From Actinomycetota bacterium (GTDB lineage Bacteria; Actinomycetota; Acidimicrobiia; Acidimicrobiales; RAAP-2): a stretch of 64,000 nt of DNA. The notes below the pieces were generated by a model. The model saw only the letters and a list, made by a program, of their open reading frames with translations, did no database searches and was not told where the DNA came from. The translations under genes were made by a program, and so were the position numbers. This document shows positions 1 through 64,000 of the stretch, one piece after another. The first letter of the stretch is position 1. Each line of letters begins with the position of its first letter. The DNA lies in NCBI GenBank assembly GCA_021324045.1, contig JAJPJV010000038.1, forward strand, positions 1 through 64,000. Direction: 5' to 3'.

Positions 1-463
1 CGTGGTTGATCACCCCGAGGCGATCCCGGAACTGGCGTCCGATTTCAGTGACGGGGTGGACCCCCATGCCCACCTCGTCGCTCACCACCACCGTCGCAGC
101 TCCGCGGACCCGCCGCTGTTCGAGGGCCTCGCAGAGCCCCGCGACGATCTCCTCGTCGAAGGGACCCTCCATCAGCCCTGCGGCCCAAGGGCCGAGGGCA
201 TCGAGGAGAACGTGACCGGGCTCCGAGCGCAGCGGTCCTGCAAGGTCCTCCCCTGGCCCCACTTCGATCGTGCGCCAGCCGAACGGACGCCGGCTGCGAT
301 GTCGGGCGATGCGCTCGGCCCATGCGGGATCCAGCTCGCCAGAAGGGCCGGCCGCCAGATAGGTGACCGCTTCGTCCCATCCCAGGGCGATCCGCTCGGC
401 CAGCACCGACTTGCCCGAGCGGGCTCCGCCCAAGACCAGCGTGACACCCGACCAGTTCTCCAC
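1..463 (-). CDS. cobU: Adenosylcobinamide kinase / guanylyltransferase, C-terminal part beyond window edge
   Basis: CobU/CobP phosphorylates adenosylcobinamide and transfers GMP to it in nucleotide-loop assembly of cobalamin. The minus-strand frame stays open from the left edge to 463 and reads VENWSGVTLVLGGARSGKSV near its start; LVLGGARSGKS is the P-loop typical of the family. Further on it reads VVVSDEVGMGVHPVTEIGRQ, the conserved EVGxGxVP region followed by the FRD stretch. The GTG at 461-463 follows a GAGGA-like ribosome binding site. The gene is cut off at base 1, so its end and downstream partners are unseen. It lies behind a cobalamin riboswitch and diverges from cobO, which supports B12-dependent feedback control. 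Confidence 0.85.
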   Translation of the reverse strand, partial: MENWSGVTLVLGGARSGKSVLAERIALGWDEAVTYLAAGPSGELDPAWAERIARHRSRRPFGWRTIEVGPGEDLAGPLRSEPGHVLLDALGPWAAGLMEGPFDEEIVAGLCEALEQRRVRGAATVVVSDEVGMGVHPVTEIGRQFRDRLGVINH

Positions 464-507
464 GACGTCCTCGCGCCTTCTCGTCCTCGGCGACCTCGTG
501 TGCCAAG

Positions 508-655
508 GCGTGCCGCAGGGTTCCTGACTTCGGGACCGGCGTCGGCCTTCCCGATCGATGCCTCAGGAAGTGCACCTTCAGGCGCCGCCGACGAGCACCG
601 GACCCCTCACAGTTGCGGGACAGTCCCGGACTCCCACCGGGTTCCCCTGCTGGCA
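508..655 (-). promoter_or_regulatory. Cobalamin (AdoCbl) riboswitch upstream of cobU
   Basis: Read on the minus strand, this segment contains the conserved core blocks of the cobalamin riboswitch in the right order. First come GGTGCC and GGGAA, then CCGGTGGGAGTCCGGG, then the B12-box-like CCCGCAACTGTGA, and about 80 bases later a GAAGTCAGGAACCCTGC block matching the conserved 3' segment. It lies between a minus-strand -10 (TAGGGT, 661-666) and the cobU start, so it probably represses cobU and genes further left when B12 is abundant. The exact ends are estimates; a covariance-model scan would fix them. Confidence 0.82.
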
Positions 656-660
656 CCCTC

Positions 661-670
661 ACCCTACAGT
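661..670. promoter_or_regulatory. Overlapping divergent -10 elements of cobU and cobO
   Basis: The ten bases ACCCTACAGT contain TACAGT (665-670) for the plus strand and TAGGGT (666 to 661) for the minus strand, sharing the central TA. The plus-strand hexamer is six bases from the GTG of cobO, so that transcript would be leaderless. The minus-strand hexamer leads directly into the cobalamin riboswitch. This is a prediction from sequence symmetry and position; no clear -35 was assigned. Confidence 0.55.
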
Positions 671-676
671 GGTCAC

Positions 677-1201
677 GTGGCGCGCGCCGAGTCGATCGTC
701 CTTCTGCACACTGGCGACGGAAAGGGGAAATCCTCCGCTGCCTTCGGGGTGATGGCGCGAGGCTGGGCGCGGGGGTGGCGCGTCGGCGTCGTCCAGTTCA
801 TCAAGGGCGGGCGCTGGCGCACGGGCGAACGCAAGCTCGCAGACCACCTCGGAATCGAGTGGCAGACGCTCGGCGACGGCTTCACCTGGGAGTCGACCGA
901 CATGGACGAGACCATCGCCCGGGGTCGTCACGCCTGGAGGGTGGCCGCCGACAAGCTCGCCTCGGGCGACTACGACCTGCTCATCCTCGACGAGCTCACC
1001 TATGCGGTCCACTATGGGTGGGTCCCGGTGGACGAGGTCGTGACGCGGATCCGAAGTCGAGCCCCCCATACCAACGTCGTCATCACCGGGCGCAACGCCC
1101 CGCCAGAGCTGGTGGACGTCGCCGACACAGTGACCGAGATGCGCAAGGTGAAACACGTCTACGACCGTGGCGTGAAGGCGAAGAAGGGCATCGAGTACTG
1201 A
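677..1201 (+). CDS. cobO: Cob(I)alamin/cobyrinate adenosyltransferase
   Basis: CobO/BtuR transfers the 5'-deoxyadenosyl group of ATP to the cobalt of reduced corrinoids in the cytoplasm. The 174-residue protein has the family P-loop HTGDGKGKSSAAFG near residue 10, then VVQFIKGG, and LLILDELTYA as the Walker B-like segment, with the ending VKAKKGIEY typical of CobO. The GTG at 677 was chosen because homology starts there and a TACAGT hexamer lies exactly six bases upstream. The stop overlaps the next gene by four bases (CTGA), so cobO and cbiA are translationally coupled. A much longer upstream extension of this frame is antisense to cobU and the riboswitch and was not used. Confidence 0.93.
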   Translation: MARAESIVLLHTGDGKGKSSAAFGVMARGWARGWRVGVVQFIKGGRWRTGERKLADHLGIEWQTLGDGFTWESTDMDETIARGRHAWRVAADKLASGDYDLLILDELTYAVHYGWVPVDEVVTRIRSRAPHTNVVITGRNAPPELVDVADTVTEMRKVKHVYDRGVKAKKGIEY

Positions 1202-2586
1202 CGCCGCAGCTCCTCGGACCCCGACTCGTCATTGCCGGAACCCACTCAGGCGCCGGGAAGACCACCGTCGCCACGGGCCTCATGTCCGCGCTTGCGCAGC
1301 GCGGCCTCGTCGTGGCCCCGGCGAAAGTCGGGCCAGATTTCATCGACCCTGGCTATCACTCGCTGGCGACCGGCCGGCCTGGACGAAACCTCGACGCGTT
1401 CTTGTGCGGGTCACACGCCATCGGCCCGCTTGCGGCTCGGGCCAGCCGTGGAGCCGACGTCATGGTGATCGAAGGCGTCATGGGCCTCTTCGATGGGGTC
1501 GGCGCGAGCAGCCTTGCCAGCACAGCGCACGTCGCCGGGCTCCTCCAGGCGCCGGTCGTGCTCGTGGTTGACGCCGCATCGCTCAGCGCCTCGATCGCGG
1601 CGCTCGTCCATGGCTATGACGACCACCTGCGCCGTCTCCTCGGCACCGGGGTCGCCGGCCTCGTGCTCAACCGTGTCGGCAGCCCCACCCACGAGGCGCT
1701 CCTGCGGGAAGCCCTCGAACCGCTCGAGATTCCGGTGCTCGGGGCGCTCTGGCGCGACCCCGCCCTCACGATCCGACAACGACACCTGGGCCTCGTCCCG
1801 GTCGCAGAAGAGCCAGTCGCGCTCGCACGATCCATCACGATGCTCGGATCGGCCATCGCCCGAGCGCTGGACCTCGACGCGGTCGTCCGGATCGCCCGCC
1901 AGGCACCCCGCGTTCGGACGGGAGAGCTCCCACGAGCGGCTCGGGTCAGCGCGGAGCGCGTCCGGATCGGGGTCCTCGGAGGGCCGGCGTTCAGCTTCTG
2001 CTACCCCGAGAACCTGGAACGACTCGAAGAGGCCGGTGCGGAACTCGTCGTCGTGGACCCGACCGCATCGAAGCGCCTCCCCCAGGAGATCCACGGCCTC
2101 TATGCGTGCGGGGGCTTCCCGGAGCTCTTCGCAGAACGCCTTGCGGACAACGTCCCGTTCCTTCGCGACCTGCGTGCACGCCTCGCCGCGGGCTTGCCGT
2201 GCTGGGCGGAGTGCGGGGGGATGCTGCTCCTCGTGCGCTCGCTCGACGGGCGCCGCCTGTGCGGCGCGCTGCCTGCCGACGCCACGTTGGGCGACCGCGT
2301 GACCGTCGGCTATCGCAGCGCGCTGGTCAAGGAGGCAAACCCCGTCGCGCCAGCTGGCAGCCAGCTTCGCGGCCACGAGCATCATTACTCGAAGATCGAG
2401 CCCGCCGGTGACGCCCTCACCCTCGAGGGTCGCTCAGGGACCACCTCAGGCGGTTGGGCCTCCCCGACGATGCTTGCCAGTTATCTCCACCTTCATCTCG
2501 GTGCGGACCCCACTCCTGCCGAACGCTTCGTCGCAACCGCAGCCACCCGCTGCAGTCGAGCGCTGCTGCAAGCGGGGCAGCCATAG
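1198..2586 (+). CDS. cbiA: Cobyrinate a,c-diamide synthase, apparent CTG start
   Basis: CbiA/CobB uses ATP and glutamine to amidate the a and c side chains of cobyrinic acid. The protein of about 462 residues has an N-terminal P-loop domain (AGTHSGAGKTTVATG, near residue 15, and KVGPDFIDPGYH) and a C-terminal type 1 glutamine amidotransferase domain with nucleophile Cys in WAECGGMLLL. No ATG, GTG or TTG occurs in frame between the cobO stop and the P-loop. The best start is CTG at 1198, overlapping the cobO stop as CTGA and preceded by GAAGAAGGG as a ribosome binding site. The next in-frame conventional start lies almost 600 bases upstream inside cobO. The TAG stop is embedded in the predicted -10 of the following gene. 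Confidence 0.88.
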   Translation: MTPQLLGPRLVIAGTHSGAGKTTVATGLMSALAQRGLVVAPAKVGPDFIDPGYHSLATGRPGRNLDAFLCGSHAIGPLAARASRGADVMVIEGVMGLFDGVGASSLASTAHVAGLLQAPVVLVVDAASLSASIAALVHGYDDHLRRLLGTGVAGLVLNRVGSPTHEALLREALEPLEIPVLGALWRDPALTIRQRHLGLVPVAEEPVALARSITMLGSAIARALDLDAVVRIARQAPRVRTGELPRAARVSAERVRIGVLGGPAFSFCYPENLERLEEAGAELVVVDPTASKRLPQEIHGLYACGGFPELFAERLADNVPFLRDLRARLAAGLPCWAECGGMLLLVRSLDGRRLCGALPADATLGDRVTVGYRSALVKEANPVAPAGSQLRGHEHHYSKIEPAGDALTLEGRSGTTSGGWASPTMLASYLHLHLGADPTPAERFVATAATRCSRALLQAGQP

Positions 2587-2589
2587 GCT
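2584..2589 (+). promoter_or_regulatory. Predicted -10 (TAGGCT) for a leaderless ABC exporter gene
   Basis: TAGGCT contains the TAG stop of cbiA. It is followed by exactly six bases and then the ATG at 2596, which has no ribosome binding site. The same hexamer-N6-start spacing recurs at several other genes in this window. Confidence 0.5.
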
Positions 2590-2595
2590 CGGGCC

Positions 2596-4482
2596 ATGCC
2601 GCCGGGCGGGTTCGCTGGAACCAAGGGGATGCGGTCCTTCAGAGCGGATCGCTCGATCCTCCAACATCGGGTGAAGAAAGGGACGACGAGGCGGATGCTG
2701 CGCTTTGCCATCCCCTACCGACGCACCTTGGCCGTCTTCGTCCCCGTCATCGTCCTCGATGCCGTGGTCGGCGCCGTCAACCCGCTGATCCTGCGGGCGA
2801 TCATCGATCGGGGAATCCTCGCTCATCGCAGCACAGTGGTCATCGCGCTCGCGCTCGTCGCGGCCGGGCTCGCACTCGTCGATGCCACGCTGTCGTTGCT
2901 GCAGCGCCGCATCTCGGCGGTGGTCGGGGAAGGCTTGATCTTCGACATGCGCGCCAAGGTGTTTCGCCACGTTCAGCGGATGCCACTCGCCTTCTTCACC
3001 CGAACCCAGACCGGTGCGCTGATCAGTCGACTGAACAACGACGTCATCGGCGCACAACAAGCCTTCACCGACCTGCTCTCCAACGTCGTTGGCAACCTCG
3101 TCACGGTGATCTTCATCATCGGCGCCATGGCGGTCCTTTCCTGGCAGATCACCCTGGTCGCCTTGGTGCTGCTCCCGCTCTTCCTGATCCCTGCGCGCCT
3201 TGTCGGTCGTCGCCTGGGATCGTTGACACGAGAGTCCTACAACCTCAACGCCGAGATGAACATGGTGATGAACGAGCGCTTCAACGTCGCCGGCGCCATG
3301 CTCGTCAAGCTCTTCGGACGTCCTGAGGACGAGGCCGCCCACTTCGAAGAACGCGCCGGACGCGTGCGAGACATCGGCGTCGCCCAAGCCCTCTACGCCC
3401 GCCTGTTCATGGTGGCCCTGACCCTCACTGCCGCGCTCGCAACGGCCTTCGCCTACGGATTCGGCGGCGTCGCTGCGGTCCACGGCACCCTTGCCGTCGG
3501 CACCGTCGTCGCGCTCACCGCGTACCTGGCGCGCCTGTACGCCCCCCTCACCCAGCTGTCCAACGTGAACCTCGACGTCATGACCACCCTCGTCTCCTTC
3601 GAACGGGTCTTCGAAGTGCTGGACCTCGTCCCTACCATCTCGGACCGCCCTGGCGCGGTCGCCATTGCGCGTGGGCCGGCGACCATCGAGTTCGACCACG
3701 TGGACTTCTCGTACCCGGCGGCCGCCGACGTCTCGCTCGCCTCGCTCGAGGCCGTTGCCGCGCTCGAGGCGACGCCTCGGGTTCCGGTGCTCCATGACGT
3801 CTCGTTCCGCATCGAACCGGGCCAGATGGTCGCGCTCGTCGGCCCTTCCGGGGCCGGGAAGACGACGATCTCCGCGCTGGTCCCACGGTTGTACGACGTC
3901 ACGGGCGGCGCGGTCCGCATCAACGGCATCGACGTGCGTGACGCGACCAGCGAATCGCTGCGCGAGGTGATCGGCGTGGTCACCCAGGATCCCCACCTGT
4001 TCCACGACACCCTGCGCGCCAATCTGGTGTACGCGCAGCCTCGAGCTTCCGAGGCGCAAATCATCGAGGCCCTCGAGCAGGCCCAGATCCTCGCGCTGGT
4101 CGAGTCCTTGCCTGATGGGCTCGACACCGTCGTCGGCGAGCGCGGATATCGCCTCTCCGGCGGCGAGAAGCAGCGCGTGGCCCTGGCACGATTGATCCTG
4201 AAGGCGCCAGACATCGTGGTGCTCGACGAGGCGACCGCCCATCTCGACTCCGAATCCGAGCTCGCAGTGCAACGGGCGCTCCGAGTCGCCCTGGCGGGGA
4301 GGACCGCCTTGGTCATCGCCCATCGCCTTTCCACCGTGCGAAGCGCTGACGCCTTGCTCGTCGTCGACGGCGGTCGGATCGTCGAGCGCGGCACCCACGA
4401 AGAGTTGCTCGCCGCCGGGGGCCTCTACGCCGAGCTATACCGGACCCAATTCGCCGATGAAGCACTGGAGGCCGCGCGGTGA
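2596..4482 (+). CDS. ABC exporter half-transporter (fused membrane and ATPase domains)
   Basis: A 628-residue ABC exporter subunit of the MsbA/LmrA type, expected to work as a dimer in the inner membrane. Residues about 35-320 form the six-helix exporter membrane domain. Residues about 360-610 form the ATPase, with Walker A GPSGAGKTT, signature LSGGEKQR, Walker B DIVVLDEAT and the H-loop HRLS. The start is the ATG at 2596, six bases after a TAGGCT hexamer. The gene sits inside the cobalamin block between cbiA and cbiL, 46 bases before cbiL. Its substrate cannot be read from sequence; a link to corrinoid or metal traffic is only a positional guess. Confidence 0.88.
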   Translation: MPPGGFAGTKGMRSFRADRSILQHRVKKGTTRRMLRFAIPYRRTLAVFVPVIVLDAVVGAVNPLILRAIIDRGILAHRSTVVIALALVAAGLALVDATLSLLQRRISAVVGEGLIFDMRAKVFRHVQRMPLAFFTRTQTGALISRLNNDVIGAQQAFTDLLSNVVGNLVTVIFIIGAMAVLSWQITLVALVLLPLFLIPARLVGRRLGSLTRESYNLNAEMNMVMNERFNVAGAMLVKLFGRPEDEAAHFEERAGRVRDIGVAQALYARLFMVALTLTAALATAFAYGFGGVAAVHGTLAVGTVVALTAYLARLYAPLTQLSNVNLDVMTTLVSFERVFEVLDLVPTISDRPGAVAIARGPATIEFDHVDFSYPAAADVSLASLEAVAALEATPRVPVLHDVSFRIEPGQMVALVGPSGAGKTTISALVPRLYDVTGGAVRINGIDVRDATSESLREVIGVVTQDPHLFHDTLRANLVYAQPRASEAQIIEALEQAQILALVESLPDGLDTVVGERGYRLSGGEKQRVALARLILKAPDIVVLDEATAHLDSESELAVQRALRVALAGRTALVIAHRLSTVRSADALLVVDGGRIVERGTHEELLAAGGLYAELYRTQFADEALEAAR

Positions 4483-4528
4483 TCGTCGAACACCCAGCAT
4501 CGGACCACGAACGTTTCGGGGGGACCCG

Positions 4529-5308
4529 ATGACGGACGACCGGACGAGCCCTGGCCACGGCGGCACGCTCGTGGGGGTCGGAGTCGGCCCGGGGGACCCC
4601 GAGCTCCTCACCCGCCGGGCGCTGCGCGTGCTCGCCTCGGCGGACCGAGTCGTCGCTCCGACGCTCAGCCCGCACGAGGTCGGGCGGGCTGAGTCGATCG
4701 TTCGGGCCGCCATGCCGCAGCTCCCCGTGCACCGGGTCGTCTTCGACATGACCCCCGACGGGGAAGCGCAACGCAAGGCCTCTCACCGCAAGGCGGCACG
4801 AGCCCTTTTGCCATGGCTCGGAGCAGGAGCGCAGGTCGCCTTCGTCACTCTCGGGGATCCGAACATCTACAGCACGTTCTCCGCTCTCGTCACGGCCCTG
4901 CGTGAACTGGGGTGGCGAGGAACCACCTCGACCGTGCCGGGCATCACCGCGTTCCAAGCCCTCGCCTCACAAGCGGGAACCGTCCTCCTCGACGGTGCGG
5001 AGTCCCTCTCCTTGGTAACTGCGGTCGACGGGACCGCCACGCTCGAACGCGCCCTCGAGGACCCCGAGCGTGCGATCGTGGTGTACAAAGGGGGGAGGCA
5101 CCTTCCGGCAATCGCTCGGTTGCTCGAGGCCCATGGTCGCCTCGAGGGTGCCGTCCTCGGGGAGCGTCTCGGCCTTGCTGGGGAGCACGTCGAGATGATC
5201 GGGACCTCGAGCGTCGGCGAAGCGTCATACCTGGCAACGGTGATCGTCCCGTGCCGTCGGGATGCCCGAGCCACCGCTGACCCCGAACCGGACGAAAGGA
5301 CCCAATGA
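4529..5308 (+). CDS. cbiL: Cobalt-precorrin-2 C20-methyltransferase
   Basis: CbiL uses S-adenosylmethionine to methylate C20 of (cobalt-)precorrin-2 (sirohydrochlorin). The 259-residue protein shows the uroporphyrin-III-methylase fold signatures: GVGVGPGDPELLTRRA at the N terminus, TLGDPNIYSTFSAL in the middle and the VPGITAF motif. ATG at 4529 was preferred over an upstream in-frame ATG at 4457, because it follows a G-rich ribosome binding site and starts just before the conserved segment. It overlaps the next gene by ATGA, so cbiL to cbiX form one translationally coupled run. Confidence 0.92.
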   Translation: MTDDRTSPGHGGTLVGVGVGPGDPELLTRRALRVLASADRVVAPTLSPHEVGRAESIVRAAMPQLPVHRVVFDMTPDGEAQRKASHRKAARALLPWLGAGAQVAFVTLGDPNIYSTFSALVTALRELGWRGTTSTVPGITAFQALASQAGTVLLDGAESLSLVTAVDGTATLERALEDPERAIVVYKGGRHLPAIARLLEAHGRLEGAVLGERLGLAGEHVEMIGTSSVGEASYLATVIVPCRRDARATADPEPDERTQ

Positions 5309-6129
5309 TCAGCTTCGTCGGTGCAGGCCCCGGCGCCCCGGATCTGCTGACGCTCCGCGGCGCCACGCGCCTCGCCGGTGCGGACATCGTGGTGTGGGCC
5401 TCCTCGTTGGTTCCCGCCGCGGTCCTCGACCATGCACGCCCCGACGCGATCGTCTACGACTCCGCGGGCATGACCCTCGAGGACGTGCTCGCCGTGTACG
5501 CCGCCAACCCTCAGGCATCGATCGTCCGCCTCCACTCGGGGGACCCGACCCTCTACGGCGCCATTCAAGAGCAGATCGACTGGTGCACCGCCAACGGCGT
5601 GGCCTTCGAGATCGTGCCAGGGGTCTCCTCGTTCACCGCAGCTGCAGCGGCTTTCGGCCGCGAGCTCACTCTCCCCCAGGTCGCCCAGAGCGTGGTCCTC
5701 ACCCGGCTCCCCAAGCGGACCCAACGCTCGATGCCCGGAGCTGAATCCCTCGCCGCCTTCGCCGCGACCGGGTGCACCCTCGCCATCTTCCTCTCCGCAG
5801 CCCGACCCGAGGCCCTCCAAGCCGAGCTCCTAGCACCCCCCAGTCGATTCCGACCCGAGACCCCTGCGGCAATCGCTGCCCGTGTGAGCCGGCCCGACGA
5901 AGCGCTCATTTTCACCACTGTGGGCCGGCTCGCGCAGGACCTGCGCGCGAATGGCATCACGACGACCGCACTCGTCTTGGTCGGAGAGGCCCTCGGTGGC
6001 GAGGGTGCTCGCAGCCAGCTGTACTCGCCGGAGTTCGCCCACGCCCACCGACGCCGCTCCGCACCGGGGAGCACCGTCGGCCGTCCCGTCGCTCGCCGTC
6101 GCGGCGAGCCTCGCCACTCCGCGTCGTGA
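5305..6129 (+). CDS. cbiF: Cobalt-precorrin-4 C11-methyltransferase
   Basis: CbiF/CobM methylates C11 of the corrin precursor. The 274-residue protein starts with ISFVGAGPGAPDLLTLRG, has LHSGDPTLYGAIQEQ as the conserved methylase motif and EIVPGVSSFTAAAA, the CbiF-specific version of the VPG motif. The last 40 or so residues are Arg/Ser-rich and not part of the fold. It starts within the cbiL stop (ATGA) and its own stop overlaps the GTG of cbiD (GTGA). Confidence 0.92.
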   Translation: MISFVGAGPGAPDLLTLRGATRLAGADIVVWASSLVPAAVLDHARPDAIVYDSAGMTLEDVLAVYAANPQASIVRLHSGDPTLYGAIQEQIDWCTANGVAFEIVPGVSSFTAAAAAFGRELTLPQVAQSVVLTRLPKRTQRSMPGAESLAAFAATGCTLAIFLSAARPEALQAELLAPPSRFRPETPAAIAARVSRPDEALIFTTVGRLAQDLRANGITTTALVLVGEALGGEGARSQLYSPEFAHAHRRRSAPGSTVGRPVARRRGEPRHSAS

Positions 6130-7247
6130 CCTCGCCCCGCCGTCGAGGCCTCCGGACAGGGTTCACCACTGGCACCTGCGCTGCTGCCGCCGCCAAGGCG
6201 GCGGCCATCGGACTGGTGACCGGAACCGTCCCCGGCGAGGTCGAGGTCGCCCTTCCCAAGGGCGCACGGGTCCGGTTCCCGGTCCAGGGCGCGGGCCCGA
6301 CAACGCCGGGGGCGCCGGTCGTCGCCGTCGTCGTCAAAGACGCTGGCGACGATCCGGACTGCACCGACGGCGCTCGGATGACCGCGACGGTTTCCTGGCT
6401 CGACGCTGATGCCAAAGAGACGCTCCTTGAAGCGGGCGACGGCGTGGGGACGGTCACGAAGCCAGGGCTCGGATTGCCCATTGGCGGGCCTTCGATCACC
6501 CCCGTGCCGCGGCGCATGATCCTCGCCGCCCTCGACGAGGTCCCAGGGGTAGCCGGAACCGCCACCCGCCAAGCGAGTGGCGCCGGGCACCCGGTTCGTG
6601 TGGTCTTCTCGGTGCCCGGTGGCGAGCAGATGGCGACCAAGACGACCAACGCCAGGCTTGGCATCCTCGGGGGCATCTCGATCCTGGGCACGACCGGGAT
6701 CGTTCGTCCGTTCTCCACGGCCTCCTACCGGGCGAGCGTGGTCCAGCAGATCGACGTCGCCGCAGCACAAGGCGCTCGGGAGGTTGCCCTGTGCACGGGG
6801 ACGCGTTCAGAGGCGGCGGCGGCTCGGCTGTTCCCCGGACTCGACCCGGTTTGCGTCGTCGAGGTCGGCGACTTTAGCGGCATTGCCCTTCGGCACTGCG
6901 TGCTGAAGGGGATCGAGGTCGTGCACATGGTGGCGATGGTGGGAAAGATCACGAAGCTGGCGGCTGGCGTGATGATGACGCATTTCCACCGCTCCAAGGT
7001 CGACACCGCACTCCTGGCCAACGTCGCGCGCGAGGTCGGGGCGCCGCCAGAGGCCATCGCCGCCACCGAACAGAGCGCGGCCGCGCGCCATTTTTACGAG
7101 CAGTGCCTGGCACAGGGAGCGACCGCTCCGTTGACCCGGCTCTGCGAGCTCGCCGCGGAGTCCTGCCGCGTGCACGTCAATCATCGGCTCTCCGTCGACG
7201 TCACAATGGTGGACTTCGACGGAAGGGATGTGATCGCTCGTGGATGA
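6126..7247 (+). CDS. cbiD: Cobalt-precorrin-5B C1-methyltransferase
   Basis: CbiD methylates C1 of cobalt-precorrin-5B and is diagnostic of the early-cobalt (anaerobic) route. The 373-residue protein begins RRGLRTGFTTGTCAAAAAKA, the family hallmark, and has the later conserved block VHMVAMVGKITKLAAG. The GTG at 6126 overlaps the cbiF stop as GTGA; the frame is open further upstream but that part is antisense-like sequence over cbiF. It overlaps the following gene by eight bases. Confidence 0.93.
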   Translation: MTSPRRRGLRTGFTTGTCAAAAAKAAAIGLVTGTVPGEVEVALPKGARVRFPVQGAGPTTPGAPVVAVVVKDAGDDPDCTDGARMTATVSWLDADAKETLLEAGDGVGTVTKPGLGLPIGGPSITPVPRRMILAALDEVPGVAGTATRQASGAGHPVRVVFSVPGGEQMATKTTNARLGILGGISILGTTGIVRPFSTASYRASVVQQIDVAAAQGAREVALCTGTRSEAAAARLFPGLDPVCVVEVGDFSGIALRHCVLKGIEVVHMVAMVGKITKLAAGVMMTHFHRSKVDTALLANVAREVGAPPEAIAATEQSAAARHFYEQCLAQGATAPLTRLCELAAESCRVHVNHRLSVDVTMVDFDGRDVIARG

Positions 7248-8607
7248 GGCGACCGTGACGGTCATCGGCGTCGCCGACGAGCGCGTCGAGCTGCTCCCCC
7301 CCGAAGCGAGGGACGCGCTGGGCAACGCCGAGGTCGTGGTGGGCGGTTCCCGACACCTCTCGCTGTGGCAACGCTGGGGAGCAACGGGTGCCTTCGGGCC
7401 CGCGGCGCCGGAACTCATCACGGTCGGAGTCGATGCCGACGAGATCGCCCGCGCGGTTCACCGGCTGGCCTTCGACGCCCGCCGAGCCGTCTGCGTGCTC
7501 GCTTCGGGGGATCCGGGGTTCTTCGGGATCACCAGAGCGCTCAACCGCTCCATCGACCGGCGTCGCCTGCGGATCATCCCTGCGCCCTCCGCAGTGTCCG
7601 TCGCCTTCGGACGACTCGGCCTTCCCTGGGACGATGCAACGGTGGTCTCCGCACACGGGCGGCACCTCCCCGACGCCGTTGCCGCCATCCGAGCAGCTTC
7701 CAAGGTCGGCGTCCTCACCTCGCCCGAGTGCCCGCCGGAAGCTATCGCCAAGGCGCTGCTCGATGCCGGCTGCACTGCGGATCTGGTCGCAGTGTGCAGT
7801 CGGCTCGGCACCGCCACCGAACGGGTCGAAGAGCTCTCCCTCCCCCAGGTCGCCTCGACGCACCACGATCCGCTCTCGGTCCTGGTGCTCGTCGGGCCGG
7901 GGGGGCTGCCACTCTGCGGTTGGTCCCCTGCCGCCCTGCAGGGCCATGGCCTGCGGGCACCGCAATCCTCCCCGATCGAGCCAGGCACCCGCCAGGACGC
8001 TGGCCGCATGCTCGCCTGGACCGCTCGAGGGCCCATCGAAGAACGCCGTGAGCCCGCCTTGGACCCCCAGCGCGTCGGGCGCTCCGACGCCGCCTACGCC
8101 CATCGCGGCGGGATGATCACCAAGCCTGAAGTCCGAGCCGTCGTCGTCGCGAAGCTCGACCTGCCTGCCACCGGGGTGCTCTGGGACGTCGGAGCAGGGA
8201 GTGGCAGCGTGGCGATCGAATGCGCGCTCGCACAACCGGGACTGTGCGTCCTGGCCATCGAGCAGCATGCAGACGACATCGCCCGCCTCGCCCAAAATGC
8301 TCGCAGCGCTGGCGTTCGCATCCACGCCATCACCGGTCACGCCCCCGAAGTGCTCGCCGATCTGCCCACCCCCGACCGGGTGTTCGTCGGCGGTGGAGGA
8401 CTCGGGGTCCTCGACGCGGTGCTGGAGCGGGTGCAGGAAGGAGGGCGGGTCGCTGCCACCTTCGCCGCGATCGACCGGGCGCTCGCCGCCGCTGATCGCC
8501 TCGGAAACCTCGTGCAGCTGAGCGTCGACCATGGGCGGCGACTCCCCGACGGATCGTGGCGTCTCGAAGCCGCCAACCCCGTCTTCCTCGCGTGGGGGTC
8601 GAGATGA
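7240..8607 (+). CDS. cbiET: Fused precorrin-6/7 C5,15-methyltransferase and C12-decarboxylase
   Basis: A 455-residue CobL-type fusion. The N-terminal half (about 1-215) is CbiE, a methylase-fold protein with ASGDPGFFGITR. The C-terminal part (about 260-455) is CbiT, with the SAM-binding motif WDVGAGSGSVAIE, and carries out C15 methylation and decarboxylation. The linker between them (about residues 215-255) carries no recognised motif. It starts with GTG at 7240, inside the end of cbiD. Its TGA is overlapped by an ATG (TGATG) opening a 40-codon frame before cbiGH. Confidence 0.92.
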   Translation: MDEATVTVIGVADERVELLPPEARDALGNAEVVVGGSRHLSLWQRWGATGAFGPAAPELITVGVDADEIARAVHRLAFDARRAVCVLASGDPGFFGITRALNRSIDRRRLRIIPAPSAVSVAFGRLGLPWDDATVVSAHGRHLPDAVAAIRAASKVGVLTSPECPPEAIAKALLDAGCTADLVAVCSRLGTATERVEELSLPQVASTHHDPLSVLVLVGPGGLPLCGWSPAALQGHGLRAPQSSPIEPGTRQDAGRMLAWTARGPIEERREPALDPQRVGRSDAAYAHRGGMITKPEVRAVVVAKLDLPATGVLWDVGAGSGSVAIECALAQPGLCVLAIEQHADDIARLAQNARSAGVRIHAITGHAPEVLADLPTPDRVFVGGGGLGVLDAVLERVQEGGRVAATFAAIDRALAAADRLGNLVQLSVDHGRRLPDGSWRLEAANPVFLAWGSR

Positions 8608-8729
8608 TGGTTGCCGTGGCGAGCGCGGCCCACCGTGGGGTGACCGCCACGGAGCGCAGCACGCCAGGACGACGGGTTCCAATGGTGACCGGCTCGACGA
8701 AGCCGACGACGCGGACGACCCCCCGATGA
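8607..8729 (+). CDS. Possible 40-residue coupling ORF between cbiET and cbiGH
   Basis: An ATG at 8607 overlaps the cbiET stop, and the frame closes at a TGA (8727-8729) that overlaps the ATG of cbiGH (ATGA). The peptide begins MVAVASAAHRGVTATERSTP and is rich in Arg, Thr and Ser; no domain is recognised. Exact junctions at both ends suggest it could carry ribosomes across the 118-base gap even if the peptide itself has no role. It may equally be a chance frame in GC-rich DNA. Confidence 0.3.
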   Translation: MVAVASAAHRGVTATERSTPGRRVPMVTGSTKPTTRTTPR

Positions 8730-10555
8730 ACGTGCTCGCCGTGTCGGTGACCGAGCCCGGTCGGCAACTTCTCGAGCGCCTGCCCTACCCCAGAGTGCAC
8801 GGCAACCCTCGTCAAACGCTCGAGGCGAACTGGGACCGGGTCGACGGATTCGTGGTCGCGCTCGCGCTCGGAGCGACCGTTCGCTTGATCGCCCCGTTGC
8901 TCTCGACCAAGCGGTGTGATCCTGCTGTGGTGTGCGTCGACGACGGAGGAAGCTTCGCGATCGCGCTCTGCGGCGGGCATGCGGCGGGTGGCAACGACCT
9001 CGCCAACGAGGTCGCTCAGCTGCTCGGCGCCACCCCCGTTGTCACGACCGCGAGCGACCGCTTCGGCATCCCTGCACTCGACCAGCTGCCGGGCTTCGTC
9101 GCCGAAGGAGCAGTCGCGTCCGTGAGCGCATGGATGCTCGCCGGTCGGCCTGTGCGCATCGAGAACCCCCTCGGCTGGCCACTTCCCAAGGCCCTCGAGG
9201 GGCGGCTGTCGGAAGTACTGGGCCCATCAGACCTCGTCGAAACCGTCCCCGAGCCCGGCACGGCCTCCGCCCCTGGCGGTGCCGGGCGCCCCGGCCCCAC
9301 CGCAACGAGCCCGGCCTCGACGCCCCTGCCCACCATCTTGGTGTCCGACACCGCCTCCGCACCGCCAGAAGCGCGCGCCAGCGATGGTCGCAGCACCGTC
9401 GTCCTGCACCCGGCGTCACTCGTCGTCGGCGTCGGAACCAGTAGCGACGCAACTCCAGACGAGCTCGAGGCCTGGGTGTCACTCGCCCTGGAGGAAGCGG
9501 GGCTGTCCCGGCATTCCGTCGGGACGCTCGCGACGATCGACCGCCGGGCTCGTCACCCGGCGATCCGCCACCTCGCCGACGCGTGGGGAGTCCGGGTCGA
9601 GACGTTCTCTGCAGCACAGCTCGCCGCGGTCGACGTCGCGGCCCCGAGTCCGGCCGTTGATCGAGCGGTCGGAACCCCCTCGGTGGCCGAGGCGGCTGCG
9701 TTGCTCGGGGCGGGCCGGGACGCCCAGCTCGTCGTGGGCAAGCGCGCGTCGGCGCGGACGACGGTCGCGATCGCCCGCCGGGCACGCCCGCCCGGGAGGC
9801 TCTCGGTCGTCGGGCTCGGTCCGGGTGCCGCCGAGCACCGAACGCCGGCGGCCGAGCGAGCGATCCGCAACGCCCAGGTCGTGATCGGCTACGCCCCGTA
9901 CGTCGAGCAATGTCGGGACCTGTTGCGCCCCGACCACGACGTCAGGAGCTATCCGATCGGAACGGAGCTCGACCGCGCCAGAACCGCCCTGGAGCTCGCG
10001 GCCGAGGGCTTCTCCGTGGCAGTGGTGTGCTCTGGCGATGCCGGCATCTACGCCATGGCAGGCCCGGTCTTCGAGGTCCTCGGGGACCTCTCGGTCCCCA
10101 GCGCGCGACACACCGGCCTGGCGATCGAGGTTGTCCCCGGCATCACGGCGGGGTCCGCTTCCGCGGCGCTGCTCGGAGCCCCCCTCGCGCACGACCACGT
10201 GGTACTGAGCCTGTCCGACCTGCTCACCCCTTGGCAACAGATCGAGGAACGTCTGCGGGCTGCTGCGGCCACCGACCTGGTCGTCGTCTTGTACAACCCA
10301 CGCTCGCAACGCCGCACGGAGCAACTCGAGAAAGCCAAAGCGATCCTGCTGGAGCATCGCAGTGCGCACACGCCCGTCGGGATGGTGAAGAACGCGAACC
10401 GGCCCGGCCAGGACGTGCTGGTCACCACGCTTGGCGAGCTCGCTTGCAACGCGGCCACGATGGTGACGTGCATCGTGGTGGGTTCCTCGAGGACGACGAC
10501 GGTCTGCGGAAGGATGGTGACCCCTCGCGGCTATTCACTCCCAGCTCCCCGATGA
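8726..10555 (+). CDS. cbiGH: Fused cobalt-precorrin-5A hydrolase (CbiG) and precorrin-3B C17-methyltransferase (CbiH)
   Basis: A 609-residue fusion. Residues 1 to about 335 are CbiG, which opens the delta-lactone of cobalt-precorrin-5A: LALGATVRLIAPLL and ALCGGHAAGGNDLANEVA mark its N-terminal domain, and GVGTSSDATPDELE its C-terminal domain, with a Pro/Ala/Thr-rich linker between them. Residues from about 350 are CbiH/CobJ, the ring-contraction methylase, with VVGLGPGAAEHRTPAAE, VCSGDAGIYAMAGP, VVPGITAGSAS and LYNPRSQRR. ATG 8726 was chosen over upstream starts since the CbiG homology begins at once (MNVLAVSVTEPG). It overlaps the ferredoxin gene by ATGA. Confidence 0.92.
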   Translation: MNVLAVSVTEPGRQLLERLPYPRVHGNPRQTLEANWDRVDGFVVALALGATVRLIAPLLSTKRCDPAVVCVDDGGSFAIALCGGHAAGGNDLANEVAQLLGATPVVTTASDRFGIPALDQLPGFVAEGAVASVSAWMLAGRPVRIENPLGWPLPKALEGRLSEVLGPSDLVETVPEPGTASAPGGAGRPGPTATSPASTPLPTILVSDTASAPPEARASDGRSTVVLHPASLVVGVGTSSDATPDELEAWVSLALEEAGLSRHSVGTLATIDRRARHPAIRHLADAWGVRVETFSAAQLAAVDVAAPSPAVDRAVGTPSVAEAAALLGAGRDAQLVVGKRASARTTVAIARRARPPGRLSVVGLGPGAAEHRTPAAERAIRNAQVVIGYAPYVEQCRDLLRPDHDVRSYPIGTELDRARTALELAAEGFSVAVVCSGDAGIYAMAGPVFEVLGDLSVPSARHTGLAIEVVPGITAGSASAALLGAPLAHDHVVLSLSDLLTPWQQIEERLRAAAATDLVVVLYNPRSQRRTEQLEKAKAILLEHRSAHTPVGMVKNANRPGQDVLVTTLGELACNAATMVTCIVVGSSRTTTVCGRMVTPRGYSLPAPR

Positions 10556-10800
10556 ACCTTCGGCCTTCAAACGTTGCGTCGCACGTCGCCCACACCGCTG
10601 CGCCGGAGTTCCTGGGTTCCCGAATGGGCGCGGTCAGCGTCAGCGGTTCGTGCACTGCGTGCGGGATGTGCCTCGTCACCTGCCCGACTGGTGCCTTGCG
10701 CCCGGCAGCAAAACGCCCGATCGTGATCGCCTCGCGCTGTACGAGCTGTCTGGCCTGCGTCGAGATCTGTCCCGTCGACGCGATCAGTGAGTCCCGATGA
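10552..10800 (+). CDS. Two-cluster ferredoxin encoded within the cobalamin operon
   Basis: An 82-residue protein with two CxxCxxCxxxC[PE] blocks, CTACGMCLVTCP and CTSCLACVEICP, so it probably binds two [4Fe-4S] clusters. It overlaps cbiGH by ATGA and the cbiC-cbiX gene by ATGA, so it is an integral part of the operon. Likely roles are delivering electrons for cobalt reduction or for the ring-contraction step; in some bacteria the CbiH partner carries its own Fe-S domain. The role here is inference, while the cluster motifs are seen directly. Confidence 0.85.
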   Translation: MNLRPSNVASHVAHTAAPEFLGSRMGAVSVSGSCTACGMCLVTCPTGALRPAAKRPIVIASRCTSCLACVEICPVDAISESR

Positions 10801-12779
10801 GCGGCGACGATCGTTTGGTCCGCTCCGAGCATGTGGAGGACCCCGTGCACGACGACCGTGCGGGCGCCCAGCGCCTTCGCATAGCGGTCCACCCGATCGA
10901 GGCAGAGAGCTACCGGCGTCTCTCGGAGCGCCTCGATCTGGGGAAGTGGAGCCCTGGACCCCGAGCCGTGGTCAGCCGCGTCGTCCACGCGACCGCGGAC
11001 CCGACACTGGCAGAACAGCTTGTGGTTCCCGATCATGCCGTGACTGCTGGCGTGGCCGCGCTCGCTGCCGGTCAGCCCGTCCTCTGCGACGTGCACATGG
11101 TCCAGGCCGGCATCTCCGCCGCCACCACGGTGTGCATGATTCCTCCGGCCAGCGATCCTCATTCGCTCGGCGCGCCCGAAGCAGATCCCTTCGGCGATCC
11201 CAGCGTGCCCGATCACATCGATCGGCCCTCGGGACCGGCCCCGGGGGGACCCACTGCGACGCCAACTCGCAGCGCCGCTGGTCTCATCCGTGCGGCAGCA
11301 GTGCATCGCGACGGCGCCGTCGTCGCCGTCGGCTGCGCGCCGACCGCCCTGTTCGCCGTGGCCGCGCTCATCGCGGAGGGTCGCCTCCATCCTGCCCTGG
11401 TCATCGGGGTACCGGTGGGGTTCGTGGGCGCGGCCGAGTCCAAGGAGGAGCTCCTTGCGGTGTGCAGCCGCCATCGCGTTCCCGTCATCACGCTCCCCGG
11501 GGAACGCGGGGGCGCCGCGGTCGCAGTGGCGATCGTGAACGCGCTCGTTCGCCTGGCGAAGGCCGCGCACCCTCCCACGGCTGCTCCGGGCCCCGACCGC
11601 GCCGGCGAAGCGCCCTCCGACGGGACTGCCGCAACCACCACAACCACAGTGGCGCCCCGAGCTGCTGGGGAAGGCAACCCTGAGACGACGGATCGACGAG
11701 GTGACGGCCCCCCGGCCACCGACACCGGCACTGGTGACCGAGGCAGCGTCGCGCCGGAGGCTTCCATCGAGCCAAGCCCGTCGCCGACGCGGCGGCTCTA
11801 TCGCGACCATCGCCCGGCAATGCTGCTCATCGGACACGGGACACGTTCGGAGATCGGCGTCTTTGAACTGCGACGCTTCGCCGAGCTGACCGCCCGTGCA
11901 CGACCGGAGGTGGCGCTGGCCACCGGCTACATCGAGTTCGTCGATCCGTCCATCGACGAGGCCGTCGACGAGCTCGTCGACGCCGGAGCCACCGAGGTCA
12001 TCGCGGTTCCTCTCGTGCTCCTCGCTGCCGGTCATCTCAAAGATGACGGACCCGCGGCCTTGGCGCGCGCCCGCAGACGCCACCCCGGCGTCACCTTCTC
12101 CTACGCGCGCGACCTCGGAGTCCATCCGCTCGTGCTCGACGCGGTGACCGACCGGATCCGCTCGACGACGCCGGTGCCCGCCGGGGGAGGTCCGACTCGT
12201 GACCCATGCGCCAATCCGTCGGGCCCCCACTGGGATCCAAACACCGGCGCCCGACCACGACGGCCCGATGCGGTCGTGGTGGTCGGGCGCGGCTCGACCG
12301 ATCCGGACGCCAACGCGGACCTGATGAAAGCAGCACGCTTGCTTGCAGACGGCCGCCAGCTCACCAACGACGCCGGAACGGCGCACGCGAGGAAGCACCC
12401 GGCACCGGACGCGCCACCGCTCGGCATGGTCGAAGGAGCGTTCGTGTCGCTCGCGCGCCCCGACGTCGTCACCACGCTGGATCGCTGCTACCGGCTGGGC
12501 GCGCGCCGGATCGTCGTCGCCCCCTATTTCCTCTTCCATGGCCTCCTCGTGGAGCGGATCGTCCACCAGGCACGCGAATGGGCCGCTCGACATCCCGATA
12601 CCACCGTGGCCTGTGCTCGCCAGATCGGTGTCGACCAGCGAATCGTCGACCTGGTGTGGTCTCGCTACGACCAGCTCCTCGGAGGAACGGTCGTCATGAA
12701 CTGCGACGGATGTCTCTATCGGACGCCGCTCCCCGGTTACAGCCACCGCGTGGGCGCACCCTTGCCCATCGATCCGTAG
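10797..12779 (+). CDS. cbiC: Fused cobalt-precorrin-8 methylmutase (CbiC) and long-form cobaltochelatase (CbiX)
   Basis: A 660-residue fusion. The first 250 or so residues are CbiC/CobH, which moves a methyl group from C11 to C12: VVHATADPTL carries the catalytic His (about residue 64), then GQPVLCDVHMVQAGI and GCAPTALFAV. A Pro/Ala/Thr-rich linker leads to CbiX, which inserts cobalt into sirohydrochlorin. Its first half has LLIGHGTRSE with metal-binding His near 347; the second half has GRGSTDPDANADL, where that His is Arg, as is usual in long CbiX. The C terminus has MNCDGCLYR. Early-cobalt and late-pathway enzymes are thus covalently joined. It starts at ATGA with the ferredoxin gene. Confidence 0.88.
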   Translation: MSGDDRLVRSEHVEDPVHDDRAGAQRLRIAVHPIEAESYRRLSERLDLGKWSPGPRAVVSRVVHATADPTLAEQLVVPDHAVTAGVAALAAGQPVLCDVHMVQAGISAATTVCMIPPASDPHSLGAPEADPFGDPSVPDHIDRPSGPAPGGPTATPTRSAAGLIRAAAVHRDGAVVAVGCAPTALFAVAALIAEGRLHPALVIGVPVGFVGAAESKEELLAVCSRHRVPVITLPGERGGAAVAVAIVNALVRLAKAAHPPTAAPGPDRAGEAPSDGTAATTTTTVAPRAAGEGNPETTDRRGDGPPATDTGTGDRGSVAPEASIEPSPSPTRRLYRDHRPAMLLIGHGTRSEIGVFELRRFAELTARARPEVALATGYIEFVDPSIDEAVDELVDAGATEVIAVPLVLLAAGHLKDDGPAALARARRRHPGVTFSYARDLGVHPLVLDAVTDRIRSTTPVPAGGGPTRDPCANPSGPHWDPNTGARPRRPDAVVVVGRGSTDPDANADLMKAARLLADGRQLTNDAGTAHARKHPAPDAPPLGMVEGAFVSLARPDVVTTLDRCYRLGARRIVVAPYFLFHGLLVERIVHQAREWAARHPDTTVACARQIGVDQRIVDLVWSRYDQLLGGTVVMNCDGCLYRTPLPGYSHRVGAPLPIDP

Positions 12780-12970
12780 GCTGCTCGTGGCGAAGGGCCG
12801 GCTCGTCCATCCCCGAGAAGCCCGCTGCTGAGCGCTTCGAAGTGGGCCACCGGGAGCTGCACGCTGGGCGTCCCGCCTCTTTGCGCTTCGGTTTCCACCT
12901 CGGCATCTGCCTTCGGCCGTTCACTGCTTCGCGGCGGCCCCCGTCCGGGCTTCTCTCACCAGATCCTTAG

Positions 12971-13006
12971 GAAGGCTTCACTCAGCCTTCAGGTGCCACG
13001 GGCACC
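12971..13006 (+). terminator. Two adjacent hairpins after the cobalamin operon
   Basis: GAAGGC (12971-12976) pairs with GCCTTC (12985-12990), and directly after it GGTGCC (12992-12997) pairs with GGCACC (13001-13006). Neither is followed by a T-run. They end one base before an ATG and nine bases before the start of the next gene, so they could be terminators of the cbi operon or control the start of the redox operon. The rest of the 12780-13014 gap shows no other clear signal. Confidence 0.4.
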
Positions 13007-13014
13007 ATGGGACC

Positions 13015-13503
13015 ATGGCAGCACAGCACGATCGTCGTGGCGACGAACCGACCTTGCGATGCGGCCACCACGGAGCTGGCCTGCCCACACCCAACCGGGC
13101 GTCGTGGCGTTCGGGGTCCGCTGAGCCTCCGGAATACGGCACAAGGCTCGCGGCCGACGCCGAGCGTGCGATCGCGCCAGTCGCAGACAGCTACGCGCGG
13201 GTCGCGCGCGTCTCGCGCCTGGTGGCAGGCGCGGGGGTCGCCGCCACCGTCGCGATCGCCGTGGCCGTCGCGCACGCGCTGCCCGGACGTTCGACCGCCG
13301 CTCCCCCCGGCGCTTCGACTCCGGCGTCCGCGAACCCAACCGCCCCTGCCAACGCGTCGAGCGGCTCTGGCTCGAGCTCCTCCGGCGGCGCAGCGACGAC
13401 ACCGCCATCGAAGAGCCCCTCGTCTTCGACCGGCAGCACGGGGTCCACGACGGCTCCGGCTCCGAGCTCACGTGGCGCCAGTGTGGTGACCGGCGGGAGC
13501 TGA
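13015..13503 (+). CDS. Single-span membrane protein with Ser/Thr-rich tail, first gene of an ApbE redox operon
   Basis: A 162-residue protein not assigned to a named family. Residues 1-68 are polar and probably cytoplasmic. Residues about 69-89 (LVAGAGVAATVAIAVAVAHAL) form one membrane span. The remaining 70 residues are Ala/Pro/Ser/Thr-rich and end in SSRGASVVTGGS. It overlaps apbE by one base (TGATG), so it is co-translated with the flavin transferase. No classical FMN-binding domain is encoded nearby, so its exported Ser/Thr tail is a candidate acceptor for ApbE, which is inference. ATG 13015 was preferred over ATG 13007 because that opens a different, Arg-rich frame. Confidence 0.6.
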   Translation: MAAQHDRRGDEPTLRCGHHGAGLPTPNRASWRSGSAEPPEYGTRLAADAERAIAPVADSYARVARVSRLVAGAGVAATVAIAVAVAHALPGRSTAAPPGASTPASANPTAPANASSGSGSSSSGGAATTPPSKSPSSSTGSTGSTTAPAPSSRGASVVTGGS

Positions 13504-14657
13504 TGCGCACGCGGGGAATGACGCGAGAAGGGGCTTCAGCACTCCCCTCGCGGGTCCAGATCGCCGCCGAGCCCCTCCACGGGGCCACCGCCATCCGATT
13601 TCGCGCCATGGGGACCAATGTGATCGCGTTGGTGACGGCGGCCGACTTCGCCCCCACCGCCGTCCAGCTCCTGCACCAGGAGCTCCAAGCCGTCGAGATG
13701 GCCTGCAGCCGCTTCCGCGCGGATTCGGAGTTGGCGGGCCTTCATCGAGCGCAGGGTCGGCCGGTCCAAGTCAGCGACCTGCTCTTTGAGATCGTCTCGG
13801 CAGGAAGCGCCGCGGCCGAACTCACCGGGGGGGCCGTGGACCCGACGGTCTGCCGAGCGCTCGAAGCGCTCGGCTACGACCGCAACTTCGATTTGCTCCA
13901 GCACCAGTCCCGACCGGTCGTGCCGCCACAGCGTTCGCCCGGGACCCCCGCGTCCGGGGATGCCCGACGAGGCGTGGGGGATCCAGCGCAGGGCATCAGC
14001 GCATCGGCTCCATCCGCCAAGACGCCCTCCGAGCACCCAGCGGGCTGGTGGGTCATCGAGCTCGACGCCGCGACCAGGACGGTGCGGGTGCCTGCCGGCG
14101 TCCGTCTCGACTTCGGCGCGACCGCGAAGGCGCTCGCAGCCGACCGAGCCGCCACCGCGCTCGCAGCCGCTGGCGACTGCGGTGTCCTGGTGAGCCTCGG
14201 CGGCGACATCGCCGTCGCAGGGGACGCCCCGGCAGGCGGTTGGCCGATCGGCGTCGCTGCTGATGCCGCCACCCCGGTCGAATGCGTCGACGAGGTCGTG
14301 GCGATCTCCGCGGGGGGACTCGCCACCTCGAGTACGACCGTACGCGTCTGGCACAACGGGGACCGTCGTGTCCATCACATCATCGATCCCTTCCGCGGGG
14401 ACTGCGCGAGCGAGCACTGGCAGCTCGTCACCGTCGCAGCTCCCACCTGCCTGCTCGCCAACGCTGCGTCGACCGCAGCGATCGTCTGGGGCCCGGAGGC
14501 GCTCGACCGCCTGGCGGGCCTTGGGTTCCCGACCCGACTCGTGCGCGCGGATGGCACCGTCGTCACGGCGTGCGGTTGGCCCGCACCGGCGCAGGTCGCC
14601 ATCGGACCGACAGGGTCGCCGCTTCGCGAAGCCCGTGAGCCGATGGTGCGCCAATGA
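13503..14657 (+). CDS. apbE: FAD:protein FMN transferase
   Basis: ApbE cleaves FAD and attaches FMN covalently to Thr/Ser of extracytoplasmic redox proteins. The 384-residue sequence has FRAMGTNV near residue 35, SRFRADSELAGLH, VRLDFGATAKALAADRA (the conserved FGxxAKG region), VSLGGDIAVAG and HHIIDPFRG, all family landmarks in order. A Pro/Ser-rich insertion of about 40 residues near 140-180 is unusual. No signal peptide or lipobox is visible, so this version may act on the inner face or be exported by another route. It overlaps the previous gene by one base and the next by four (ATGA). Confidence 0.9.
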   Translation: MRTRGMTREGASALPSRVQIAAEPLHGATAIRFRAMGTNVIALVTAADFAPTAVQLLHQELQAVEMACSRFRADSELAGLHRAQGRPVQVSDLLFEIVSAGSAAAELTGGAVDPTVCRALEALGYDRNFDLLQHQSRPVVPPQRSPGTPASGDARRGVGDPAQGISASAPSAKTPSEHPAGWWVIELDAATRTVRVPAGVRLDFGATAKALAADRAATALAAAGDCGVLVSLGGDIAVAGDAPAGGWPIGVAADAATPVECVDEVVAISAGGLATSSTTVRVWHNGDRRVHHIIDPFRGDCASEHWQLVTVAAPTCLLANAASTAAIVWGPEALDRLAGLGFPTRLVRADGTVVTACGWPAPAQVAIGPTGSPLREAREPMVRQ

Positions 14658-15277
14658 ACCCGACGCCCACGATCGCGGCTACTTCGAGCCAAGCGCTTTG
14701 GTACCTGACGCGTGCAAGCGGCATCGTGGCGCTGCTGTTGCTCACCGGGACCGTCGTCCTGGGCATCGTGACCGCAGGACGCTTTCGGAGCGCGAACTGG
14801 CCAGGCTTCGCCTTGCAGGCCCTCCACCGGCGCCTCGCAGGCATCGCCATCGCCTTCGTCGGCCTCCACGTCTTGACGACGCTCATGGACCGCTACGTGT
14901 CGATCCGTTGGATCGCAGCGGTCGTTCCGTTCACCTCCTCCTACCGAACCTTCTGGGTGGGGATCGGCACGGTCGCACTCGACCTGTGGATCGCGGTGGC
15001 CATTTCGAGCGTACTGCGCCGCTGGATCAATCCCCGCCACTGGCGCGCTCTGCACTGGCTTGCCTACGGCTCCTGGCCGATCGCCCTCGCCCACGCACTC
15101 GGAATGGGAACCGACGCCCGGTTGTCGTGGGTGCAGGGACTGGTGGGGATCTCGGTCGCTTCCGTCGTCTTAGCGTTGGGCTGGCGCCTTCACCGGCGGT
15201 GGTCTGACCGACCCCCACGCCAGGACCCGCTGGCTGCCCGTCGTACGCGCGGCGACGTGCTGGGGGCGAACCGGTGA
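14654..15277 (+). CDS. Ferric-reductase-like multi-span membrane protein (putative haem b)
   Basis: A 207-residue membrane protein with about five to six spans (for example ASGIVALLLLTGTVVLGIV, RLAGIAIAFVGLHVLTTL, FWVGIGTVALDLWIAVAI). Histidines on successive spans (LHRRL, LHVLTT, LHWLAYG, AHALGMG) resemble the haem-ligating pairs of the ferric reductase/cytochrome b domain. It overlaps apbE by ATGA and the NuoF-like gene by GTGA. The context suggests it carries electrons across the membrane between the cytoplasmic flavoprotein/ferredoxin pair and an outer acceptor. Confidence 0.75.
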   Translation: MNPTPTIAATSSQALWYLTRASGIVALLLLTGTVVLGIVTAGRFRSANWPGFALQALHRRLAGIAIAFVGLHVLTTLMDRYVSIRWIAAVVPFTSSYRTFWVGIGTVALDLWIAVAISSVLRRWINPRHWRALHWLAYGSWPIALAHALGMGTDARLSWVQGLVGISVASVVLALGWRLHRRWSDRPPRQDPLAARRTRGDVLGANR

Positions 15278-16581
15278 CCGCGCTCGTCGACCAACGGGTC
15301 GTGACCCCTCGGCTGTTGGCGTGCGTCCAGCGCACCGGGGCCTTTGACCTGGCGAGCCACGTGGCGGTCCATGGATGGCCCAAAGCCCTCGATCTCCCGC
15401 CCTCTCGGCGCTCCCGCCTCGCGCCCTGGGCCGAGGAGCTCCTTACAGACATCGAGGACGCAGGCTTGACTGGGCGCGGCGGGGCCGCCTTCCCGACCGC
15501 ACGCAAGCTCCGTGCGGTGCTTTCGACCCGGAGACGCCCCGTCGTCGTGGTCAACGCGATGGAGGGGGAGCCAGCGAGCATGAAGGACCAAGTGCTCCTG
15601 TCCTTCGCCCCCCACCTGGTGATCGACGGTGCAGAGCTCCTCGCAGCGGCCATCGGCGCGAAGGAGGTCCTCATCTGTCTCCCTGACGATCGGATCGAGG
15701 TCGGCTCCGTGCTCCGAGCGACGCTCGCCGAGCGTGACCGTGCCGGCTTGTTGCGCTCACCAGTCCACGTCGCCACCCCGCCCGGCCGCTACCTCGTCGG
15801 CGAGGAGTCCGCTCTCGTCGACTGGATCCGTGGGGGTCCCGGGCTTCCTGTCTTCCGCCCGAGCAAGGGGGCGCCGCTCACCCTCGGCCCGTGCGTCGCC
15901 CTCGTCCACAACGCCGAGACGCTGGCGCACGTTGCACTGATCGCACGCCATGGTCCCGAGTGGTTTCGTTCGGCGGGCGTGCCCGGCGCCCCGGGTACCT
16001 GCCTCGTCACCCTTTCTGGAGCCGTCGCCCGCCCTGGGGTCTACGAGATCGAGATGGGGACCCCGGTTGCCGACATCATCGACCTCGGCGATCCCACCGC
16101 CACGCCGGCTGCGGCACTGGTCGGCGGCTACGGGGGCGGATGGATCCCCTCCAGCGCCTTCAAGGCGCCCTACACGCCGTCAGCCATGCGCGAGCTGGGA
16201 GCCGCCACCGGACCAGGAATCCTCGTCGCGCTGGGCTCGGCGAGCTGTCTGATCGCCGAGACGGCCAGGATCCTTGGCTGGCTTGCCGCCGAGCGCGCGG
16301 GTCAGTGCGGCCCCTGCACCTACGGGTTGCCCGCCATCGCAGAGGATCTCGCACAGCTCGCGCGCGGGACGGGAGACCGGGGCCTGCTCCGGCGCTTGGA
16401 GCGTCGCACCGGTCAGATCGCCGGTCGGGGAGCCTGCCGCCACCCTGACGGCGCGGTTCGTCTGGTGCAAAGCGTGCTGCGCAATTTCCCCTCCGAGGTC
16501 TCGGAGCACGCGCAGGGACGTCCCTGCGCCAGTGCCCTCGGGGAGACGCCGCTCCCGCTCGGGGTCCCCCATTGGCCATGA
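15274..16581 (+). CDS. NuoF-like SLBB flavoprotein
   Basis: A 435-residue protein related to the 51-kDa subunit of complex I. GLTGRGGAAFPTARKL near residue 65 is the FMN/NAD glycine-rich loop, VVNAMEGEPASMKD follows, and a central SLBB-like segment precedes AGQCGPCTYGLPA near residue 348. Canonical NuoF binds its [4Fe-4S] cluster with CxxCxxC plus a distal Cys. Here the first two cysteines and the distal one (GRGACRHP) are present while the third position is not Cys, so the cluster may be altered or absent. It overlaps neighbours at both ends (GTGA, ATGA), and probably passes electrons between ferredoxin or NAD(P)H and the membrane haem protein. Confidence 0.82.
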   Translation: MTALVDQRVVTPRLLACVQRTGAFDLASHVAVHGWPKALDLPPSRRSRLAPWAEELLTDIEDAGLTGRGGAAFPTARKLRAVLSTRRRPVVVVNAMEGEPASMKDQVLLSFAPHLVIDGAELLAAAIGAKEVLICLPDDRIEVGSVLRATLAERDRAGLLRSPVHVATPPGRYLVGEESALVDWIRGGPGLPVFRPSKGAPLTLGPCVALVHNAETLAHVALIARHGPEWFRSAGVPGAPGTCLVTLSGAVARPGVYEIEMGTPVADIIDLGDPTATPAAALVGGYGGGWIPSSAFKAPYTPSAMRELGAATGPGILVALGSASCLIAETARILGWLAAERAGQCGPCTYGLPAIAEDLAQLARGTGDRGLLRRLERRTGQIAGRGACRHPDGAVRLVQSVLRNFPSEVSEHAQGRPCASALGETPLPLGVPHWP

Positions 16582-16844
16582 ACGCGCTGCGTCGCCTCGG
16601 GACTCCAGCCCAGCGCATCGTGATCGATCCGATCGCCTGCGACGGCTTCGGCTACTGCGCGGAACTTCTGCCGGGACTGATCACCCTCGACGAGTGGGGA
16701 TACCCGATCATCGAATCCTCGCTCGTCCCCGCGAGGCTCCTCGCGCTGGCGCGGCTGGCGGTCAAGGAGTGCCCCCGACGGGCCATCGGGCTCGCGACCT
16801 GCGAACAGCCGTCCGATGGGTACTCGGGCCAGCAACAGCCCTAG
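16578..16844 (+). CDS. Three-cysteine ferredoxin of the redox operon
   Basis: An 88-residue ferredoxin with CDGFGYC and a later KECP, three cysteines in the arrangement of single [3Fe-4S] ferredoxins such as those serving actinobacterial P450s. ATG 16578 overlaps the stop of the NuoF-like gene; a TTG two codons earlier is possible. It closes the five-gene operon and probably is the soluble partner of the SLBB flavoprotein. Its TAG stop lies in a TAGAGT hexamer. Confidence 0.82.
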   Translation: MNALRRLGTPAQRIVIDPIACDGFGYCAELLPGLITLDEWGYPIIESSLVPARLLALARLAVKECPRRAIGLATCEQPSDGYSGQQQP

Positions 16845-16857
16845 AGTCCTGCCCATC

Positions 16858-16998
16858 ATGTCCGGGGTTCAACTGCCCGCTCGACCTGCTGGCGCGCCGG
16901 CCACAGATTGCCGGTTCTGGATGACGCCAGCCGAGTGCAGGAGCGAGCCGATCCACTCGCACACCGACGAACGCGCCGACGATGCTGGTCTCCGCTGA
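16858..16998 (+). CDS. Possible 46-residue ORF upstream of methyltransferase
   Basis: An ATG ten bases after a TAGAGT hexamer (16842-16847) opens a 46-codon frame beginning MSGVQLPARPAGAPATDC. It runs past the ATG of the methyltransferase and ends 14 bases inside it. No domain or hydrophobic segment is seen. It could be a leader ORF coupled to the methyltransferase, or chance. Confidence 0.2.
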   Translation: MSGVQLPARPAGAPATDCRFWMTPAECRSEPIHSHTDERADDAGLR

Positions 16999-17923
16999 CC
17001 TCGTTGCCGCGCTGGTGTGCCCGACCGATCACTGCGCTCTCGCACCAACCGATGACGGTGCCCGCTGCGCGCACGGCCACCACTATGCGGTCGGGGCGCA
17101 CGGGTACCTCGAGGTGGCGCCCCTGCACAGCCCGGTGCTGGCGATCGCCTCCGTCCAGGACGCCTACGTTGAGCGCCAGCGTGGCAGCGCCCCACGAACT
17201 TATAAGGAATACCTCCGCCCATGGCTGCGCCACCGACGCGCCCAGCGCGTCCTCGACGTCGGATGCGGCACCGGTGCCGTCGTCGCGGCGCTGCGAACCG
17301 ATGGCGTCGAGGCATACGGGATCGACATCCGAGCCGTCGCGACGTGCTGGCAGCAAGAGGGTCGCGACCCCTCGGCGTTCGTCGTCGGTGACTGCCTGTC
17401 GATTCCGTTCCCCGACAACTGCTTCGACGCCGTGTTGGCTCTGGGCATCGTCGAGCACGTCGGGACCGTGACGGGCCACCTCACCCTCGCTCCGGACTGG
17501 AGACGCCAGCGTGCACGCTTCGCTTGCGAGCTCCAACGTGTCACCCGTCCGGGAGGGCGCATTCTCCTCGCGGGCCCGAACAAGTGGTTTCCCGTCGACT
17601 TCCAGCACGGACCCACCGACGAGCAGACCAACCCCCCCATCCGCCGATGGCTCTTCGAGCGAACCGGGCTGAACCTCCATCCCACGTGGGGTGCCTACCA
17701 CCTCGCGTCCTATGGCGACCTGTGGCACTGGTTCGGTCGTGAACGCGTCCGCGCGCTCCCCCTGCAGGGCTACTTCGGCTTCTCCGCGCTCGAGCGAGCA
17801 CCGCTGCCCCCACTGTTTCGCCGATTCGCCACGACGCTCGGAAGGCAATGGCTCGCATCGATTCCGGTCGCGCTCCGGTCGAGCCCACTGAACCCCTATG
17901 TCCTCGCGGAGATCGCGGTCTGA
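16982..17923 (+). CDS. Class I SAM-dependent methyltransferase with N-terminal Cys/His segment
   Basis: A 313-residue protein. Residues about 13-35 (CPTDHCALAPTDDGARCAHG) hold Cys and His spaced like a small zinc ribbon or Trm112-like element. Residues 85-210 are a Rossmann methyltransferase with motif I VLDVGCGTGAVVAAL, the acidic YGIDIR at the end of strand 2, and FDAVLALGIVEHV. The C-terminal third contains aromatic WHWFGRERV segments. The substrate is unknown. It stands alone between the redox operon and a cyclic-nucleotide-binding gene, so context gives little help. Confidence 0.75.
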   Translation: MLVSADLVAALVCPTDHCALAPTDDGARCAHGHHYAVGAHGYLEVAPLHSPVLAIASVQDAYVERQRGSAPRTYKEYLRPWLRHRRAQRVLDVGCGTGAVVAALRTDGVEAYGIDIRAVATCWQQEGRDPSAFVVGDCLSIPFPDNCFDAVLALGIVEHVGTVTGHLTLAPDWRRQRARFACELQRVTRPGGRILLAGPNKWFPVDFQHGPTDEQTNPPIRRWLFERTGLNLHPTWGAYHLASYGDLWHWFGRERVRALPLQGYFGFSALERAPLPPLFRRFATTLGRQWLASIPVALRSSPLNPYVLAEIAV

Positions 17924-18078
17924 CCAACGCAGGTTCAGCTCCTCCCCTCGCCGCACCCGTCGCCGACTCGCGCGCACTCGCTGAATGGCGGCTGAAATGA
18001 GTACCATTCGCCCAGCACATCGATCCGTCCTCCGGCAAGGCCGGCATCGGAGACGCAGAGAAGAACTGGAGGCGGCCC

Positions 18079-18510
18079 GTGAGCCGAGGAGTTCCCCGTC
18101 AGGTCATCGACATGTTGCGGGCGGTGCCGTTGTTCTCGGCCTGCACATTGGCAGAGCTGAGGATGATCGCCAACCTCGGCACCCAGATCACGGTCCCCGC
18201 GGGCACTCAGCTCACGGTTCAGGGGAAACCGGGTTCTGAGTTCTTCCTCGTGATCGACGGCAAGGCGATCTGCGTGATCGACGGACGCAAGGTCGCCGAC
18301 TTCGGTCCGGGGGATTTCTTCGGCGAGATGGCACTGCTGACCAAAGGTCCGCGCAGCGCAACCATCACGGCAATGAGCGACATGGAGCTCCTCGTCTTGA
18401 GCCCTGCCGAATTCGTGAGCCTCCTCGACGACAGCCCCCGCGTCGCGGTCAAGATGCTGGGGAGGTTGGCAGATCGGATCCGCGCGCTGGAGTCGGCGCC
18501 GACGCACTGA
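18079..18510 (+). CDS. Stand-alone cyclic nucleotide-binding domain protein
   Basis: A 143-residue protein consisting almost only of a cNMP-binding fold. LRAVPLFSACTLAELRMIA is the N-terminal helix, GKPGSEFFLVIDGKA the beta-barrel start, and FGPGDFFGEMALLTKGPRSA the phosphate-binding cassette with the conserved Glu and Arg. No helix-turn-helix or catalytic domain follows, so it is not a complete CRP-type regulator. GTG 18079 follows GGAGG at suitable spacing. Its end is convergent with the zinc-finger gene, with a shared hairpin between them. Confidence 0.82.
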   Translation: MSRGVPRQVIDMLRAVPLFSACTLAELRMIANLGTQITVPAGTQLTVQGKPGSEFFLVIDGKAICVIDGRKVADFGPGDFFGEMALLTKGPRSATITAMSDMELLVLSPAEFVSLLDDSPRVAVKMLGRLADRIRALESAPTH

Positions 18511-18539
18511 CGCGCCGAGCCTGCTGCGGGCTCACGGCG
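18509..18539. terminator. Bidirectional terminator between convergent genes
   Basis: CGCGCCGAGCC (18509-18519) and the downstream GGGCTCACGGCGCG (18526-18539) fold around a six-base loop with a one-base mismatch. The stem covers the ends of both convergent genes. No long T-run is present on either strand. Confidence 0.5.
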
Positions 18540-19194
18540 CGGGCACCTCCATCGTGGGGCGTCTTCGCATCTCGAGCGCGACCGTACTGACGTCGTCCCG
18601 CGCGAGGCCCGCATCGTCCATCGCACAGTCCTCGGCCGCCACAGCAGGCGCCTGGGGCGCAGCGATGCAAACCACAGCCCTCACGTCGCAGAGCTCACTC
18701 CCTCGTTTGATGAGACGCTGGACGTCGGAGCGAGTGAGTCCGAACTCGCGCTCGGTCTCCGCGAGGGAGTGCGGGCGGTCGCAGCCGACGCCGGTGTGGA
18801 ACAGCATCGCGCCCCACTGCTTCTCGCTGAGCTCGTGCGCGAGCCTCCAGAGCCGTCGCACGAGGCGCCGGTGCTCCCACCCGCGTGCACGCTGGGCATC
18901 CTGGCACTCGTCCGCATCCGCCTGCCGGCGTCCAGCCCACCGTTTCGCCTCGGTGCTCGAATTGTCACGGCTCGACGGCAGGGCCACCGTGGCGTCCTTG
19001 CGCTGGCCAACCGTGGGCGCCAAGAACGGGACGTTCCCCGCCTGCAGCTTCAGGGCAATCTGGTCAATGGCGCGGCAGGCGAGCACTTCGAGCGCGAGGC
19101 GGGCACAGTCACGACAGATCGACGCGCCAGCGGCGCTGAACACCTCGGGCTCGAGGCCTTGAGCTCCGCAGAACGAACAACTGATGCACGCCAA
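18532..19194 (-). CDS. ClpX-type C4 zinc-finger protein with putative HTH
   Basis: A 220-residue protein of unknown function. Its N terminus (CSFCGAQGLEPEVFSAAGAS, then CRDCA) has four cysteines spaced like the ClpX zinc-binding domain, but no AAA domain follows. Around residues 140-165, SLAETEREFGLTRSDVQRLI resembles a sigma-70 region 4-like helix-turn-helix. The start is a TTG at 19194; a downstream GTG would delete the zinc finger. It is the last gene of the minus-strand run xdhC-type, xdhC, MobA-like, this gene (18-base gap), so it may act with molybdenum hydroxylase maturation. Confidence 0.55.
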   Translation of the reverse strand: MACISCSFCGAQGLEPEVFSAAGASICRDCARLALEVLACRAIDQIALKLQAGNVPFLAPTVGQRKDATVALPSSRDNSSTEAKRWAGRRQADADECQDAQRARGWEHRRLVRRLWRLAHELSEKQWGAMLFHTGVGCDRPHSLAETEREFGLTRSDVQRLIKRGSELCDVRAVVCIAAPQAPAVAAEDCAMDDAGLARDDVSTVALEMRRRPTMEVPAP

Positions 19195-19212
19195 TCTCCC
19201 AACGGTACCGTT

Positions 19213-19875
19213 CTAGGTGGCGCAGCTGTTGGACCCATCCAATCGGCCGAGCCAAGGCGAGGAACGCAAGGCTTCGAGATCCTCGGGGGAGTCGATGTCC
19301 CTGGGGTCGCCGACATCGTCACAGTCCACAAGGGTCACCACTTCCGGATGGCTTCGAAGATAGCCGCGGGCCCCGACGTCGCTTACTGCCGCCTCGATCA
19401 CGGGCTCGAAGACCGAGGCATCCAGCAGGACCGGCGTGCGAGGCTCACCCCCGTAGGAGGAAACCGCTGCGATCGCTCCGTTGTGCCAGGCAGCGATGAG
19501 CCGCGCGACGAGTGCGGGCGTGACGAAGGGCTGGTCGACTTGCATGACGACCGCGGCTCCCGCGTTGCGCCGACGTGCCTCGGCCAAGCCCGCCTCCAGC
19601 GAGCTCGCCATTCCCCGCTGCCATTGGTAGTTCGTCACGATGTCCACTGCCCCAACGGGGAACACCTGCCGAACCGCCCCCGCTCGTGCTCCGACGACTG
19701 CAAGGACGGGATGGCAGCCTCCGGCGGACAAGGCACACGCCGCTCGTTCGCCGAGCGAACGCCCACCGAGCTCGATGAGCGCCTTGGGCATCCCGAAGCG
19801 CCGTCCTTGCCCCCCGGCGAGCACGATGCCAGCGACGGAGGCCTTCGGGTCGGCCGAAACCTCGCGCTGGGTCAC
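19213..19875 (-). CDS. MobA/MocA-like nucleotidyltransferase
   Basis: A 220-residue NTP-transferase-fold protein with GIVLAGGQGRRFGMPKALIE near residue 16 (the MobA/GlmU-type nucleotide loop) and VVMQVDQPFVTP as the metal-binding Asp region. Relatives (MocA, CoxK-like) add CMP or GMP to molybdopterin for xanthine-dehydrogenase-type enzymes; cytidylyltransfer is likelier next to cox genes. The GTG start overlaps the xdhC stop by four bases (GTGA), so the two are co-translated. Confidence 0.82.
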   Translation of the reverse strand: MTQREVSADPKASVAGIVLAGGQGRRFGMPKALIELGGRSLGERAACALSAGGCHPVLAVVGARAGAVRQVFPVGAVDIVTNYQWQRGMASSLEAGLAEARRRNAGAAVVMQVDQPFVTPALVARLIAAWHNGAIAAVSSYGGEPRTPVLLDASVFEPVIEAAVSDVGARGYLRSHPEVVTLVDCDDVGDPRDIDSPEDLEALRSSPWLGRLDGSNSCAT

Positions 19876-20684
19876 GAGCGCCGGTCGGAGTGGATCGGCC
19901 CCTGCCCTGCGCGCAGCGACGGAACCCCGGTGGTCCCAGCACGCAATGCCACGATCTCGGCGCAGATGGAGACCGCGGTCTCCTCAGGCGTGCGGGCCCC
20001 GATGTCCAACCCGATCGGAGCCATGATCCGGGCCAAGCCAGCATCGTCGACTCCTGCCTCGCGCAGTCGCCGCTCACGATCGAGCGTCGTGCGCCGCGAC
20101 CCCATCGCGCCGATGTAGCCCGCCTTGGTCTTGAGGGCGGCCACCAACGCCGGGACGTCGAACTTCGCGTCGTGGGTGAGCACGCAGATGGCATCTCTGC
20201 CAGTGAGCTCCGGGCCCACCTTGGCAAGGTGGCGGTGTGGCCAATCGACGATCACCTCGTCGGCCATCGGGAAGCGTTCGGGCGTCGCGAAGACCGGTCG
20301 AGCATCGCAGACCGTGACGCGGTAGCCGAGGAACTTCGCGAGCTGCGCAAGCGCCGCCGAGAAATCGACGGCACCGAAGATGAGCATGCGGGGCGGCGGA
20401 GCGAAGCTCTCGATGAACACGCCGACATCGACCTGCCTCGCCTCCCCGTTGGGTCCGTAGTGGCGGACCATGGTCGTTCCGGCATCGAGCTGGCCGAGCG
20501 CGTCGCGACGGACGACGTTGTCGAGCGCCGAGTTGCCCAGCGAACCCACTGGCGGACCTTCTGTGGTGACGAGCATTGCCGCACCGATGCGAACCTCCGT
20601 AGTCGATTCGACCACGGTCGCCAACGCGACAGGTTGCTCCCGCTCGAGACAGCGCTGGAGGGCCTCGAAGACGTCGCCGATCAT
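19872..20684 (-). CDS. xdhC: XdhC/CoxF-type molybdenum hydroxylase maturation protein
   Basis: XdhC proteins bind the molybdenum cofactor, assist its sulfuration and insert it into xanthine/CO dehydrogenases. The 270-residue protein has the N-terminal XdhC/CoxI domain (about 1-110) and a C-terminal Rossmann-like domain with RMLIFGAVDFSAALAQLAKF, VCVLTHDAKFDVPAL and GYIGAMGSRRT (cofactor-binding GSRR), then IGLDIGARTPEETAVSI. A 50-bp stretch inside it (20312-20361) is repeated in inverted orientation at 21056-21105. It lies seven bases after the smaller XdhC-type gene. Confidence 0.9.
   Translation of the reverse strand: MIGDVFEALQRCLEREQPVALATVVESTTEVRIGAAMLVTTEGPPVGSLGNSALDNVVRRDALGQLDAGTTMVRHYGPNGEARQVDVGVFIESFAPPPRMLIFGAVDFSAALAQLAKFLGYRVTVCDARPVFATPERFPMADEVIVDWPHRHLAKVGPELTGRDAICVLTHDAKFDVPALVAALKTKAGYIGAMGSRRTTLDRERRLREAGVDDAGLARIMAPIGLDIGARTPEETAVSICAEIVALRAGTTGVPSLRAGQGPIHSDRRS
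20312..20361. repeat. Inverted repeat arm A, inside xdhC
   Basis: Fifty bases of xdhC coding sequence, encoding part of FSAALAQLAKFLGYRVT, are identical to the reverse complement of 21056-21105. The arms are about 700 bases apart and flank the xdhC 5' part plus the smaller XdhC-type gene. Confidence 0.9.
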
Positions 20685-20691
20685 CGCGCCC

Positions 20692-21006
20692 TCAACGCTC
20701 CAGCGGCTCGACGAAGACCCGGATCGTTCCGCCGCACGTGAGGCCGACCGCGAACGCTTCGTCGTCGGAGTAGCCGAACGTGCACAGCTTCGGTTGCCCC
20801 GATGCGAGCACCTCGAGTGCCTCGGTCACCACCGCGCCCTCGACGCATCCACCCGACACCGAGCCTGCGACCTCACCATCTTCGTTCACAGCCATGGTCG
20901 CGCCAGGGTCCCGTGGCGCCGAGCCTTCCACGCCGACCACCCGTGCGATCGCCACCCGACGGCCCTTGGACCGCCATCGCTCGACCTGATCGAGGATCTC
21001 CTTCAT
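20692..21006 (-). CDS. Small XdhC/CoxI-domain protein
   Basis: A 104-residue protein equal to the N-terminal XdhC_CoxI domain alone: VAIARVVGVEGSAPRDPGAT, SVSGGCVEGAVVTEALEVL with the conserved GGCVE motif, and GLTCGGTIRVFVE. With the neighbouring two-domain xdhC it forms the pair often seen around CO/xanthine dehydrogenase genes. ATG 21006 is six bases after a TACCCT hexamer on the minus strand, so the transcript may be leaderless and this is probably the first gene of the minus-strand run. Confidence 0.85.
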   Translation of the reverse strand: MKEILDQVERWRSKGRRVAIARVVGVEGSAPRDPGATMAVNEDGEVAGSVSGGCVEGAVVTEALEVLASGQPKLCTFGYSDDEAFAVGLTCGGTIRVFVEPLER

Positions 21007-21012
21007 GGTCCC

Positions 21013-21018
21013 AGGGTA
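21013..21018 (-). promoter_or_regulatory. Predicted -10 (TACCCT) for leaderless XdhC-type gene
   Basis: On the minus strand TACCCT is followed by six bases and the ATG at 21006, matching the spacing seen at cobO and other genes of this window. No ribosome binding site is present. Confidence 0.5.
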
Positions 21019-21055
21019 GCCCCCCGACCGCAGCGCCCTCCGGCGCCATCGATTG

Positions 21056-21105
21056 CTCGGCGGCGCTTGCGCAGCTCGCGAAGTTCCTCGGCTACCGCGT
21101 CACGG
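21056..21105. repeat. Inverted repeat arm B, intergenic copy of an xdhC fragment
   Basis: This plus-strand segment matches the xdhC coding strand for 50 of 50 bases, and continues about 15 bases further upstream with three mismatches. It contains no start and is not part of a longer xdhC remnant. It occupies the divergent control region between the small XdhC-type gene and mogA. Confidence 0.9.
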
Positions 21106-21145
21106 ACGCACGTCCGTGACGAAGCGGTGCTGACGCGCGGCGCCG

Positions 21146-21151
21146 TAGGCT
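21146..21151 (+). promoter_or_regulatory. Predicted -10 (TAGGCT) of mogA
   Basis: TAGGCT lies nine bases before the mogA ATG at 21161, which has no clear ribosome binding site. The mRNA would be leaderless or carry a leader of only a few bases. Confidence 0.45.
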
Positions 21152-21160
21152 TTGCCCGTC

Positions 21161-21691
21161 ATGAGCCGCGACGCCAAGATCCTGACGGTGTCGGACTCGG
21201 TCGCCGCCGGCCTCGCCGACGACCGATCCGGTGCCGCTCTCGCCCAGCTCCTCGAAGCACAGGGTTTCCGCATCGCCGACCGAGCGGTGGTCGCCGACGG
21301 CACCCAAGCAGTGGCCTCGGCGTTGCGCCGCCTCACCGAGGGCTTCTCAGGATTGGTGGTGACCACGGGGGGAACGGGGTTCGGCCCCCGCGATGTCACG
21401 CCGGAAGGCACGCGTCTGGTGATCCAGCGAGAAGCGCCAGGGATCGCTGAGGCCATGCGCCTGGCCAACCCGCTCGGACGGCTCTCCCGGGCGATCGCGG
21501 GAACCGTCGACCAGTGCCTCGTGGTCAACACCCCGGGATCGCCGGCCGGCGCCGTCGAGGCGATCCAGGCTGTCATCGACGTGGTGCCGCACGCACTCGA
21601 GCTGCTTGCTGGCCGCAACCCACACCCCCACGGGGGCCGCTCCTCAGCGGAGCCGTCGACGCAGCACCACCACGGCGATCACCACCACTGA
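21161..21691 (+). CDS. mogA: Molybdopterin adenylyltransferase (MogA/MoaB type)
   Basis: MogA activates molybdopterin by adenylation before molybdate insertion. The 176-residue protein has ILTVSDSVAAG at the N terminus, VVTTGGTGFGPRDVTPEGT (the GGTGxxxRDxTPE signature) and VNTPGSPAGAVEA. The C terminus ends in a His-rich tail (QHHHGDHHH), possibly metal-binding. The last 48 bases overlap the 3' end of coxG on the opposite strand. A TTG at 21152 is in frame, but the ATG fits the promoter and homology better. Confidence 0.9.
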   Translation: MSRDAKILTVSDSVAAGLADDRSGAALAQLLEAQGFRIADRAVVADGTQAVASALRRLTEGFSGLVVTTGGTGFGPRDVTPEGTRLVIQREAPGIAEAMRLANPLGRLSRAIAGTVDQCLVVNTPGSPAGAVEAIQAVIDVVPHALELLAGRNPHPHGGRSSAEPSTQHHHGDHHH

Positions 21692-22363
21692 CGCCACGGC
21701 GATCACCGGCAGGAGCCGGCGCGCCACTGGCATACCGGCGACCTGGAGGAGGTCCACTGGCTCGGCACGGGTCACCGACGCCACGCCCGGACCGACGGCG
21801 CCGTCCGCCCCCCGTGCCGCTCCTGAGGGGACCGCGGTGCCGGCCACGCCGCCATGTTCCCCAGGCTGCGGACCAGACGGTCCGTCCTGGGAGCCCGGGG
21901 CGCCGCCAGGCGCAGCCTGACCCGCGAGCACGGTCGTCTCCAGGTTGCCGACGAACTGGCCCAGCAGCTTGTTGGAGACGTCGGCGAGGACGCCCCGACC
22001 GAACTGGGCGACCTTGCCGGTGATCTGCAGGTCGGTCTCGACAGTCACCTTCGTGCGCTCACCGGCGGGCACGAGCGTGGCAGTGATCGTCGCGTTCGCG
22101 TTGCCTTGGCCACGCGCCTCGCGACCTTCGGCCCGCAGCACCGCACGATGGGCTGCCTCGTCTTTCTCGAGGAAACGCGCCACTCCCCGGTACTCCGCGG
22201 TGATCGGACCGACCTTCACCTTCACCACGCCCCGGTACTCGTCCCCCTCGACTTCGCGCAGCTCTGCACCGGGCATGCACGGTGCGATGCGCTGCACGTC
22301 GGTCAGGACGTTCCACGCTTCCCCGACAGGGACCCCGACTTCGAACTCGTTGCTCAGCTCCAT
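21644..22363 (-). CDS. coxG: CoxG-like SRPBCC protein with C-terminal membrane anchor
   Basis: CoxG tethers molybdenum CO dehydrogenase to the membrane, and a role in handing electrons to menaquinone has been reported for it. About 239 residues: the SRPBCC/CoxG domain runs over the first 150 (ELSNEFEVGVPVGEAWNVL, CMPGAELREVEGDEYRG, GVLADVSNKLLGQFVGNLE). A Gly/Pro-rich linker of about 60 residues follows, then one membrane span (LLPVIAVASVVVIAVVVLRR). ATG 22363 has AGAGG upstream; a GTG at 22381 is an alternative. It follows coxE by about 30 bases in the coxD-E-G order. Confidence 0.85.
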   Translation of the reverse strand: MELSNEFEVGVPVGEAWNVLTDVQRIAPCMPGAELREVEGDEYRGVVKVKVGPITAEYRGVARFLEKDEAAHRAVLRAEGREARGQGNANATITATLVPAGERTKVTVETDLQITGKVAQFGRGVLADVSNKLLGQFVGNLETTVLAGQAAPGGAPGSQDGPSGPQPGEHGGVAGTAVPSGAARGADGAVGPGVASVTRAEPVDLLQVAGMPVARRLLPVIAVASVVVIAVVVLRRRLR

Positions 22364-22394
22364 CCCGCACCTCTGGTCCACGACTTGCCCGTCG

Positions 22395-23552
22395 TCACTT
22401 CGCCATCACCTCCACCAACGTGTCGAGCGCCTCCAGCGAATGACCGTCGAGGAACTCGTCGACGTGTGGCAATGCTGCAGCCATTCCTCTCGCGAGCGGC
22501 GCGTAACCAGGCGTCGCCTTGATCGGGTTGACCCAGATCACACGGTACGCAACACGACGCAAACGCGCCATCTCCTGATCCACCTTCTCCGGATCGCCAC
22601 GGTCCCAGCCATCCGAGAGGATCACCACGACCGCTCCTCTGGCGAACCCCGCGACCCCGAAACGATCGTTGAAGGTGCGCAAGCCATCCCCGAGTCGCGT
22701 CCCCCCGGCCAAGTCGGGCACCATCGCGATCGCTCGAGCCACGGCGGTATCGGGATCGCGCCACGACAGCTGCCGCGTGATGCGTGTGAGCTGTGTGCCG
22801 AGCGCAAATGCCTCGACCCGCTGACGACCCACGACCGCAGCGTGCACGAAGTGCAGCAGCGCACGCGCGTAGGGCTCCATCGATCCGCTCACGTCGACGA
22901 GCAAGACCAGCGCGCGGTCACGTTCTGCTCGACCGAACCGACGGAGCCGGGCTGGCTCACCGGCGGTCCGCAGCGACGAGCGGACGGTTCGGCGCAGGTC
23001 CAGAGCTCCACGCGACCGGGCGTCGGGCACCCGCCGGCGCGTTCGCCTCCTTGCCGCCCGCCGGCGCATGAGCCCCATCAGGCGGTAGAGCTCCGCCAGC
23101 TCCTCCGCGCTGCACGTCGCGAAGTCCTTGCGCCGGAGCACTTCGACCGGGCTGTAGAGCAGGGCTTGGGCGACCGTGCTCGGCTCTGGGTCCCCGGGAT
23201 CGTCCGCCGCCTCGCCGCCGGCATCCACGTCGATGAGCAGCTCGCGCACGGTGGCGCCATCGGGTGCGGACTCGGGCGCCTCGCTCTCCGCCTGCCCCTG
23301 CGACGAAGCGGCCTCGTTCCTCTCCCATGGTCGGGCACCGAAGAACTGCGCGAAGGACTCGGAATAGGCCGACAGATCCTCCGGCCGGTTGACCAAGCAC
23401 GCTCTTCCCGCCCAGAAGACGGCTCCCGGATCGGCGACGTCGATCACGCAGAGTGCTTCTGCGAAGCAGCTGATCGCACTCAACGGAACCTCGACCCCAC
23501 GCGAGCGAAGTGCCTGGCCGAATCCGGCGGCAACCTCCGCGAGGGTCCTCAC
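22395..23552 (-). CDS. coxE: CoxE-type VWA-domain protein
   Basis: CoxE works with the AAA ATPase CoxD in making the Cu-S-Mo active site of CO dehydrogenase. The 385-residue protein has a charged N-terminal half and a C-terminal VWA domain with the metal-ion-dependent adhesion motif LVDVSGSMEP, followed by GGTRLGDGLR (conserved Thr) and VILSDGWDRGDP. It begins with GTG overlapping the coxD stop by four bases (GTGA), indicating tight co-translation of the chaperone pair. Confidence 0.88.
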   Translation of the reverse strand: MRTLAEVAAGFGQALRSRGVEVPLSAISCFAEALCVIDVADPGAVFWAGRACLVNRPEDLSAYSESFAQFFGARPWERNEAASSQGQAESEAPESAPDGATVRELLIDVDAGGEAADDPGDPEPSTVAQALLYSPVEVLRRKDFATCSAEELAELYRLMGLMRRRAARRRTRRRVPDARSRGALDLRRTVRSSLRTAGEPARLRRFGRAERDRALVLLVDVSGSMEPYARALLHFVHAAVVGRQRVEAFALGTQLTRITRQLSWRDPDTAVARAIAMVPDLAGGTRLGDGLRTFNDRFGVAGFARGAVVVILSDGWDRGDPEKVDQEMARLRRVAYRVIWVNPIKATPGYAPLARGMAAALPHVDEFLDGHSLEALDTLVEVMAK

Positions 23553-24508
23553 CTGACGTCGGGAGCCCTCGCGCCGACCAGCGCCTCGACTCCCATCTGC
23601 CGGACTCGCTGCGCGTCCTCTTGGTACTTGAGGACGCTCCCCAACGTCGCCGAGGCGACGCTGGCGTTCAACTCACGCGCCCCGAGCGCGGTCAGCGCCT
23701 GCGCCCAATCAATCGTCTCGGCAACGCCGGGAACCTTGTAGAGGTTCATGCCTCGCAGCGCCGACGTGGCCGCGGCGACCTGCCGTGCCAGCTCGTGATC
23801 GACGCCGGGAACTCGCAGCTCCACGATGGCGATCTCCCGCTCGAGGCTCGGATGCTCCACCCAGTGGTACAGGCAGCGGCGCTTGAGGGCGTCGTGGACG
23901 TCGCGGGTCCGGTTCGAGGTGATCACCACAACCGGCGGACGGCTGGCCACGAAGGTCCCGAGCTCGGGAACCGTGACCGCATAATCCGACAGGATCTCGA
24001 GGAGGTATGCCTCGAACTCATCGTCGGCCCGGTCGATCTCGTCGATGAGCAGCACCGGCACCGGCTTCGAGGGATCGCCTCGAGCATCCTCGATCGCACG
24101 CAAGAGCGGGCGGCGAACCAGGAAGCGCTCGGAGAACAGCTCGTCTTCGAGCGCCTCCCCCGTGCTGGCCCGGCCGGCTGCCTCGGCTGCCCGGAGGTGA
24201 AGCAGCTGGCGTGAGTAGTCCCATTCGTAGACGGCCTGGGAGACGTCGATCCCGTCGTAGCACTGCAATCGAAGCAGCTCCCCGCCGGTCCAGCGCGCGA
24301 GCACCTTGGCGACCTCGGTCTTCCCGACACCGGCTTCGCCCTCGAGGAACAGTGGCCGGCCCATCTTGAGCGCCAGGAAGATCACGGTGGCGAGCGCTTC
24401 GTCGGCCAGGTACCCGTGCTCCTCGAGCGCACGAGCAACCTGCTCGGGAGTCTCGAGGTCTTCCGTTCGGACCGGTGTGCTGTGTGGTTCTTTCGTCTCC
24501 GCCACCAT
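23549..24508 (-). CDS. coxD: CoxD/MoxR-type AAA+ ATPase
   Basis: About 319 residues of the MoxR AAA+ family. Walker A LFLEGEAGVGKTEVAK lies near residue 55, Walker B VLLIDEIDRADDEFEAYLLE follows, and sensor 1 is VVITSNRTRDVHDALKRRC. With coxE it forms the maturation pair of molybdenum CO dehydrogenase. ATG 24508 was chosen because the conserved part (TEDLETPEQVARALEEHGYL) begins shortly after it; upstream in-frame starts at 24514 and 24694 are possible, but the extra sequence looks non-coding. Confidence 0.88.
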   Translation of the reverse strand: MVAETKEPHSTPVRTEDLETPEQVARALEEHGYLADEALATVIFLALKMGRPLFLEGEAGVGKTEVAKVLARWTGGELLRLQCYDGIDVSQAVYEWDYSRQLLHLRAAEAAGRASTGEALEDELFSERFLVRRPLLRAIEDARGDPSKPVPVLLIDEIDRADDEFEAYLLEILSDYAVTVPELGTFVASRPPVVVITSNRTRDVHDALKRRCLYHWVEHPSLEREIAIVELRVPGVDHELARQVAAATSALRGMNLYKVPGVAETIDWAQALTALGARELNASVASATLGSVLKYQEDAQRVRQMGVEALVGARAPDVR

Positions 24509-24682
24509 CTTCACCGTGGCCCTGGCTCCTGTGCTCTCGTCCCGATCGTGCCGTCGCCCAGTCGCGCGGTACTGGCTCGCTTCGTCCGGGCGATCCTGCC
24601 CAAGAAGGTTAGGAGAACGACGGGCCGACAGCGCCGGAACCTTATCGCCCGCGCGCGACACGAGGTCACCAGGGCAAGCGAG

Positions 24683-24707
24683 TAGGGTCGGCACCAGGGT
24701 AAGGAGG
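24683..24707 (+). promoter_or_regulatory. Predicted pspA -10 (TAGGGT) and ribosome binding site
   Basis: TAGGGT at 24683-24688 precedes AAGGAGG at 24701-24707 and the ATG at 24712. Unlike the leaderless genes here, pspA has a full Shine-Dalgarno sequence. Confidence 0.45.
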
Positions 24708-24711
24708 ATCG

Positions 24712-25458
24712 ATGGGACTGTTCCAGCGAGCGCACGACATCATCGAGGCGAAGGCCAACAGGGCCCTCGACGCAGCGGAGCGGCCCGATGAGATGCTCGA
24801 CCTCTCCTATCAGCGCATGCTCGAGCAGATCACCCAGGTGCGGCGCTCCCTCGTGGACATCGCGGCGTCGCGCAAGCAGCTCGAGCTCCAAGAGCAGCAG
24901 CTGCGCCACTCCATCGACCACCTTCAGGACCAGGCCAAGCAGGCGCTCGGCCAGGGCCGAGAGGACCTTGCCCGAGAGGCGCTCGCCCGAAAGGCCGCCG
25001 CGCAGCGCCAACTCGACCAGATGGACCCGCAACACGAGCAGCTCGTCGAGGAAGAGGACAAGCTGACCCAGACGCTCCAGTCCCTCCAGGAACGGGTCAA
25101 CCAGTTCCGCAGCCAGAAAGAGGTCCTCAAAGCCCAGTACAGCGCGTCGAGGGCAGTGACCGCCGTCGACGAGAGCGTGGCAGGCATCTCCAAGTCGATC
25201 AACGACTCGGGGGCCGCGCTCCAGCGGGCACAGGACAAGATCGCCAACATGCAGGCGCGCTCGGGGGCGCTGGACGAGCTGCTCGAATCCGGTGTCCTCG
25301 AGGACGTCGGTGGCGGGACCGACGACATTCAAAAGGAGCTTGACGACGTCGCCTCCAAGTCCCAGGTCGACGACGAGCTCGCAGCGCTCAAGGCCCAGAT
25401 CTCGCCCCCGGCCATTGCTGCCCCGGCCCCTGAGTCGGCGCCCCGAGGGGACTCCTGA
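24712..25458 (+). CDS. pspA: PspA/IM30 phage-shock family protein
   Basis: PspA oligomers protect the cytoplasmic membrane under stress. The 248-residue protein starts with the amphipathic helix MGLFQRAHDIIEAKANRALD and continues as long heptad-rich helices (LEQITQVRRSLVDIAASRKQ; QLRHSIDHLQDQAKQALGQG; SLQERVNQFRSQKEVLKAQY) typical of the family. The C-terminal 60 residues are Asp/Ser/Ala/Pro-rich. A strong ribosome binding site precedes the ATG. It diverges from coxD and converges on livF; no pspB/C partner is adjacent. Confidence 0.92.
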   Translation: MGLFQRAHDIIEAKANRALDAAERPDEMLDLSYQRMLEQITQVRRSLVDIAASRKQLELQEQQLRHSIDHLQDQAKQALGQGREDLAREALARKAAAQRQLDQMDPQHEQLVEEEDKLTQTLQSLQERVNQFRSQKEVLKAQYSASRAVTAVDESVAGISKSINDSGAALQRAQDKIANMQARSGALDELLESGVLEDVGGGTDDIQKELDDVASKSQVDDELAALKAQISPPAIAAPAPESAPRGDS

Positions 25459-25503
25459 GCAAGCAAGCACGCCGATCCAGGAAACGAGCGATAGCCAGAC
25501 GAT

Positions 25504-25571
25504 CCGCTGCGGCGCTCCCCATGCGGGTCTCCCCACGAGCGCAACGGGGGTTCGCCCGCTCGTCGCAGCGG
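25504..25571. terminator. Nested inverted repeats between pspA and livF ends
   Basis: CCGCTGCG (25504-25511) pairs with CGCAGCGG (25564-25571), and inside it ACGAGCG (25535-25541) pairs with CGCTCGT (25557-25563). The structure ends three bases before the livF stop, so it could terminate both convergent transcripts. No T-run is seen. Confidence 0.4.
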
Positions 25572-25574
25572 GGC

Positions 25575-26312
25575 TCAGGAGCCGGCCGTCGCCTCGATGC
25601 CGAGGTAGCGCTCGAAAATCTCCTCTCCTTCGAGCTCGGACGGAGGCCCACAGAAGACGATCCGGCCGTGGTTGAGCAAATAGACACGGTCGGACATGGC
25701 GAGCGCACGGTGGATGTACTGCTCGACCAGCAGCAGTGACGACCCCTCGCGGGCGACACGCCCGAGGAACTCGAAGATCTGATCGACCACCAAGGGCGCG
25801 AGCCCCATCGACGCCTCGTCGACGAGGACGAGTCGAGGATTGGTCAGGTATGCCCGGACAATGGCCAGCATCTGCTGCTCGCCACCGGAAAGGCTCCCGG
25901 CGGTCTGGTTGAGCCGTGCACCGAGGATGGGGAACGCGGCAGCCGCCCGCTCGAGGCACTCTCGTTCCTTGTGCTTAGGGGAGAACAGGATGAGGTTCTC
26001 CTTCACGCTGAGCGAGGGCAGCACGCCCCGCCCTTCCGGGATGTGGCAGACACCGAGGCGCGCCATGCGGTACATGGGGAGCCCGGTCACGTCGGTCCCT
26101 TCGAGCAGCACGCGCCCCTTGGCCACTGGAATGAGCCCGGAGGCCGCACGCAGCAATGTGGTCTTTCCTGCGCCGTTGGGTCCGAGCAAGGCAACGACCG
26201 AAGCCGGAGGCACCTCAAGGTTGACGTCCCACAGCACGGTCGTCATCCCGTAACGCGCTTCGACCGATCGCAGCTCGAGGATGGGGGGAGGGTGCTCGCC
26301 GTTGAGGGTCAT
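25575..26312 (-). CDS. livF: Branched-chain amino acid ABC transporter ATPase (LivF)
   Basis: A 245-residue ATPase of the high-affinity branched-chain amino acid or urea/amide importer class. It has Walker A GPNGAGKTT near residue 45, Q-loop region CHIPEGRGVLPSLSVKENL (LivF-specific), signature SLSGGEQQMLAI, and Walker B LVLVDEAS. Start ATG 26312 overlaps the stop of the fused LivHMG gene (ATGA). An in-frame upstream extension to 26570 lies within that gene and is rejected. Confidence 0.92.
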   Translation of the reverse strand: MTLNGEHPPPILELRSVEARYGMTTVLWDVNLEVPPASVVALLGPNGAGKTTLLRAASGLIPVAKGRVLLEGTDVTGLPMYRMARLGVCHIPEGRGVLPSLSVKENLILFSPKHKERECLERAAAAFPILGARLNQTAGSLSGGEQQMLAIVRAYLTNPRLVLVDEASMGLAPLVVDQIFEFLGRVAREGSSLLLVEQYIHRALAMSDRVYLLNHGRIVFCGPPSELEGEEIFERYLGIEATAGS

Positions 26313-29086
26313 GCACCACCACCAGGGGTCAAGGTCTCGGTGGCCTGCACTGCGGCGCCCGGCGAGCTCCCCACGACCGGTGGTGCGTCGACAGCAAGCA
26401 CTGCTTCGGCACTCGACCCCAGGTATGCGGCCTTCACGACCTCGCTGGTCAGCATCTCGGCACTGGTTCCGTCGAAGATGAGCCGGCCGAAGTCCAGCAC
26501 CCACACTCGGTCGCAGACCTGGCGAACCAGCGCCATGTCGTGCTCCACCAGCAACATCCCCACCCCCCAATCGGTCACCACCCCGCGCAGCACAGAGCCG
26601 AAATGTTCCGTCTCGGCCGCGTCCAACCCTGAGGACGGCTCGTCGAGGAGGATCATGTCGAAGGGTCCGGCCAGCACGCGAGCCAGCTCGACGAGCCGGC
26701 GCTGACCGGTGGTAATAACACCGACCTTCTGGTCCAAGATGCCACCGATCCCGGTTCGCTCGATGGCCTCTTCGCTGGCGGCGGTCAAGATCGCCTTCTC
26801 ACGGCCCCGGGCCGCCAGCTGGGTCAATGGATTCCCCCCGGCCATCAGCGCTTCTCGACCCAGGGCCACGTTCTCGCGGACGGTGAGCGAGTTGAAGAGC
26901 TCCACCCGTTGGAAGGTGCGACCGAGCCCACGACGAGCACGCGCCGCAGGACCAAGCTTCGAAACGTCCTCGCCGTGGAGGAGGATCCGTCCGTGACGCG
27001 GGCGCAGCAAACCGCAGACCGCGTTGAAGGTCGTGGTCTTTCCGGCGCCGTTGGGCCCGATGAGGCCGGTGATCGCTCCGGTGGGCGCCGTCATCGTCAG
27101 CTCCGACACCGCGACGACGCCTCCGAAGGCAACGGTCAGGTCGTGGATCTCGAGCCCATTACCGCGAACCGTCCGATCGATGGAAGGCAGCACGACGCGC
27201 TTGGGCTCCCGCTTCGGCAGGGCGGCGTCGATGGCCTCCAGGCCCCGGCGGAGCGGCTTGGGCATCCCCGGGTGCCGTGACAACGACATCGGTGCCGTCG
27301 CCGCACCCAACCCGAAGAGCAGGTTCAAGATGTCGGTGATGTTCGACGCATTGATATAGGCCGGGATGATGCTCAAGCCCGCCGCTGCGAGCACGGCGAA
27401 CCACGGCGCGCCAACAGGGATGATGACGATGAGCGCCACCAGCGTCAGCGACCCGAAGGATGAGAAGTCCGCTCCGACCGCGAAGTTGAACAGACTCGCC
27501 GTCAGCGCGCCCGAGATGGCAGCCATGAAAGCCGAGAGACAGAAGAGCAGGACCAGGCTGACGTTGACCGTCGTGCCCAGCGTCTCGAGGGCGAGTGGCG
27601 AGTCGGACAGCCCGCGCAGGATCCGACCCAGCCGGCCGCGCATGATCGCCACCATGGCCACCGCGGCCAGCACCGCGAAGAACAGGACGACGTAGTAATA
27701 GCCTCGGTCCGACGCCATGTGCAGCGGGCCGATGCTGATGTCCGGGCGCGGCGCAGGGACCCCGGCGGTCGTCGGGCCGAACATGAAGCCCATTGGGTAG
27801 AACATCTGCTCCAGCAGGATCCCGAAGCCGAAGGTCGCCAAGGCCAAGAACACGCCGGAGAGCCGGATGGCGGGAATGGCGATGAGTGCGCCGATCGGGA
27901 TGGCCGTCAACCCGGCAAGGACCAGCGCGGCGAACCACGGGATGCCGTATCCGCTGGTGTAGTGCGCCATCGCTGCGGCACCGACCGCGGCGAACGCGTA
28001 CTGGCACAGCGACACCTGCCCGGAGAGCCGCACGAGCAAGCCGAGGGAGATGAACAGGATGACCGCGCTGAGTGCTGCGGTGTAGACGACGAGCTTGGTG
28101 CCGACGAGCTCGGGGATCACGCACAAGAACGCCACGACGAGGATCGACCAGCCGATCCGGATCCGTGCCGGCGCGTAGTAGGGATCGGCGAGCTGGAGCG
28201 GGGGGACGTAGCGGCGCGCCGCCAGCAACGCCTTGGGGGTCAGGATGAGGACCAGGAACAAGATGATGAACGGCAGGCCCGGAGGGAGGCCGGCGAGGGA
28301 GGGAACCTGGGCGACGTACTTGGTCGTGAGCGAACCAGCGATGCCAATGACCAGGCCTCCGACAAAGGTCAAAGGGAGGTTCGAGAAGTAGCCGATCGCG
28401 GCGGCGCCGAACGCCTGGATCACCAATTCGACGAGGATCAAGGCGCTCAGATTGAGGCTCGGAGCCAGGAGGACGCCCGAGAGCGCCGCGAAGCTCGCGC
28501 CGATGACCCATGCCCAGCGCCGGACGCTCAACGGGTTCTGGCCGGTCATGGCGATCAAAGAGGGGTCGTCGACCACGCCTCTCATCGCCGCGCCGAGGCG
28601 GACGAACCGGAAGAAGTAGTAGAGCGCGGCCGTGGCGACGACGGCCACAAGGAACTCGATCAGCTGGTCCCAGCCCACGTTCGTGCCGGCGAGCCGGAAC
28701 GTCGAGGTCGGCAGGAACGTGGGGAACTGGATGGCGACGGTCCCGAACCACAGGTCCCCGATTGCGACCACCATGAGCACCAGGCCGACGGTTGCGGTGA
28801 TCTTGAGGACATGGCTCGCGTCGGTCAGCAGCGCCGCCATTCGCTCGAGCCCGATCCCCATGATCGGGCCCAGGATCAGGATCGAGACGACGGCCGCGAC
28901 CGGCCACGGCCAGCCGTGCTGGGTGTGAAGGAAGTAGAAGAAGAAAGCAGCCAGCGCGGCCACCGCGCCATGGGCGAAATTGAAGATGCCCGAGGTCTTG
29001 TAGGTGAGCACCAGCCCGACGGCCGCCAAGCCGTAGACGGCACCGGTCGTCAGGCCGATGACGATGAAGGGCAGAAATTCGTTCAT
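26309..29086 (-). CDS. Triple fusion LivH-LivM-LivG (two permeases plus ATPase)
   Basis: A 925-residue protein joining both permeases and one ATPase of a branched-chain amino acid-type importer. Residues 1 to about 300 are LivH (VYGLAAVGLVLTYKTSGIFN; NFAHGAVAALAAFF). About 320-620 are LivM (LGLLVRLSGQVSLCQYAFAA; IPAIRLSGVFLALATFGFG). About 660-900 are LivG, with Walker A GPNGAGKTT, GLGRTFQRVELFNSLTVREN, a degenerate signature VITTGQRRLVELA, and Walker B ILLDEPSSGLD. Stoichiometry of these three parts is thus fixed at 1:1:1, with LivF separate. No periplasmic binding protein gene lies nearby. Confidence 0.9.
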   Translation of the reverse strand: MNEFLPFIVIGLTTGAVYGLAAVGLVLTYKTSGIFNFAHGAVAALAAFFFYFLHTQHGWPWPVAAVVSILILGPIMGIGLERMAALLTDASHVLKITATVGLVLMVVAIGDLWFGTVAIQFPTFLPTSTFRLAGTNVGWDQLIEFLVAVVATAALYYFFRFVRLGAAMRGVVDDPSLIAMTGQNPLSVRRWAWVIGASFAALSGVLLAPSLNLSALILVELVIQAFGAAAIGYFSNLPLTFVGGLVIGIAGSLTTKYVAQVPSLAGLPPGLPFIILFLVLILTPKALLAARRYVPPLQLADPYYAPARIRIGWSILVVAFLCVIPELVGTKLVVYTAALSAVILFISLGLLVRLSGQVSLCQYAFAAVGAAAMAHYTSGYGIPWFAALVLAGLTAIPIGALIAIPAIRLSGVFLALATFGFGILLEQMFYPMGFMFGPTTAGVPAPRPDISIGPLHMASDRGYYYVVLFFAVLAAVAMVAIMRGRLGRILRGLSDSPLALETLGTTVNVSLVLLFCLSAFMAAISGALTASLFNFAVGADFSSFGSLTLVALIVIIPVGAPWFAVLAAAGLSIIPAYINASNITDILNLLFGLGAATAPMSLSRHPGMPKPLRRGLEAIDAALPKREPKRVVLPSIDRTVRGNGLEIHDLTVAFGGVVAVSELTMTAPTGAITGLIGPNGAGKTTTFNAVCGLLRPRHGRILLHGEDVSKLGPAARARRGLGRTFQRVELFNSLTVRENVALGREALMAGGNPLTQLAARGREKAILTAASEEAIERTGIGGILDQKVGVITTGQRRLVELARVLAGPFDMILLDEPSSGLDAAETEHFGSVLRGVVTDWGVGMLLVEHDMALVRQVCDRVWVLDFGRLIFDGTSAEMLTSEVVKAAYLGSSAEAVLAVDAPPVVGSSPGAAVQATETLTPGGGA

Positions 29087-29202
29087 CGTGCGATCGGCGC
29101 GCCCTCAGTGCTCGGCGTGCGGGCGGCAGCCGCGACAAGCCTCAGCCCACTGGCTGTCTGGGCCGCCGTCCGACCGGTGGGCAACACGGCCCACCCCCCC
29201 AC

Positions 29203-29230
29203 TCCGTAGTGAGCAAGCATTCGCTGTCAA
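29203..29230 (-). promoter_or_regulatory. Candidate sigma-70 promoter of the liv operon
   Basis: On the minus strand TTGACA (29230-29225), 16 bases, then TACGGA (29208-29203) resemble -35 and -10 boxes. This leaves a leader of about 115 bases before the LivHMG ATG at 29086. It is the only near-consensus -35 noticed in the window. Confidence 0.45.
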
Positions 29231-29310
29231 CGTAACATCGCCGGCGCGGTCCGTGCGAGCGCTCCAAGGCGACGGGTGGGCGACGGCTCACCCCCGCGAT
29301 CTCCGGCAGG

Positions 29311-30399
29311 TCATCGTCGCAAGGGGTCGCCGCTTGGCTCGGCCGGCCAGGCGACCACCGCACCGGTTACTTGCAGGGCGACCGCATCGCCGACCTCGAC
29401 CGGTGCCTGTCCGGGGCAGCGGACCCGAACCGCAGGCTCCGCGCCATCGAGGCTGACCAGGACGACGCAGTCGTGGCCGTAGTACTCCCGGTGAATGACC
29501 CGTCCGGTCGCTCCCTCGCCAGCTCCGGGTCCCACCGGCACCCTCCCGCTGCGTTGAATGCTGATCTGTTCGGGGCGCACGAGCACGAGCACCGGCCCGA
29601 CGAGGGAGGAACGGTTCCCATCGCCCAGGGGCAAGGTGCCCAGGGCGGTCTCGACGGCGCCGCGAGCAGCCCGGCCCCGAAGGAGGTTGGCCTCGCCGAG
29701 GAACTGGGCGACGGTCGGGTCGATCGGACGGGAATAGAGCTCCTCAGGAGGCGCGAACTGCCGGATCCGACCACCGCTCATGATCCCGACAAGGTCGGCA
29801 ACCGAGAGGGCCTCCGCTTGATCGTGGGTGACGAAGACGGTGGTCGCGCGCTGCTCGCGCAGAATCCTCATCACGTCGAAGCGCAGCGACGCGCGCAGGC
29901 TGGCGTCCAGCGAGGAAAACGGCTCGTCGAGCAGGACGACGCGGGGGTGCGGCGCAAGTGCCCGCGCGAGCGCGACTCGCTGCTGCTGCCCGCCGGAGAG
30001 CTCGTGGGGGTAGCGACCACCGAGCCCCTTGAGGCCGACCAGCTCCAGGAGCTCCTCGATCCTTCCCGACGTGCGCTCCCGACGCGCGAGGCCGAAGCCG
30101 ATGTTCCTTGCGACCGTGAGGTGCGGGAACAGGTCGCCCTCCTGGGCGACATAGCCGATGCGACGGCGCTCGGGAGCGACGAAGTGGCGAGCAGAGTCCA
30201 CCACCTCGTCGTCGATCAAGATCGTGCCGCTGTCGGGCCGCTCGAACCCGGCGATCAAGCGCAAGAGGGTGGTCTTGCCGCTTCCAGACGCTCCGAGCAC
30301 CGTAACGACTGCGCCGTCGGGGACCTCGAGGTCAAGACCCTCGAGGACCCGGGTGTTCCCGAAGGACTTCCAGATCCCCTTGCACGCGATCCGGCTCAT
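29311..30399 (-). CDS. fbpC: Ferric iron ABC transporter ATPase (FbpC-like)
   Basis: A 362-residue ATPase with an N-terminal ABC domain (Walker A GASGSGKTT near residue 37, signature LSGGQQQRVALARAL, Walker B VVLLDEPFSSLD, H-loop FVTHDQAEAL) and a C-terminal TOBE-type domain (about 240-355). IGYVAQEGDLFPHLTVARNI is typical of the Fbp/PotA-type subclass. It ends a three-gene minus-strand set with the permease (34-base gap) and binding protein. Iron specificity is inferred from operon relatives and the DtxR-type operator. Confidence 0.88.
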   Translation of the reverse strand: MSRIACKGIWKSFGNTRVLEGLDLEVPDGAVVTVLGASGSGKTTLLRLIAGFERPDSGTILIDDEVVDSARHFVAPERRRIGYVAQEGDLFPHLTVARNIGFGLARRERTSGRIEELLELVGLKGLGGRYPHELSGGQQQRVALARALAPHPRVVLLDEPFSSLDASLRASLRFDVMRILREQRATTVFVTHDQAEALSVADLVGIMSGGRIRQFAPPEELYSRPIDPTVAQFLGEANLLRGRAARGAVETALGTLPLGDGNRSSLVGPVLVLVRPEQISIQRSGRVPVGPGAGEGATGRVIHREYYGHDCVVLVSLDGAEPAVRVRCPGQAPVEVGDAVALQVTGAVVAWPAEPSGDPLRR

Positions 30400-30433
30400 C
30401 GCTCCCCCAGGCTCGTCGCGCTCGACTCCGGCC

Positions 30434-32092
30434 TCATGTCAGCACCTCGAGCACCGACCGCTCCCCCGGCTGCGCGAGGAAACGACGGTCGAACCACCGG
30501 CCGAGGAGATACACCGGGATGACCGACATCACCATCATCGTCGCGGCATACGGGGCCGCTGCACCGAAGGACACCCCTTGCTCCGCGTAGGCCCAGAACT
30601 GGGTCGCCAGCGTCTGGACCCCGGTGGGCACGAGCAGCAGCGTTGCCGTGAGCTCCGTCACTGCGGAGAGGAAGACGAAGCAGTACGCCGCCAAGAGCCC
30701 CGGGGCCAGCAGGGGCAACGTCACGCTCACCCGGACGCTCCAGGGTCCTTTGCCCAGCGATCGAGCGATCTCCTCCAGGCGCGGGGACGCACGGGCCACC
30801 GATGAGGACACCGCCACCAACCCGAGGGGGAAGAACATGAGCACGTAGGCCGCAACGAGCAGCTCCGGGCTCTGGTAGAGGAAGCCGAGGGAGCGGCTGG
30901 CGACATAGACGAGGGCGAGCCCGATGACGACGCCGGGGATGGCCTGGACGATAAAGGTGGAGCGCTCCAGCGCCGCGGACCAACGCCGCGGATGACGCGT
31001 GGCAAGCATGGCGATCGGCAGCGCAAGGGCCGTGGCCACCAACGCCCCGAGGGCGCTGTAGAGGGCGGTGTACCCAGCCGCCGCTCCGAGGGAAACGGCA
31101 GCGGGCAGTGCCGAGGAGCCTCCGGCGACCATCCAGTACAACACGACCGCCACGGGAAAGCCCAGTGCGAACCCCACGAGCGTCGCCACAGCGACCAGCG
31201 CGGGCACGCCCAGGCGGCCCAGGGAGATCGGCGTCTGGGCTCGCTGGGCCATGGGCCCGGAGCGCTGCAGGCGGCCACGCTCACGGAAGACGGCTTCGCC
31301 ACCGAGCACGATCACCGAGAGCGCCACGAGCACGAGCGAGAGCGAGGACGCAACCGCCGGTGCGAACTGCGTCTGGAGCTCCCCGAAGATCGCCGTGGTG
31401 AACGTCTGGTACCGAAGGTCCTCGAAGCCGCCGTAGTAGGCCAGCAGGGCCAGGCACACGAGTAGACACCCGCCGAGCAGCGTGGACCGAGCCTGGCGGA
31501 CGCTGATCCGCAGCCATGCGGCCCACCTCGACAGACCGAGCCCGCGCGCCGCCTCTTCTTGGCCAGGATCCGCTGCCCGGAACGCCGCAGCCATCGGGAG
31601 GTAAACGAGGGGATACAGGTGAAGCGTCATCACGAGGACCGCGCCCCAGTACCCGTGCACCGCCGGGAAGACCGACGACCACGTCCACGCCAAGACGAAG
31701 TCGGGGACGACGAAGGGGACGATCAAAAGGACTGCCCACACCCGCCGTCCAAACAGCACCGTGCGCTCGGTGAGCCACGCAGCCCCCGTACCAACCACCG
31801 CGGCAAGCAACGTGACGACGAGCGCGAGGCGCACCGTGTTCCACAACAAAGTGGCCACGAACGGGCGATCGATGACGGACCACAGCTGGCCCCATCCTGC
31901 CTGCGCAGCCTGTGCGACGATCAGCCCGAGCGGTGACAGCAGGACGAGTGCGATCACGATGCTCACCGACGCCAGGAGCCAAGGAGCGTGGCGGCGGCGT
32001 CCCGAGACGAACGCGCGAAGCGACCCCCGAACGCCATCATGCCCGGTGTCTCGCCCGGTCCCCCCGTTCGCCGCAACGGCACGCACGCTCAT
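30434..32092 (-). CDS. fbpB: Ferric iron ABC transporter permease (FbpB-like)
   Basis: A 552-residue membrane protein made of two permease halves of about six spans each, the layout of FbpB/SfuB iron permeases. Each half has an EAA-type loop contacting the ATPase: GQEEAARGLGLSRWAAWLRI and RLEEIARSLGKGPWSVRVSV, with LPLLAPGLLAAY after the second. It sits between the binding protein (101-base gap) and the ATPase. The ribosome binding site is weak, so coupling to fbpA is uncertain. Confidence 0.88.
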   Translation of the reverse strand: MSVRAVAANGGTGRDTGHDGVRGSLRAFVSGRRRHAPWLLASVSIVIALVLLSPLGLIVAQAAQAGWGQLWSVIDRPFVATLLWNTVRLALVVTLLAAVVGTGAAWLTERTVLFGRRVWAVLLIVPFVVPDFVLAWTWSSVFPAVHGYWGAVLVMTLHLYPLVYLPMAAAFRAADPGQEEAARGLGLSRWAAWLRISVRQARSTLLGGCLLVCLALLAYYGGFEDLRYQTFTTAIFGELQTQFAPAVASSLSLVLVALSVIVLGGEAVFRERGRLQRSGPMAQRAQTPISLGRLGVPALVAVATLVGFALGFPVAVVLYWMVAGGSSALPAAVSLGAAAGYTALYSALGALVATALALPIAMLATRHPRRWSAALERSTFIVQAIPGVVIGLALVYVASRSLGFLYQSPELLVAAYVLMFFPLGLVAVSSSVARASPRLEEIARSLGKGPWSVRVSVTLPLLAPGLLAAYCFVFLSAVTELTATLLLVPTGVQTLATQFWAYAEQGVSFGAAAPYAATMMVMSVIPVYLLGRWFDRRFLAQPGERSVLEVLT

Positions 32093-32193
32093 CTCGGTGG
32101 CACGTGCATCTCAGTGAGCTGCCGACACGACCAGCACGATGACCGCCGCGCCGAAATCAGCGTGCGCGCGTTCTCCAAAGCGTCGCATATCAC

Positions 32194-33327
32194 TCATGTG
32201 AGCCCCGCCTCCTGGAGCGCGGCCGCTGCCGGACGGTCATTGCCGAGGCGGACGACGTCGATCATCGCCGGATTCACCTGAGACAGCGGCGGCAACGCCG
32301 GGTTGGGAGCGATTCCCGGCCGTGCCGGATACTCGTAGTCATCTCCCGAGGCGAGGATCCGCTGCGCTTCCGCGGAGACAAGGAACGCCACGAAGCGCTC
32401 GGCGTCAGCTTTACGACGCGACGAGGACAGTACTGCGGCACCAGAGATGTTCTCGATCGCGCCCACGTCACGATTCGGGAAGAAATACAGCTTCGAGTGC
32501 ATCGCGCCTGCGCCCACCTCGAGGCGAAGTCGGTACCAGTAGTACTGGTTGATGATCCCGATTGCGACCTGCCCGCGGTTGACCGCGGCGACAACCGATT
32601 CGTCGTCTTGATAGAGGGCGGCGTTCGCCTTGAGTCCCCGAAGCCACTGCAGGGCGGTTTGCTTGCCGTAAGTGGCGATCACCGCTCCGACCAGCGGAAC
32701 GAAGTCCGAATCGGTCGGGGCGATCGCGACCTTCCCCTTCCACTGCGGTTGTGCCAGATCGAGCAGATGGCGCGGGAGCGCTGAGCGGGGGACAAGCGAG
32801 GGATCGTAGGCAAGGGCGCTCACCCGGAGCGCGACCCCGACCCAGTCGTCCGTCGGCGAGTCGTAGCGCCGAGGAATCTGGTTGACGATCGACGCCGGGA
32901 GCTTGGCCAGGAGGTGGTGCTCGGTCAGCATCATCAGCTCAGGCGAGTTCTCCGTGAAATAGACGTCCGCAGGCGAGCTCGAGCCCTCCTGGAGGATCTC
33001 GTCCGCGAGCACGATCCCGTCATCGGTTCGGATCTGCACCCGGATCCCCGTCTGCTTCTCGAAGGCCGCGACGAGTGCATCGGTGAGCTGCGGATGCTGC
33101 CCGTTGTACAGCGTGATGGTGTTGGCCGATCCGCCGCCACAGCTGGCGAGGGTCACGGTGACGAGCGCGAGCGTCGTGGGGACTACGAGCCAACGCAGAA
33201 CCGACTGCCATGCCCAACGTCGCAGCGCGTGCCACGCTGGCTCTCCTCGTTCCGGGCCTTTGCGCCTCATCTGAGCCTCGCCCCTCGGCTCGAGAGCGAC
33301 GCTGCGCGCCGCCCTGCGGTCTGCCAT
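32194..33327 (-). CDS. fbpA: Ferric iron-binding lipoprotein of ABC importer (FbpA-like)
   Basis: A 377-residue solute-binding protein. A hydrophobic stretch ends in the lipobox TLASC (Cys near residue 63), so the mature protein is a lipoprotein. The mature part starts NTITLYNGQHPQLTDALVAA and includes DVYFTENSPELMMLTEHHLL and INQYYWYRLRLEVG, where the tandem Tyr pair matches the Fe-ligating tyrosines of FbpA-type proteins. The signal peptide is unusually long if ATG 33327 is used; an internal ATG (residue 20) gives a more normal one. The palindromic operator just upstream indicates metal-dependent repression. Confidence 0.88.
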   Translation of the reverse strand: MADRRAARSVALEPRGEAQMRRKGPERGEPAWHALRRWAWQSVLRWLVVPTTLALVTVTLASCGGGSANTITLYNGQHPQLTDALVAAFEKQTGIRVQIRTDDGIVLADEILQEGSSSPADVYFTENSPELMMLTEHHLLAKLPASIVNQIPRRYDSPTDDWVGVALRVSALAYDPSLVPRSALPRHLLDLAQPQWKGKVAIAPTDSDFVPLVGAVIATYGKQTALQWLRGLKANAALYQDDESVVAAVNRGQVAIGIINQYYWYRLRLEVGAGAMHSKLYFFPNRDVGAIENISGAAVLSSSRRKADAERFVAFLVSAEAQRILASGDDYEYPARPGIAPNPALPPLSQVNPAMIDVVRLGNDRPAAAALQEAGLT

Positions 33328-33330
33328 CTC

Positions 33331-33360
33331 TTAGGTGAGCCTAATATTAGGAATTCCTAA
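33331..33360. promoter_or_regulatory. DtxR/IdeR-type operators in the fbpA-dtxR divergent region
   Basis: TTAGGTGAGCCTAA (33331-33344) matches the core half-sites of the DtxR/IdeR box, and TTAGGAATTCCTAA (33347-33360) is a perfect 14-base palindrome of the same half-site type. Within them AGCCTAATAT gives face-to-face -10 hexamers: TAGGCT toward fbpA and TAATAT toward dtxR. A metal-loaded repressor binding here would block both genes. The sites are seen directly; the binding protein is inferred from the adjacent dtxR gene. Confidence 0.8.
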
Positions 33361-33412
33361 TCCTGTCCACAAGGCCGGGCAAAGCGATATGGGACGGCAG
33401 CTACGCTGCTCG

Positions 33413-34075
33413 GTGGTGGCTGAAGGTTTTCACCCTCCTGTCGAGGAGTACCTGAAGACCGTGTACGAGTTGCAGGAGGCTGGGCTCCCCCCTATTCGAG
33501 CCCGCTTGGCAGAGCGGCTCCACCACACTCCGCCCACCGTGACTGAGATGGTTCGCCGGCTCATCGACGAGGGATACCTCGAAGCCGGAGACCGGTCACT
33601 TCGGATGACTGATCAGGGACGACGGCGCGCCGAGAGCGTGGTTCGCAAGCACCGCCTCGCCGAGCGCCTGCTCACCGACGTCATCGGCCTCAAGTGGTAC
33701 GAGACCCACCGTGAGGCTGCTCGATGGGAGCACGTCATCTCGGACGAGGTTGAACAACGCCTGGTCGTGGTCCTGGGAAACCCTGGAGCGTGCCCCCACG
33801 GCAACCCCATTCCCGGATCGGGCGCCCCGATGCTGGCACTGTCCGCGTTGACGAGCGCACAGCCCGGCCAGCTGCTCAGACTCGAGCGGGTCTCAGAGAC
33901 CCTCGAGACCGACCTCGACACGCTGTGCTACCTCGACGCCCATGCGCTTCGACCAGGCGCCGCGGCTGCGGTGACCGAGCGCGCCCCAGATGGCACGCTC
34001 ACCCTCGAGGTCGATGGCGACACCGTCGCGATCGGTCCGAGCCTCGCGGCCCAGCTCTACGTCGCAACCGCCTGA
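33413..34075 (+). CDS. DtxR-family metal-dependent repressor with altered metal ligands
   Basis: About 220 residues in DtxR/IdeR layout: winged helix (VEEYLKTVYELQEAG; LHHTPPTVTEMVRRLIDEGY), dimerisation/metal domain (VVRKHRLAERLLTDVIGL; THREAARWEHVISDEVEQRL; HGNPIPG) and a C-terminal FeoA/SH3-like domain. DtxR uses Met10, Cys102, Glu105 and His106 in its activating site; aligned here these are Glu, Ala, Glu and His, while the ancillary His79, Glu83 and His98 are kept. Metal preference may therefore differ from Fe(II). GTG 33413 gives the family length and is five bases after TACGCT; ATG 33389 is an alternative. The end overlaps the next, convergent gene by 19 bases. Confidence 0.85.
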   Translation: MVAEGFHPPVEEYLKTVYELQEAGLPPIRARLAERLHHTPPTVTEMVRRLIDEGYLEAGDRSLRMTDQGRRRAESVVRKHRLAERLLTDVIGLKWYETHREAARWEHVISDEVEQRLVVVLGNPGACPHGNPIPGSGAPMLALSALTSAQPGQLLRLERVSETLETDLDTLCYLDAHALRPGAAAAVTERAPDGTLTLEVDGDTVAIGPSLAAQLYVATA

Positions 34076-34677
34076 CTGCCGTCCCCACGAGCAGCCACCA
34101 CGGCGTCACCACCCCACTCGGCCGGCTTTCTGAGCCGTGCGTGATCGCCTTCGTAGCGCTCGAGCAGGCGCGAAATCAAGGACTCGGGATCGTCGTCGTA
34201 GAGCACGACCGCGCCGGTGTCCTTGTCGATCTTCTCGACCAGCTCCGCGACGATGTCTGCGATACCGCCCGTTTTCGTGAGCACGCCGATGAGCCGACCC
34301 TCGTCGTAGGCGATGGAGAACTCCCCGAGCGTGCCCGAATGCCCACCGGCGACCACGACGATGTCGGAGGAGCGGATGTTGATCACCTCTCGGCCCATCA
34401 GCCCCGAGCCCGTGTAGATCATCACGTCGAACCCCTCCAGCGGAGACGCGAACCGCTCGACGTGCTCGGCTTCCGAGAGCGCCGGTGAGATCCCGACCAC
34501 GAGGCCGCCCTCGGCAGCAGCGCCGAGCACGGCGGCTTGCGGGACCCCCGGACACGCCCCGGTGACAAGGGTGCACCCCGCCCGGGCAACCGCGGCCCCG
34601 AGACGCCGGCTCTTGTCGAGGACGGATTCGTCGATGTCCCCTGTGGCCGGGCCCATGACCCCGACAACCAGCCGCAC
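34057..34677 (-). CDS. LOG-family/TIGR00725-type putative nucleotide-binding protein
   Basis: About 206 residues of the SLOG/LOG Rossmann group (relatives called lysine-decarboxylase-like or nucleotide 5'-monophosphate phosphoribohydrolases). VVGVMGPATGD starts it, TLVTGACPGVPQAAVLGA follows, and IVVVAGGHSGTLGEFSIAYD is in the place of the PGGxGTxxE signature; the form GGHSGTLGE, with its Glu, is typical of the TIGR00725 subgroup. GTG 34677 was chosen after the usp stop (seven-base gap) with GAGG upstream. Substrate unknown. Confidence 0.78.
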   Translation of the reverse strand: MRLVVGVMGPATGDIDESVLDKSRRLGAAVARAGCTLVTGACPGVPQAAVLGAAAEGGLVVGISPALSEAEHVERFASPLEGFDVMIYTGSGLMGREVINIRSSDIVVVAGGHSGTLGEFSIAYDEGRLIGVLTKTGGIADIVAELVEKIDKDTGAVVLYDDDPESLISRLLERYEGDHARLRKPAEWGGDAVVAARGDGSQAVAT

Positions 34678-34684
34678 CGAAGCC

Positions 34685-35140
34685 TCAACCTCTCTCGGCG
34701 GCTCGGCGCCCGTCACGGACCACGAGCACCGGGCAATGCGCGTGGGCAATGCAGTGCTCGCTTACCGACCCAAGCAGCATTCCGGCGAACTCGCCGTGGC
34801 CACGACTCCCGACAACCAACAAGTCTGCCCCCTTGGAGGCAGACACCAGCACTGGCGCAGCATGGCCTTCGACCACCCTGGTCACGACCGTGATGGAGGG
34901 ATGCGTTCGACGCAGCGTGCCCACGGCCTCGTCGAGGATCTTCTGCGCGTCCGCCGCGGGGTCCCATCCTTCGGGGACCGGCAGCATCCACCCGTAACTG
35001 CTCGGCCACTCCCAGGCGGCGATCGCCTCCAGGGTCGCCCCGGTGAGCTCCGCCTGGCGCGCGGCCAACTCCAGCGCCTCGATCGACGACCGTGATCCGT
35101 CGACTCCGACCACAATGCGATGTTCACTGCTCTCGTGCAT
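34685..35140 (-). CDS. Universal stress protein A family
   Basis: A 151-residue UspA protein with IVVGVDGSRSSIEALELAAR at the N terminus and the ATP-binding motif VVGSRGHGEFAGMLLGSVSE (GxxGHGxxxGxxLGS-type) near residue 115, so it probably binds ATP. ATG 35140 has GGAGCGG upstream; a GTG four codons earlier is possible. It lies between a CBS-pair gene and the LOG-like gene, all on the minus strand, suggesting a small stress-response set. Confidence 0.9.
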   Translation of the reverse strand: MHESSEHRIVVGVDGSRSSIEALELAARQAELTGATLEAIAAWEWPSSYGWMLPVPEGWDPAADAQKILDEAVGTLRRTHPSITVVTRVVEGHAAPVLVSASKGADLLVVGSRGHGEFAGMLLGSVSEHCIAHAHCPVLVVRDGRRAAERG

Positions 35141-35183
35141 CACCCGCTCCACCTCGAAACAGCTTCGGCACCGCCGAGTGAGG

Positions 35184-35597
35184 TCACTCGAGGTCCGTGC
35201 TGGCAGTTGCGTACGCGCCGAGGAGGTCGCGAGCCGAGACGATCCCTACGAACCTGCCACCATCCTCGACGAGAACGTGACGAACGTAGTGCTCCATCAT
35301 CTCGACCGCCACCTCGGCGATCGTCGCCGTGATGTCACACCAGACAAGACGAGACTTCGCGATGTCGATCGCTCGAGTTGACTTGAGGTCCTTTCGCTGG
35401 GCGACCGCGTGCACCAGGTCTCGTTCGGACACGATGCCAGCCACCTCGTTGTCGTCCCCGACGATTAGTGCGCCGATCTCGCCAGCAGCAAGCAGGTCCG
35501 CAACGCCTTCGAGGCTTGTTTCTGGTAGGACCCGCAGTACCGTGTCTTCGACAAGTTCTGAGATGGGCGTCGCCCCGACCGCCAACGGTTTCGCCAT
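35184..35597 (-). CDS. CBS-domain pair protein
   Basis: About 137 residues forming two CBS motifs: the first with PETSLEGVADLLAAGEIGAL and GIVSERDLVHAVAQ, the second with DITATIAEVAVEMMEHYVRH and GIVSARDLLGAYA. Such stand-alone pairs sense adenosyl ligands. ATG 35597 is preferred over an in-frame TTG at 35639, because conserved sequence begins after it. A divergent -10 pair with the DUF302 gene lies upstream. Confidence 0.88.
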   Translation of the reverse strand: MAKPLAVGATPISELVEDTVLRVLPETSLEGVADLLAAGEIGALIVGDDNEVAGIVSERDLVHAVAQRKDLKSTRAIDIAKSRLVWCDITATIAEVAVEMMEHYVRHVLVEDGGRFVGIVSARDLLGAYATASTDLE

Positions 35598-35659
35598 ATG
35601 TCCACGATGCGCCGGTGCCCTCGCGCCGACAAGGGCCAAAAGTCATTCGCGCAGCAGCA

Positions 35660-35669
35660 AAGGTAGGGT
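35660..35669. promoter_or_regulatory. Overlapping divergent -10 elements of CBS and DUF302 genes
   Basis: AAGGTAGGGT contains TAGGGT (35664-35669) for the plus strand and TACCTT for the minus strand, sharing the TA. This is the same A-N3-TA-N3-T arrangement as at cobU/cobO and fbpA/dtxR. The DUF302 leader would be about 46 bases, the CBS leader about 56. Confidence 0.45.
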
Positions 35670-35721
35670 CTTTCTGCACAGACCTGCACACGCAGAGCGC
35701 ACCGAGCCCGAGGAGGGAAAG

Positions 35722-36117
35722 ATGGTTTTCGAGGAATCTGTTGCCTTGTCACAACCCTTCGAGGAGGTCGTGGCAAAGGTGAAACAATCCTTCGCTGCGT
35801 CGGGATTCGGGATCCTGACCGAGATCGACGTCCAGGCGACGCTCAGGGAAAAACTCGGAAAGCAGATGGACCGTTATCTCATCTTGGGCGCCTGCAATCC
35901 CACCCTGGCCAGTCGGGCGCTCGACATCGAGCCCGAGATCGGAGTCCTGCTTCCGTGCAACGTCGTCGTGCGCGACAACCACGACAGTGTGCTCGTCGAG
36001 GCCATGGACCCAGGGGTCATGACGACACTGGTCAGCCGCGACGAGCTCCGGCCAGTCGCCGACGAAGCACGCCGCCTCATTGGCGAAGCTCTGAACCGAC
36101 TCGCACAGTCGGCCTGA
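35722..36117 (+). CDS. DUF302 protein
   Basis: A 131-residue DUF302 protein. SQPFEEVVAKVKQSFAASGF, ILTEIDVQATLREKLG and ILGACNPTLASRALDIEPEI with LLPCNVVVRD are the family's conserved blocks. Its biochemical role is unknown. ATG 35722 follows GAGGAGGG. A long in-frame extension upstream overlaps the CBS gene antisense and is rejected. It ends convergent with the Gly/Tyr-rich gene, leaving a 37-base gap. Confidence 0.88.
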   Translation: MVFEESVALSQPFEEVVAKVKQSFAASGFGILTEIDVQATLREKLGKQMDRYLILGACNPTLASRALDIEPEIGVLLPCNVVVRDNHDSVLVEAMDPGVMTTLVSRDELRPVADEARRLIGEALNRLAQSA

Positions 36118-36154
36118 TACTGGGCAACGAACGCGCGGCCCCACCATTCGGGCG

Positions 36155-36409
36155 CTATTCCTGAGCCGCTCCGCGGATCTCCTCGAGCTCCGCTCTGACG
36201 GCGGCGACCTCTTCCTCCAGATCGCTGAGGTACTCCTCGAGTTCCGAGGCCCGAGCCCGCCGGTGCCGCCTCCCGCGGCCGGCGAACGGTCCATACCCAT
36301 ACCTCGGTCCATAGCCGTAGCCATACCCCGGGCCGTAGCCATACCCCGGGCCGTAGCCGCGCCAGGGCGCCCAGTGATGCCACGGGCCGTGACCACACCA
36401 ACAAGCCAT
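36155..36409 (-). CDS. Small Gly/Tyr-rich protein with C-terminal coiled coil
   Basis: An 84-residue protein. After MACWCGHGPWHHWAPW come repeats of GPGYGY/GYGPRYGYG, a basic stretch (RGRRHRRARA) and a Glu/Leu heptad helix (ELEEYLSDLEEEVAAVRAEL). Cys and His near the start could bind metal. It may oligomerise through the coiled coil and present a flexible aromatic N-terminal part. ATG 36409 has AAGGAGGAG upstream. No function is assigned; the repeats are encoded by an 18-bp perfect tandem. Confidence 0.7.
   Translation of the reverse strand: MACWCGHGPWHHWAPWRGYGPGYGYGPGYGYGYGPRYGYGPFAGRGRRHRRARASELEEYLSDLEEEVAAVRAELEEIRGAAQE
36317..36352. repeat. 18-bp perfect tandem repeat inside Gly/Tyr-rich gene
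   Basis: The unit beginning GTAGCCATACCCCGGG occurs twice in direct succession (36317-36334 and 36335-36352). It encodes GPGYGY on the minus strand. Unit number could vary between strains without frameshift. Confidence 0.85.
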
Positions 36410-36634
36410 TGCACTCCTCCTTCCCCATCCGGGAGCCTCCTCGATCACGATGAGAGACTGCCCGGATCGTGCTCCGACCCTTCGGACCATTCTCTGGTAC
36501 TCGGCGCACGCGAGCTAGGGTCATTGGTCCCGCGACGACCATCGGCCTCCGGTGGCAGCAGTGCCGCCTCGCCCAGCAGGTGCGAGTGGATGACAATGGG
36601 TCCTCTGGCCCTACGAGAACGACCGCCACTCGGG
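36410..36634. other. Divergent intergenic region before mshC, left part
   Basis: This region separates the Gly/Tyr-rich gene and mshC; only the ribosome binding site of the former, at its left end, is clear. A TAGGGT hexamer near 36525 could be another -10, but no convincing coding frame follows. Nothing else was recognised. Confidence 0.4.
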
Positions 36635-36640
36635 TACCCT
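36635..36640 (+). promoter_or_regulatory. Predicted -10 (TACCCT) upstream of mshC
   Basis: TACCCT is followed by exactly six bases and a GTG (36647), the same spacing as at other predicted leaderless starts here. It is the nearest promoter-like element to mshC, 134 bases before its ATG. Confidence 0.4.
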
Positions 36641-36646
36641 CGGATC

Positions 36647-36769
36647 GTGCGCCTGCCAGCCCGCAGGAAGAAGTGCGCTCAGCGCCGAAACAGCCAACCC
36701 GGCCACAGGACCCAAGGGGTGCGTCTCTTCGCACGGCCGGTCGGGCAATGCACCAGGCGAGAAGGTTGA
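36647..36769 (+). CDS. Possible leaderless 40-residue upstream ORF of mshC
   Basis: GTG 36647 lies six bases after TACCCT and opens a 40-codon frame starting MRLPARRKKCAQRRNSQ, ending four bases before the mshC ATG. It is Arg-rich and has two isolated cysteines. In mycobacteria, leaderless ORFs with Cys runs act as cysteine attenuators before sulfur genes; here the Cys codons are not clustered, so only the position is similar. Translation of this ORF could deliver ribosomes to mshC. Confidence 0.35.
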   Translation: MRLPARRKKCAQRRNSQPGHRTQGVRLFARPVGQCTRREG

Positions 36770-36773
36770 ACAC

Positions 36774-38000
36774 ATGCAAGAGCACAAGAATGCGCTGTCA
36801 TGGCGCGCCATGGCTGAAGAGGCCGGAACTCGACCCCACCCGCCGACTGACGTCGGCACACGGATCCGCGCACTGGTTGCGCATGCGCCACTCAGCCACC
36901 CACCCGTTCTTCGCGTCGGGGATGTTCGGGTGCCTGTGCTCGGTCGGGCTCGCATCTACGTGTGCGGCATCACCCCCTACGACACTACGCACCTCGGACA
37001 CGCGGCCACCTTCGTATGGGCCGATCTGGCCGCACGCGTCTTCCAGCTGACCGGTGCCGATGTCGAGGTGTGCAGGAACATCACCGACGTCGATGAGCAC
37101 CTCCTTGCCCAGGCTCGCAGCGCCGGGGTGGGTTGGCGCGCCCTCGCCACCGAACAGACCTACCGGTTCGAGAACGACATGGCCGAGCTCGGTGTCGTGC
37201 ATCCGACATACGAACCTCGCAGCTTCGACCACGTCGACGACGTGGTGAGCCTGACCGCGGAGCTCCTTGCTCGCGAGAAGGCCTACCTGAGAGATGGCAA
37301 CGTGTACTTCCGTGCGCATGCGATCCACGCGGCGGCCGGTCTGACGCGTCAAGAGGCCCTTGAACTCGCCCGCGAGCGCGGCGAGCACCCCGACGATCCG
37401 AGGAAAGACGACCCCCTCGACACCGTCATCTGGCAGCGATCGGCAGCTGGAGAACCGGCGTGGCCCAGTCCATGGGGTGAGGGTCGCCCTGGTTGGCACG
37501 CCGAATGCAGCGCCATGGCCCTCTCGACCTTCGGATCAAGTCTCGACCTTCACATCGGTGGGGCAGACCTGGTCTTTCCCCACCACGCGTACGAATCGGC
37601 GCTCGCACAGAGCTATTCCGGTGTCGCGCCGTTCGCTCGCGCCTGGATGCACGTTGGAACCGTGATGATCGACGGCAAGAAGATGGCCAAGTCCTCCGGC
37701 AACCTCGTGTTCGTCCATGACCTGATCGACCGCTACGGGCCGGGACCGCTGCGCCTGCTCTTGCTCAACAGGCCCTGGCAGGAACCATGGGAGTTCGAGG
37801 ACGCCGCGCTCGACAACGCCGCAGCGCAACTCGAGGAACTGCTCAGGGCCAGCACGACTCCCGAACGCGCCAAGCCCGTTGGCGCTGAGGTCGTCACGGC
37901 GTTGCTCGACAACCTCGACGTCCCACGGGCACTGGCCATTGCCGCTGAGGCCGGCGGCGAGTCGCTATGGGACCTCCTCGGGTTCCTCGGCCTGAGGTGA
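36774..38000 (+). CDS. mshC: Cysteine:GlcN-inositol ligase (mycothiol synthesis)
   Basis: MshC joins cysteine to glucosaminyl-inositol using ATP, the penultimate step in mycothiol. The 408-residue protein is CysRS-like but carries the MshC form YVCGITPYDTTHLGHAAT of the HIGH region, a KKMAKSSGN KMSKS loop, and zinc ligands including the first Cys of that block and GWHAECSAMAL with GGADLVFPHH. The length matches MshC rather than full CysRS, as it lacks the anticodon-binding part. ATG 36774 has GAAGG upstream. Presence of this gene points to an actinobacterial host. It is followed by a decayed transposase. Confidence 0.92.
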   Translation: MQEHKNALSWRAMAEEAGTRPHPPTDVGTRIRALVAHAPLSHPPVLRVGDVRVPVLGRARIYVCGITPYDTTHLGHAATFVWADLAARVFQLTGADVEVCRNITDVDEHLLAQARSAGVGWRALATEQTYRFENDMAELGVVHPTYEPRSFDHVDDVVSLTAELLAREKAYLRDGNVYFRAHAIHAAAGLTRQEALELARERGEHPDDPRKDDPLDTVIWQRSAAGEPAWPSPWGEGRPGWHAECSAMALSTFGSSLDLHIGGADLVFPHHAYESALAQSYSGVAPFARAWMHVGTVMIDGKKMAKSSGNLVFVHDLIDRYGPGPLRLLLLNRPWQEPWEFEDAALDNAAAQLEELLRASTTPERAKPVGAEVVTALLDNLDVPRALAIAAEAGGESLWDLLGFLGLR

Positions 38001-38159
38001 GCTCGCCAGCTCGCCTCTGACAGCTCGCCCTTAAGAGAGTCAAGCACCCTCGCTCCCGACCACCCGGAGTCCTCCGAGGGGTGGCGTCAGATCCCCGGTG
38101 TCAACGCGCAACGGGCGTAGGTCCTTCAAGAGCTACGAACTCACGAACGAGGACCGACA

Positions 38160-39430
38160 CCCGTAGCACCACGAGTATCGCCCACCGAGACCATCCACGC
38201 CGAGATCCACGAGCTGTTCGCGGGCGACGGCGACCTGATGAGCACGCTCGAGCAGCTCGCACGCCTGTCCGTGCGCCTCACGTTCCAGAGCGTCCTCGAG
38301 GAGATCGTCTGCGAGGAGCTCGGCCGCGACCGCAACGAGCGGCGCAGCGAGACGAGCCCGGCCGGCTCACGTAATGGTTGGGCAGAAGCCGCGCACGCTT
38401 CTGCCCTCGCTCGGCCCGGTCGCCCTCCAGCGCCCGAAGCTCCCGCACGCGCACTCGGCACTGTGCGACCAGCTCTAAGGCGTGGGCGTGACGAGGACGA
38501 ACGCGCTCAAGACGCTCGTCATCTCGTGCTGGGTCCGAGGGCTCTCGGACCCAGACATCGAGGCGATGCTCGCGGAGACCTTCGGCAACGACGCGACGAT
38601 CAGCCGCCCGCTCGCGAGCCGCATCTGCCAGCGCCTTCGTGCTGAGTTCGACACCTGGAAGCGTCGTGACTCGAAGGTGAAGATCGATTTCGCTACTTCG
38701 ACGGAAGCTACTTCAAGATCCACGACAAGGCGAAGGCCGAGCCGATCCTCGCCGCGTGGGGCATCACGACCGACGGCGCGGGGGTCTTCCTCGGCCTCGC
38801 GCCCGGCGCCTCGGAGTCGACTGACGCGTGGCAAGCCTTCCTCCGCGATCTGAAGGACCGAGGGATCGCCCAGCCCCTCCTCGTCTCCCACAGCGGCAAG
38901 GGCCTGCTCGCGGCCGTCGAACTCGAGTTCATTCAGAGCCTCGTCCAGCGCTGTCTTGTGCACGTGGCCCGCCTCGACCGAAAGCCCACCCGTGACTGAC
39001 TTCTCGTCCCCGACCCCCTCGGCCGGTCAATCTCCGTTAACCGGCCGAGGGCCGGTTAACGGAGAACCTTCTCGCCAAGGTCCCCAAGCACGCGAACGAC
39101 GACGGGAACCGGGACGACTGTGCGATCTTCGACAACATCGAGGATGAGCGGGCCGTCGCTGAAGCGAAGCGTTTCGTCGCGAAGTGGAAGCCGCTACCGC
39201 CAGCCGTCGGCTGCATCGAGGACAACCGCGACGAGCTCGTCACCCACCTCCGCTTCCCCCGCGAGCACCACAAGCGCATCCGGCACTCAAACCGGATTCG
39301 AACGAACCTTCGGTGAGACGAGGCGCCGGGTGAAGGTGATGGGCCGGCTGCCCGGCGAGCAGAGCTGACTCAGCCTCATCCGGGCGGTGTTGGACCGGGC
39401 GTCGAGAGGTTTGGGGGGTGTTCTCTAGTG
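38160..39430 (+). pseudogene. Decayed IS256-family (mutator-type) transposase
   Basis: Successive fragments of one IS256 transposase appear in changing frames: TIHAEIHELFAGDGDL...RNGW (about 38190-38380), RTLLPSLGPVALQRPKL, NALKTLVISCWVRGLSDPDI (from about 38480), YFDGSYFKIHDKAKAEPILA (from about 38695), RCLVHVAR, then NLLAKVPKHAND (from 39065), LRFPREHHKRIR and ERTFGETRRRVKVMGRLPGE. The first catalytic Asp survives (FDGSY), but the usual SDG of the second is SHS. At least four frameshifts plus a 92-bp insertion show the gene is dead. Terminal inverted repeats and target duplications were not found. Confidence 0.85.
38973..39064. mobile_element. 92-bp palindromic insertion inside the transposase remnant
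   Basis: IS256 relatives read continuously from RCLVHVAR into NLLAKVPKH. Here those codons are separated by 92 bases. The insert ends in a perfect hairpin with arms TCTCCGTTAACCGGCC (39031-39046) and GGCCGGTTAACGGAGA (39050-39065) around GAG. A second stem can form from CCCTCGGCCGGT and ACCGGCCGAGGG. It may be a small non-autonomous palindromic element. Boundaries are inferred from the expected protein and could shift by a few bases. Confidence 0.55.
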
Positions 39431-39480
39431 CCTGGAGCACTGGCTGGCACAGATCGCCCGAGAACCCACTGAACGCGAAC

Positions 39481-39503
39481 GCACGGCGCTCAACGCGCCG
39501 TGC
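39481..39503 (-). terminator. Hairpin downstream of hsp20
   Basis: GCACGGCGC (39481-39489) and GCGCCGTGC (39495-39503) form a perfect nine-pair stem with loop TCAAC, 30 bases past the hsp20 stop. No T-run follows on the minus strand. It may terminate hsp20 or shield it from the IS remnant. Confidence 0.5.
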
Positions 39504-39533
39504 CCTTCGCTTGCGTCGCCTTCGACGGTGCGC

Positions 39534-39965
39534 TCATGCCGCCGCACTCGTTGCCGCAATCGCCTCCTTCCGATCAGCGGCATGAACCTCGATACGCCGA
39601 GCTTTCGCTTCTTCGGCCACCGGGATCGTCAGATGAAGGACCCCGTTCTCATACGACGCAGACACCTTCTCGGTGTCCAGGCTCTCGCCCAAGAAGAGCT
39701 CTCGGGTGAAAGTTCCCTGAGGCCGCTCGCACACCACCGTGTCGATTCCCTCGCGCTCCCAGTGACGCTCCGCCTTGACTGTGAGCACGTTCTTCTCAAC
39801 GGTCACTTCGATCGACTCGGGCTTCACACCAGGAAGGTCGAGATCGACATGGAACACATCCCCGATACGGTAAGCGTCAAGCGGCATTGCCCGAGTTCGC
39901 CTGCCGTCGAAGAGCTGAGCCGCAAGCTCGTCAAACTCACGGAAGGGATCGAATCTCATCAGCAT
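39534..39965 (-). CDS. Hsp20 small heat-shock protein
   Basis: A 143-residue alpha-crystallin-type chaperone. The N-terminal part starts MLMRFDPFREFDELAAQLFD, the core includes YRIGDVFHVDLDLPGVKPES, TVEKNVLTVKAERHW and YENGVLHLTIPV (the GVL signature), and the C-terminal tail has KARRIEVH. It holds unfolding proteins in an ATP-independent manner. ATG 39965 follows AAGGAGG at good spacing; longer in-frame starts are in the poorly conserved upstream region. No HspR-type box could be recognised upstream. Confidence 0.92.
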   Translation of the reverse strand: MLMRFDPFREFDELAAQLFDGRRTRAMPLDAYRIGDVFHVDLDLPGVKPESIEVTVEKNVLTVKAERHWEREGIDTVVCERPQGTFTRELFLGESLDTEKVSASYENGVLHLTIPVAEEAKARRIEVHAADRKEAIAATSAAA

Positions 39966-40277
39966 GGCGCACCACCTCCTTCCACTCGACATCTCCTTTT
40001 CGTTTTCACCTCTCCTCAACACCGAAGTGGTCAGCTTGATTTCCGCAGAACGACACTGATGACCCACGGCCCGCGAAGTCCATCTCCGAGACCGCCGCAA
40101 CATTTCCTCGGCCCCGGCAGGGCTCCATGCACGGACCTCCCAGGAGGGCCCGATCTGGGCCAATCGTCTCCCGTCGCAGACCGTCTCCCGTCGCAGACCC
40201 CATCCACATTCCAGCCCGCCGAGCACCCCGTAGCGGGCGCCCTGCCCTCGCGGACCTGCCCTGGGCATGCACTCCAC
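39966..40277. other. Intergenic region between hsp20 and flavoprotein gene
   Basis: About 310 bases without a convincing gene. It should carry the hsp20 promoter on the minus strand, but no clear hexamers were found. The only notable element is a 17-bp perfect direct repeat beginning CGTCTCCCGTCGCAG at 40165-40181 and 40182-40198. Confidence 0.5.
40165..40198. repeat. 17-bp perfect tandem repeat
   Basis: CGTCTCCCGTCGCAGAC occurs twice head to tail in the hsp20 upstream region. It could be a duplicated binding site or simple slippage. Confidence 0.8.
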
Positions 40278-41717
40278 TCAGACAAGGACCTCGCGCGCTG
40301 CCTTCGCAATGCCCTCCGAGACCATCGGGTGCGGGAAGGCGACCTCGGCCAGTGCTCTGGCGCTCAGTCGCTCCCGGACCGCGATTGCCAGTGGTGCGAT
40401 GAGCTGGGCGGCATCGATGCCTGCGACCTGGGCCCCGAGAAGGCATGCGCTATGGGCGTCGAACACGAGCTTCATCCATCCTTCGGTTTCACCGAAGATT
40501 TGCGCTCGCGCATCGACTGCGTAGTCATAGGTACCGACAACGACCGCGGACCCGTCCCCGTAACGCTCACGTGCCTGAACCTCGGTGAGGCCGACACCGG
40601 CAAGCTCGGGATCGGTGAACACCGTGAACGGGACAGTGGAAAAGTCCATGCGATCGGCGATGGCTCCACCAGCCAGGACGTTGTGTGCAACGACGGTGCT
40701 CTGCCGAACAGCCGAGTGGAACAGCATGCTCCGACCATTGACGTCACCGGGAGCCCACACTCGGGGGTTCGTGGTCCGCAAGCCCGCATCGACGACCGGA
40801 CCATGACGGTCCAGGTCGATTCCCAGGTGCTCGACCCCCTCGGGGACGACCGAAATCCTTCCGGTCGCCATGATCACGAGATCGCCGGCCACCGACCCCT
40901 CCTGGAGACCGGTATCGGTGCTCGTGGCAGCCTGCTGCCGATAGCGCACGACGAACTCACCACCTCGGCGCTCGATCGCCGTCACAGCACTCCCGAGCTC
41001 GAGCTGGACACGACCCTTGAGCGAGCGCTCCAAGAACCTCGCGAGGTCCTCGTCGAACCCCGGGAGCACCTGGTCGGTGGCCTCGAGCACGACCGGGGCG
41101 GCACCGAGATGCTCCAAGATCGTGGCCGTCTCCATCCCGATGTACCCGCCACCGACGATGACCGGTCGAGCGGGAAGCTCGAGATCGGCACCAAGCCGGA
41201 ACAGGTCATGAGAGGTGACGGCAAGCTCTGCGCCGGGGATCGGAAGGCGGCTCGGTGCTGACCCGGTCGCAAGGATCAAGTGCTCGAAACGGTAGCGCTC
41301 GATTGCACCTGACGCCGTGGTGACCTCGATCTCGCTCTCGGAGATCACGTGCGCCGAGCCGGCGACGAAACGAACCGTCGAGGCATCGATCTCACGACGG
41401 TGCTGGTCGTAGCGCAATCGCTGCACGCGATCTTTGTGCTCGAGGATCGCACGCCAGACCGAGCTCGCTGGGCGGTCACCGCCGTCGACCTCGCTTCGAC
41501 GGGCCCCCGACAGCACGCCCGTGCGAGCACGCTGGTAGGCCAGCGCAGCCTCACGCACCGCCTTGGAGGGGATGCAGCCCTCGGCAAGACAGTCCCCGCC
41601 GAGGTTTCCGATGGGATCGGCCATCACGACCTGCCGACCGGCACGGTCGAGCAAGAACGCAGCCGGGTACCCCGCACCCCCCGCTCCGATGACCACGACA
41701 TCGACGTGCTCCGTCAT
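40278..41717 (-). CDS. Dihydrolipoamide dehydrogenase / mercuric-reductase-like flavoprotein
   Basis: A 479-residue class I pyridine nucleotide-disulfide oxidoreductase. FAD-binding VVVIGAGGAGYPAAFLLDRA begins it, the redox pair is in GGDCLAEGCIPSKAV, the NAD-binding loop is VIVGGGYIGMETATIL, and the C-terminal dimer domain has FPHPMVSEG with the catalytic-type His. Substrate (lipoamide, another disulfide, or metal) cannot be set from sequence; no E2 or mer genes are nearby. The neighbour upstream is another disulfide flavoprotein, suggesting a thiol-redox role. AAAGGAGG precedes the ATG. Confidence 0.88.
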   Translation of the reverse strand: MTEHVDVVVIGAGGAGYPAAFLLDRAGRQVVMADPIGNLGGDCLAEGCIPSKAVREAALAYQRARTGVLSGARRSEVDGGDRPASSVWRAILEHKDRVQRLRYDQHRREIDASTVRFVAGSAHVISESEIEVTTASGAIERYRFEHLILATGSAPSRLPIPGAELAVTSHDLFRLGADLELPARPVIVGGGYIGMETATILEHLGAAPVVLEATDQVLPGFDEDLARFLERSLKGRVQLELGSAVTAIERRGGEFVVRYRQQAATSTDTGLQEGSVAGDLVIMATGRISVVPEGVEHLGIDLDRHGPVVDAGLRTTNPRVWAPGDVNGRSMLFHSAVRQSTVVAHNVLAGGAIADRMDFSTVPFTVFTDPELAGVGLTEVQARERYGDGSAVVVGTYDYAVDARAQIFGETEGWMKLVFDAHSACLLGAQVAGIDAAQLIAPLAIAVRERLSARALAEVAFPHPMVSEGIAKAAREVLV

Positions 41718-42050
41718 TGCCTCCTCCTTTCATCAGCGCGCCTCGGTGCACTGCGCCACACCCCTGGCGCCCGGACGCCTGGCCGTTGGCGGCCTGTCCG
41801 GGAGCCCAGCCAGAGCTGCACCTTGACGACGTGCCGAGTAGCGGGTCGCCGACCCGCGAAACCTCCGAGATCGCCTCCTCGTTCCCAAAGCGCTCCCCTC
41901 GCCCCTGATGGCACCACGGCCCACCAAAAGGGACGATGCGTCACAAGGCTGGTCCGTCGTCGAGTCTCATGCCATGCCCTGGGGAACCGACACGGCCACG
42001 GCGAAGTCAACTGACCCATGGGCCTCATGCCTGCCCCCGCCAGGCCTCGC
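41718..42050. other. Intergenic region between two disulfide flavoprotein genes
   Basis: About 330 bases with no convincing gene. It holds the ribosome binding site of the flavoprotein gene at its left end. A seven-pair hairpin GCGGGTC (41841-41847), GCC, GACCCGC (41851-41857) could end the upstream transcript or sit in the leader. No promoter could be chosen with confidence. Confidence 0.45.
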
Positions 42051-43898
42051 CTATGACCGAGCCCGGCTGCCCGGTGTGGCCGTCGCGCGCGGACGCCTCC
42101 CCGAACTCGCTCGCTTGCCAGCGAGGGTCGGTTTTGCCCCGTTGGACCCACGAGCTGGCGCGCGCACGGTCGCCGTCTTGGGATGGGCTCGATCTGCAGC
42201 TGGGGCGCCCCGATCAGCCAAGTAGCGATCGGCAGCCAAGGCAGCGCTCGCCCCGGCGCCTGCGGCGACAACGATCTGCTTCTCGGGCTCATCGGTCACG
42301 TCGCCGGCCGCGAAGAACCCTGCCACCGTGGTTGATTGATCTCGGCCAACGGGGATCTCGCCCTGGGCGTTGAGCTCCAAGAGCCCCGCGACCGGCTCGG
42401 TGTTCGGCACGAGACCGATCTCTAAGAACACGCCGTCGACTGCGAGGTCGACTCGCTCGCGGCCATCGGTCCCTTGGAGGCGGACTCCGGTCAACTCATC
42501 CTTGCCCAGGAACTCACGGACCTCTGTCGCCGGGTGCAGCGTCACCCGATCGGAGGCGGTGACGCGCTCCACGAGGAGCGGGTCCGCCTGCCAGTCCGGG
42601 AGGATGTTGATCAAATGGATCTCCCGAGCGAATGAGAGAAGGTCGCGGGCCGCCGTGAAGGCGGAGTTCCCGCCGCCGATGATTGCCACACGCTTGTCGT
42701 GGTACAGGGGGGCGTCACAGGTGGCGCAGAAACCGATGCCTCTGCCGATGAACCGTGCCTCACCGGGCACCCCTAGTCGACGGTAGGTTTTCCCGGCGGC
42801 GTAGATGACGCTTCGTGCCTGGTACCGGGAACCGTCGCTCGTGTGCACGACGAACCCTGCATCGCTGGCCTCAACGGCCTTCACCGTCGCGTCGAGGCGC
42901 TCGGCGACGTCGTAGCGCTCGACGTGGCTCCGGAACGCTGCTGCGAGGTCCATCCCGGAGATCTCAGGGATCCCGAGATAGTTCTCGACGAGGGCGGTGT
43001 CGGTCACCTGTCCCCCGGGGTGGTCGCCGACCACAGCGACGTCGCGTGCCTTTCGAGCGGCGTAGATCGCCGCAGAGAACGCGGCCGGACCGGCACCGAC
43101 GATCACGACGTCGTAGAGGTGATCGGCGTCGGCAGCATGAACGGCGCGCTCGCCGCGTTGCTGGCGAATCAAGGAATCAATCTGCTCGTAGGCCGCCGGG
43201 CTTGCGAGCTTGAGGATCTCGAGGATCGCCGCGGCTTCCGGGAGCGCGCCCTCGAAAGCCGGCCGCTCGTTGACGACCGTCCGGGGGACGCCACCCACCT
43301 CGTAGCGCTGAACGAGGTCCGGAAACTCCGCGGCGTCGACCATGTCGGAGCGGATCTGGTCGTTGGCAATTGCCATCTGATGTGCCAGGCGCACCATCTT
43401 CGGGCAATACGGACACGTCAAGGTGACCATGATCTCGAGGTGGGTTGGTTCGTCGATCATGCGCACCAGCTGCTCGAGCCCAGGTGGGAGCCCGGAGCGC
43501 CCGTCCGAAACGTTGCGGATCGCTTCAACAAGCGACGAAAACTCGTAGCCAGCGGTGACCCCGATGAAGCGTACGCCGTAGTCGCGAGCACCGACGACCG
43601 CTGTGGTCGGTACCCGGCTGACCCCGAAGGCCCGAACCTCCTCGGCATCTTCAATCAGGTCGCGCACTTCGAGCGAGAGCTTGCCGGAGAGCGCCACCAA
43701 CTCCTCGAGGAGCTGACGTTGCTCCCGGCAGGCAGCACAAGCCTGTTCCTGGGTGAAGAACACCAGCCGCACTGGCTCGCGGAGCGCTTCCAGCATCGGC
43801 TGGAGTTGTCGCCGGGTCTCTTCGTCGATGAGCTCGGCCGGAGCACGCTGCCTGGAAGTGGCCGTTGCCCTTGCCTCCTTTCTCCGCAACTTGGTCAT
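42051..43898 (-). CDS. Protein disulfide oxidoreductase-thioredoxin reductase fusion
   Basis: A 615-residue fusion. Residues about 25-240 are a two-thioredoxin-fold protein disulfide oxidoreductase (PDO/AhpF-N-like) with redox pairs CAAC (54-57) and CPYC (162-165). Residues about 260-560 are a low-molecular-weight thioredoxin reductase with YDVVIVGAGPAAFSAAIYAA, the redox pair CATC (391-394), NADPH loop VAIIGGGNSAFTAARDL and GFFAAGDVTDEP. A basic low-complexity tail of about 55 residues follows. The reductase probably reduces its own disulfide domains, which then pass electrons to proteins or a peroxidase. It diverges from putA. Confidence 0.9.
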   Translation of the reverse strand: MTKLRRKEARATATSRQRAPAELIDEETRRQLQPMLEALREPVRLVFFTQEQACAACREQRQLLEELVALSGKLSLEVRDLIEDAEEVRAFGVSRVPTTAVVGARDYGVRFIGVTAGYEFSSLVEAIRNVSDGRSGLPPGLEQLVRMIDEPTHLEIMVTLTCPYCPKMVRLAHQMAIANDQIRSDMVDAAEFPDLVQRYEVGGVPRTVVNERPAFEGALPEAAAILEILKLASPAAYEQIDSLIRQQRGERAVHAADADHLYDVVIVGAGPAAFSAAIYAARKARDVAVVGDHPGGQVTDTALVENYLGIPEISGMDLAAAFRSHVERYDVAERLDATVKAVEASDAGFVVHTSDGSRYQARSVIYAAGKTYRRLGVPGEARFIGRGIGFCATCDAPLYHDKRVAIIGGGNSAFTAARDLLSFAREIHLINILPDWQADPLLVERVTASDRVTLHPATEVREFLGKDELTGVRLQGTDGRERVDLAVDGVFLEIGLVPNTEPVAGLLELNAQGEIPVGRDQSTTVAGFFAAGDVTDEPEKQIVVAAGAGASAALAADRYLADRGAPAADRAHPKTATVRAPARGSNGAKPTLAGKRASSGRRPRATATPGSRARS

Positions 43899-44159
43899 GG
43901 CTTCGTCACGAACCGCTCACATGCTCCCCCACGACGCTGCACGGCGCCAGGGCCGAATGTCCCTTCGCCAGCGATTCCCGTCAGACAATGGCTCCCGGCG
44001 ACGCCGCAAGGCAACGCAACGACCGAGCCGCTGGCCGGTGCCAAAGGCCCTGTGGACCTCCGCCCATCGAAGCGGCTCAGCCGACGACCGGCACGGAACC
44101 CGTGCGCCATCATGTGCACACGCGGAGTTCACGGGGCTCCCGAACTCGTCTCCACCGGG

Positions 44160-44165
44160 TAGGTC
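44160..44165 (+). promoter_or_regulatory. Predicted -10 (TAGGTC) of leaderless putA
   Basis: TAGGTC lies exactly six bases before the ATG of putA, which lacks a convincing ribosome binding site. The last base deviates from the T seen in the other hexamers of the set. The rest of the 43899-44171 gap shows no other clear signal. Confidence 0.35.
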
Positions 44166-44171
44166 GAGATC

Positions 44172-47100
44172 ATGAATCAGGTTCCACCGGCGATTGCCGC
44201 CAACGACCAGGAGGTGGTCGACCGAGCCTTGACGCTCGCCGATCGACTCCTCGAGGCAACGCAGGCGGCGCCGACCCCGATCGGTCGGCGCCGCGAGGAG
44301 CGGTTGCGACGCATCCTTGCGAGCGAACAGGGACCGCGCCTGATCTTCGCGCTGGCCGATCGTGGGCTGCGGCCACCGGAGGCGAGGGCAGGGCTCCGCC
44401 AGCTGGCCCGACTGGCCTCGGGCGACCTCACCGCCCTAGAACCCGTCGATCGGCTCCTCGTGCGGGCGGCCACCGTCATCGGGCGCGTGCTGCCAACACC
44501 GGTCATGGCGGCCGTGCGCGCGAGGGTCCGCTACGAGACCCTCCCCCTCATCTTTCCTGCCGAACCCGGCCGCCTCAGTCGTGCGTTGCGGCGCGTGCGG
44601 GCCGCGGGCAGCCGGCCGAACCTGAACCTCCTCGGCGAGGCCATCCTGGGCGAGTCCGAGGCGCAGCGGCGCACCGATGCGATCGCGGCCCTGCTGTCCC
44701 GCCCCGACGTTGACTGCGTCTCGGTGAAGGTGTCGTCGTTGGCCTCCGGGCTGAGCTTGCTGGACACCGCCGGCTCTGTCGCTCGGATCAGCGAGCGCTT
44801 GGGACAGCTGTACCGGCTGGCACTTCAGACGAAGCCGACATCCCTGGTCGTCCTCGACATGGAGGCACACCCAGATCTCCATCTCACCCTCGAGGCGCTC
44901 CGCTTGGCCCTCGAGGATCCGGGCTTCGATGCGCTCGAGCTCGGTATCGCACTGCAGGCATACCTCCCCGACACCCACGCAGTGCTCGAGGACCTCCTGT
45001 CGTGGGGTCATGCGCGCTTCGATCGCGCAGGCCGCGGCATCTACGTTCGACTCGTCAAGGGTGCCAACCTCGCAATGGAACGCGTCGAGGCAGAACTTCA
45101 CGGGTGGCCCGCCGCACCGTATGCCACCAAGGCCGAGACCGACGCCTCGTACCTCCGGTTGCTCGACCGTTTGGTCCGGCCCGAGCACAGCCCGTGGCTA
45201 CGGGTGGGGCTCGGCACCCACAACCTTTTCTTCCTTTCCTACGGCGTGGCGCTGGCCGAGGCGCGCGGCATGGCCGGACGCGTCGGTCCGGAGATGCTCG
45301 CCGGTATGGCGGGGCGCCAAGCCGTCGCCACAGCCCGTTTGGTGGGCCAGGTGCTGCTGTACGTGCCCATCGCCGCCGATCGAGATCTCCACACCTCTAT
45401 CGCCTACCTCGCCCGGCGCCTCGACGAGAACGCAACCCCCGAAGGGTTCCTGCGCCATTCCCTCGAGTTCACCCCCCGGAGCAACGCCTGGCGGGAGCAG
45501 CGCACTCGCTTCTTGGCCGCGCTCCGCAGCGTGGAAACGGTCTCCACGACGCAGCGTCAAACCCAGGATCGCACTCGCCTTCCCGCTGCCGCCGCGCCCG
45601 GACCGACAACGGACCTCGCCGAAGACACCGTGCCCGCCGAGGAGCGTCCGCCGGAGTTCCGCAACGAGCCGGACACGGACCTCTCGGTCGGCGCGAACCG
45701 ACGATGGGCTCGCCAGGCACTTGCACGCGCGGGGCACCGCTCGGTTCCCGATGCCGACATCACCGCCGTCGAGCGCGCGCTGGACCGGGCAGGGGCAACG
45801 AGCTGGACGGCCACCACCACCGAGGATCGTCGCCACATTCTCCGCTCGGCTGCAGCGGTGATGGCCCGGGGCCGTCAGGAGGCGATCGCGGTCATGGCGA
45901 GCGAGACCGGGAAGACCTTCGAGGAGGCAGATCACGAAGTCTCGGAGGCCATCGACTATGCACGCTGGTACGCCGCCCAGACGCACCTCCTCGATGACCT
46001 TGCCTCCGAGGCGATCATGGAACCACTGGGCACCGTTGCCGTCGTGCCGCCATGGAACTTCCCCTACGCCATTCCGGCCAGCGGTGTACTTGCAGCGTTG
46101 GCGGCAGGCAACTCGGTCCTTCTCAAGCCCTCGCCTCAAGCGCGAGCTGTGAGCAGCCTTCTCGTCGACCAGCTGCAGCGCGCTGGCGTTCCCCACGATG
46201 CGGTCCAGCTCGTGGCCGCGCCCGACGGCGAGATCGGACGAAAGCTCGTCACCCACGAGGGAATCGCCGCGGTCGTGATGACGGGCTCGTGGGAGACGGC
46301 ACGGCGCTTCGCGCGGTGGCGCCCGGATCTGCGCCTCCTCGCAGAGACGAGCGGGAAAAACGCCATCGTCGTCTCCGCAACCGCCGACGTGGACCAAGCC
46401 GTCCGTGACATCGTCCACTCGGCCTTCTCCCACGCCGGACAGAAGTGCTCCGCAGCCAGCCTCGCCATCGTCGACGCCTCCGTCTACGACCGTTCGCCGT
46501 TCCTTCGCCAGCTCCAGGACGCGGTCGAAAGCCTCCGGGTCGGTGCTGCGAACGAACCGCGCACCCAGATCGGCCCGATCGTGGGCCCGTTCACCGATCG
46601 CCTCGAGCGAGCGCTCACGACGCTCGATCCTGGAGAATCCTGGCTCGTCGAGCCACGCTGCATCGACCACGATGCAGCGCTGTGGTCTCCGGGCGTCCGA
46701 CTCGGCGTACAACCGGGCAGCTGGGCACATACCACCGAGTGGTTCGGCCCCGTGCTCGGGGTGATGCGTGCATCGGACCTGCGAACTGCCATCGCCTGGC
46801 AGAACGCGGTGCCCTACGGCCTCACCGGGGGCCTGGAGTCCTTGGACCGGGATGAACAGCAGGCCTGGATCGACACAGTGGAGGTCGGAAATGCCTACAT
46901 CAACCGTCCGACCACCGGGGCAATCGTCGGGCGACAACCCTTCGGGGGCTGGAAGCGTTCAGCGTTCGGCCCGACGGCCAAGACCGGTGGTCCGAACTAC
47001 CTCTTGAACCTCGGGCGTTGGCGGGACACCGACCTGCGCAGCGTCTCGGAGGTCGAACGCTCCTACCGAGCGGCATGGGAGACGCACTTCTCGCTTCGAC

Positions 47101-47510
47101 ACGACCTGGCGGGGCTGCGATCCGAGGAGAACGTCCTCATCTACCGGCCGCTGCCCGGCGTCACGCTGCGGGTCAACGACGATGTCGATCCCGGCCAGAT
47201 CGCCCAGGCGATCCTTGCGGCCCGGCTCGCTGGAACGCCCTTGGAAATTTCCTCGCCGACCCCGGTTGCGAGCACCGGCGAAGCGGTGGTCGTCGAAACA
47301 AGCGAGAGCCTCGTAGCCCGCCTCGACGAGCACCGGCGCCTTCGCATCCTCGGTCCGCCAGAACCGCCCCTTCTCAGCGCCGCAGCAGCCAGAGGGATCA
47401 CTGTCTCGATGGATCCGCTCAGCGCGTCTGGCAGAGTGGAGCTTCCGAGATGGCTGCGAGAACAACTGGTGAGCCGCACTCGTCACCGCTACGGCAACCT
47501 GATGGAATGA
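44172..47510 (+). CDS. putA: Bifunctional proline dehydrogenase / P5C dehydrogenase
   Basis: PutA oxidises proline to pyrroline-5-carboxylate with FAD, then to glutamate with NAD. The 1112-residue protein has a proline dehydrogenase barrel (about 130-440: DVDCVSVKVSSLASGL, GIALQAYLPDTHAVLEDLL, YVRLVKGAN) and an aldehyde dehydrogenase domain (about 500-980) with VVPPWNFPYAIPASGVLAAL, the Glu in LLAETSGKNAIVV and the catalytic Cys in AFSHAGQKCSAASLAIVD. A C-terminal extension of about 130 residues follows. No N-terminal DNA-binding domain is present. It heads a run with ornithine cyclodeaminase and arginine-dihydrolase-like genes, and P5C may be channelled. Confidence 0.92.
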   Translation: MNQVPPAIAANDQEVVDRALTLADRLLEATQAAPTPIGRRREERLRRILASEQGPRLIFALADRGLRPPEARAGLRQLARLASGDLTALEPVDRLLVRAATVIGRVLPTPVMAAVRARVRYETLPLIFPAEPGRLSRALRRVRAAGSRPNLNLLGEAILGESEAQRRTDAIAALLSRPDVDCVSVKVSSLASGLSLLDTAGSVARISERLGQLYRLALQTKPTSLVVLDMEAHPDLHLTLEALRLALEDPGFDALELGIALQAYLPDTHAVLEDLLSWGHARFDRAGRGIYVRLVKGANLAMERVEAELHGWPAAPYATKAETDASYLRLLDRLVRPEHSPWLRVGLGTHNLFFLSYGVALAEARGMAGRVGPEMLAGMAGRQAVATARLVGQVLLYVPIAADRDLHTSIAYLARRLDENATPEGFLRHSLEFTPRSNAWREQRTRFLAALRSVETVSTTQRQTQDRTRLPAAAAPGPTTDLAEDTVPAEERPPEFRNEPDTDLSVGANRRWARQALARAGHRSVPDADITAVERALDRAGATSWTATTTEDRRHILRSAAAVMARGRQEAIAVMASETGKTFEEADHEVSEAIDYARWYAAQTHLLDDLASEAIMEPLGTVAVVPPWNFPYAIPASGVLAALAAGNSVLLKPSPQARAVSSLLVDQLQRAGVPHDAVQLVAAPDGEIGRKLVTHEGIAAVVMTGSWETARRFARWRPDLRLLAETSGKNAIVVSATADVDQAVRDIVHSAFSHAGQKCSAASLAIVDASVYDRSPFLRQLQDAVESLRVGAANEPRTQIGPIVGPFTDRLERALTTLDPGESWLVEPRCIDHDAALWSPGVRLGVQPGSWAHTTEWFGPVLGVMRASDLRTAIAWQNAVPYGLTGGLESLDRDEQQAWIDTVEVGNAYINRPTTGAIVGRQPFGGWKRSAFGPTAKTGGPNYLLNLGRWRDTDLRSVSEVERSYRAAWETHFSLRHDLAGLRSEENVLIYRPLPGVTLRVNDDVDPGQIAQAILAARLAGTPLEISSPTPVASTGEAVVVETSESLVARLDEHRRLRILGPPEPPLLSAAAARGITVSMDPLSASGRVELPRWLREQLVSRTRHRYGNLME

Positions 47511-47544
47511 ACGCTGCATCCCGGTCGACCCGCGACCTGAACCC

Positions 47545-48792
47545 ATGACCGCCCTTCCAGCACAGCCCGAGCGAGAACTGATCGAGCTCACGGGCCACAT
47601 CATCGACTCCCTGACGCTGGCCAAGATCCTCGACCTCATCCTCGAGGCCGGTGCCGACTACCGGATCATCGACGTCGACATCGGCCGCACCAACCTCGAT
47701 CCCAGCACCGTGCACCTCGAAGTCACGGCCTCGGACCATGACCTGCTCGCCGCGCTGGTCGAACGATTGCAGATCCACGGGGCCAACAGGGTCGCTCGGC
47801 AAGAAGCGGTCCTTGAACCTGCCGATCGCGATGGTGTCCTCCCGGTCGGTTTCTATGCGACGACCAACCTCCCCACTCGTGTGCTCATCAACGGGCGATG
47901 GCTCACCGTCGACAATCCCGAGATGGACTGCGGCCTTGTCGTCGACCAATCCACGATGACCGCACGGACCGTCCCGATGCATCGAATCAGAGCCGGTGAT
48001 CTCGTTGTCGTCGGCATGAGCGGTGTGGAGGTCGATGCACCCGAGCGGCCCCGTGGCGCCAGCCCCTTCGAATTCATGACCTCCGAGGTGTCGCCCGAGA
48101 AGCCGAAAGCATTGTTGGTTGCCGAGGTCGCCCGCCGGATCGGCGACGCCAAGCGCCATGGTGGGCGGGTTCTCGCCGTCTGCGGCCCGGCGGTGGTCCA
48201 CACCGGAGCCGCCTCTGAAGTTGCGCGCCTCGTGCACGACGGCTGGATCGACGTCCTGTTCGCCGGGAACGGCTTCGCCGCCCACGACATCGAGGCAAAC
48301 GTGCTGGGAACGTCGCTCGGCGTCTCCGTGGGGGAAGGTCGACCAGTCGAGCACGGCCATGCCAACCACCTGCGAGTGATCAACGAGATCCGACGCCGGG
48401 GATCGATCGCGGCCGCAGTCGATGACGGGTTCATCACCGGAGGCGTGATGTTCGAATGCGTCAAGCGAGGGGTCCCGTTCGTTCTCGCCGGTTCCATCCG
48501 CGATGACGGTCCGCTCCCCGAGGTGCAAACCGATGTGGTGGCGGCCGTCGATGCGATGCGCTCGCACCTTCACCGGGTGACCATCGCACTCATGCTGGCC
48601 TCGACGTTGCATTCGATCGCAACGGGCAACATCTTGCCTGCCGGCGTCGAAACCTACTGCGTCGACATCAATCCCGCCGTCGTCACCAAGCTCGGTGACC
48701 GTGGCAGTCACCAGGCCCTCGGAGTGGTCACAGACGTCGGGCTCTTCCTCCGTGACCTCGTCTCCTGCCTGCGCGACCGAGCTCATGGGTGA
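47545..48792 (+). CDS. Archaeal-type ornithine cyclodeaminase (TIGR00300, LOR/SDH-like)
   Basis: A 415-residue protein of the TIGR00300 group. ELTGHIIDSLTLAKILDLIL with VDIGRTNLDPSTVHLEVTA forms the N-terminal LOR/SDH-conserved domain. The rest holds the NAD-type fold (GGRVLAVCGPAVVHTGAAS, DVLFAGNGFAAHDIEANVLG, GHANHLRVINEIRRRGSI). Archaeal and cyanobacterial (AgrE C-terminal) members convert ornithine to proline with release of ammonia. It lies 34 bases after putA, so its proposed product is the substrate of PutA. The activity is inferred from family and neighbours. Confidence 0.82.
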   Translation: MTALPAQPERELIELTGHIIDSLTLAKILDLILEAGADYRIIDVDIGRTNLDPSTVHLEVTASDHDLLAALVERLQIHGANRVARQEAVLEPADRDGVLPVGFYATTNLPTRVLINGRWLTVDNPEMDCGLVVDQSTMTARTVPMHRIRAGDLVVVGMSGVEVDAPERPRGASPFEFMTSEVSPEKPKALLVAEVARRIGDAKRHGGRVLAVCGPAVVHTGAASEVARLVHDGWIDVLFAGNGFAAHDIEANVLGTSLGVSVGEGRPVEHGHANHLRVINEIRRRGSIAAAVDDGFITGGVMFECVKRGVPFVLAGSIRDDGPLPEVQTDVVAAVDAMRSHLHRVTIALMLASTLHSIATGNILPAGVETYCVDINPAVVTKLGDRGSHQALGVVTDVGLFLRDLVSCLRDRAHG

Positions 48793-48838
48793 GCACCGGC
48801 CCGGGCCCGGCAGAACCATGTGTTTGAACTGAGGCGAG

Positions 48839-49678
48839 ATGGCCGAGCTGACCTGGGGTCGCCGCTATCTCATGTGCCCGCCCCGCTACTTCGAAATCGC
48901 CTACGAGATCAATCCGTGGATGCACCGCGACGTCACAGTCGATCCTGACCGCGCACTCGCGCAGTGGGAAGGTTTGCGCAGAACCCTCGAGGAAGCCGGG
49001 GCCGACGTCGAGCTCCTCGATCCGGTTCCGGGGGCGCCCGATCTCGTGTTCACCGCGAACGCCGGCTTCGTGAACGCCGGTCGATTCGTACCCAGCAACT
49101 TCGCGCATCCCGAACGCCAGGTGGAGACGCCCCACGATCTGGCATGGTTCATTCAGCACGACTACCGCATCGATCGCCTCCCGGCGAACGTCCATTACGA
49201 AGGAGCGGGCGATTCACTCCCCTTCGGGAAAGTGCTCCTCGCTGGCTACCGCACACGATCCGACGCGGCCAGCCATGTCCATCTCTCCGCACTCTTGCAC
49301 GTTGCAGTCCGGTCCATCGAGTTACTCGACGATCGTCTCTACCACCTCGACCTCACCTTCTGTCCGCTGGACGAGCGTCGGGCGATCATTGCGCCGACCG
49401 CCTGGGATGCATACGGACGGCGAGTCGTCGCTTCGGTCGTCGCGGAGCCGCTCGTGCTGAGCGCCGACGAGGCTCTGTCCTTCTGTGCCAACTCGATCGT
49501 CGTCGGCAAGACCGTCATCATGCCCTGCTGCCCACCGCCAGTCGGGCGACAGCTGGAGCGCTGGGGTTTTGACGTCGCGATCTGCGCGGTGGATGAGTTC
49601 CTCAAAGCTGGCGGCGGATGCCGGTGCTTGACCCTCCCTCTCGACATCGACCTCACGACCTCGGTGTCGCCAGGGTGA
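48839..49678 (+). CDS. Arginine dihydrolase-like (GME/DDAH-fold) enzyme
   Basis: A 279-residue guanidino-group-modifying enzyme. Conserved residues are the Asn in VFTANAGFV (residue 74), Glu/Asp in YEGAGD (121-125), the His in YHLDLTFCPL (169) and the nucleophilic Cys in GGGCRCLTLPL (263). The spacing closely matches the N-terminal domain of cyanobacterial ArgZ/AgrE, which hydrolyses arginine to ornithine, ammonia and CO2; DDAH activity is the main alternative. Placed after the ornithine cyclodeaminase, it would supply ornithine. ATG 48839 has GAGGCGAG upstream. Confidence 0.8.
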   Translation: MAELTWGRRYLMCPPRYFEIAYEINPWMHRDVTVDPDRALAQWEGLRRTLEEAGADVELLDPVPGAPDLVFTANAGFVNAGRFVPSNFAHPERQVETPHDLAWFIQHDYRIDRLPANVHYEGAGDSLPFGKVLLAGYRTRSDAASHVHLSALLHVAVRSIELLDDRLYHLDLTFCPLDERRAIIAPTAWDAYGRRVVASVVAEPLVLSADEALSFCANSIVVGKTVIMPCCPPPVGRQLERWGFDVAICAVDEFLKAGGGCRCLTLPLDIDLTTSVSPG

Positions 49679-49691
49679 CCACGGTCGTGAC

Positions 49692-49710
49692 CTTCGGCCC
49701 TAGGCCGAAG
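49692..49710 (+). terminator. Hairpin after the arginine/proline operon
   Basis: CTTCGGCC (49692-49699), loop CTA, GGCCGAAG (49703-49710) form a perfect stem 14 bases past the stop of the dihydrolase-like gene. No T-run follows. It is the likely end of the putA operon. Confidence 0.5.
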
Positions 49711-49866
49711 TCGGGACCTTTGCGAGGCTGGTCTTGGAGCGCAGACCGTCGGTCCGAGAGGAGCGAATGCCGTGATGCACCGAGGACAGAACTGGGTGAT
49801 CCGGATCGCCTGCCGTTGCCGGGCAGTACTGACCGGCCGGGCCCCCGGCGCCAGCTGCGCGCCTGA

Positions 49867-49892
49867 GCTTGCCGTCAACGTGGACGGCAAGC
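49867..49892. promoter_or_regulatory. Perfect 10-bp hairpin upstream of exporter genes
   Basis: GCTTGCCGTC (49867-49876) and GACGGCAAGC (49883-49892) flank AACGTG. It lies 38 bases before the ATG of the ABC ATPase gene. It may be an operator for a dimeric regulator or an RNA stem in the leader. Confidence 0.4.
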
Positions 49893-49929
49893 CTCCTTGC
49901 GACCCTGCCGGACGAAAGACCCGCCGCCG

Positions 49930-50991
49930 ATGGACCGTCGTGCCGTGACCGCCACGCCTGGCGCCCTTTCGCCGGGCGAGCTGGACACATCGAAGCCGCT
50001 GACCGCGGTGCCACAGCGCTCCCTCGCCATCGAGGTCTCAGCGCTCTCCAAGCGCTACGGAGAGGTACAAGCGGTGCACAGTGTCTCCTTCTCGGTCGAG
50101 CGCGGTGAGGTCTTCGCCTTTCTCGGCCCCAACGGGGCTGGGAAATCCACGACCATCAAGATGCTGTGCACCTTGGCTCGGCCCTCGGCCGGCCGCGCGA
50201 GGGTGGCTGGCTTCGACGTGGTCCGCCAGCCCAAGGCCGTGCGGCGGCACATCGGCCTGGTCTTCCAGGACCAGACCCTCGACGACCAGCTGACCGCGGA
50301 GGAAAACCTGCGCTTCCACGCCGTCCTCTACCGGGTGCCACACGACCAGGTGGCGCGGCGCATCGACCGAGTCCTTCGGCTGGTAGCGCTCGAGGACCGT
50401 CGCCGTGACCTCGTCGGGACCTTCTCGGGCGGCATGGCTCGGCGACTGGAGATCGCCCGGGGAATGCTCCATACCCCCTCAGTGCTGTTCCTGGACGAGC
50501 CCACCGTCGGTCTCGACCCGCAAACCCGGGCGCTGATGTGGGAAGACGTGCTGCGGATGCGCCGGGAGGAAGGGGTGACGATCTTTCTCACCACCCACTA
50601 CATGGACGAGGCCGAATACGCAGATCGGATCGCCATCATCGATCACGGGCAGATCGTGGCCCTCGACACCCCCGATCAACTCAAGCACCAGGTCGCTGCG
50701 GATGCGGTGGAGCTCGTCACCGCAGACGACGTCGTCGCCGAGCAGCGCCTGGCCGCGGCCGGATTCCAGGTGCGCCGAGACCCGGAGCGTCTCGTGATCT
50801 TCACCGCCAACGGCGAGGCCCAGGTCGCCAGGATCGTCGAGTCGGCCGGCGTCGCTGTGAGGAACGTCCACGTCCACCGGCCGACCCTCGACGACGTGTT
50901 CTTGCACTACACCGGGCGCCAGATCCGAGAGGGTCCCGCCGAACGTTCCGTTGCGATGCCTCTTCGAGCACGCATGACCCGCCGCCGCTAG
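49930..50991 (+). CDS. DrrA-type ABC exporter ATPase
   Basis: About 353 residues. After 35 poorly conserved residues the ABC domain has ALSKRYGEVQAVHSVSFSVE, Walker A GPNGAGKSTTIKML, Q-loop IGLVFQDQTLDDQLTAEENL, signature FSGGMARRLEIA, Walker B VLFLDEPTVGLD and H-loop FLTTHYMDEAEYADR. The C-terminal part (to RPTLDDVFLHYTGR) is the DrrA tail. It partners the membrane protein seven bases downstream to export an unknown compound or drug. The start is uncertain between ATG 49930 and TTG 49897. Confidence 0.88.
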   Translation: MDRRAVTATPGALSPGELDTSKPLTAVPQRSLAIEVSALSKRYGEVQAVHSVSFSVERGEVFAFLGPNGAGKSTTIKMLCTLARPSAGRARVAGFDVVRQPKAVRRHIGLVFQDQTLDDQLTAEENLRFHAVLYRVPHDQVARRIDRVLRLVALEDRRRDLVGTFSGGMARRLEIARGMLHTPSVLFLDEPTVGLDPQTRALMWEDVLRMRREEGVTIFLTTHYMDEAEYADRIAIIDHGQIVALDTPDQLKHQVAADAVELVTADDVVAEQRLAAAGFQVRRDPERLVIFTANGEAQVARIVESAGVAVRNVHVHRPTLDDVFLHYTGRQIREGPAERSVAMPLRARMTRRR

Positions 50992-50998
50992 GAGCCCC

Positions 50999-51865
50999 GT
51001 GACTGCCTTGGACCTTCCCTACCCGCCCGCCGTCCTCGCCGACGAGCGCCAGGATCTCCTCTCCGAGCTGCGCACCGTCGGCATGGTGTGGGAGCGCGAG
51101 CTCATCCGGTTCGCGCGCACCCGGACCCGGATCCTCTCGGGCTTCACCCAGCCCATCTTGTTCCTCTTCGTGCTCGGTTATGGAATGACCACCCTCGTCG
51201 GCACAACCGGGGGCTTTGACTTCAAGAAGTTCGTGTTCCCCGGCATCGTGGCCATGACGGTGGTGAGCACGGCCATCTTCTCGGCCATCTCGATCGTCTG
51301 GGATCGCGAGTTCGGCTTCCTACGCGAGATGCTCGTGGCCCCGGTCAGCCGCGCGGCGCTCGTCGTCGGGAAGACCCTCGGCGGAGCGAGCGTGGCCACC
51401 GTCCAGGGCACGATCATGCTCGTGCTCGCCCCGCTCATCGGCGTGCATCTCACTGCCTTGCTCGTCGTCGAAGTGATCGCCACCGAGCTGCTCATGGCCG
51501 TGGCGCTCACCACCTTCGGGGTGTTCGTGGCGAGCCGCATCCAGAAGATGGAGGGCTTCCAGGTGGTCATGCAGCTCCTTTTGTTCCCGATGCTCTTCCT
51601 CTCCGGGGCCCTGTTCCCGCTCAAGGGACTGCCGACCTGGCTGGCGGTGATCACCAGGATCAACCCCCTCACCTATGCCGTCGACCCGTTGCGCCACGTC
51701 GTCTTCGCGGTCCAGCACATGCCGCCAGCAGCTGCGGCGCGCTTCTCCACTGGGGTCAGCCTCTTTGGCTACACGTTGCCCATCGGTGTGGAGCTCGGGA
51801 TCGTCTGCACGTTCGCGGTGGTGTTCCTGAGCCTTGCGATCGCCGGGTTCGGACGACCTGAGTAG
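50999..51865 (+). CDS. DrrB-type ABC-2 exporter permease
   Basis: A 288-residue ABC-2 membrane protein with about six spans. WERELIRFARTRTRILSGFT is the cytoplasmic N-terminal segment contacting the ATPase, ILFLFVLGYGMTTLVG the first span, FGFLREMLVAPVSRAALVVG the conserved loop and FPLKGLPTWLAVITRINPLT the ABC-2 signature. GTG 50999 follows GGAGCCCC, immediately after the TAG of the ATPase gene. Substrate unknown. Confidence 0.9.
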   Translation: MTALDLPYPPAVLADERQDLLSELRTVGMVWERELIRFARTRTRILSGFTQPILFLFVLGYGMTTLVGTTGGFDFKKFVFPGIVAMTVVSTAIFSAISIVWDREFGFLREMLVAPVSRAALVVGKTLGGASVATVQGTIMLVLAPLIGVHLTALLVVEVIATELLMAVALTTFGVFVASRIQKMEGFQVVMQLLLFPMLFLSGALFPLKGLPTWLAVITRINPLTYAVDPLRHVVFAVQHMPPAAAARFSTGVSLFGYTLPIGVELGIVCTFAVVFLSLAIAGFGRPE

Positions 51866-51920
51866 CGCTGGGTCCCCGAACGCAACCAACTGAGGAGGCA
51901 CAACGAGAAAGGAGGCAGCC

Positions 51921-52691
51921 ATGCCATCTGTCGAAGGAAAGGTCGCCGTCGTCACCGGCGGCGGGGCAGGGATCGGTCGTGCAACTGCAGCGCTGTTCGC
52001 CAAGAGCGGCGCGAAGGTGGCGGTCACCGATATCAACGAGGCCCAAGGACGTGAAACCGTCGCCAAGATCACCGTCGACGGCGGTGACGCCATCTTCCTC
52101 CCCCATGACGTGGCCTCCGAGGAACAATGGGAGCGTGTCCTCGCCGAAGCCAAGGAGCACTTCGGGGGCGTCGACGTTCTCGTCAACAACGCCGGGATCT
52201 ACATCATCGCCCCACTGGCTGAGACCACGCTGGAGCAGTGGAACAGGTTGTTCTCGATCAACGTCACCGGGGTGTTCCTCGGCTCCAAGCACGTCGTCCC
52301 CTATCTCGCCGAGCGTGGTGGCGGATCGATCATCAACCTGTCGTCGGTCGCGGGCTTGCTCGGCGCAGCCGGCCATGCCTGCTACGGTGCGAGCAAGGGC
52401 GCGGTGCGCATCTTGACCAAGGACCTGGCCGCGGAGCTTGGCGCGCAGAACATTCGGGTCAACTCGATTCACCCGACCTACGTCAGAACCGCGATGGCCG
52501 ACTACGGCGCAGCGATGGCCGGCAAGACCATTGAGGAGCTTGGGCGCAACATGTCCGTGCTCGGCCGGATCGCTGAACCCGAGGACGTGGCCAACGTGAT
52601 CGTGTTCCTCGCTGCTGAGGAGTCCCGATACCTGACGGGTGCAGAGTTCGTCGTCGATGGAGGGGGTGGCACCTCGATCCTGTCCGTCTGA
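51921..52691 (+). CDS. Short-chain dehydrogenase/reductase
   Basis: A 256-residue classical SDR. The NAD(P)-binding TGGGAGIGRATAALF is near residue 12, VTDINEAQGR favours NAD over NADP (Asp after the second strand), DVLVNNAGIY, catalytic Ser in INLSSVAG and YGASKGAV with the Tyr-Lys pair complete the active site, and the end YLTGAEFVVDGGGGTS is typical of 3-alpha/20-beta-hydroxysteroid or cyclohexanol-type SDRs. The substrate is unknown. A strong GGAGG precedes the ATG. It is probably its own unit, 55 bases after drrB. Confidence 0.9.
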   Translation: MPSVEGKVAVVTGGGAGIGRATAALFAKSGAKVAVTDINEAQGRETVAKITVDGGDAIFLPHDVASEEQWERVLAEAKEHFGGVDVLVNNAGIYIIAPLAETTLEQWNRLFSINVTGVFLGSKHVVPYLAERGGGSIINLSSVAGLLGAAGHACYGASKGAVRILTKDLAAELGAQNIRVNSIHPTYVRTAMADYGAAMAGKTIEELGRNMSVLGRIAEPEDVANVIVFLAAEESRYLTGAEFVVDGGGGTSILSV

Positions 52692-52700
52692 GGCCCCTCC

Positions 52701-52810
52701 GAGACGCCAGGGTGACCGGCGCACACGCGCGTACTGCGCACCTCGAGCGTCGACGCCAACGCCCGAGGTGCGAGGACCATTTCACGACCGGCCCTGCGTC
52801 CTGGCGTCTC
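52701..52810. terminator. Nested inverted-repeat structure between convergent genes
   Basis: GAGACGCCAGG (52701-52711) pairs perfectly with CCTGGCGTCTC (52800-52810), and inside it CGCACCTCG (52737-52745) pairs with CGAGGTGCG (52764-52772). The element spans nearly the whole gap between the SDR and the dihydroorotate-dehydrogenase-like gene. It looks like a large bidirectional terminator or a structured RNA; no T-run is seen. Confidence 0.45.
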
Positions 52811-52855
52811 GAACCCAGCACAGCAATGACGTTTCTGGGCTTGCCAACGGAGCAC

Positions 52856-53791
52856 TCACCTCGCCTCGGCGGCGAGCAACCCTCTGAGCTCCTCGAGGCG
52901 GCTGAAGCCCTTGCTTGCCATCCAGGCGCAGAGCCCGCCGAGCAAGACCTGTGCGTACTCGGGGCCGTGACGAAGGAGCGCCGAGGCGGTCATGACGACG
53001 TCCGAGCCAGCGAGCAGATGCTTGGCAACGTCATCTGGACCCTCGACGCCGCTCGAGGCTGCCAGGCTGATGGTGAGGCGTCGGCGCAGCAGCGCGATCC
53101 ATGCTCGAGGCAGGCGGCCGTCGGCCGGGCTCGACAACCCACCGCTGGGAACCACTGCCAGGGCCTGCGGATCGATGTCAGGGCAGAGAAAACGGTTGAA
53201 GAGCACCAGCCCGTCGGCGCCGGCCGCGGCGAAGCGGCGGGCCATCTCCCCGGCTGCGCTGTAGCAAGGGTTCATCTTGACTGCCACCGGAACGCTGACG
53301 ACTGCCTTGACCAGCCGGAGGGCCTCGAGCTGTCGCTCCTCGATCACCCGGCCGGAGACCTCGTCCTCCACCGGCAACGAAGGGAGGAAATTGAGCTCGA
53401 TGGCGACCGCGCCGGCGTCTTGCATTTGGCGGGCGTAGGTCGTCCAGCCCGCCGGGGTAACCGCGTTGAGCGAGGCGATCACAGGAATGGCGACGGCGGA
53501 ACTCGCCCGCTCGATCAGGCTGAGGTAGCGCCGAGGCGCGGCGTCTGCCAGGGCCGCCTCGGGAAAGTACGTGAGCGATTCGGCAAAGCGCTCACTCCCG
53601 GCTTCGACGAGTGCTCCGTGGCGTCTCGCCTCCGCCTCCAGTACCTCCTCGAACAACGAGGAGAGCACGACTGCCCCCACCCCGGCGTCGGCCAGTTGCC
53701 GTACCCCTTCGACGGTGCGCGACAACGGCGAGGCCGAGGCGACCACAGGGTTCTTGAGCCTGAAGCCCAGGTACGAGGTGGAAAGGTCCAT
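52856..53791 (-). CDS. Dihydroorotate-dehydrogenase-like flavoprotein lacking catalytic Cys
   Basis: A 311-residue FMN-barrel protein of the DHODH class 1 fold. GFRLKNPVVASASPLSRTVE is the N-terminal strand region, ELNFLPSLPVEDEVSGRVIE corresponds to the active-site loop and VAVKMNPCYSAAGEM and GADGLVLFNRFLCPDID follow. Class 1 enzymes have a catalytic Cys/Ser in an SCPN loop; here that place reads FLPSLP, so true DHODH activity is unlikely. Such proteins are commonly encoded next to PFOR. Its ATG overlaps the PFOR stop (TGATG), so it is the last gene of the operon. Confidence 0.8.
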   Translation of the reverse strand: MDLSTSYLGFRLKNPVVASASPLSRTVEGVRQLADAGVGAVVLSSLFEEVLEAEARRHGALVEAGSERFAESLTYFPEAALADAAPRRYLSLIERASSAVAIPVIASLNAVTPAGWTTYARQMQDAGAVAIELNFLPSLPVEDEVSGRVIEERQLEALRLVKAVVSVPVAVKMNPCYSAAGEMARRFAAAGADGLVLFNRFLCPDIDPQALAVVPSGGLSSPADGRLPRAWIALLRRRLTISLAASSGVEGPDDVAKHLLAGSDVVMTASALLRHGPEYAQVLLGGLCAWMASKGFSRLEELRGLLAAEAR

Positions 53792-56700
53792 CAGCGCTCC
53801 TTGCGAGCGTCGGCGGGAAATCGATGAGCTGGCCGAGTGGCCATCTCCTCGTAGGTCTCCCAGCGCAGCCGCACGGCGTCCCGGGCCAGGGCCGCGAGTC
53901 GTTCGGCCTCGGCCGGGTCCGAGGTCGCGAGCATGGAGTAGCGGAGCTCTCGGCTGGTGTAGTCCTCCAAGGGGATCCGTGGCCTCGGCGAGTCCAACAG
54001 GAACGGGTTCTCTCCGTTGGCCCGAAGGAGCGGGTCGTAGCGCAGCAGGGGCCAGGATCCGCTCGCGACGGCTCGGTGCTGCTGGTCCAAGCCGTCGCGC
54101 ATGTCGATGCCATGGGCGATGCAGTGGCTGTAGGCGATGATGAGCGAGGGGCCGTCGAAGCTCTCTGCTTCTCGGAAGGCACGCAAGGTCTGCTGGGGAT
54201 CGGCCCCCATGGCGACCCGGGCCACGTACACGCTCCCGTACGCGATGGCCTGGAGGGCCAAATCCTTCTTCTCGACCGCCTTGCCGGCGGCGGCGAACTT
54301 GGCGACCGCACCCAGTGGCGTGGCCTTGGAAGCCTGGCCCCCCGTGTTCGAGTACACCTCGGTGTCGAGCACGAGCACGTTGACGTCGCGGCCGCTCGCG
54401 AGCACGTGGTCCAGACCGCCGGAGCCGATGTCGTAGGCCCAGCCATCTCCACCCACGATCCAGATGCTTCGGCGGAGCAGGTACTCGAGAAGGCTTTGGA
54501 GCTCGATGGCTGCCGGAATGCTGAGCGCAAGGAGACGCTGCCGCACCTCGGCCAGCCGCTCGCGCTGGGCGGCAAGCTCCGACTCGCTGCGCTGGGGTGC
54601 CTCGAGAATGGCAGAGACGAGCTCAGGGCCCAGCTGGTCCTTGAGCTCCGCCAGACGCGCTCGCGCACGCGCGCCGTGATGGTCGGCGGCCAGGCGCAGA
54701 CCCAGCCCGAACTCGGCATTGTCTTCGAACAGCGAGTTCGACCACGCAGGCCCTCGTCCTGCGGCGTCGGTGGTCCAGGGCGTGGTCGGGAGATTGCCCC
54801 CGTAGATCGACGAGCACCCCGTGGCGTTGGCGATCACGGCCCGGTCGCCAAAGAGCTGCGACACCAGCTTGAGGTAGGGGGTCTCGCCACAGCCCGCACA
54901 GGCCCCGGAGAACTCGAACAGCGGGGTGAGAAACTGGGTACCGCGCACCGTGCCGAAGTCCACCCGAGGGCGCTCGGCATCGGGGAGGGTCTCGAAGAAG
55001 GCGGCGTTCCGGCGCTCGGCCGCCACGACGTCATCGCGCCAGGTGAGGTTGATCGCTCGACGGGTTGGGTCCTTCGGGGCGGTGACGGGGCAGGCCTCGA
55101 CGCACAGCGCGCACCCAGTGCAGTCTTCGACGGAGACCTGCAGGGTGTAGCGAGTGTCGGGCAGGCCTCGAGCGTTCAGGGGAGCCGAGCGAAACCCAGG
55201 CGGTGCATCGGCGAGACGCCGGCGATCGTAGAATTTGGCGCGAAGCACGCTGTGGGGGCAGACGAAGCTGCAGTTGCCGCACTGGATACAGGCCTGTGCA
55301 TCCCAGTCGGCGACGAGATCGGAGATGTTGCGCTTCTCGTAGGCAGCGGTCCCGCTCGGCCAGCTGCCATCCGGGGGCAGCGCGCTGACCGGGAGCTCAT
55401 CCCCGCGTCCGGCCATCATCACCGCCGTCACGGCCTTGACGAACTGCGGAGCGCTGTCAGGCACAAGTGGCGGCAGCTCGAAGGTCGACGTCGCCTCGTC
55501 GGGGATCTCGACCCTCGCCAGCTGCTCAACCGCTCGGTCGACCGCCGACAGGTTGGCCTCGACGACCTTCGTGCCACGGCGCCCGTAGGTCTTGCGGATG
55601 GCCTCCTTCATGCGGTCGAGCGCCTCGCCTGCTTCGAGGACCCCGGAGATGCTGAAGAAGCAGGCCTGCAGGATCGTGTTGATCCGCTCGCCGAGTCCGA
55701 GCTCTCGGGCGATGCGATTGGCATCGATGACCCATAGCGAGAGCCCCTTTTCGAGGATCCGCTCCTGGATCGAGCGTGCGAGGGTCTCCCACACTCGTTC
55801 AGGGGGCTGGGAGCAGTTGAGCAAGACCGCGGCCCCTGGGGCGGCACGGGCGAGCACCTCCTGGCGTCCGAGGAGCCCGAAGTGGTGGCAGCCCACGAAG
55901 CCCGCTTTCTCCACGAGGTACGGGGCCTTGATGGGCCGGGGTCCGAAGCGCAGATGTGAGACCGTCTCGGAGCCGGACTTCTTCGAGTCGTACACGAAGT
56001 ACCCCTGGGCATAGCGCCGCGTGCCGAGGATCTTGATGGTGTTCTTGTTGGCCCCGACCGTCCCGTCGGCGCCTCGGCCGAAGAAGACCGCCCGCAGGGT
56101 CTCCGCCGGCTCGATGTCCAAGGCGCCATAGGGGATGGAGGTCCCCGAGACGTCGTCGGTGATGCCGACGGTGAAACGCCGGCGCGGACGTGCTGTGGCG
56201 AGTTCGGCGAAGATCCCCGCAGCCATCGCGGGGGTGAACTCCTTGGAGGAAAGCCCGTAACGACCGCCGATCACCTCCGGCATCGCGACCCGCTCGTTTC
56301 GGGTGGAGGCCTCTGCCACCACCCCCAGCACATCGAGGAACAACGGCTCCCCGAACGATCCAGGCTCCTTCGTGCGATCGAGCACCGCGATCCGCCGAAC
56401 CGTCTGCGGGAGCACGCCGAGGAGGGCCTCGCCCGGGAATGGCCGGTAGAGCCGAACGGTCACCGCCCCCACGCGCTCGCCGCGAGCGGCAAGGTAGGCG
56501 ACGGTCTCGCGAAGCGTCTCGGCACCCGAGCCCATGGCGATGGCCACCCGCTCCGCCTCGGGATGCCCTGCGTAGTCCACGATGTGGTAACGACGCCCGC
56601 AACGCTCGGCGAGGGCTTCCATGGACTGCTCGACGAGGGCCGGGACCTGGGCATAGAACGGGTTCACGGTCTCGCGGGCCTGGAAGTAGACGTCAGGGTT

Positions 56701-57351
56701 CTGGGAGGTGCCGCGGATCAGCGCGTGCTCGGGGGACAACGCCCGGGCGCGATGAGCCCGTACCAGCTCCTCGGGCACCAGTGTCAAGAGATCGTCTTCG
56801 GAGAGCAGCTCGATCGTGTTGAGCTCGTGGGAGGTACGGAACCCGTCGAAGAAGTGCACGAAGGGCACCCGGGCCCGAAGGGTTGCAGCCTGGGCAACGG
56901 CAGCCAGGTCGTGGGCCTCCTGCACCGAGGACGAGCCGAGCAGCGCGAAGCCGGTCTGGCGTACTGCCATCACGTCCTGGTGGTCCCCGAAGATCGACAG
57001 CCCCTGGGCAGCCAGCGACCGAGCCGCCACGTGGAAGACCGTCGGGGTGAGCTCGCCAGCGATCTTGTACATGTCGGGGATCATGAGCAACAGGCCTTGG
57101 GAGGCGGTGAAGGTCGTCGACAGCGCCCCGCCTTGCAGGGCCCCGTGCAGGGCACCTGCCGCGCCGCCCTCGCTTTGCATCTCGACCACCGTTGGGACGC
57201 TGCCGTAGATGTTGGGGCGTCCGCTCGCGGACCACGTGTCGGCGAGTTCGGCCATCGGTGAGGCTGGGGTGATGGGGAAGATCGCGCAGATCTCGTTCGT
57301 GTGGTACGCGACCGTCACCGCCGCTTCGTTGCCGTCGACGGTTGCTCGCAT
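53791..57351 (-). CDS. nifJ: Pyruvate:ferredoxin (flavodoxin) oxidoreductase
   Basis: A single-chain PFOR of 1186 residues that converts pyruvate and CoA to acetyl-CoA, CO2 and reduced ferredoxin. Domains in order: N-terminal TPP/substrate domain (VAYHTNEICAIFPITPASPM), transketolase C-like domain, the GADGTVGANKNTIKI gamma domain, a two-cluster ferredoxin domain (CIQCGNCSFVCP and CTGCALCVEACP), and the TPP domain with CAGCGETPYLKL for the proximal cluster and GDGWAYDIGSGG/YSNTGGQASKATP. A late Cys in YSHCIAHGI is the fourth proximal ligand. ATG 57351 overlaps the stop of the GltD-like gene (TGATG). A longer frame to 58659 is antisense-free shadow over that gene. Confidence 0.95.
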   Translation of the reverse strand: MRATVDGNEAAVTVAYHTNEICAIFPITPASPMAELADTWSASGRPNIYGSVPTVVEMQSEGGAAGALHGALQGGALSTTFTASQGLLLMIPDMYKIAGELTPTVFHVAARSLAAQGLSIFGDHQDVMAVRQTGFALLGSSSVQEAHDLAAVAQAATLRARVPFVHFFDGFRTSHELNTIELLSEDDLLTLVPEELVRAHRARALSPEHALIRGTSQNPDVYFQARETVNPFYAQVPALVEQSMEALAERCGRRYHIVDYAGHPEAERVAIAMGSGAETLRETVAYLAARGERVGAVTVRLYRPFPGEALLGVLPQTVRRIAVLDRTKEPGSFGEPLFLDVLGVVAEASTRNERVAMPEVIGGRYGLSSKEFTPAMAAGIFAELATARPRRRFTVGITDDVSGTSIPYGALDIEPAETLRAVFFGRGADGTVGANKNTIKILGTRRYAQGYFVYDSKKSGSETVSHLRFGPRPIKAPYLVEKAGFVGCHHFGLLGRQEVLARAAPGAAVLLNCSQPPERVWETLARSIQERILEKGLSLWVIDANRIARELGLGERINTILQACFFSISGVLEAGEALDRMKEAIRKTYGRRGTKVVEANLSAVDRAVEQLARVEIPDEATSTFELPPLVPDSAPQFVKAVTAVMMAGRGDELPVSALPPDGSWPSGTAAYEKRNISDLVADWDAQACIQCGNCSFVCPHSVLRAKFYDRRRLADAPPGFRSAPLNARGLPDTRYTLQVSVEDCTGCALCVEACPVTAPKDPTRRAINLTWRDDVVAAERRNAAFFETLPDAERPRVDFGTVRGTQFLTPLFEFSGACAGCGETPYLKLVSQLFGDRAVIANATGCSSIYGGNLPTTPWTTDAAGRGPAWSNSLFEDNAEFGLGLRLAADHHGARARARLAELKDQLGPELVSAILEAPQRSESELAAQRERLAEVRQRLLALSIPAAIELQSLLEYLLRRSIWIVGGDGWAYDIGSGGLDHVLASGRDVNVLVLDTEVYSNTGGQASKATPLGAVAKFAAAGKAVEKKDLALQAIAYGSVYVARVAMGADPQQTLRAFREAESFDGPSLIIAYSHCIAHGIDMRDGLDQQHRAVASGSWPLLRYDPLLRANGENPFLLDSPRPRIPLEDYTSRELRYSMLATSDPAEAERLAALARDAVRLRWETYEEMATRPAHRFPADARKER

Positions 57352-59024
57352 CAGCGGGCCTGCAGACCAGCCCCCGGTTCGGGGACCATCTCGATGGCGT
57401 GCACCGGGCACTGCTCGAAGCAGGCGGCGCAACCGGTACAACGCTGGTAGTCGAACCGGTAGCGGTTGCCCGGGCCGAGCTTGATCACCGCATCCTCCGG
57501 GCACGCCCCGAGGCATCCGTCGCACTCGAAGCAGTTTCCGCACGACAGACAGCGCGTCGCTTCGTACACCGCCGCCCCCGGGGACAGTCCCCCCTTGACC
57601 TCGGAGAAATCCGAGACTCGCTCGGTCGGCGCCAATTCGGGCTGCTCGGGTCGGGGGAAGTCCCCGAAGTACCACAGGTGCAAGCCATCGAAGCTTGCCA
57701 AGGGGTGCTTGGGCGGCGTCGACGCCGGGCGCCCCGACAGCCACGCATCGATGTGCCGGGCGGCCTTCTTGCCATGCCCAACCCCGACGGTCACCGTGCG
57801 CTCGGTGGGCACCATGTCGCCACCGGCGAAGATCCCCGGCGCGCCGGTCATCATCGATCGGGACACCACGACGGTGCCCTCCGGCGAGAAGCGCACCCCT
57901 GGGACCGAACGAAGGAACGCGGTGTCGGTCTCTTGGCCGAGGGCCAAGATCAGGCTGTCGGCCGGGAGCGCTTCGAACTGCCCAGTCGGATGGGGCACGC
58001 CGGCCTCGTCGAGCTCCATCGCCTCTACCACCAGCTTGGGTCCTTCGAAGGCGCTGATCGTGCGCAGCCAGTGGATTCGGACCCCTTCGGCCTCGGCATC
58101 GGCGGCTTCTTCTTCGTGGGCGGGCATCTGGGCGCGCGTGCGGCGATAGATCACGAGGGCATCCTCGGCACCAAGGCGCCGGGCCGTGCGGGCGGCGTCC
58201 ATGGCCGTATTGCCTCCGCCGTAGACCGCAACGCGCCGGCCCAGCGCCGGCCGCTCCCCTTTGGCGACGTCCCTGAGGAACGACACCGCGTCGAGGATCC
58301 GGGCCGCATCCCGGGCGGGGATGTCCACCCGCCTGGAGAGCTGGGCGCCGACCGCGACGAACACGGCATCGAAGGCCCCCTCCCCTCGCTCGGCCTCCAA
58401 ATCCTCGACCCGGTGCCCGCAGACGATGCGCGGCCCCAGTGCCCAGATCCGTTCGAGCTCTGCCTTCAGGACGTCCCGAGGCAGGCGGTAGGCGGGAATG
58501 CCGTAACGCATCATCCCGCCCGGTTCGGGTCCAGCGTCGCGCACCTCGACCTCGTGTCCTCGGCGAGCCAGGTGATACGCGGCCGACAGCCCACTTGGAC
58601 CCGCCCCGATCACCAGGACCCGCTTGCCGCTCCTGGCCGGCGCCATTGGCAACGTCCATCCTTGTTCCAGCGCCAAGTCACCTAGGAAGCGCTCCACTGC
58701 GTGGATGGAGACTGCCTCGTCCAATTTGCCCCGGTTGCAGGCGCCCTCGCAGGGGTGGTAGCAGACCCGTCCCTCGATGGCTGGGAACGGGTTGTCCATG
58801 ACGAGTGAACGCCATGCCTGCTCGTAACGGCCGGCCTCGACGTCGGCGAGCCACGCTTGGACGTTCTCTCCCGCCTGGCACTGCGCGTTGCAGGGGGGGA
58901 GCAGGTCGACATACACGGGCCGTTGGGTACGGAACGGCCCGCCACGGCCATGTTCGTGCAACAGGTCCGGAACTGCAGTGAGGTCACGCTGCGCCCATGA
59001 CAGCGGCTTGCGTTCCACGGACAT
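57351..59024 (-). CDS. GltD-like NAD(P)H flavoprotein with extra ferredoxin domain
   Basis: About 557 residues. The N-terminal Fe-S segment has CNAQCQAGENVQAWL and CYHPCEGACNRG, as in glutamate synthase small subunit and PreT. Then come FAD-binding VLVIGAGPSGLSAAYHLARR and NAD(P)-binding VAVYGGGNTAMDAARTARRL. The C-terminal 75 residues have two further [4Fe-4S] motifs (CGNCFECDGCLGACP and CTGCAACFEQCP). No GltB is nearby. Lying first in the operon with PFOR, it probably moves electrons between reduced ferredoxin and NAD(P). ATG 59024 was chosen from homology; the longer frame to 59384 is unsupported. Confidence 0.85.
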   Translation of the reverse strand: MSVERKPLSWAQRDLTAVPDLLHEHGRGGPFRTQRPVYVDLLPPCNAQCQAGENVQAWLADVEAGRYEQAWRSLVMDNPFPAIEGRVCYHPCEGACNRGKLDEAVSIHAVERFLGDLALEQGWTLPMAPARSGKRVLVIGAGPSGLSAAYHLARRGHEVEVRDAGPEPGGMMRYGIPAYRLPRDVLKAELERIWALGPRIVCGHRVEDLEAERGEGAFDAVFVAVGAQLSRRVDIPARDAARILDAVSFLRDVAKGERPALGRRVAVYGGGNTAMDAARTARRLGAEDALVIYRRTRAQMPAHEEEAADAEAEGVRIHWLRTISAFEGPKLVVEAMELDEAGVPHPTGQFEALPADSLILALGQETDTAFLRSVPGVRFSPEGTVVVSRSMMTGAPGIFAGGDMVPTERTVTVGVGHGKKAARHIDAWLSGRPASTPPKHPLASFDGLHLWYFGDFPRPEQPELAPTERVSDFSEVKGGLSPGAAVYEATRCLSCGNCFECDGCLGACPEDAVIKLGPGNRYRFDYQRCTGCAACFEQCPVHAIEMVPEPGAGLQAR

Positions 59025-59638
59025 CTCCAATGCCCCCACTTTCACCCAGATCTTGCGAACCAATGGCCCTTGAGGTTTCCGCTCAAGACCAGACGGCGTT
59101 GGTTCACCGCAGTCTCGCAGTCGAAAAAGCAGGCGCCTAGGGGCAAAGGTCCCGGATGGCCATGCCGGCCAATAGCCGCTACCTGCAGGCAGCCGGGCGG
59201 AGCGAACGACCCTCAACGAGGCCAGTGCCTTTCCGGGGACAACGACCGCAGGTCGAGCCGATCGCTCCTTGCGTTCCGACTCGACCGGCCAGATCGCGCG
59301 TGGCCGTCGGGATCTCGCTGGCAGCTTGCCGACCAGGGGTCCCATCCCGCCGGGGGTGATCGGCGCGATGGAGGCCGTGCACATCCGATGAGTCCGCGTG
59401 GTCCAGCGGCTCCCTGCTCGACGGTCTAGGGAACCAACTCACGGTCGCTCGAGTGGAGGCGAGCGGACCGGCGGTGAGCGACGCCAGTCCCCTCGATGCC
59501 GTCGCATCGGCGCGTACCTGAGCGAGCCCGTCCGGTCCATCCAATGCCGGCTCAGCGCCGCTCCCCGACCGCACGCAGCGGACCTTCACGGCGAAACGGC
59601 CATGGGCCCGATCGACCAGGTCCGCGCTCCCACCGAGC
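59025..59638. other. Long intergenic region upstream of GltD-like/PFOR operon
   Basis: About 610 bases without a supportable gene; frames present are Arg-rich shadows. It should contain the promoter of the minus-strand redox operon. The one clear element is the inverted repeat at 59069-59087. No riboswitch or small RNA motif was recognised. Confidence 0.5.
59069..59087. promoter_or_regulatory. Inverted repeat CTTGAG-N7-CTCAAG upstream of redox operon
   Basis: CTTGAG (59069-59074) and CTCAAG (59082-59087) form a perfect palindrome with a seven-base spacer, 45-63 bases upstream of the ATG at 59024. It has the shape of a dimeric regulator site. It resembles the HspR (HAIR) half-site but with a spacer shorter by two bases. 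Confidence 0.45.
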
Positions 59639-61783
59639 TCAGGAGCCAGCCGCAGGGCAACGCAGTAACAGCACTGAACGACCCTCCAAGAGGACCTGGC
59701 TTCTCGCTCGCCACGTGCGCGGAGGTCCCTTGGGATCCGGATGACTCGGATCCCCCACGAACCCGCTGGCGGTATCGAGTTCTTCGATCCATTGCTCGCC
59801 TTGGAGCACCCGGGGGAGCGTGAAGGAGACGGCTGCTGCGGCGGCATTGCACAGCAGGTAGAAGGAGTCGTCGCGGATGCGCTCTCCCCGAGGACCCGGG
59901 TCTGGGATGGCGTCCCCGTTGAGGAACATGCCAAGTGATCGAGCCTCGTGGTCCGACCAATCCTCCTCGCTCATCTCACTCCCGTCGGGCCGGAACCAGC
60001 CGATGTCGGACAGCTGACTCCCATGGATCGGACGGCCATGGAAGAAACGCCGACGGCGAAAGACTGGGTGCCGTTTGCGCAGAGCGATGAGTCGCGTCGT
60101 AAAAACGAGCAGCTCGGTATCGACGTGGTCCCAATCGAACCACGACAGGGCGTTGTCCTGGCAGTAGGCATTGTTGTTCCCGCGCTGGGTCCTGCCGATC
60201 TCGTCGCCGCCGCAGACCATGGGGACCCCTTGGGACAGCAGCAGCGTCGCCAGGAAGTTGCGCTGCTGGCGATGGCGAAGTCCCTGGATCTCCTCGTCGT
60301 CGGTGGGGCCCTCCGTGCCGCAGTTCCACGAGCGATTGTCGTCGGCGCCACCCTCGTTGCCGGCGCCGTTGGCCTCGTTGTGTTTGCGGTCGTAGCTGAC
60401 CAGGTCGACCAGTGTGAACCCGTCGTGCGCGGTAACGAAATTGATGCTGGCATAGGGACGCCGACTTGATGCTTCGTAGAGATCTGAGCTTCCGGTAAGG
60501 CGGTAACCGAGATCGCCCAGCACAGCAGGCTTTCCTCGCCAGTAGTCGCGTACGGTGTCACGGAAGCGACCGTTCCATTCCGACCACAGCGGCGGAAAGT
60601 TCCCGATCTGGTACCCACCGGCCCCGAGGTCCCACGGCTCAGCGATGAGCTTGAGCTGGCTGACGACGGGGTCGCACTGGATCAGGTCGAAGAAGGCAGA
60701 GAGCCGGTCGACCTCGTGGAACTGGCGAGCGAGGCTGGCGGCGAGGTCGAAGCGGAAGCCGTCGACGTGCATATCGGTGGCCCAGTAGCGAAGAGAGTCC
60801 AAGATGAGCTGCAAAACGTGCGGGTGGCGCATGTTGAGCGTGTTGCCGGTCCCGGTGGTGTCGACGTAGTACCCGCGGTCGTTCTCCGCCAACCGGTAGT
60901 AGGCCGCGTTGTCGATTCCTTTGAAGCACAACATCGGACCGAGATGGTTGCCCTCAGCCGTGTGGTTGTAGACGACGTCGAGGATCACTTCGATGCCGGC
61001 CTCATGCAAGGCCTTCACCATCGCCTTGAACTCCTGGACGACCTCGGCAGGTTGGCCCCAGGAGCGGTACCCGTTGTGCGGCGCCAGGAAGCCAATCGAG
61101 TTGTACCCCCAGTAATTGCGCAGCCCTCGCTCCACGAGCGCGTGGTCATGGACGAACTGATGCACCGGGAGCAGCTCGATCGCCGTCACCCCGAGCTTCT
61201 CGAGGTACTCGAGTGCGACCGGATGGGCGAGTCCCGAATAGCTTCCGCGGAGCTCCTCGGGAACCCCGGGATGGGTAGCCGTGAACCCCTTCACGTGGAC
61301 CTCGTAGAGCACGGTCTCGTGCCAGGGGCGTCGGAGCGGATAATCGTGTCCCCAGTCGAAGTATGGGTTGATGACGAGGGCGCGCGGCATGAACGGGGCT
61401 GAGTCGGCGTCGTTGCGGGCAAGGACGTCGCCGCCCAGCGGGTACGGATAGAGGGCCTCCGTCCAGCGCACCTCCCCTTCGACGGCCTTTGCGTAGGGAT
61501 CGAGGAGCAGCTTCGCGGGATTGCAGCGCAGCCCTGCTGGCGCCTCGTACCGCCCGTACACCCGGTACCCGTAGCGCTGCCCGGGACCGACCCCCGGGAG
61601 ATAGCCATGCCAGCAATATGCCGTGCTCTCCGGAAGACGGACCCGGGTCTCGTTGCCCTGCGCGTCGAACAGGCACAGCTCGACCTGCTCGGCGACCTCG
61701 GTGAACACAGAGAAGTTGGTGCCCGCGCCGTCATAGGTCGCCCCCAGCGGGAACGGCTGGCCGGGCCAGACCTCCACCGTCAT
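59639..61783 (-). CDS. glgX: Glycogen debranching enzyme
   Basis: GlgX hydrolyses alpha-1,6 branches of phosphorylase-trimmed glycogen. The 714-residue protein has an N-terminal CBM48 domain (WPGQPFPLGATYDGAGTNFS) and a GH13 barrel with VILDVVYNHTAEGN, VDGFRFDLAASLAR (catalytic Asp), LIAEPWD (catalytic Glu) and FVTAHDGFTLVDLVSY (His-Asp), plus the GlgX marker NNAYCQDNALSWFDWD. ATG 61783 starts at the domain boundary. It diverges from glgA with about 240 bases between. Confidence 0.94.
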   Translation of the reverse strand: MTVEVWPGQPFPLGATYDGAGTNFSVFTEVAEQVELCLFDAQGNETRVRLPESTAYCWHGYLPGVGPGQRYGYRVYGRYEAPAGLRCNPAKLLLDPYAKAVEGEVRWTEALYPYPLGGDVLARNDADSAPFMPRALVINPYFDWGHDYPLRRPWHETVLYEVHVKGFTATHPGVPEELRGSYSGLAHPVALEYLEKLGVTAIELLPVHQFVHDHALVERGLRNYWGYNSIGFLAPHNGYRSWGQPAEVVQEFKAMVKALHEAGIEVILDVVYNHTAEGNHLGPMLCFKGIDNAAYYRLAENDRGYYVDTTGTGNTLNMRHPHVLQLILDSLRYWATDMHVDGFRFDLAASLARQFHEVDRLSAFFDLIQCDPVVSQLKLIAEPWDLGAGGYQIGNFPPLWSEWNGRFRDTVRDYWRGKPAVLGDLGYRLTGSSDLYEASSRRPYASINFVTAHDGFTLVDLVSYDRKHNEANGAGNEGGADDNRSWNCGTEGPTDDEEIQGLRHRQQRNFLATLLLSQGVPMVCGGDEIGRTQRGNNNAYCQDNALSWFDWDHVDTELLVFTTRLIALRKRHPVFRRRRFFHGRPIHGSQLSDIGWFRPDGSEMSEEDWSDHEARSLGMFLNGDAIPDPGPRGERIRDDSFYLLCNAAAAAVSFTLPRVLQGEQWIEELDTASGFVGDPSHPDPKGPPRTWRARSQVLLEGRSVLLLRCPAAGS

Positions 61784-61933
61784 CGACGCTAATCCGCTTC
61801 TCCGACCCTTGAGCCGTTTCGCTGCCAGCACCGCTTGAACGCACCGCTGGCTCTGGCACAGCTCAGATCCGTGCAGGTGCTGATGCGGTTTCGTCCCTCG
61901 AGGAGATCGGCGCGGTTCCGAGAAGAAAGGACC

Positions 61934-62074
61934 ATGGCCTCTGTTCGAACCGCGACACCTCGACGAGGATCCCTCGTGGTGCTCTCCTTCTTCGGGCTCG
62001 CTCGGGCGCGACCTCGTGATTCGTGTCATGGATCACGAGGTGGCATTCGTGCCCATCGGCACGAGCCGGCGTGA
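61934..62074 (+). CDS. Possible 46-residue upstream ORF overlapping glgA start
   Basis: ATG 61934 follows a good AAGAAAGGA site and opens a 46-codon frame starting MASVRTATPRRGSLVVLSFF. It ends inside the annotated 5' part of glgA in another frame. If translated, it would imply that the real glgA start is downstream (about 62151-62163) or that glgA is translationally coupled. No domain is seen. Confidence 0.25.
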   Translation: MASVRTATPRRGSLVVLSFFGLARARPRDSCHGSRGGIRAHRHEPA

Positions 62075-63617
62075 CACCGATGGGCTCGTGGCACCCGCTC
62101 GCAGGCGAAGCTGGGCGACGCCACGCGATCGACGCCCCAGGGGGCGCGCGGTGTTCGTGGTAATGGTGGCGTCCGAGTGCGCGCCCGTCGCCCAAGCCGG
62201 AGGCTTGGGCGAGGTGGTGTTCGGCCTCAGCGGGGAACTGGAGCGACGAGGCCACGCTGTCGATGTCATCGTGCCCAAGTACGACTGCATGCGTTACGAC
62301 CAGATCTTCAACCTCACGGTTGCGTACCACGACCTCGTCGTCCCTTGGTACGGCGGGGCGATTCCGTGCACGGTATGGTTCGGCTCGGTCTACGGGCGGC
62401 GCTGCTACTTCATCGATCCCCACTCGCCTGACGGCTATTTCAACCGCGGCCACCTGTACGGCTCCGACGACGACCCGATGCGTTTCGCCTTCTTCTCCAA
62501 AGCAGCCATGGAGTTCATGCTGAAGACCAACCGGCGGCCCGAGGTCATCCATTGCCACGACTGGCACACCGCCCTGATCCCGGTCTTGCTCTACGAGATC
62601 TACCAGTACGCCGGGATGCCGGACCAGCGGGTCTGCTTCACGATCCACAACTTCGCGCACCAGGGCATCACCGACGAGGCGGTGCTCCGGGCAGCCGGGC
62701 TCGAACCCGAGCGAGTCCTCACCGAGGATCGGTTGGCGGACCCCAGTGGCGGGTCGGTGAACCGCACGAAGGGCGGCATCGTCTACGCGAACTTCGTGAC
62801 CACGGTCTCGCCCCACTACGCGTGGGAGGCGAGGTACAGCGATCAAGGCATGGGGCTCAATCACACGCTCTCTCTTCACCAAGCCAAATTCGGCGGCGTC
62901 CTCAACGGGATCGACTACGACGTGTGGAACCCCGAGGTCGACCGCTTCATCCCGCAGCGCTACGGGGCGTCGACCCTGGAGAACAAATACGTGGACAAAG
63001 AAGCACTCCGTGATCGCCTCTTGCTCGAGCACACGTACGAGCCGCTCATCGCCTATGTGGGTCGGCTGGATCGCCAGAAAGGTGTCGAGCTCCTCCAGCA
63101 CGCCTTGTTCTTCGCACGTGCGCGCGGTGCGCAATTCGTGGTGATGGGCAACTGCTGGGACCCCGGGGTCGACGGCGATTTCTGGCACCTCAAGCACTTC
63201 TTAAACGACGACCCGAGCTGCCATCTCGAGCTCGGCTACGACGACGACCTCGCACACCTCATCTACGCGGGTGCCGATATGGTGCTCATGCCGAGCTTGT
63301 TCGAGCCTTGCGGACTCCCCCAGATGATCGCTGCACGGTATGGCACCGTCCCGATCGTCCGGGCAACCGGCGGGCTGGTCGATTCGGTCTTCGACCGTGA
63401 CTACTCCACGCGCCCTCCCGAGGATCGCAACGGATATACCTTCGACGGGGTAGACCCCCCTGCCGTCGAGTCGGCCCTACACCGGGCAATCGGCCTGTGG
63501 TACGGCTACCCAACCGAGTTCCGGCGCCTGATGCTCAACGGCATCTCCCAGGACCACTCCTGGGCCGAACCGGCCCAGCACTACCTCGACATCTACGAGT
63601 ACATCCGCCACAAATGA
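62028..63617 (+). CDS. glgA: Glycogen synthase (GT5)
   Basis: GlgA transfers glucose from a nucleotide sugar to the growing alpha-1,4 chain. The GT5 catalytic domain starts with VVMVASECAPVAQAGGLGEV, where the KxGGL Lys of E. coli-type enzymes is Gln; this fits the subgroup with the KYDCMRYD stretch that follows. Later landmarks are HCHDWHTALIPV, VTTVSPHYAWEA, GVLNGIDYDVWNP, YVGRLDRQKGVELL and MPSLFEPCGLPQMIAARYGT (catalytic Glu). About 45 residues before the conserved start are Arg-rich and unusual; starts at 62016 (GTG), 62028 (ATG) or near 62163 (ATG) are all possible. It leads into a GH57 gene. Confidence 0.88.
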   Translation: MDHEVAFVPIGTSRRDTDGLVAPARRRSWATPRDRRPRGRAVFVVMVASECAPVAQAGGLGEVVFGLSGELERRGHAVDVIVPKYDCMRYDQIFNLTVAYHDLVVPWYGGAIPCTVWFGSVYGRRCYFIDPHSPDGYFNRGHLYGSDDDPMRFAFFSKAAMEFMLKTNRRPEVIHCHDWHTALIPVLLYEIYQYAGMPDQRVCFTIHNFAHQGITDEAVLRAAGLEPERVLTEDRLADPSGGSVNRTKGGIVYANFVTTVSPHYAWEARYSDQGMGLNHTLSLHQAKFGGVLNGIDYDVWNPEVDRFIPQRYGASTLENKYVDKEALRDRLLLEHTYEPLIAYVGRLDRQKGVELLQHALFFARARGAQFVVMGNCWDPGVDGDFWHLKHFLNDDPSCHLELGYDDDLAHLIYAGADMVLMPSLFEPCGLPQMIAARYGTVPIVRATGGLVDSVFDRDYSTRPPEDRNGYTFDGVDPPAVESALHRAIGLWYGYPTEFRRLMLNGISQDHSWAEPAQHYLDIYEYIRHK

Positions 63618-63681
63618 CGACTCCTTCGAACTGCATCGCTGCTCGGTCCAAGCGCTCGCCCATGAGGGACGCTTGCTGCAG

Positions 63682-64000
63682 ATGACCGGGCCAGGAGGCC
63701 TGCCCCGCCTCCCTGAACAGATCGACGGGCTCCCCAACATCTGCGGATCCGATCCCCTTGTCAGCGAAGCCCTTCGGAATGCCCGCGAGGAGCCTGCCGA
63801 GACGGGCTTTGGGGGGATCGACAGCAGCTTCGGGATCGCTCTGCACATGCACCAGCCACTCATCCCTGCAGGGGGACCGGAGCTCCGCACAGCAGCGCTC
63901 ATCAGCAACCTGGAGTGGATGCTGGCCAACCCTCACATCGCAGACAACCACAACGCAGCAGTCTTCCTGTCGTGCTACAAGCGTATGGGGGTGTTCATCC
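63682..64000 (+). CDS. Glycoside hydrolase family 57 protein, N-terminal part, cut by window edge
   Basis: The frame reads MTGPGGLPRLPEQIDGLPN and then FGIALHMHQPLIPAGGPE, whose HMHQP is conserved region 1 of GH57 amylases and branching enzymes, followed by AALISNLEWMLANP. It runs off the right edge. The start is uncertain: ATG 63682 has no ribosome binding site, a TTG lies at 63673, and the frame is open back into glgA without a start codon. An ATG right at the glgA stop (63614) is in another frame and closes after 24 codons. The role is probably storage-polysaccharide branching or breakdown together with glgA and glgX. Confidence 0.75.
   Translation, partial: MTGPGGLPRLPEQIDGLPNICGSDPLVSEALRNAREEPAETGFGGIDSSFGIALHMHQPLIPAGGPELRTAALISNLEWMLANPHIADNHNAAVFLSCYKRMGVFI

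Follow-up and report, generated by a model that had tools for sequence, protein, structure and literature searches.

Gene Organization of the Locus

Three consecutive genes were located on the plus strand of the window, i.e., the whole 64,000-nucleotide stretch of DNA that was analyzed. The first gene, putA (44172..47510; 1112 aa), was assigned as a bifunctional proline dehydrogenase/glutamate-semialdehyde (P5C) dehydrogenase from its Pfam domains, its match to 5ux5 and its motifs. The second (47545..48792) was assigned as an ornithine cyclodeaminase (OCD) of the LOR/SDH, or TIGR00300, family from its TIGR00300 score, its match to AgrE and its conservation. The third (48839..49678) encoded an ArgZ-like guanidino hydrolase, a predicted arginine dihydrolase according to its predicted structure, its residue pattern and the gene partners in its relatives. 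The intergenic gaps were 34 bp (PutA–OCD) and 46 bp (OCD–hydrolase), and no gene was found between them. The upstream gene (42051–43898) was read from the minus strand, and 218 bp separated the hydrolase from the next gene downstream, an ABC transporter ATPase (49897–50991); hence, the three-gene run was self-contained.

The initial annotation had placed PutA, a TIGR00300 cyclodeaminase and a dihydrolase-like gene in one plus-strand run of a probable actinobacterium, with a gene order opposite to the order of the pathway. All three open reading frames were recovered at the coordinates given above and in that reversed order, the profile matches and the predicted fold agreed with the enzyme families proposed, and the nearest relatives were Acidimicrobiia records. 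Scans of the locus for promoters and terminators gave nothing above shuffled sequences, and no promoter or terminator was placed. A search for DosR-like motifs gave 25 matches, whereas 19.5 were expected, and no regulator is claimed.

Sequence Features of PutA and the Ornithine Cyclodeaminase

The Pro_dh (167.6 bits) and Aldedh (331 bits) domains of PutA were both over the Pfam cut-off and lay in one chain. The best solved relative was the PutA structure 5ux5 (E 4e-227), to which the protein was nearer than to the NCBI equivalog PRK11904 (365 bits, under the cut-off of 747). The motifs GQKC (Cys759), ETSGKN and YLARRL were present, and the catalytic motif positions were 412, 725 and 756. The OCD matched TIGR00300 with 493 bits over positions 5–404 of 407, which passed the NCBI equivalog cut-off of 410.8. 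It also matched residues 284–688 of AgrE (E 2e-103) and was the stand-alone form of the C-terminal region of AgrE/ArgZ. Across 67 relatives, 55 positions were at least 99% conserved, Lys382 among them.

Active Site and Predicted Fold of the Hydrolase

The hydrolase was about 40% identical to ArgZ and lay outside the AgrE/ArgZ branch on the tree. It scored 233 bits against the arginine dihydrolase model NF052232 (cut-off 450) and 224 bits against NF045659, the Mtb-type dimethylargininase model (cut-off 300). Since both scores were under the NCBI cut-offs, the protein was regarded as belonging to a sister lineage and not as a member of the NF052232 equivalog.

The residue roles were taken from PDB titles, mutated PDB sequences and PMC11659421. 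Asn74, His169 and Cys263, for which a correspondence to ArgZ had been claimed, did align with the catalytic residues of ArgZ/AgrE. Mutant structures at the matching positions are 6juz (N71S) for the Asn, and 6jv1 (C264S) and 6lrh (C264A) for the Cys. Moreover, D68, N74, E121, D125, R140, H169, D171 and C263 were identical in the hydrolase, AgrE and ArgZ, and these eight positions were the same in all labelled non-DDAH rows that were checked, one row having a gap at the Cys column. Both rows resembling dimethylargininase (DDAH) had Asp at the position of Asn74, and one of them (L196) had the DDAH-type HLK motif. The residue after the catalytic His is Asp in arginine deiminases (ADIs) and Lys in DDAHs, and a second Asp is common to ADI and DDAH (PMC11659421). 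The DDAH signature was absent: Asp171 takes the place of the Lys that follows the catalytic His-Leu, and Asn74 that of the Asp at the first guanidino-binding position. In the deiminase signature, the guanidino group is flanked by two Asp residues; here, one of these was Asn74.

The AlphaFold model was built from a 33-row alignment (pLDDT 96), and a single-sequence run (pLDDT 36) was discarded. The model matched ArgZ/AgrE with Z values of 41.8–42.5 and an rmsd of 1.1–1.3 over 265–268 residues, whereas the matches to DDAH (Z 30.8), AstB (Z 28.2) and ADI (Z ~26) were poorer. From this ArgZ-type fold, the residues and the ornithine-using partners described below, the hydrolase is predicted to be an arginine dihydrolase. 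Methylarginine or agmatine as the substrate is disfavoured by the residues and by the same partners. A literature search found no activity report on stand-alone proteins of this clade.

Gene Partners in Relatives

The gene partners in relatives, OCD or ornithine aminotransferase, provided the strongest evidence on function. Among 137 distinct sequences, the hydrolase had an OCD beside it in 61, which came from several phyla, and an ornithine aminotransferase in 20; the latter assignment was over the TIGR01885 cut-off in all seven partners scanned (7/7). Both partner types occurred within the clade that held the window hydrolase (starred on the tree; 43 rows, SH-aLRT 99), and the hydrolase tree required three partner changes. 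The two partners are unrelated and both consume ornithine, which argues that the product of the hydrolase would be ornithine and not citrulline.

In 61 of 62 cases, the OCD and hydrolase hits of a pair lay no more than 204 bp apart. Because the pair recurred at tens of distinct loci with short gaps, the arrangement is not a chance one. Aquihabitans sp. G128 (L032) is a carrier with a complete genome. Among the 296 genomes of the class, the hydrolase was also present in 12 of the 14 with an OCD (p = 5e-8). Of the 18 hydrolase loci that had no adjacent OCD, 11 came from genomes with an OCD elsewhere. Some hydrolase loci with neither OCD nor ornithine aminotransferase, in Chloroflexi, Planctomycetes and others, had no consistent partner in the flanking genes.

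The search for the three-gene linkage that had been proposed with the initial annotation found it elsewhere. The gene order of the window recurred with a related PutA at the loci L013 and L019, whereas at L050, L055, L070 and L138 the OCD–hydrolase pair stood beside PutA of other types. In ten further loci, among them L013 with the identical gene order, a proline dehydrogenase domain lay no more than 6 kb away. Such a domain was found nearby in 5 of 30 well-covered OCD loci; PutA is an occasional, not a regular, third neighbour of the pair. The OCD–hydrolase pair is widespread in several phyla and so is not peculiar to the window genome. A glutamate dehydrogenase gene was divergently upstream in 12 loci.

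Proposed Pathway and Alternative Readings

The three genes very likely form an arginine-utilization operon that would convert arginine to ornithine, proline and glutamate. The enzyme families, the residues, the fold of the model, the conservation of the linkage, the exchange of partners and the co-occurrence were observed, and the substrate, the product, the co-transcription and the cofactor are inferred. The hydrolase would attack the guanidino group of arginine twice and release ornithine, CO2 and two NH3, with Cys263 as the nucleophile, His169 as the base and Asn74 permitting the second round as in ArgZ. The OCD would cyclize ornithine to proline and free a third ammonia, and PutA would oxidize proline to P5C and then to glutamate. 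The net conversion would be arginine to glutamate, CO2 and three NH3, which is the chemistry of cyanobacterial AgrE and PutA, except that separate genes encode the first two enzymes. In the host genome, no arginase-family gene (PF00491) and no ornithine aminotransferase over the cut-off was found; these absences are provisional, since the assembly is a 52-contig draft that is about 96% complete.

Other activities of the hydrolase were considered. As a DDAH, it would produce citrulline from methylarginines, and its linkage to the OCD would be incidental. The score against NF045659 nearly equals that against the arginine dihydrolase model, NCBI calls the closest actinobacterial sister family "dimethylargininase", and a review repeats the DDAH assignment of Rv2323c (PMC11008464). 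However, Asn74 replaces the Asp of DDAH and Asp171 replaces its Lys, the fold match to DDAH is 11 Z units poorer than that to ArgZ, the gene partners consume ornithine and not citrulline, and the phenotype of the Rv2323c mutant concerns arginine itself; hence, this activity is considered very unlikely. Even less probable is an arginine deiminase that stops after one round at citrulline, with ornithine supplied by other enzymes. The guanidino-modifying superfamily and the Cys-His-Glu core are held in common with ADIs, as is Asp171, but the ADI Asp is Asn74 here, the residue altered in the intermediate-trapped ArgZ N71S structure 6juz. Moreover, the ADI fold is the more distant one, and citrulline is not used by the ornithine-consuming neighbours.

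It is similarly improbable that the three genes lie together by mere chance or through an accident of history, with PutA serving exogenous proline only. PutA adjacency was indeed uncommon among the OCD–hydrolase loci, and the window genome was the only one with an OCD among the 37 genomes searched of its family; nevertheless, the genes lie on one strand with short gaps and nothing intervening, their order is repeated with a related PutA at L013 and L019, and other PutA types adjoin the pair at the four further loci listed above. DDAH, arginine deiminase and chance adjacency were each rejected as main readings.

Cofactor of the Ornithine Cyclodeaminase

The OCD cofactor would be a nucleotide of the nicotinamide type: the NAD+ present in the AgrE crystal or the nickel-pincer nucleotide (NPN) of the NCBI name. 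The use of NPN instead of NAD+ fits the arginine-utilization operon and seems somewhat the more probable; the pathway would then need LarB, LarC and LarE. The NCBI label of TIGR00300 reads "nickel-pincer nucleotide-dependent", and this label is supported by the host genome, which encodes LarB, LarC and LarE within a single 6 kb stretch, and by the co-occurrence of OCD and LarC. Among the 296 class genomes, LarC was found in 13 of 14 with an OCD compared with 60 of 282 others (p = 6e-8), and the sole LarC-containing genome without a LarA-type match (G063) had an OCD. Lys382, noted above for its conservation, is a possible tether. On the other hand, AgrE was crystallized with ornithine and NAD+ (6lrg title), 8 of 33 OCD-containing genomes across phyla, of unspecified completeness, had no LarC match, LarA, the usual reason for LarBCE, was also present in most OCD-containing genomes, and no paper stating NPN dependence was found in the literature searched. 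The co-occurrence supports the view that, besides LarA, a second class of enzymes uses the nickel-pincer cofactor.

Relation to Known Systems

The proposed operon is best regarded as a modular version of the cyanobacterial AgrE–PutA route in which the fused enzyme is split. On this reading, the pathway known from cyanobacteria would also occur, unfused, in Acidimicrobiia and other phyla. The cyanobacterial route from arginine through ornithine and proline to glutamate is summarized in PMC8262935. Both catalytic parts, the active-site residues and the predicted route are common to AgrE/ArgZ (Anabaena Alr4995, Synechocystis Sll1336) with PutA and to the three window genes, the dihydrolase parts being about 40% identical and the OCD parts matching at E 2e-103. 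In cyanobacteria, a single fused protein carries the first two activities, whereas the window has a gene for each, with the OCD gene ahead of the hydrolase gene and PutA in the same run.

The Rv2323c/NF045659 "dimethylargininases" of mycobacteria and Streptomyces belong to the same branch of the hydrolase superfamily, and the members read had the Asn/Asp/His/Cys pattern, but the family is only about 35–39% identical to the window hydrolase. Their genes often stand beside rocD, so that the partner is ornithine aminotransferase, in contrast to the OCD of the window. The comparison of relatives suggests that these widespread proteins perform the same first step as arginine dihydrolases. In M. tuberculosis, the flux from arginine to proline is blocked when Rv2323c is lost (PMC4569260), and such an activity is a candidate answer to the question raised there of how this organism, with no recognizable arginase, would obtain ornithine and proline from arginine via Rv2323c. 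More broadly, it is likely that the stand-alone arginine dihydrolases, including the Rv2323c type, form one large bacterial family that feeds ornithine to interchangeable second enzymes, with the AgrE fusion as one special case and the name "dimethylargininase" wrong in these groups. The second enzyme would be a (probably nickel-pincer) OCD in Acidimicrobiia and several other phyla, and an ornithine aminotransferase in other actinobacteria.

Two more distant systems were compared. The N-succinylarginine dihydrolase AstB of E. coli also performs double guanidino hydrolysis and has the same fold as the window hydrolase, but its substrate is succinylated arginine (AST pathway), and it is a larger and structurally more distant protein. 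The archaeal TIGR00300-type protein 3c2q is a stand-alone member of the OCD family, with the conserved core found in the window OCD (E 1e-94).

Gene Organization and Predicted Route

Three plus-strand ORFs formed a self-contained run: putA (44172–47510, 1112 aa), the ornithine cyclodeaminase (OCD) gene (47545–48792, 415 aa) and the gene of an ArgZ-like guanidino hydrolase (48839–49678, 279 aa), with gaps of 34 and 46 bp, respectively. The upstream neighbor (42051–43898) was a minus-strand gene; downstream, 218 bp separated the run from the next gene on the plus strand, which encodes an ABC transporter. The ORFs, gaps and family matches confirmed the initial annotation, which had placed PutA, a TIGR00300 OCD and an arginine-dihydrolase-like enzyme in a single plus-strand run. 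No sigma-70-like promoter or terminator scored above shuffles in the scan; hence, co-transcription was predicted from spacing and orientation. A strong hairpin without a T-run, CTTCGGCCCTAGGCCGAAG, was located at 49687–49715, right after the hydrolase stop codon and ahead of the ABC transporter gene. The similar motif GGGACATTCGGCCC occurred at 43950 upstream of putA, and the count of the hairpin motif across the window was not above chance.

The arginine-to-glutamate reading of the three genes is a strongly supported prediction. Cyanobacterial AgrE converts arginine to proline with the release of one CO2 and three NH4+, and PutA then forms glutamate (PMC8262935). The same route was predicted here, with the putative dihydrolase and OCD encoded by separate genes; the locus is a split, modular variant of the known AgrE–PutA pathway rather than a new kind of system. 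What it adds is the evidence of partner swapping, a probable naming error in actinobacterial dimethylargininases and the link to LarBCE. The window's genome contained no arginase/agmatinase-family gene and no ornithine aminotransferase above the cut-off; the best aminotransferase match (310 bits) was probably ArgD.

Identity of the Hydrolase

The hydrolase scored 233 bits on the NCBI arginine dihydrolase model (cut-off 450) and 224 bits on the Mtb-type dimethylargininase model NF045659 (cut-off 300). These scores were nearly equal and below both cut-offs, so further evidence was needed for the family call. The predicted structure (pLDDT 96) matched ArgZ/AgrE with Z values of 41.8–42.5 and rmsd values of 1.1–1.3, whereas the Z values were 30.8 for dimethylargininase (DDAH), 28.2 for N-succinylarginine dihydrolase (AstB) and about 26 for arginine deiminase (ADI). 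Foldseek agreed with this ranking. D68, N74, E121, D125, R140, H169, D171 and C263 were common to the hydrolase, AgrE, ArgZ and their relatives, which bore out the ArgZ-like Asn74, His169 and Cys263 noted earlier. A covalent intermediate was trapped in the ArgZ N71S structure, according to its title (PDB 6juz).

In ADIs, the guanidino group is bound by the Asp that follows the catalytic His, a position taken by Lys in DDAHs; across the group from it, each of the two enzymes carries a second Asp (PMC11659421). From the alignment, this second Asp would correspond to Asn74. Two DDAH-like rows carried Asp at position 74, and one had HLK where the hydrolase had HLD. As main readings, a DDAH was rejected on Asn74, HLD and the lower Z value, and an ADI on Asn74 and its Z value. 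The residue pattern thus shows neither the DDAH nor the ADI signature and fits ArgZ.

Exchange of Partners

Genome-collection scanning with the hydrolase as the query gave 80 loci, most of which had an OCD gene directly upstream on the same strand; the hit-to-hit gap was ≤204 bp for 61 of the 62 pairs. The pair was found in records of Acidimicrobiia, Planctomycetota, Myxococcota-like "Deltaproteobacteria", Armatimonadota, Nitrospirota and Omnitrophota. Among the hydrolase loci without an adjacent OCD, 11 of 18 came from genomes encoding OCD elsewhere. Of the 14 OCD-positive genomes among the 296 in the window's class, 12 had a strong hydrolase match (p = 5e-8; the relatedness of the genomes means that this and the other co-occurrence p-values overstate independence). 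The two class members lacking a strong match (L128 in G116 and L129 in G330) would therefore have another ornithine source for OCD. The window's genome was the only one with OCD among the 37 genomes searched in its family (f1), which suggests gain by transfer or repeated loss. In 12 loci (including L012, L015, L018, L022, L027, L035, L036, L039, L062 and L137), a glutamate dehydrogenase gene lay upstream of the pair in divergent orientation.

The Mtb-type model retrieved actinobacterial genomes in which a class III aminotransferase often adjoined the hydrolase; all seven of those scanned were ornithine aminotransferases above the TIGR01885 cut-off. A tree of 117 sequences, built by a quick search without bootstrap and with many weak inner forks, intermingled OCD-linked and aminotransferase-linked hydrolases and called for three partner changes. 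The clade of the window hydrolase (43 rows, SH-aLRT 99), a starred fork, included both partner types. Since two non-homologous ornithine-using enzymes alternate beside the hydrolase, its predicted product is ornithine, and this alternation is the best evidence for it.

Family f43 of the class (G064, G096, G224 and 35 others; also L125–L127) carried a diverged stand-alone hydrolase of about 35% identity. These genomes were very small (about 1 Mb or less) and low in GC (35% in the three stretches checked) and had no OCD or LarC match. Another stand-alone hydrolase, L131 (G287, 8418–9272, minus strand), scored 371 bits on the arginine dihydrolase model, nearer to it than any other in the class, and grouped with AgrE/ArgZ on the tree.

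In Mycobacterium tuberculosis, where rocD is broken and an arginase homologue is missing, arginine-to-proline flux requires Rv2323c, annotated as a DDAH (PMC4569260). Actinobacterial proteins above the NF045659 cut-off (L145–L165 and L179–L188) had the HLD motif together with the Asn of the ArgZ type, and ornithine aminotransferase was the neighbor of many; the name dimethylargininase is probably wrong for them. These residues and the ornithine-using gene partners suggest that the Rv2323c-type family is an arginine dihydrolase, as read from NF045659 members of actinobacterial genomes and annotated plasmids. Among the papers searched, none paired Rv2323c with "dihydrolase".

PutA

The first protein contained Pro_dh and Aldedh domains above the Pfam cut-offs, the proline dehydrogenase motif YLARRL and the aldehyde dehydrogenase Cys motif GQKC; its nearest solved structure was PutA 5ux5 (E 4e-227). 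Ten other hydrolase loci had a proline dehydrogenase domain no more than 6 kb away, oriented either way. The linkage sought in other genomes recurred in the window's order, PutA–OCD–hydrolase, at two loci with a related PutA: L013 (52% identity) and L019, which was at a contig edge. Since the PutA types near hydrolase loci differ (about 30–53% identity), PutA was apparently recruited on more than one occasion.

OCD and Its Cofactor

The second protein scored 493 bits on TIGR00300 (curated cut-off 410.8) and aligned with AgrE 284–688 (E 2e-103). AgrE was crystallized with ornithine and NAD+ (PDB 6lrg), and the NCBI label of TIGR00300 is now nickel-pincer nucleotide-dependent. The window's genome encoded overlapping LarB and LarC and, about 3 kb off on the opposite strand, LarE (L093, contig C49, 5990–11774). 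In the class, LarC was present in 13 of 14 OCD-positive genomes and 60 of 282 others (p = 6e-8). The one OCD-positive genome without it was a fragmented assembly with 8% contamination. The association was weaker across phyla (25/33 vs 2/7, p = 0.03). G063, the only LarC-positive genome without a LarA-type match in the class lists, was OCD-positive. On balance, dependence of the OCD on the nickel-pincer nucleotide is somewhat favored. A formamidopyrimidine-glycosylase-like gene was situated between larB/larC and larE.
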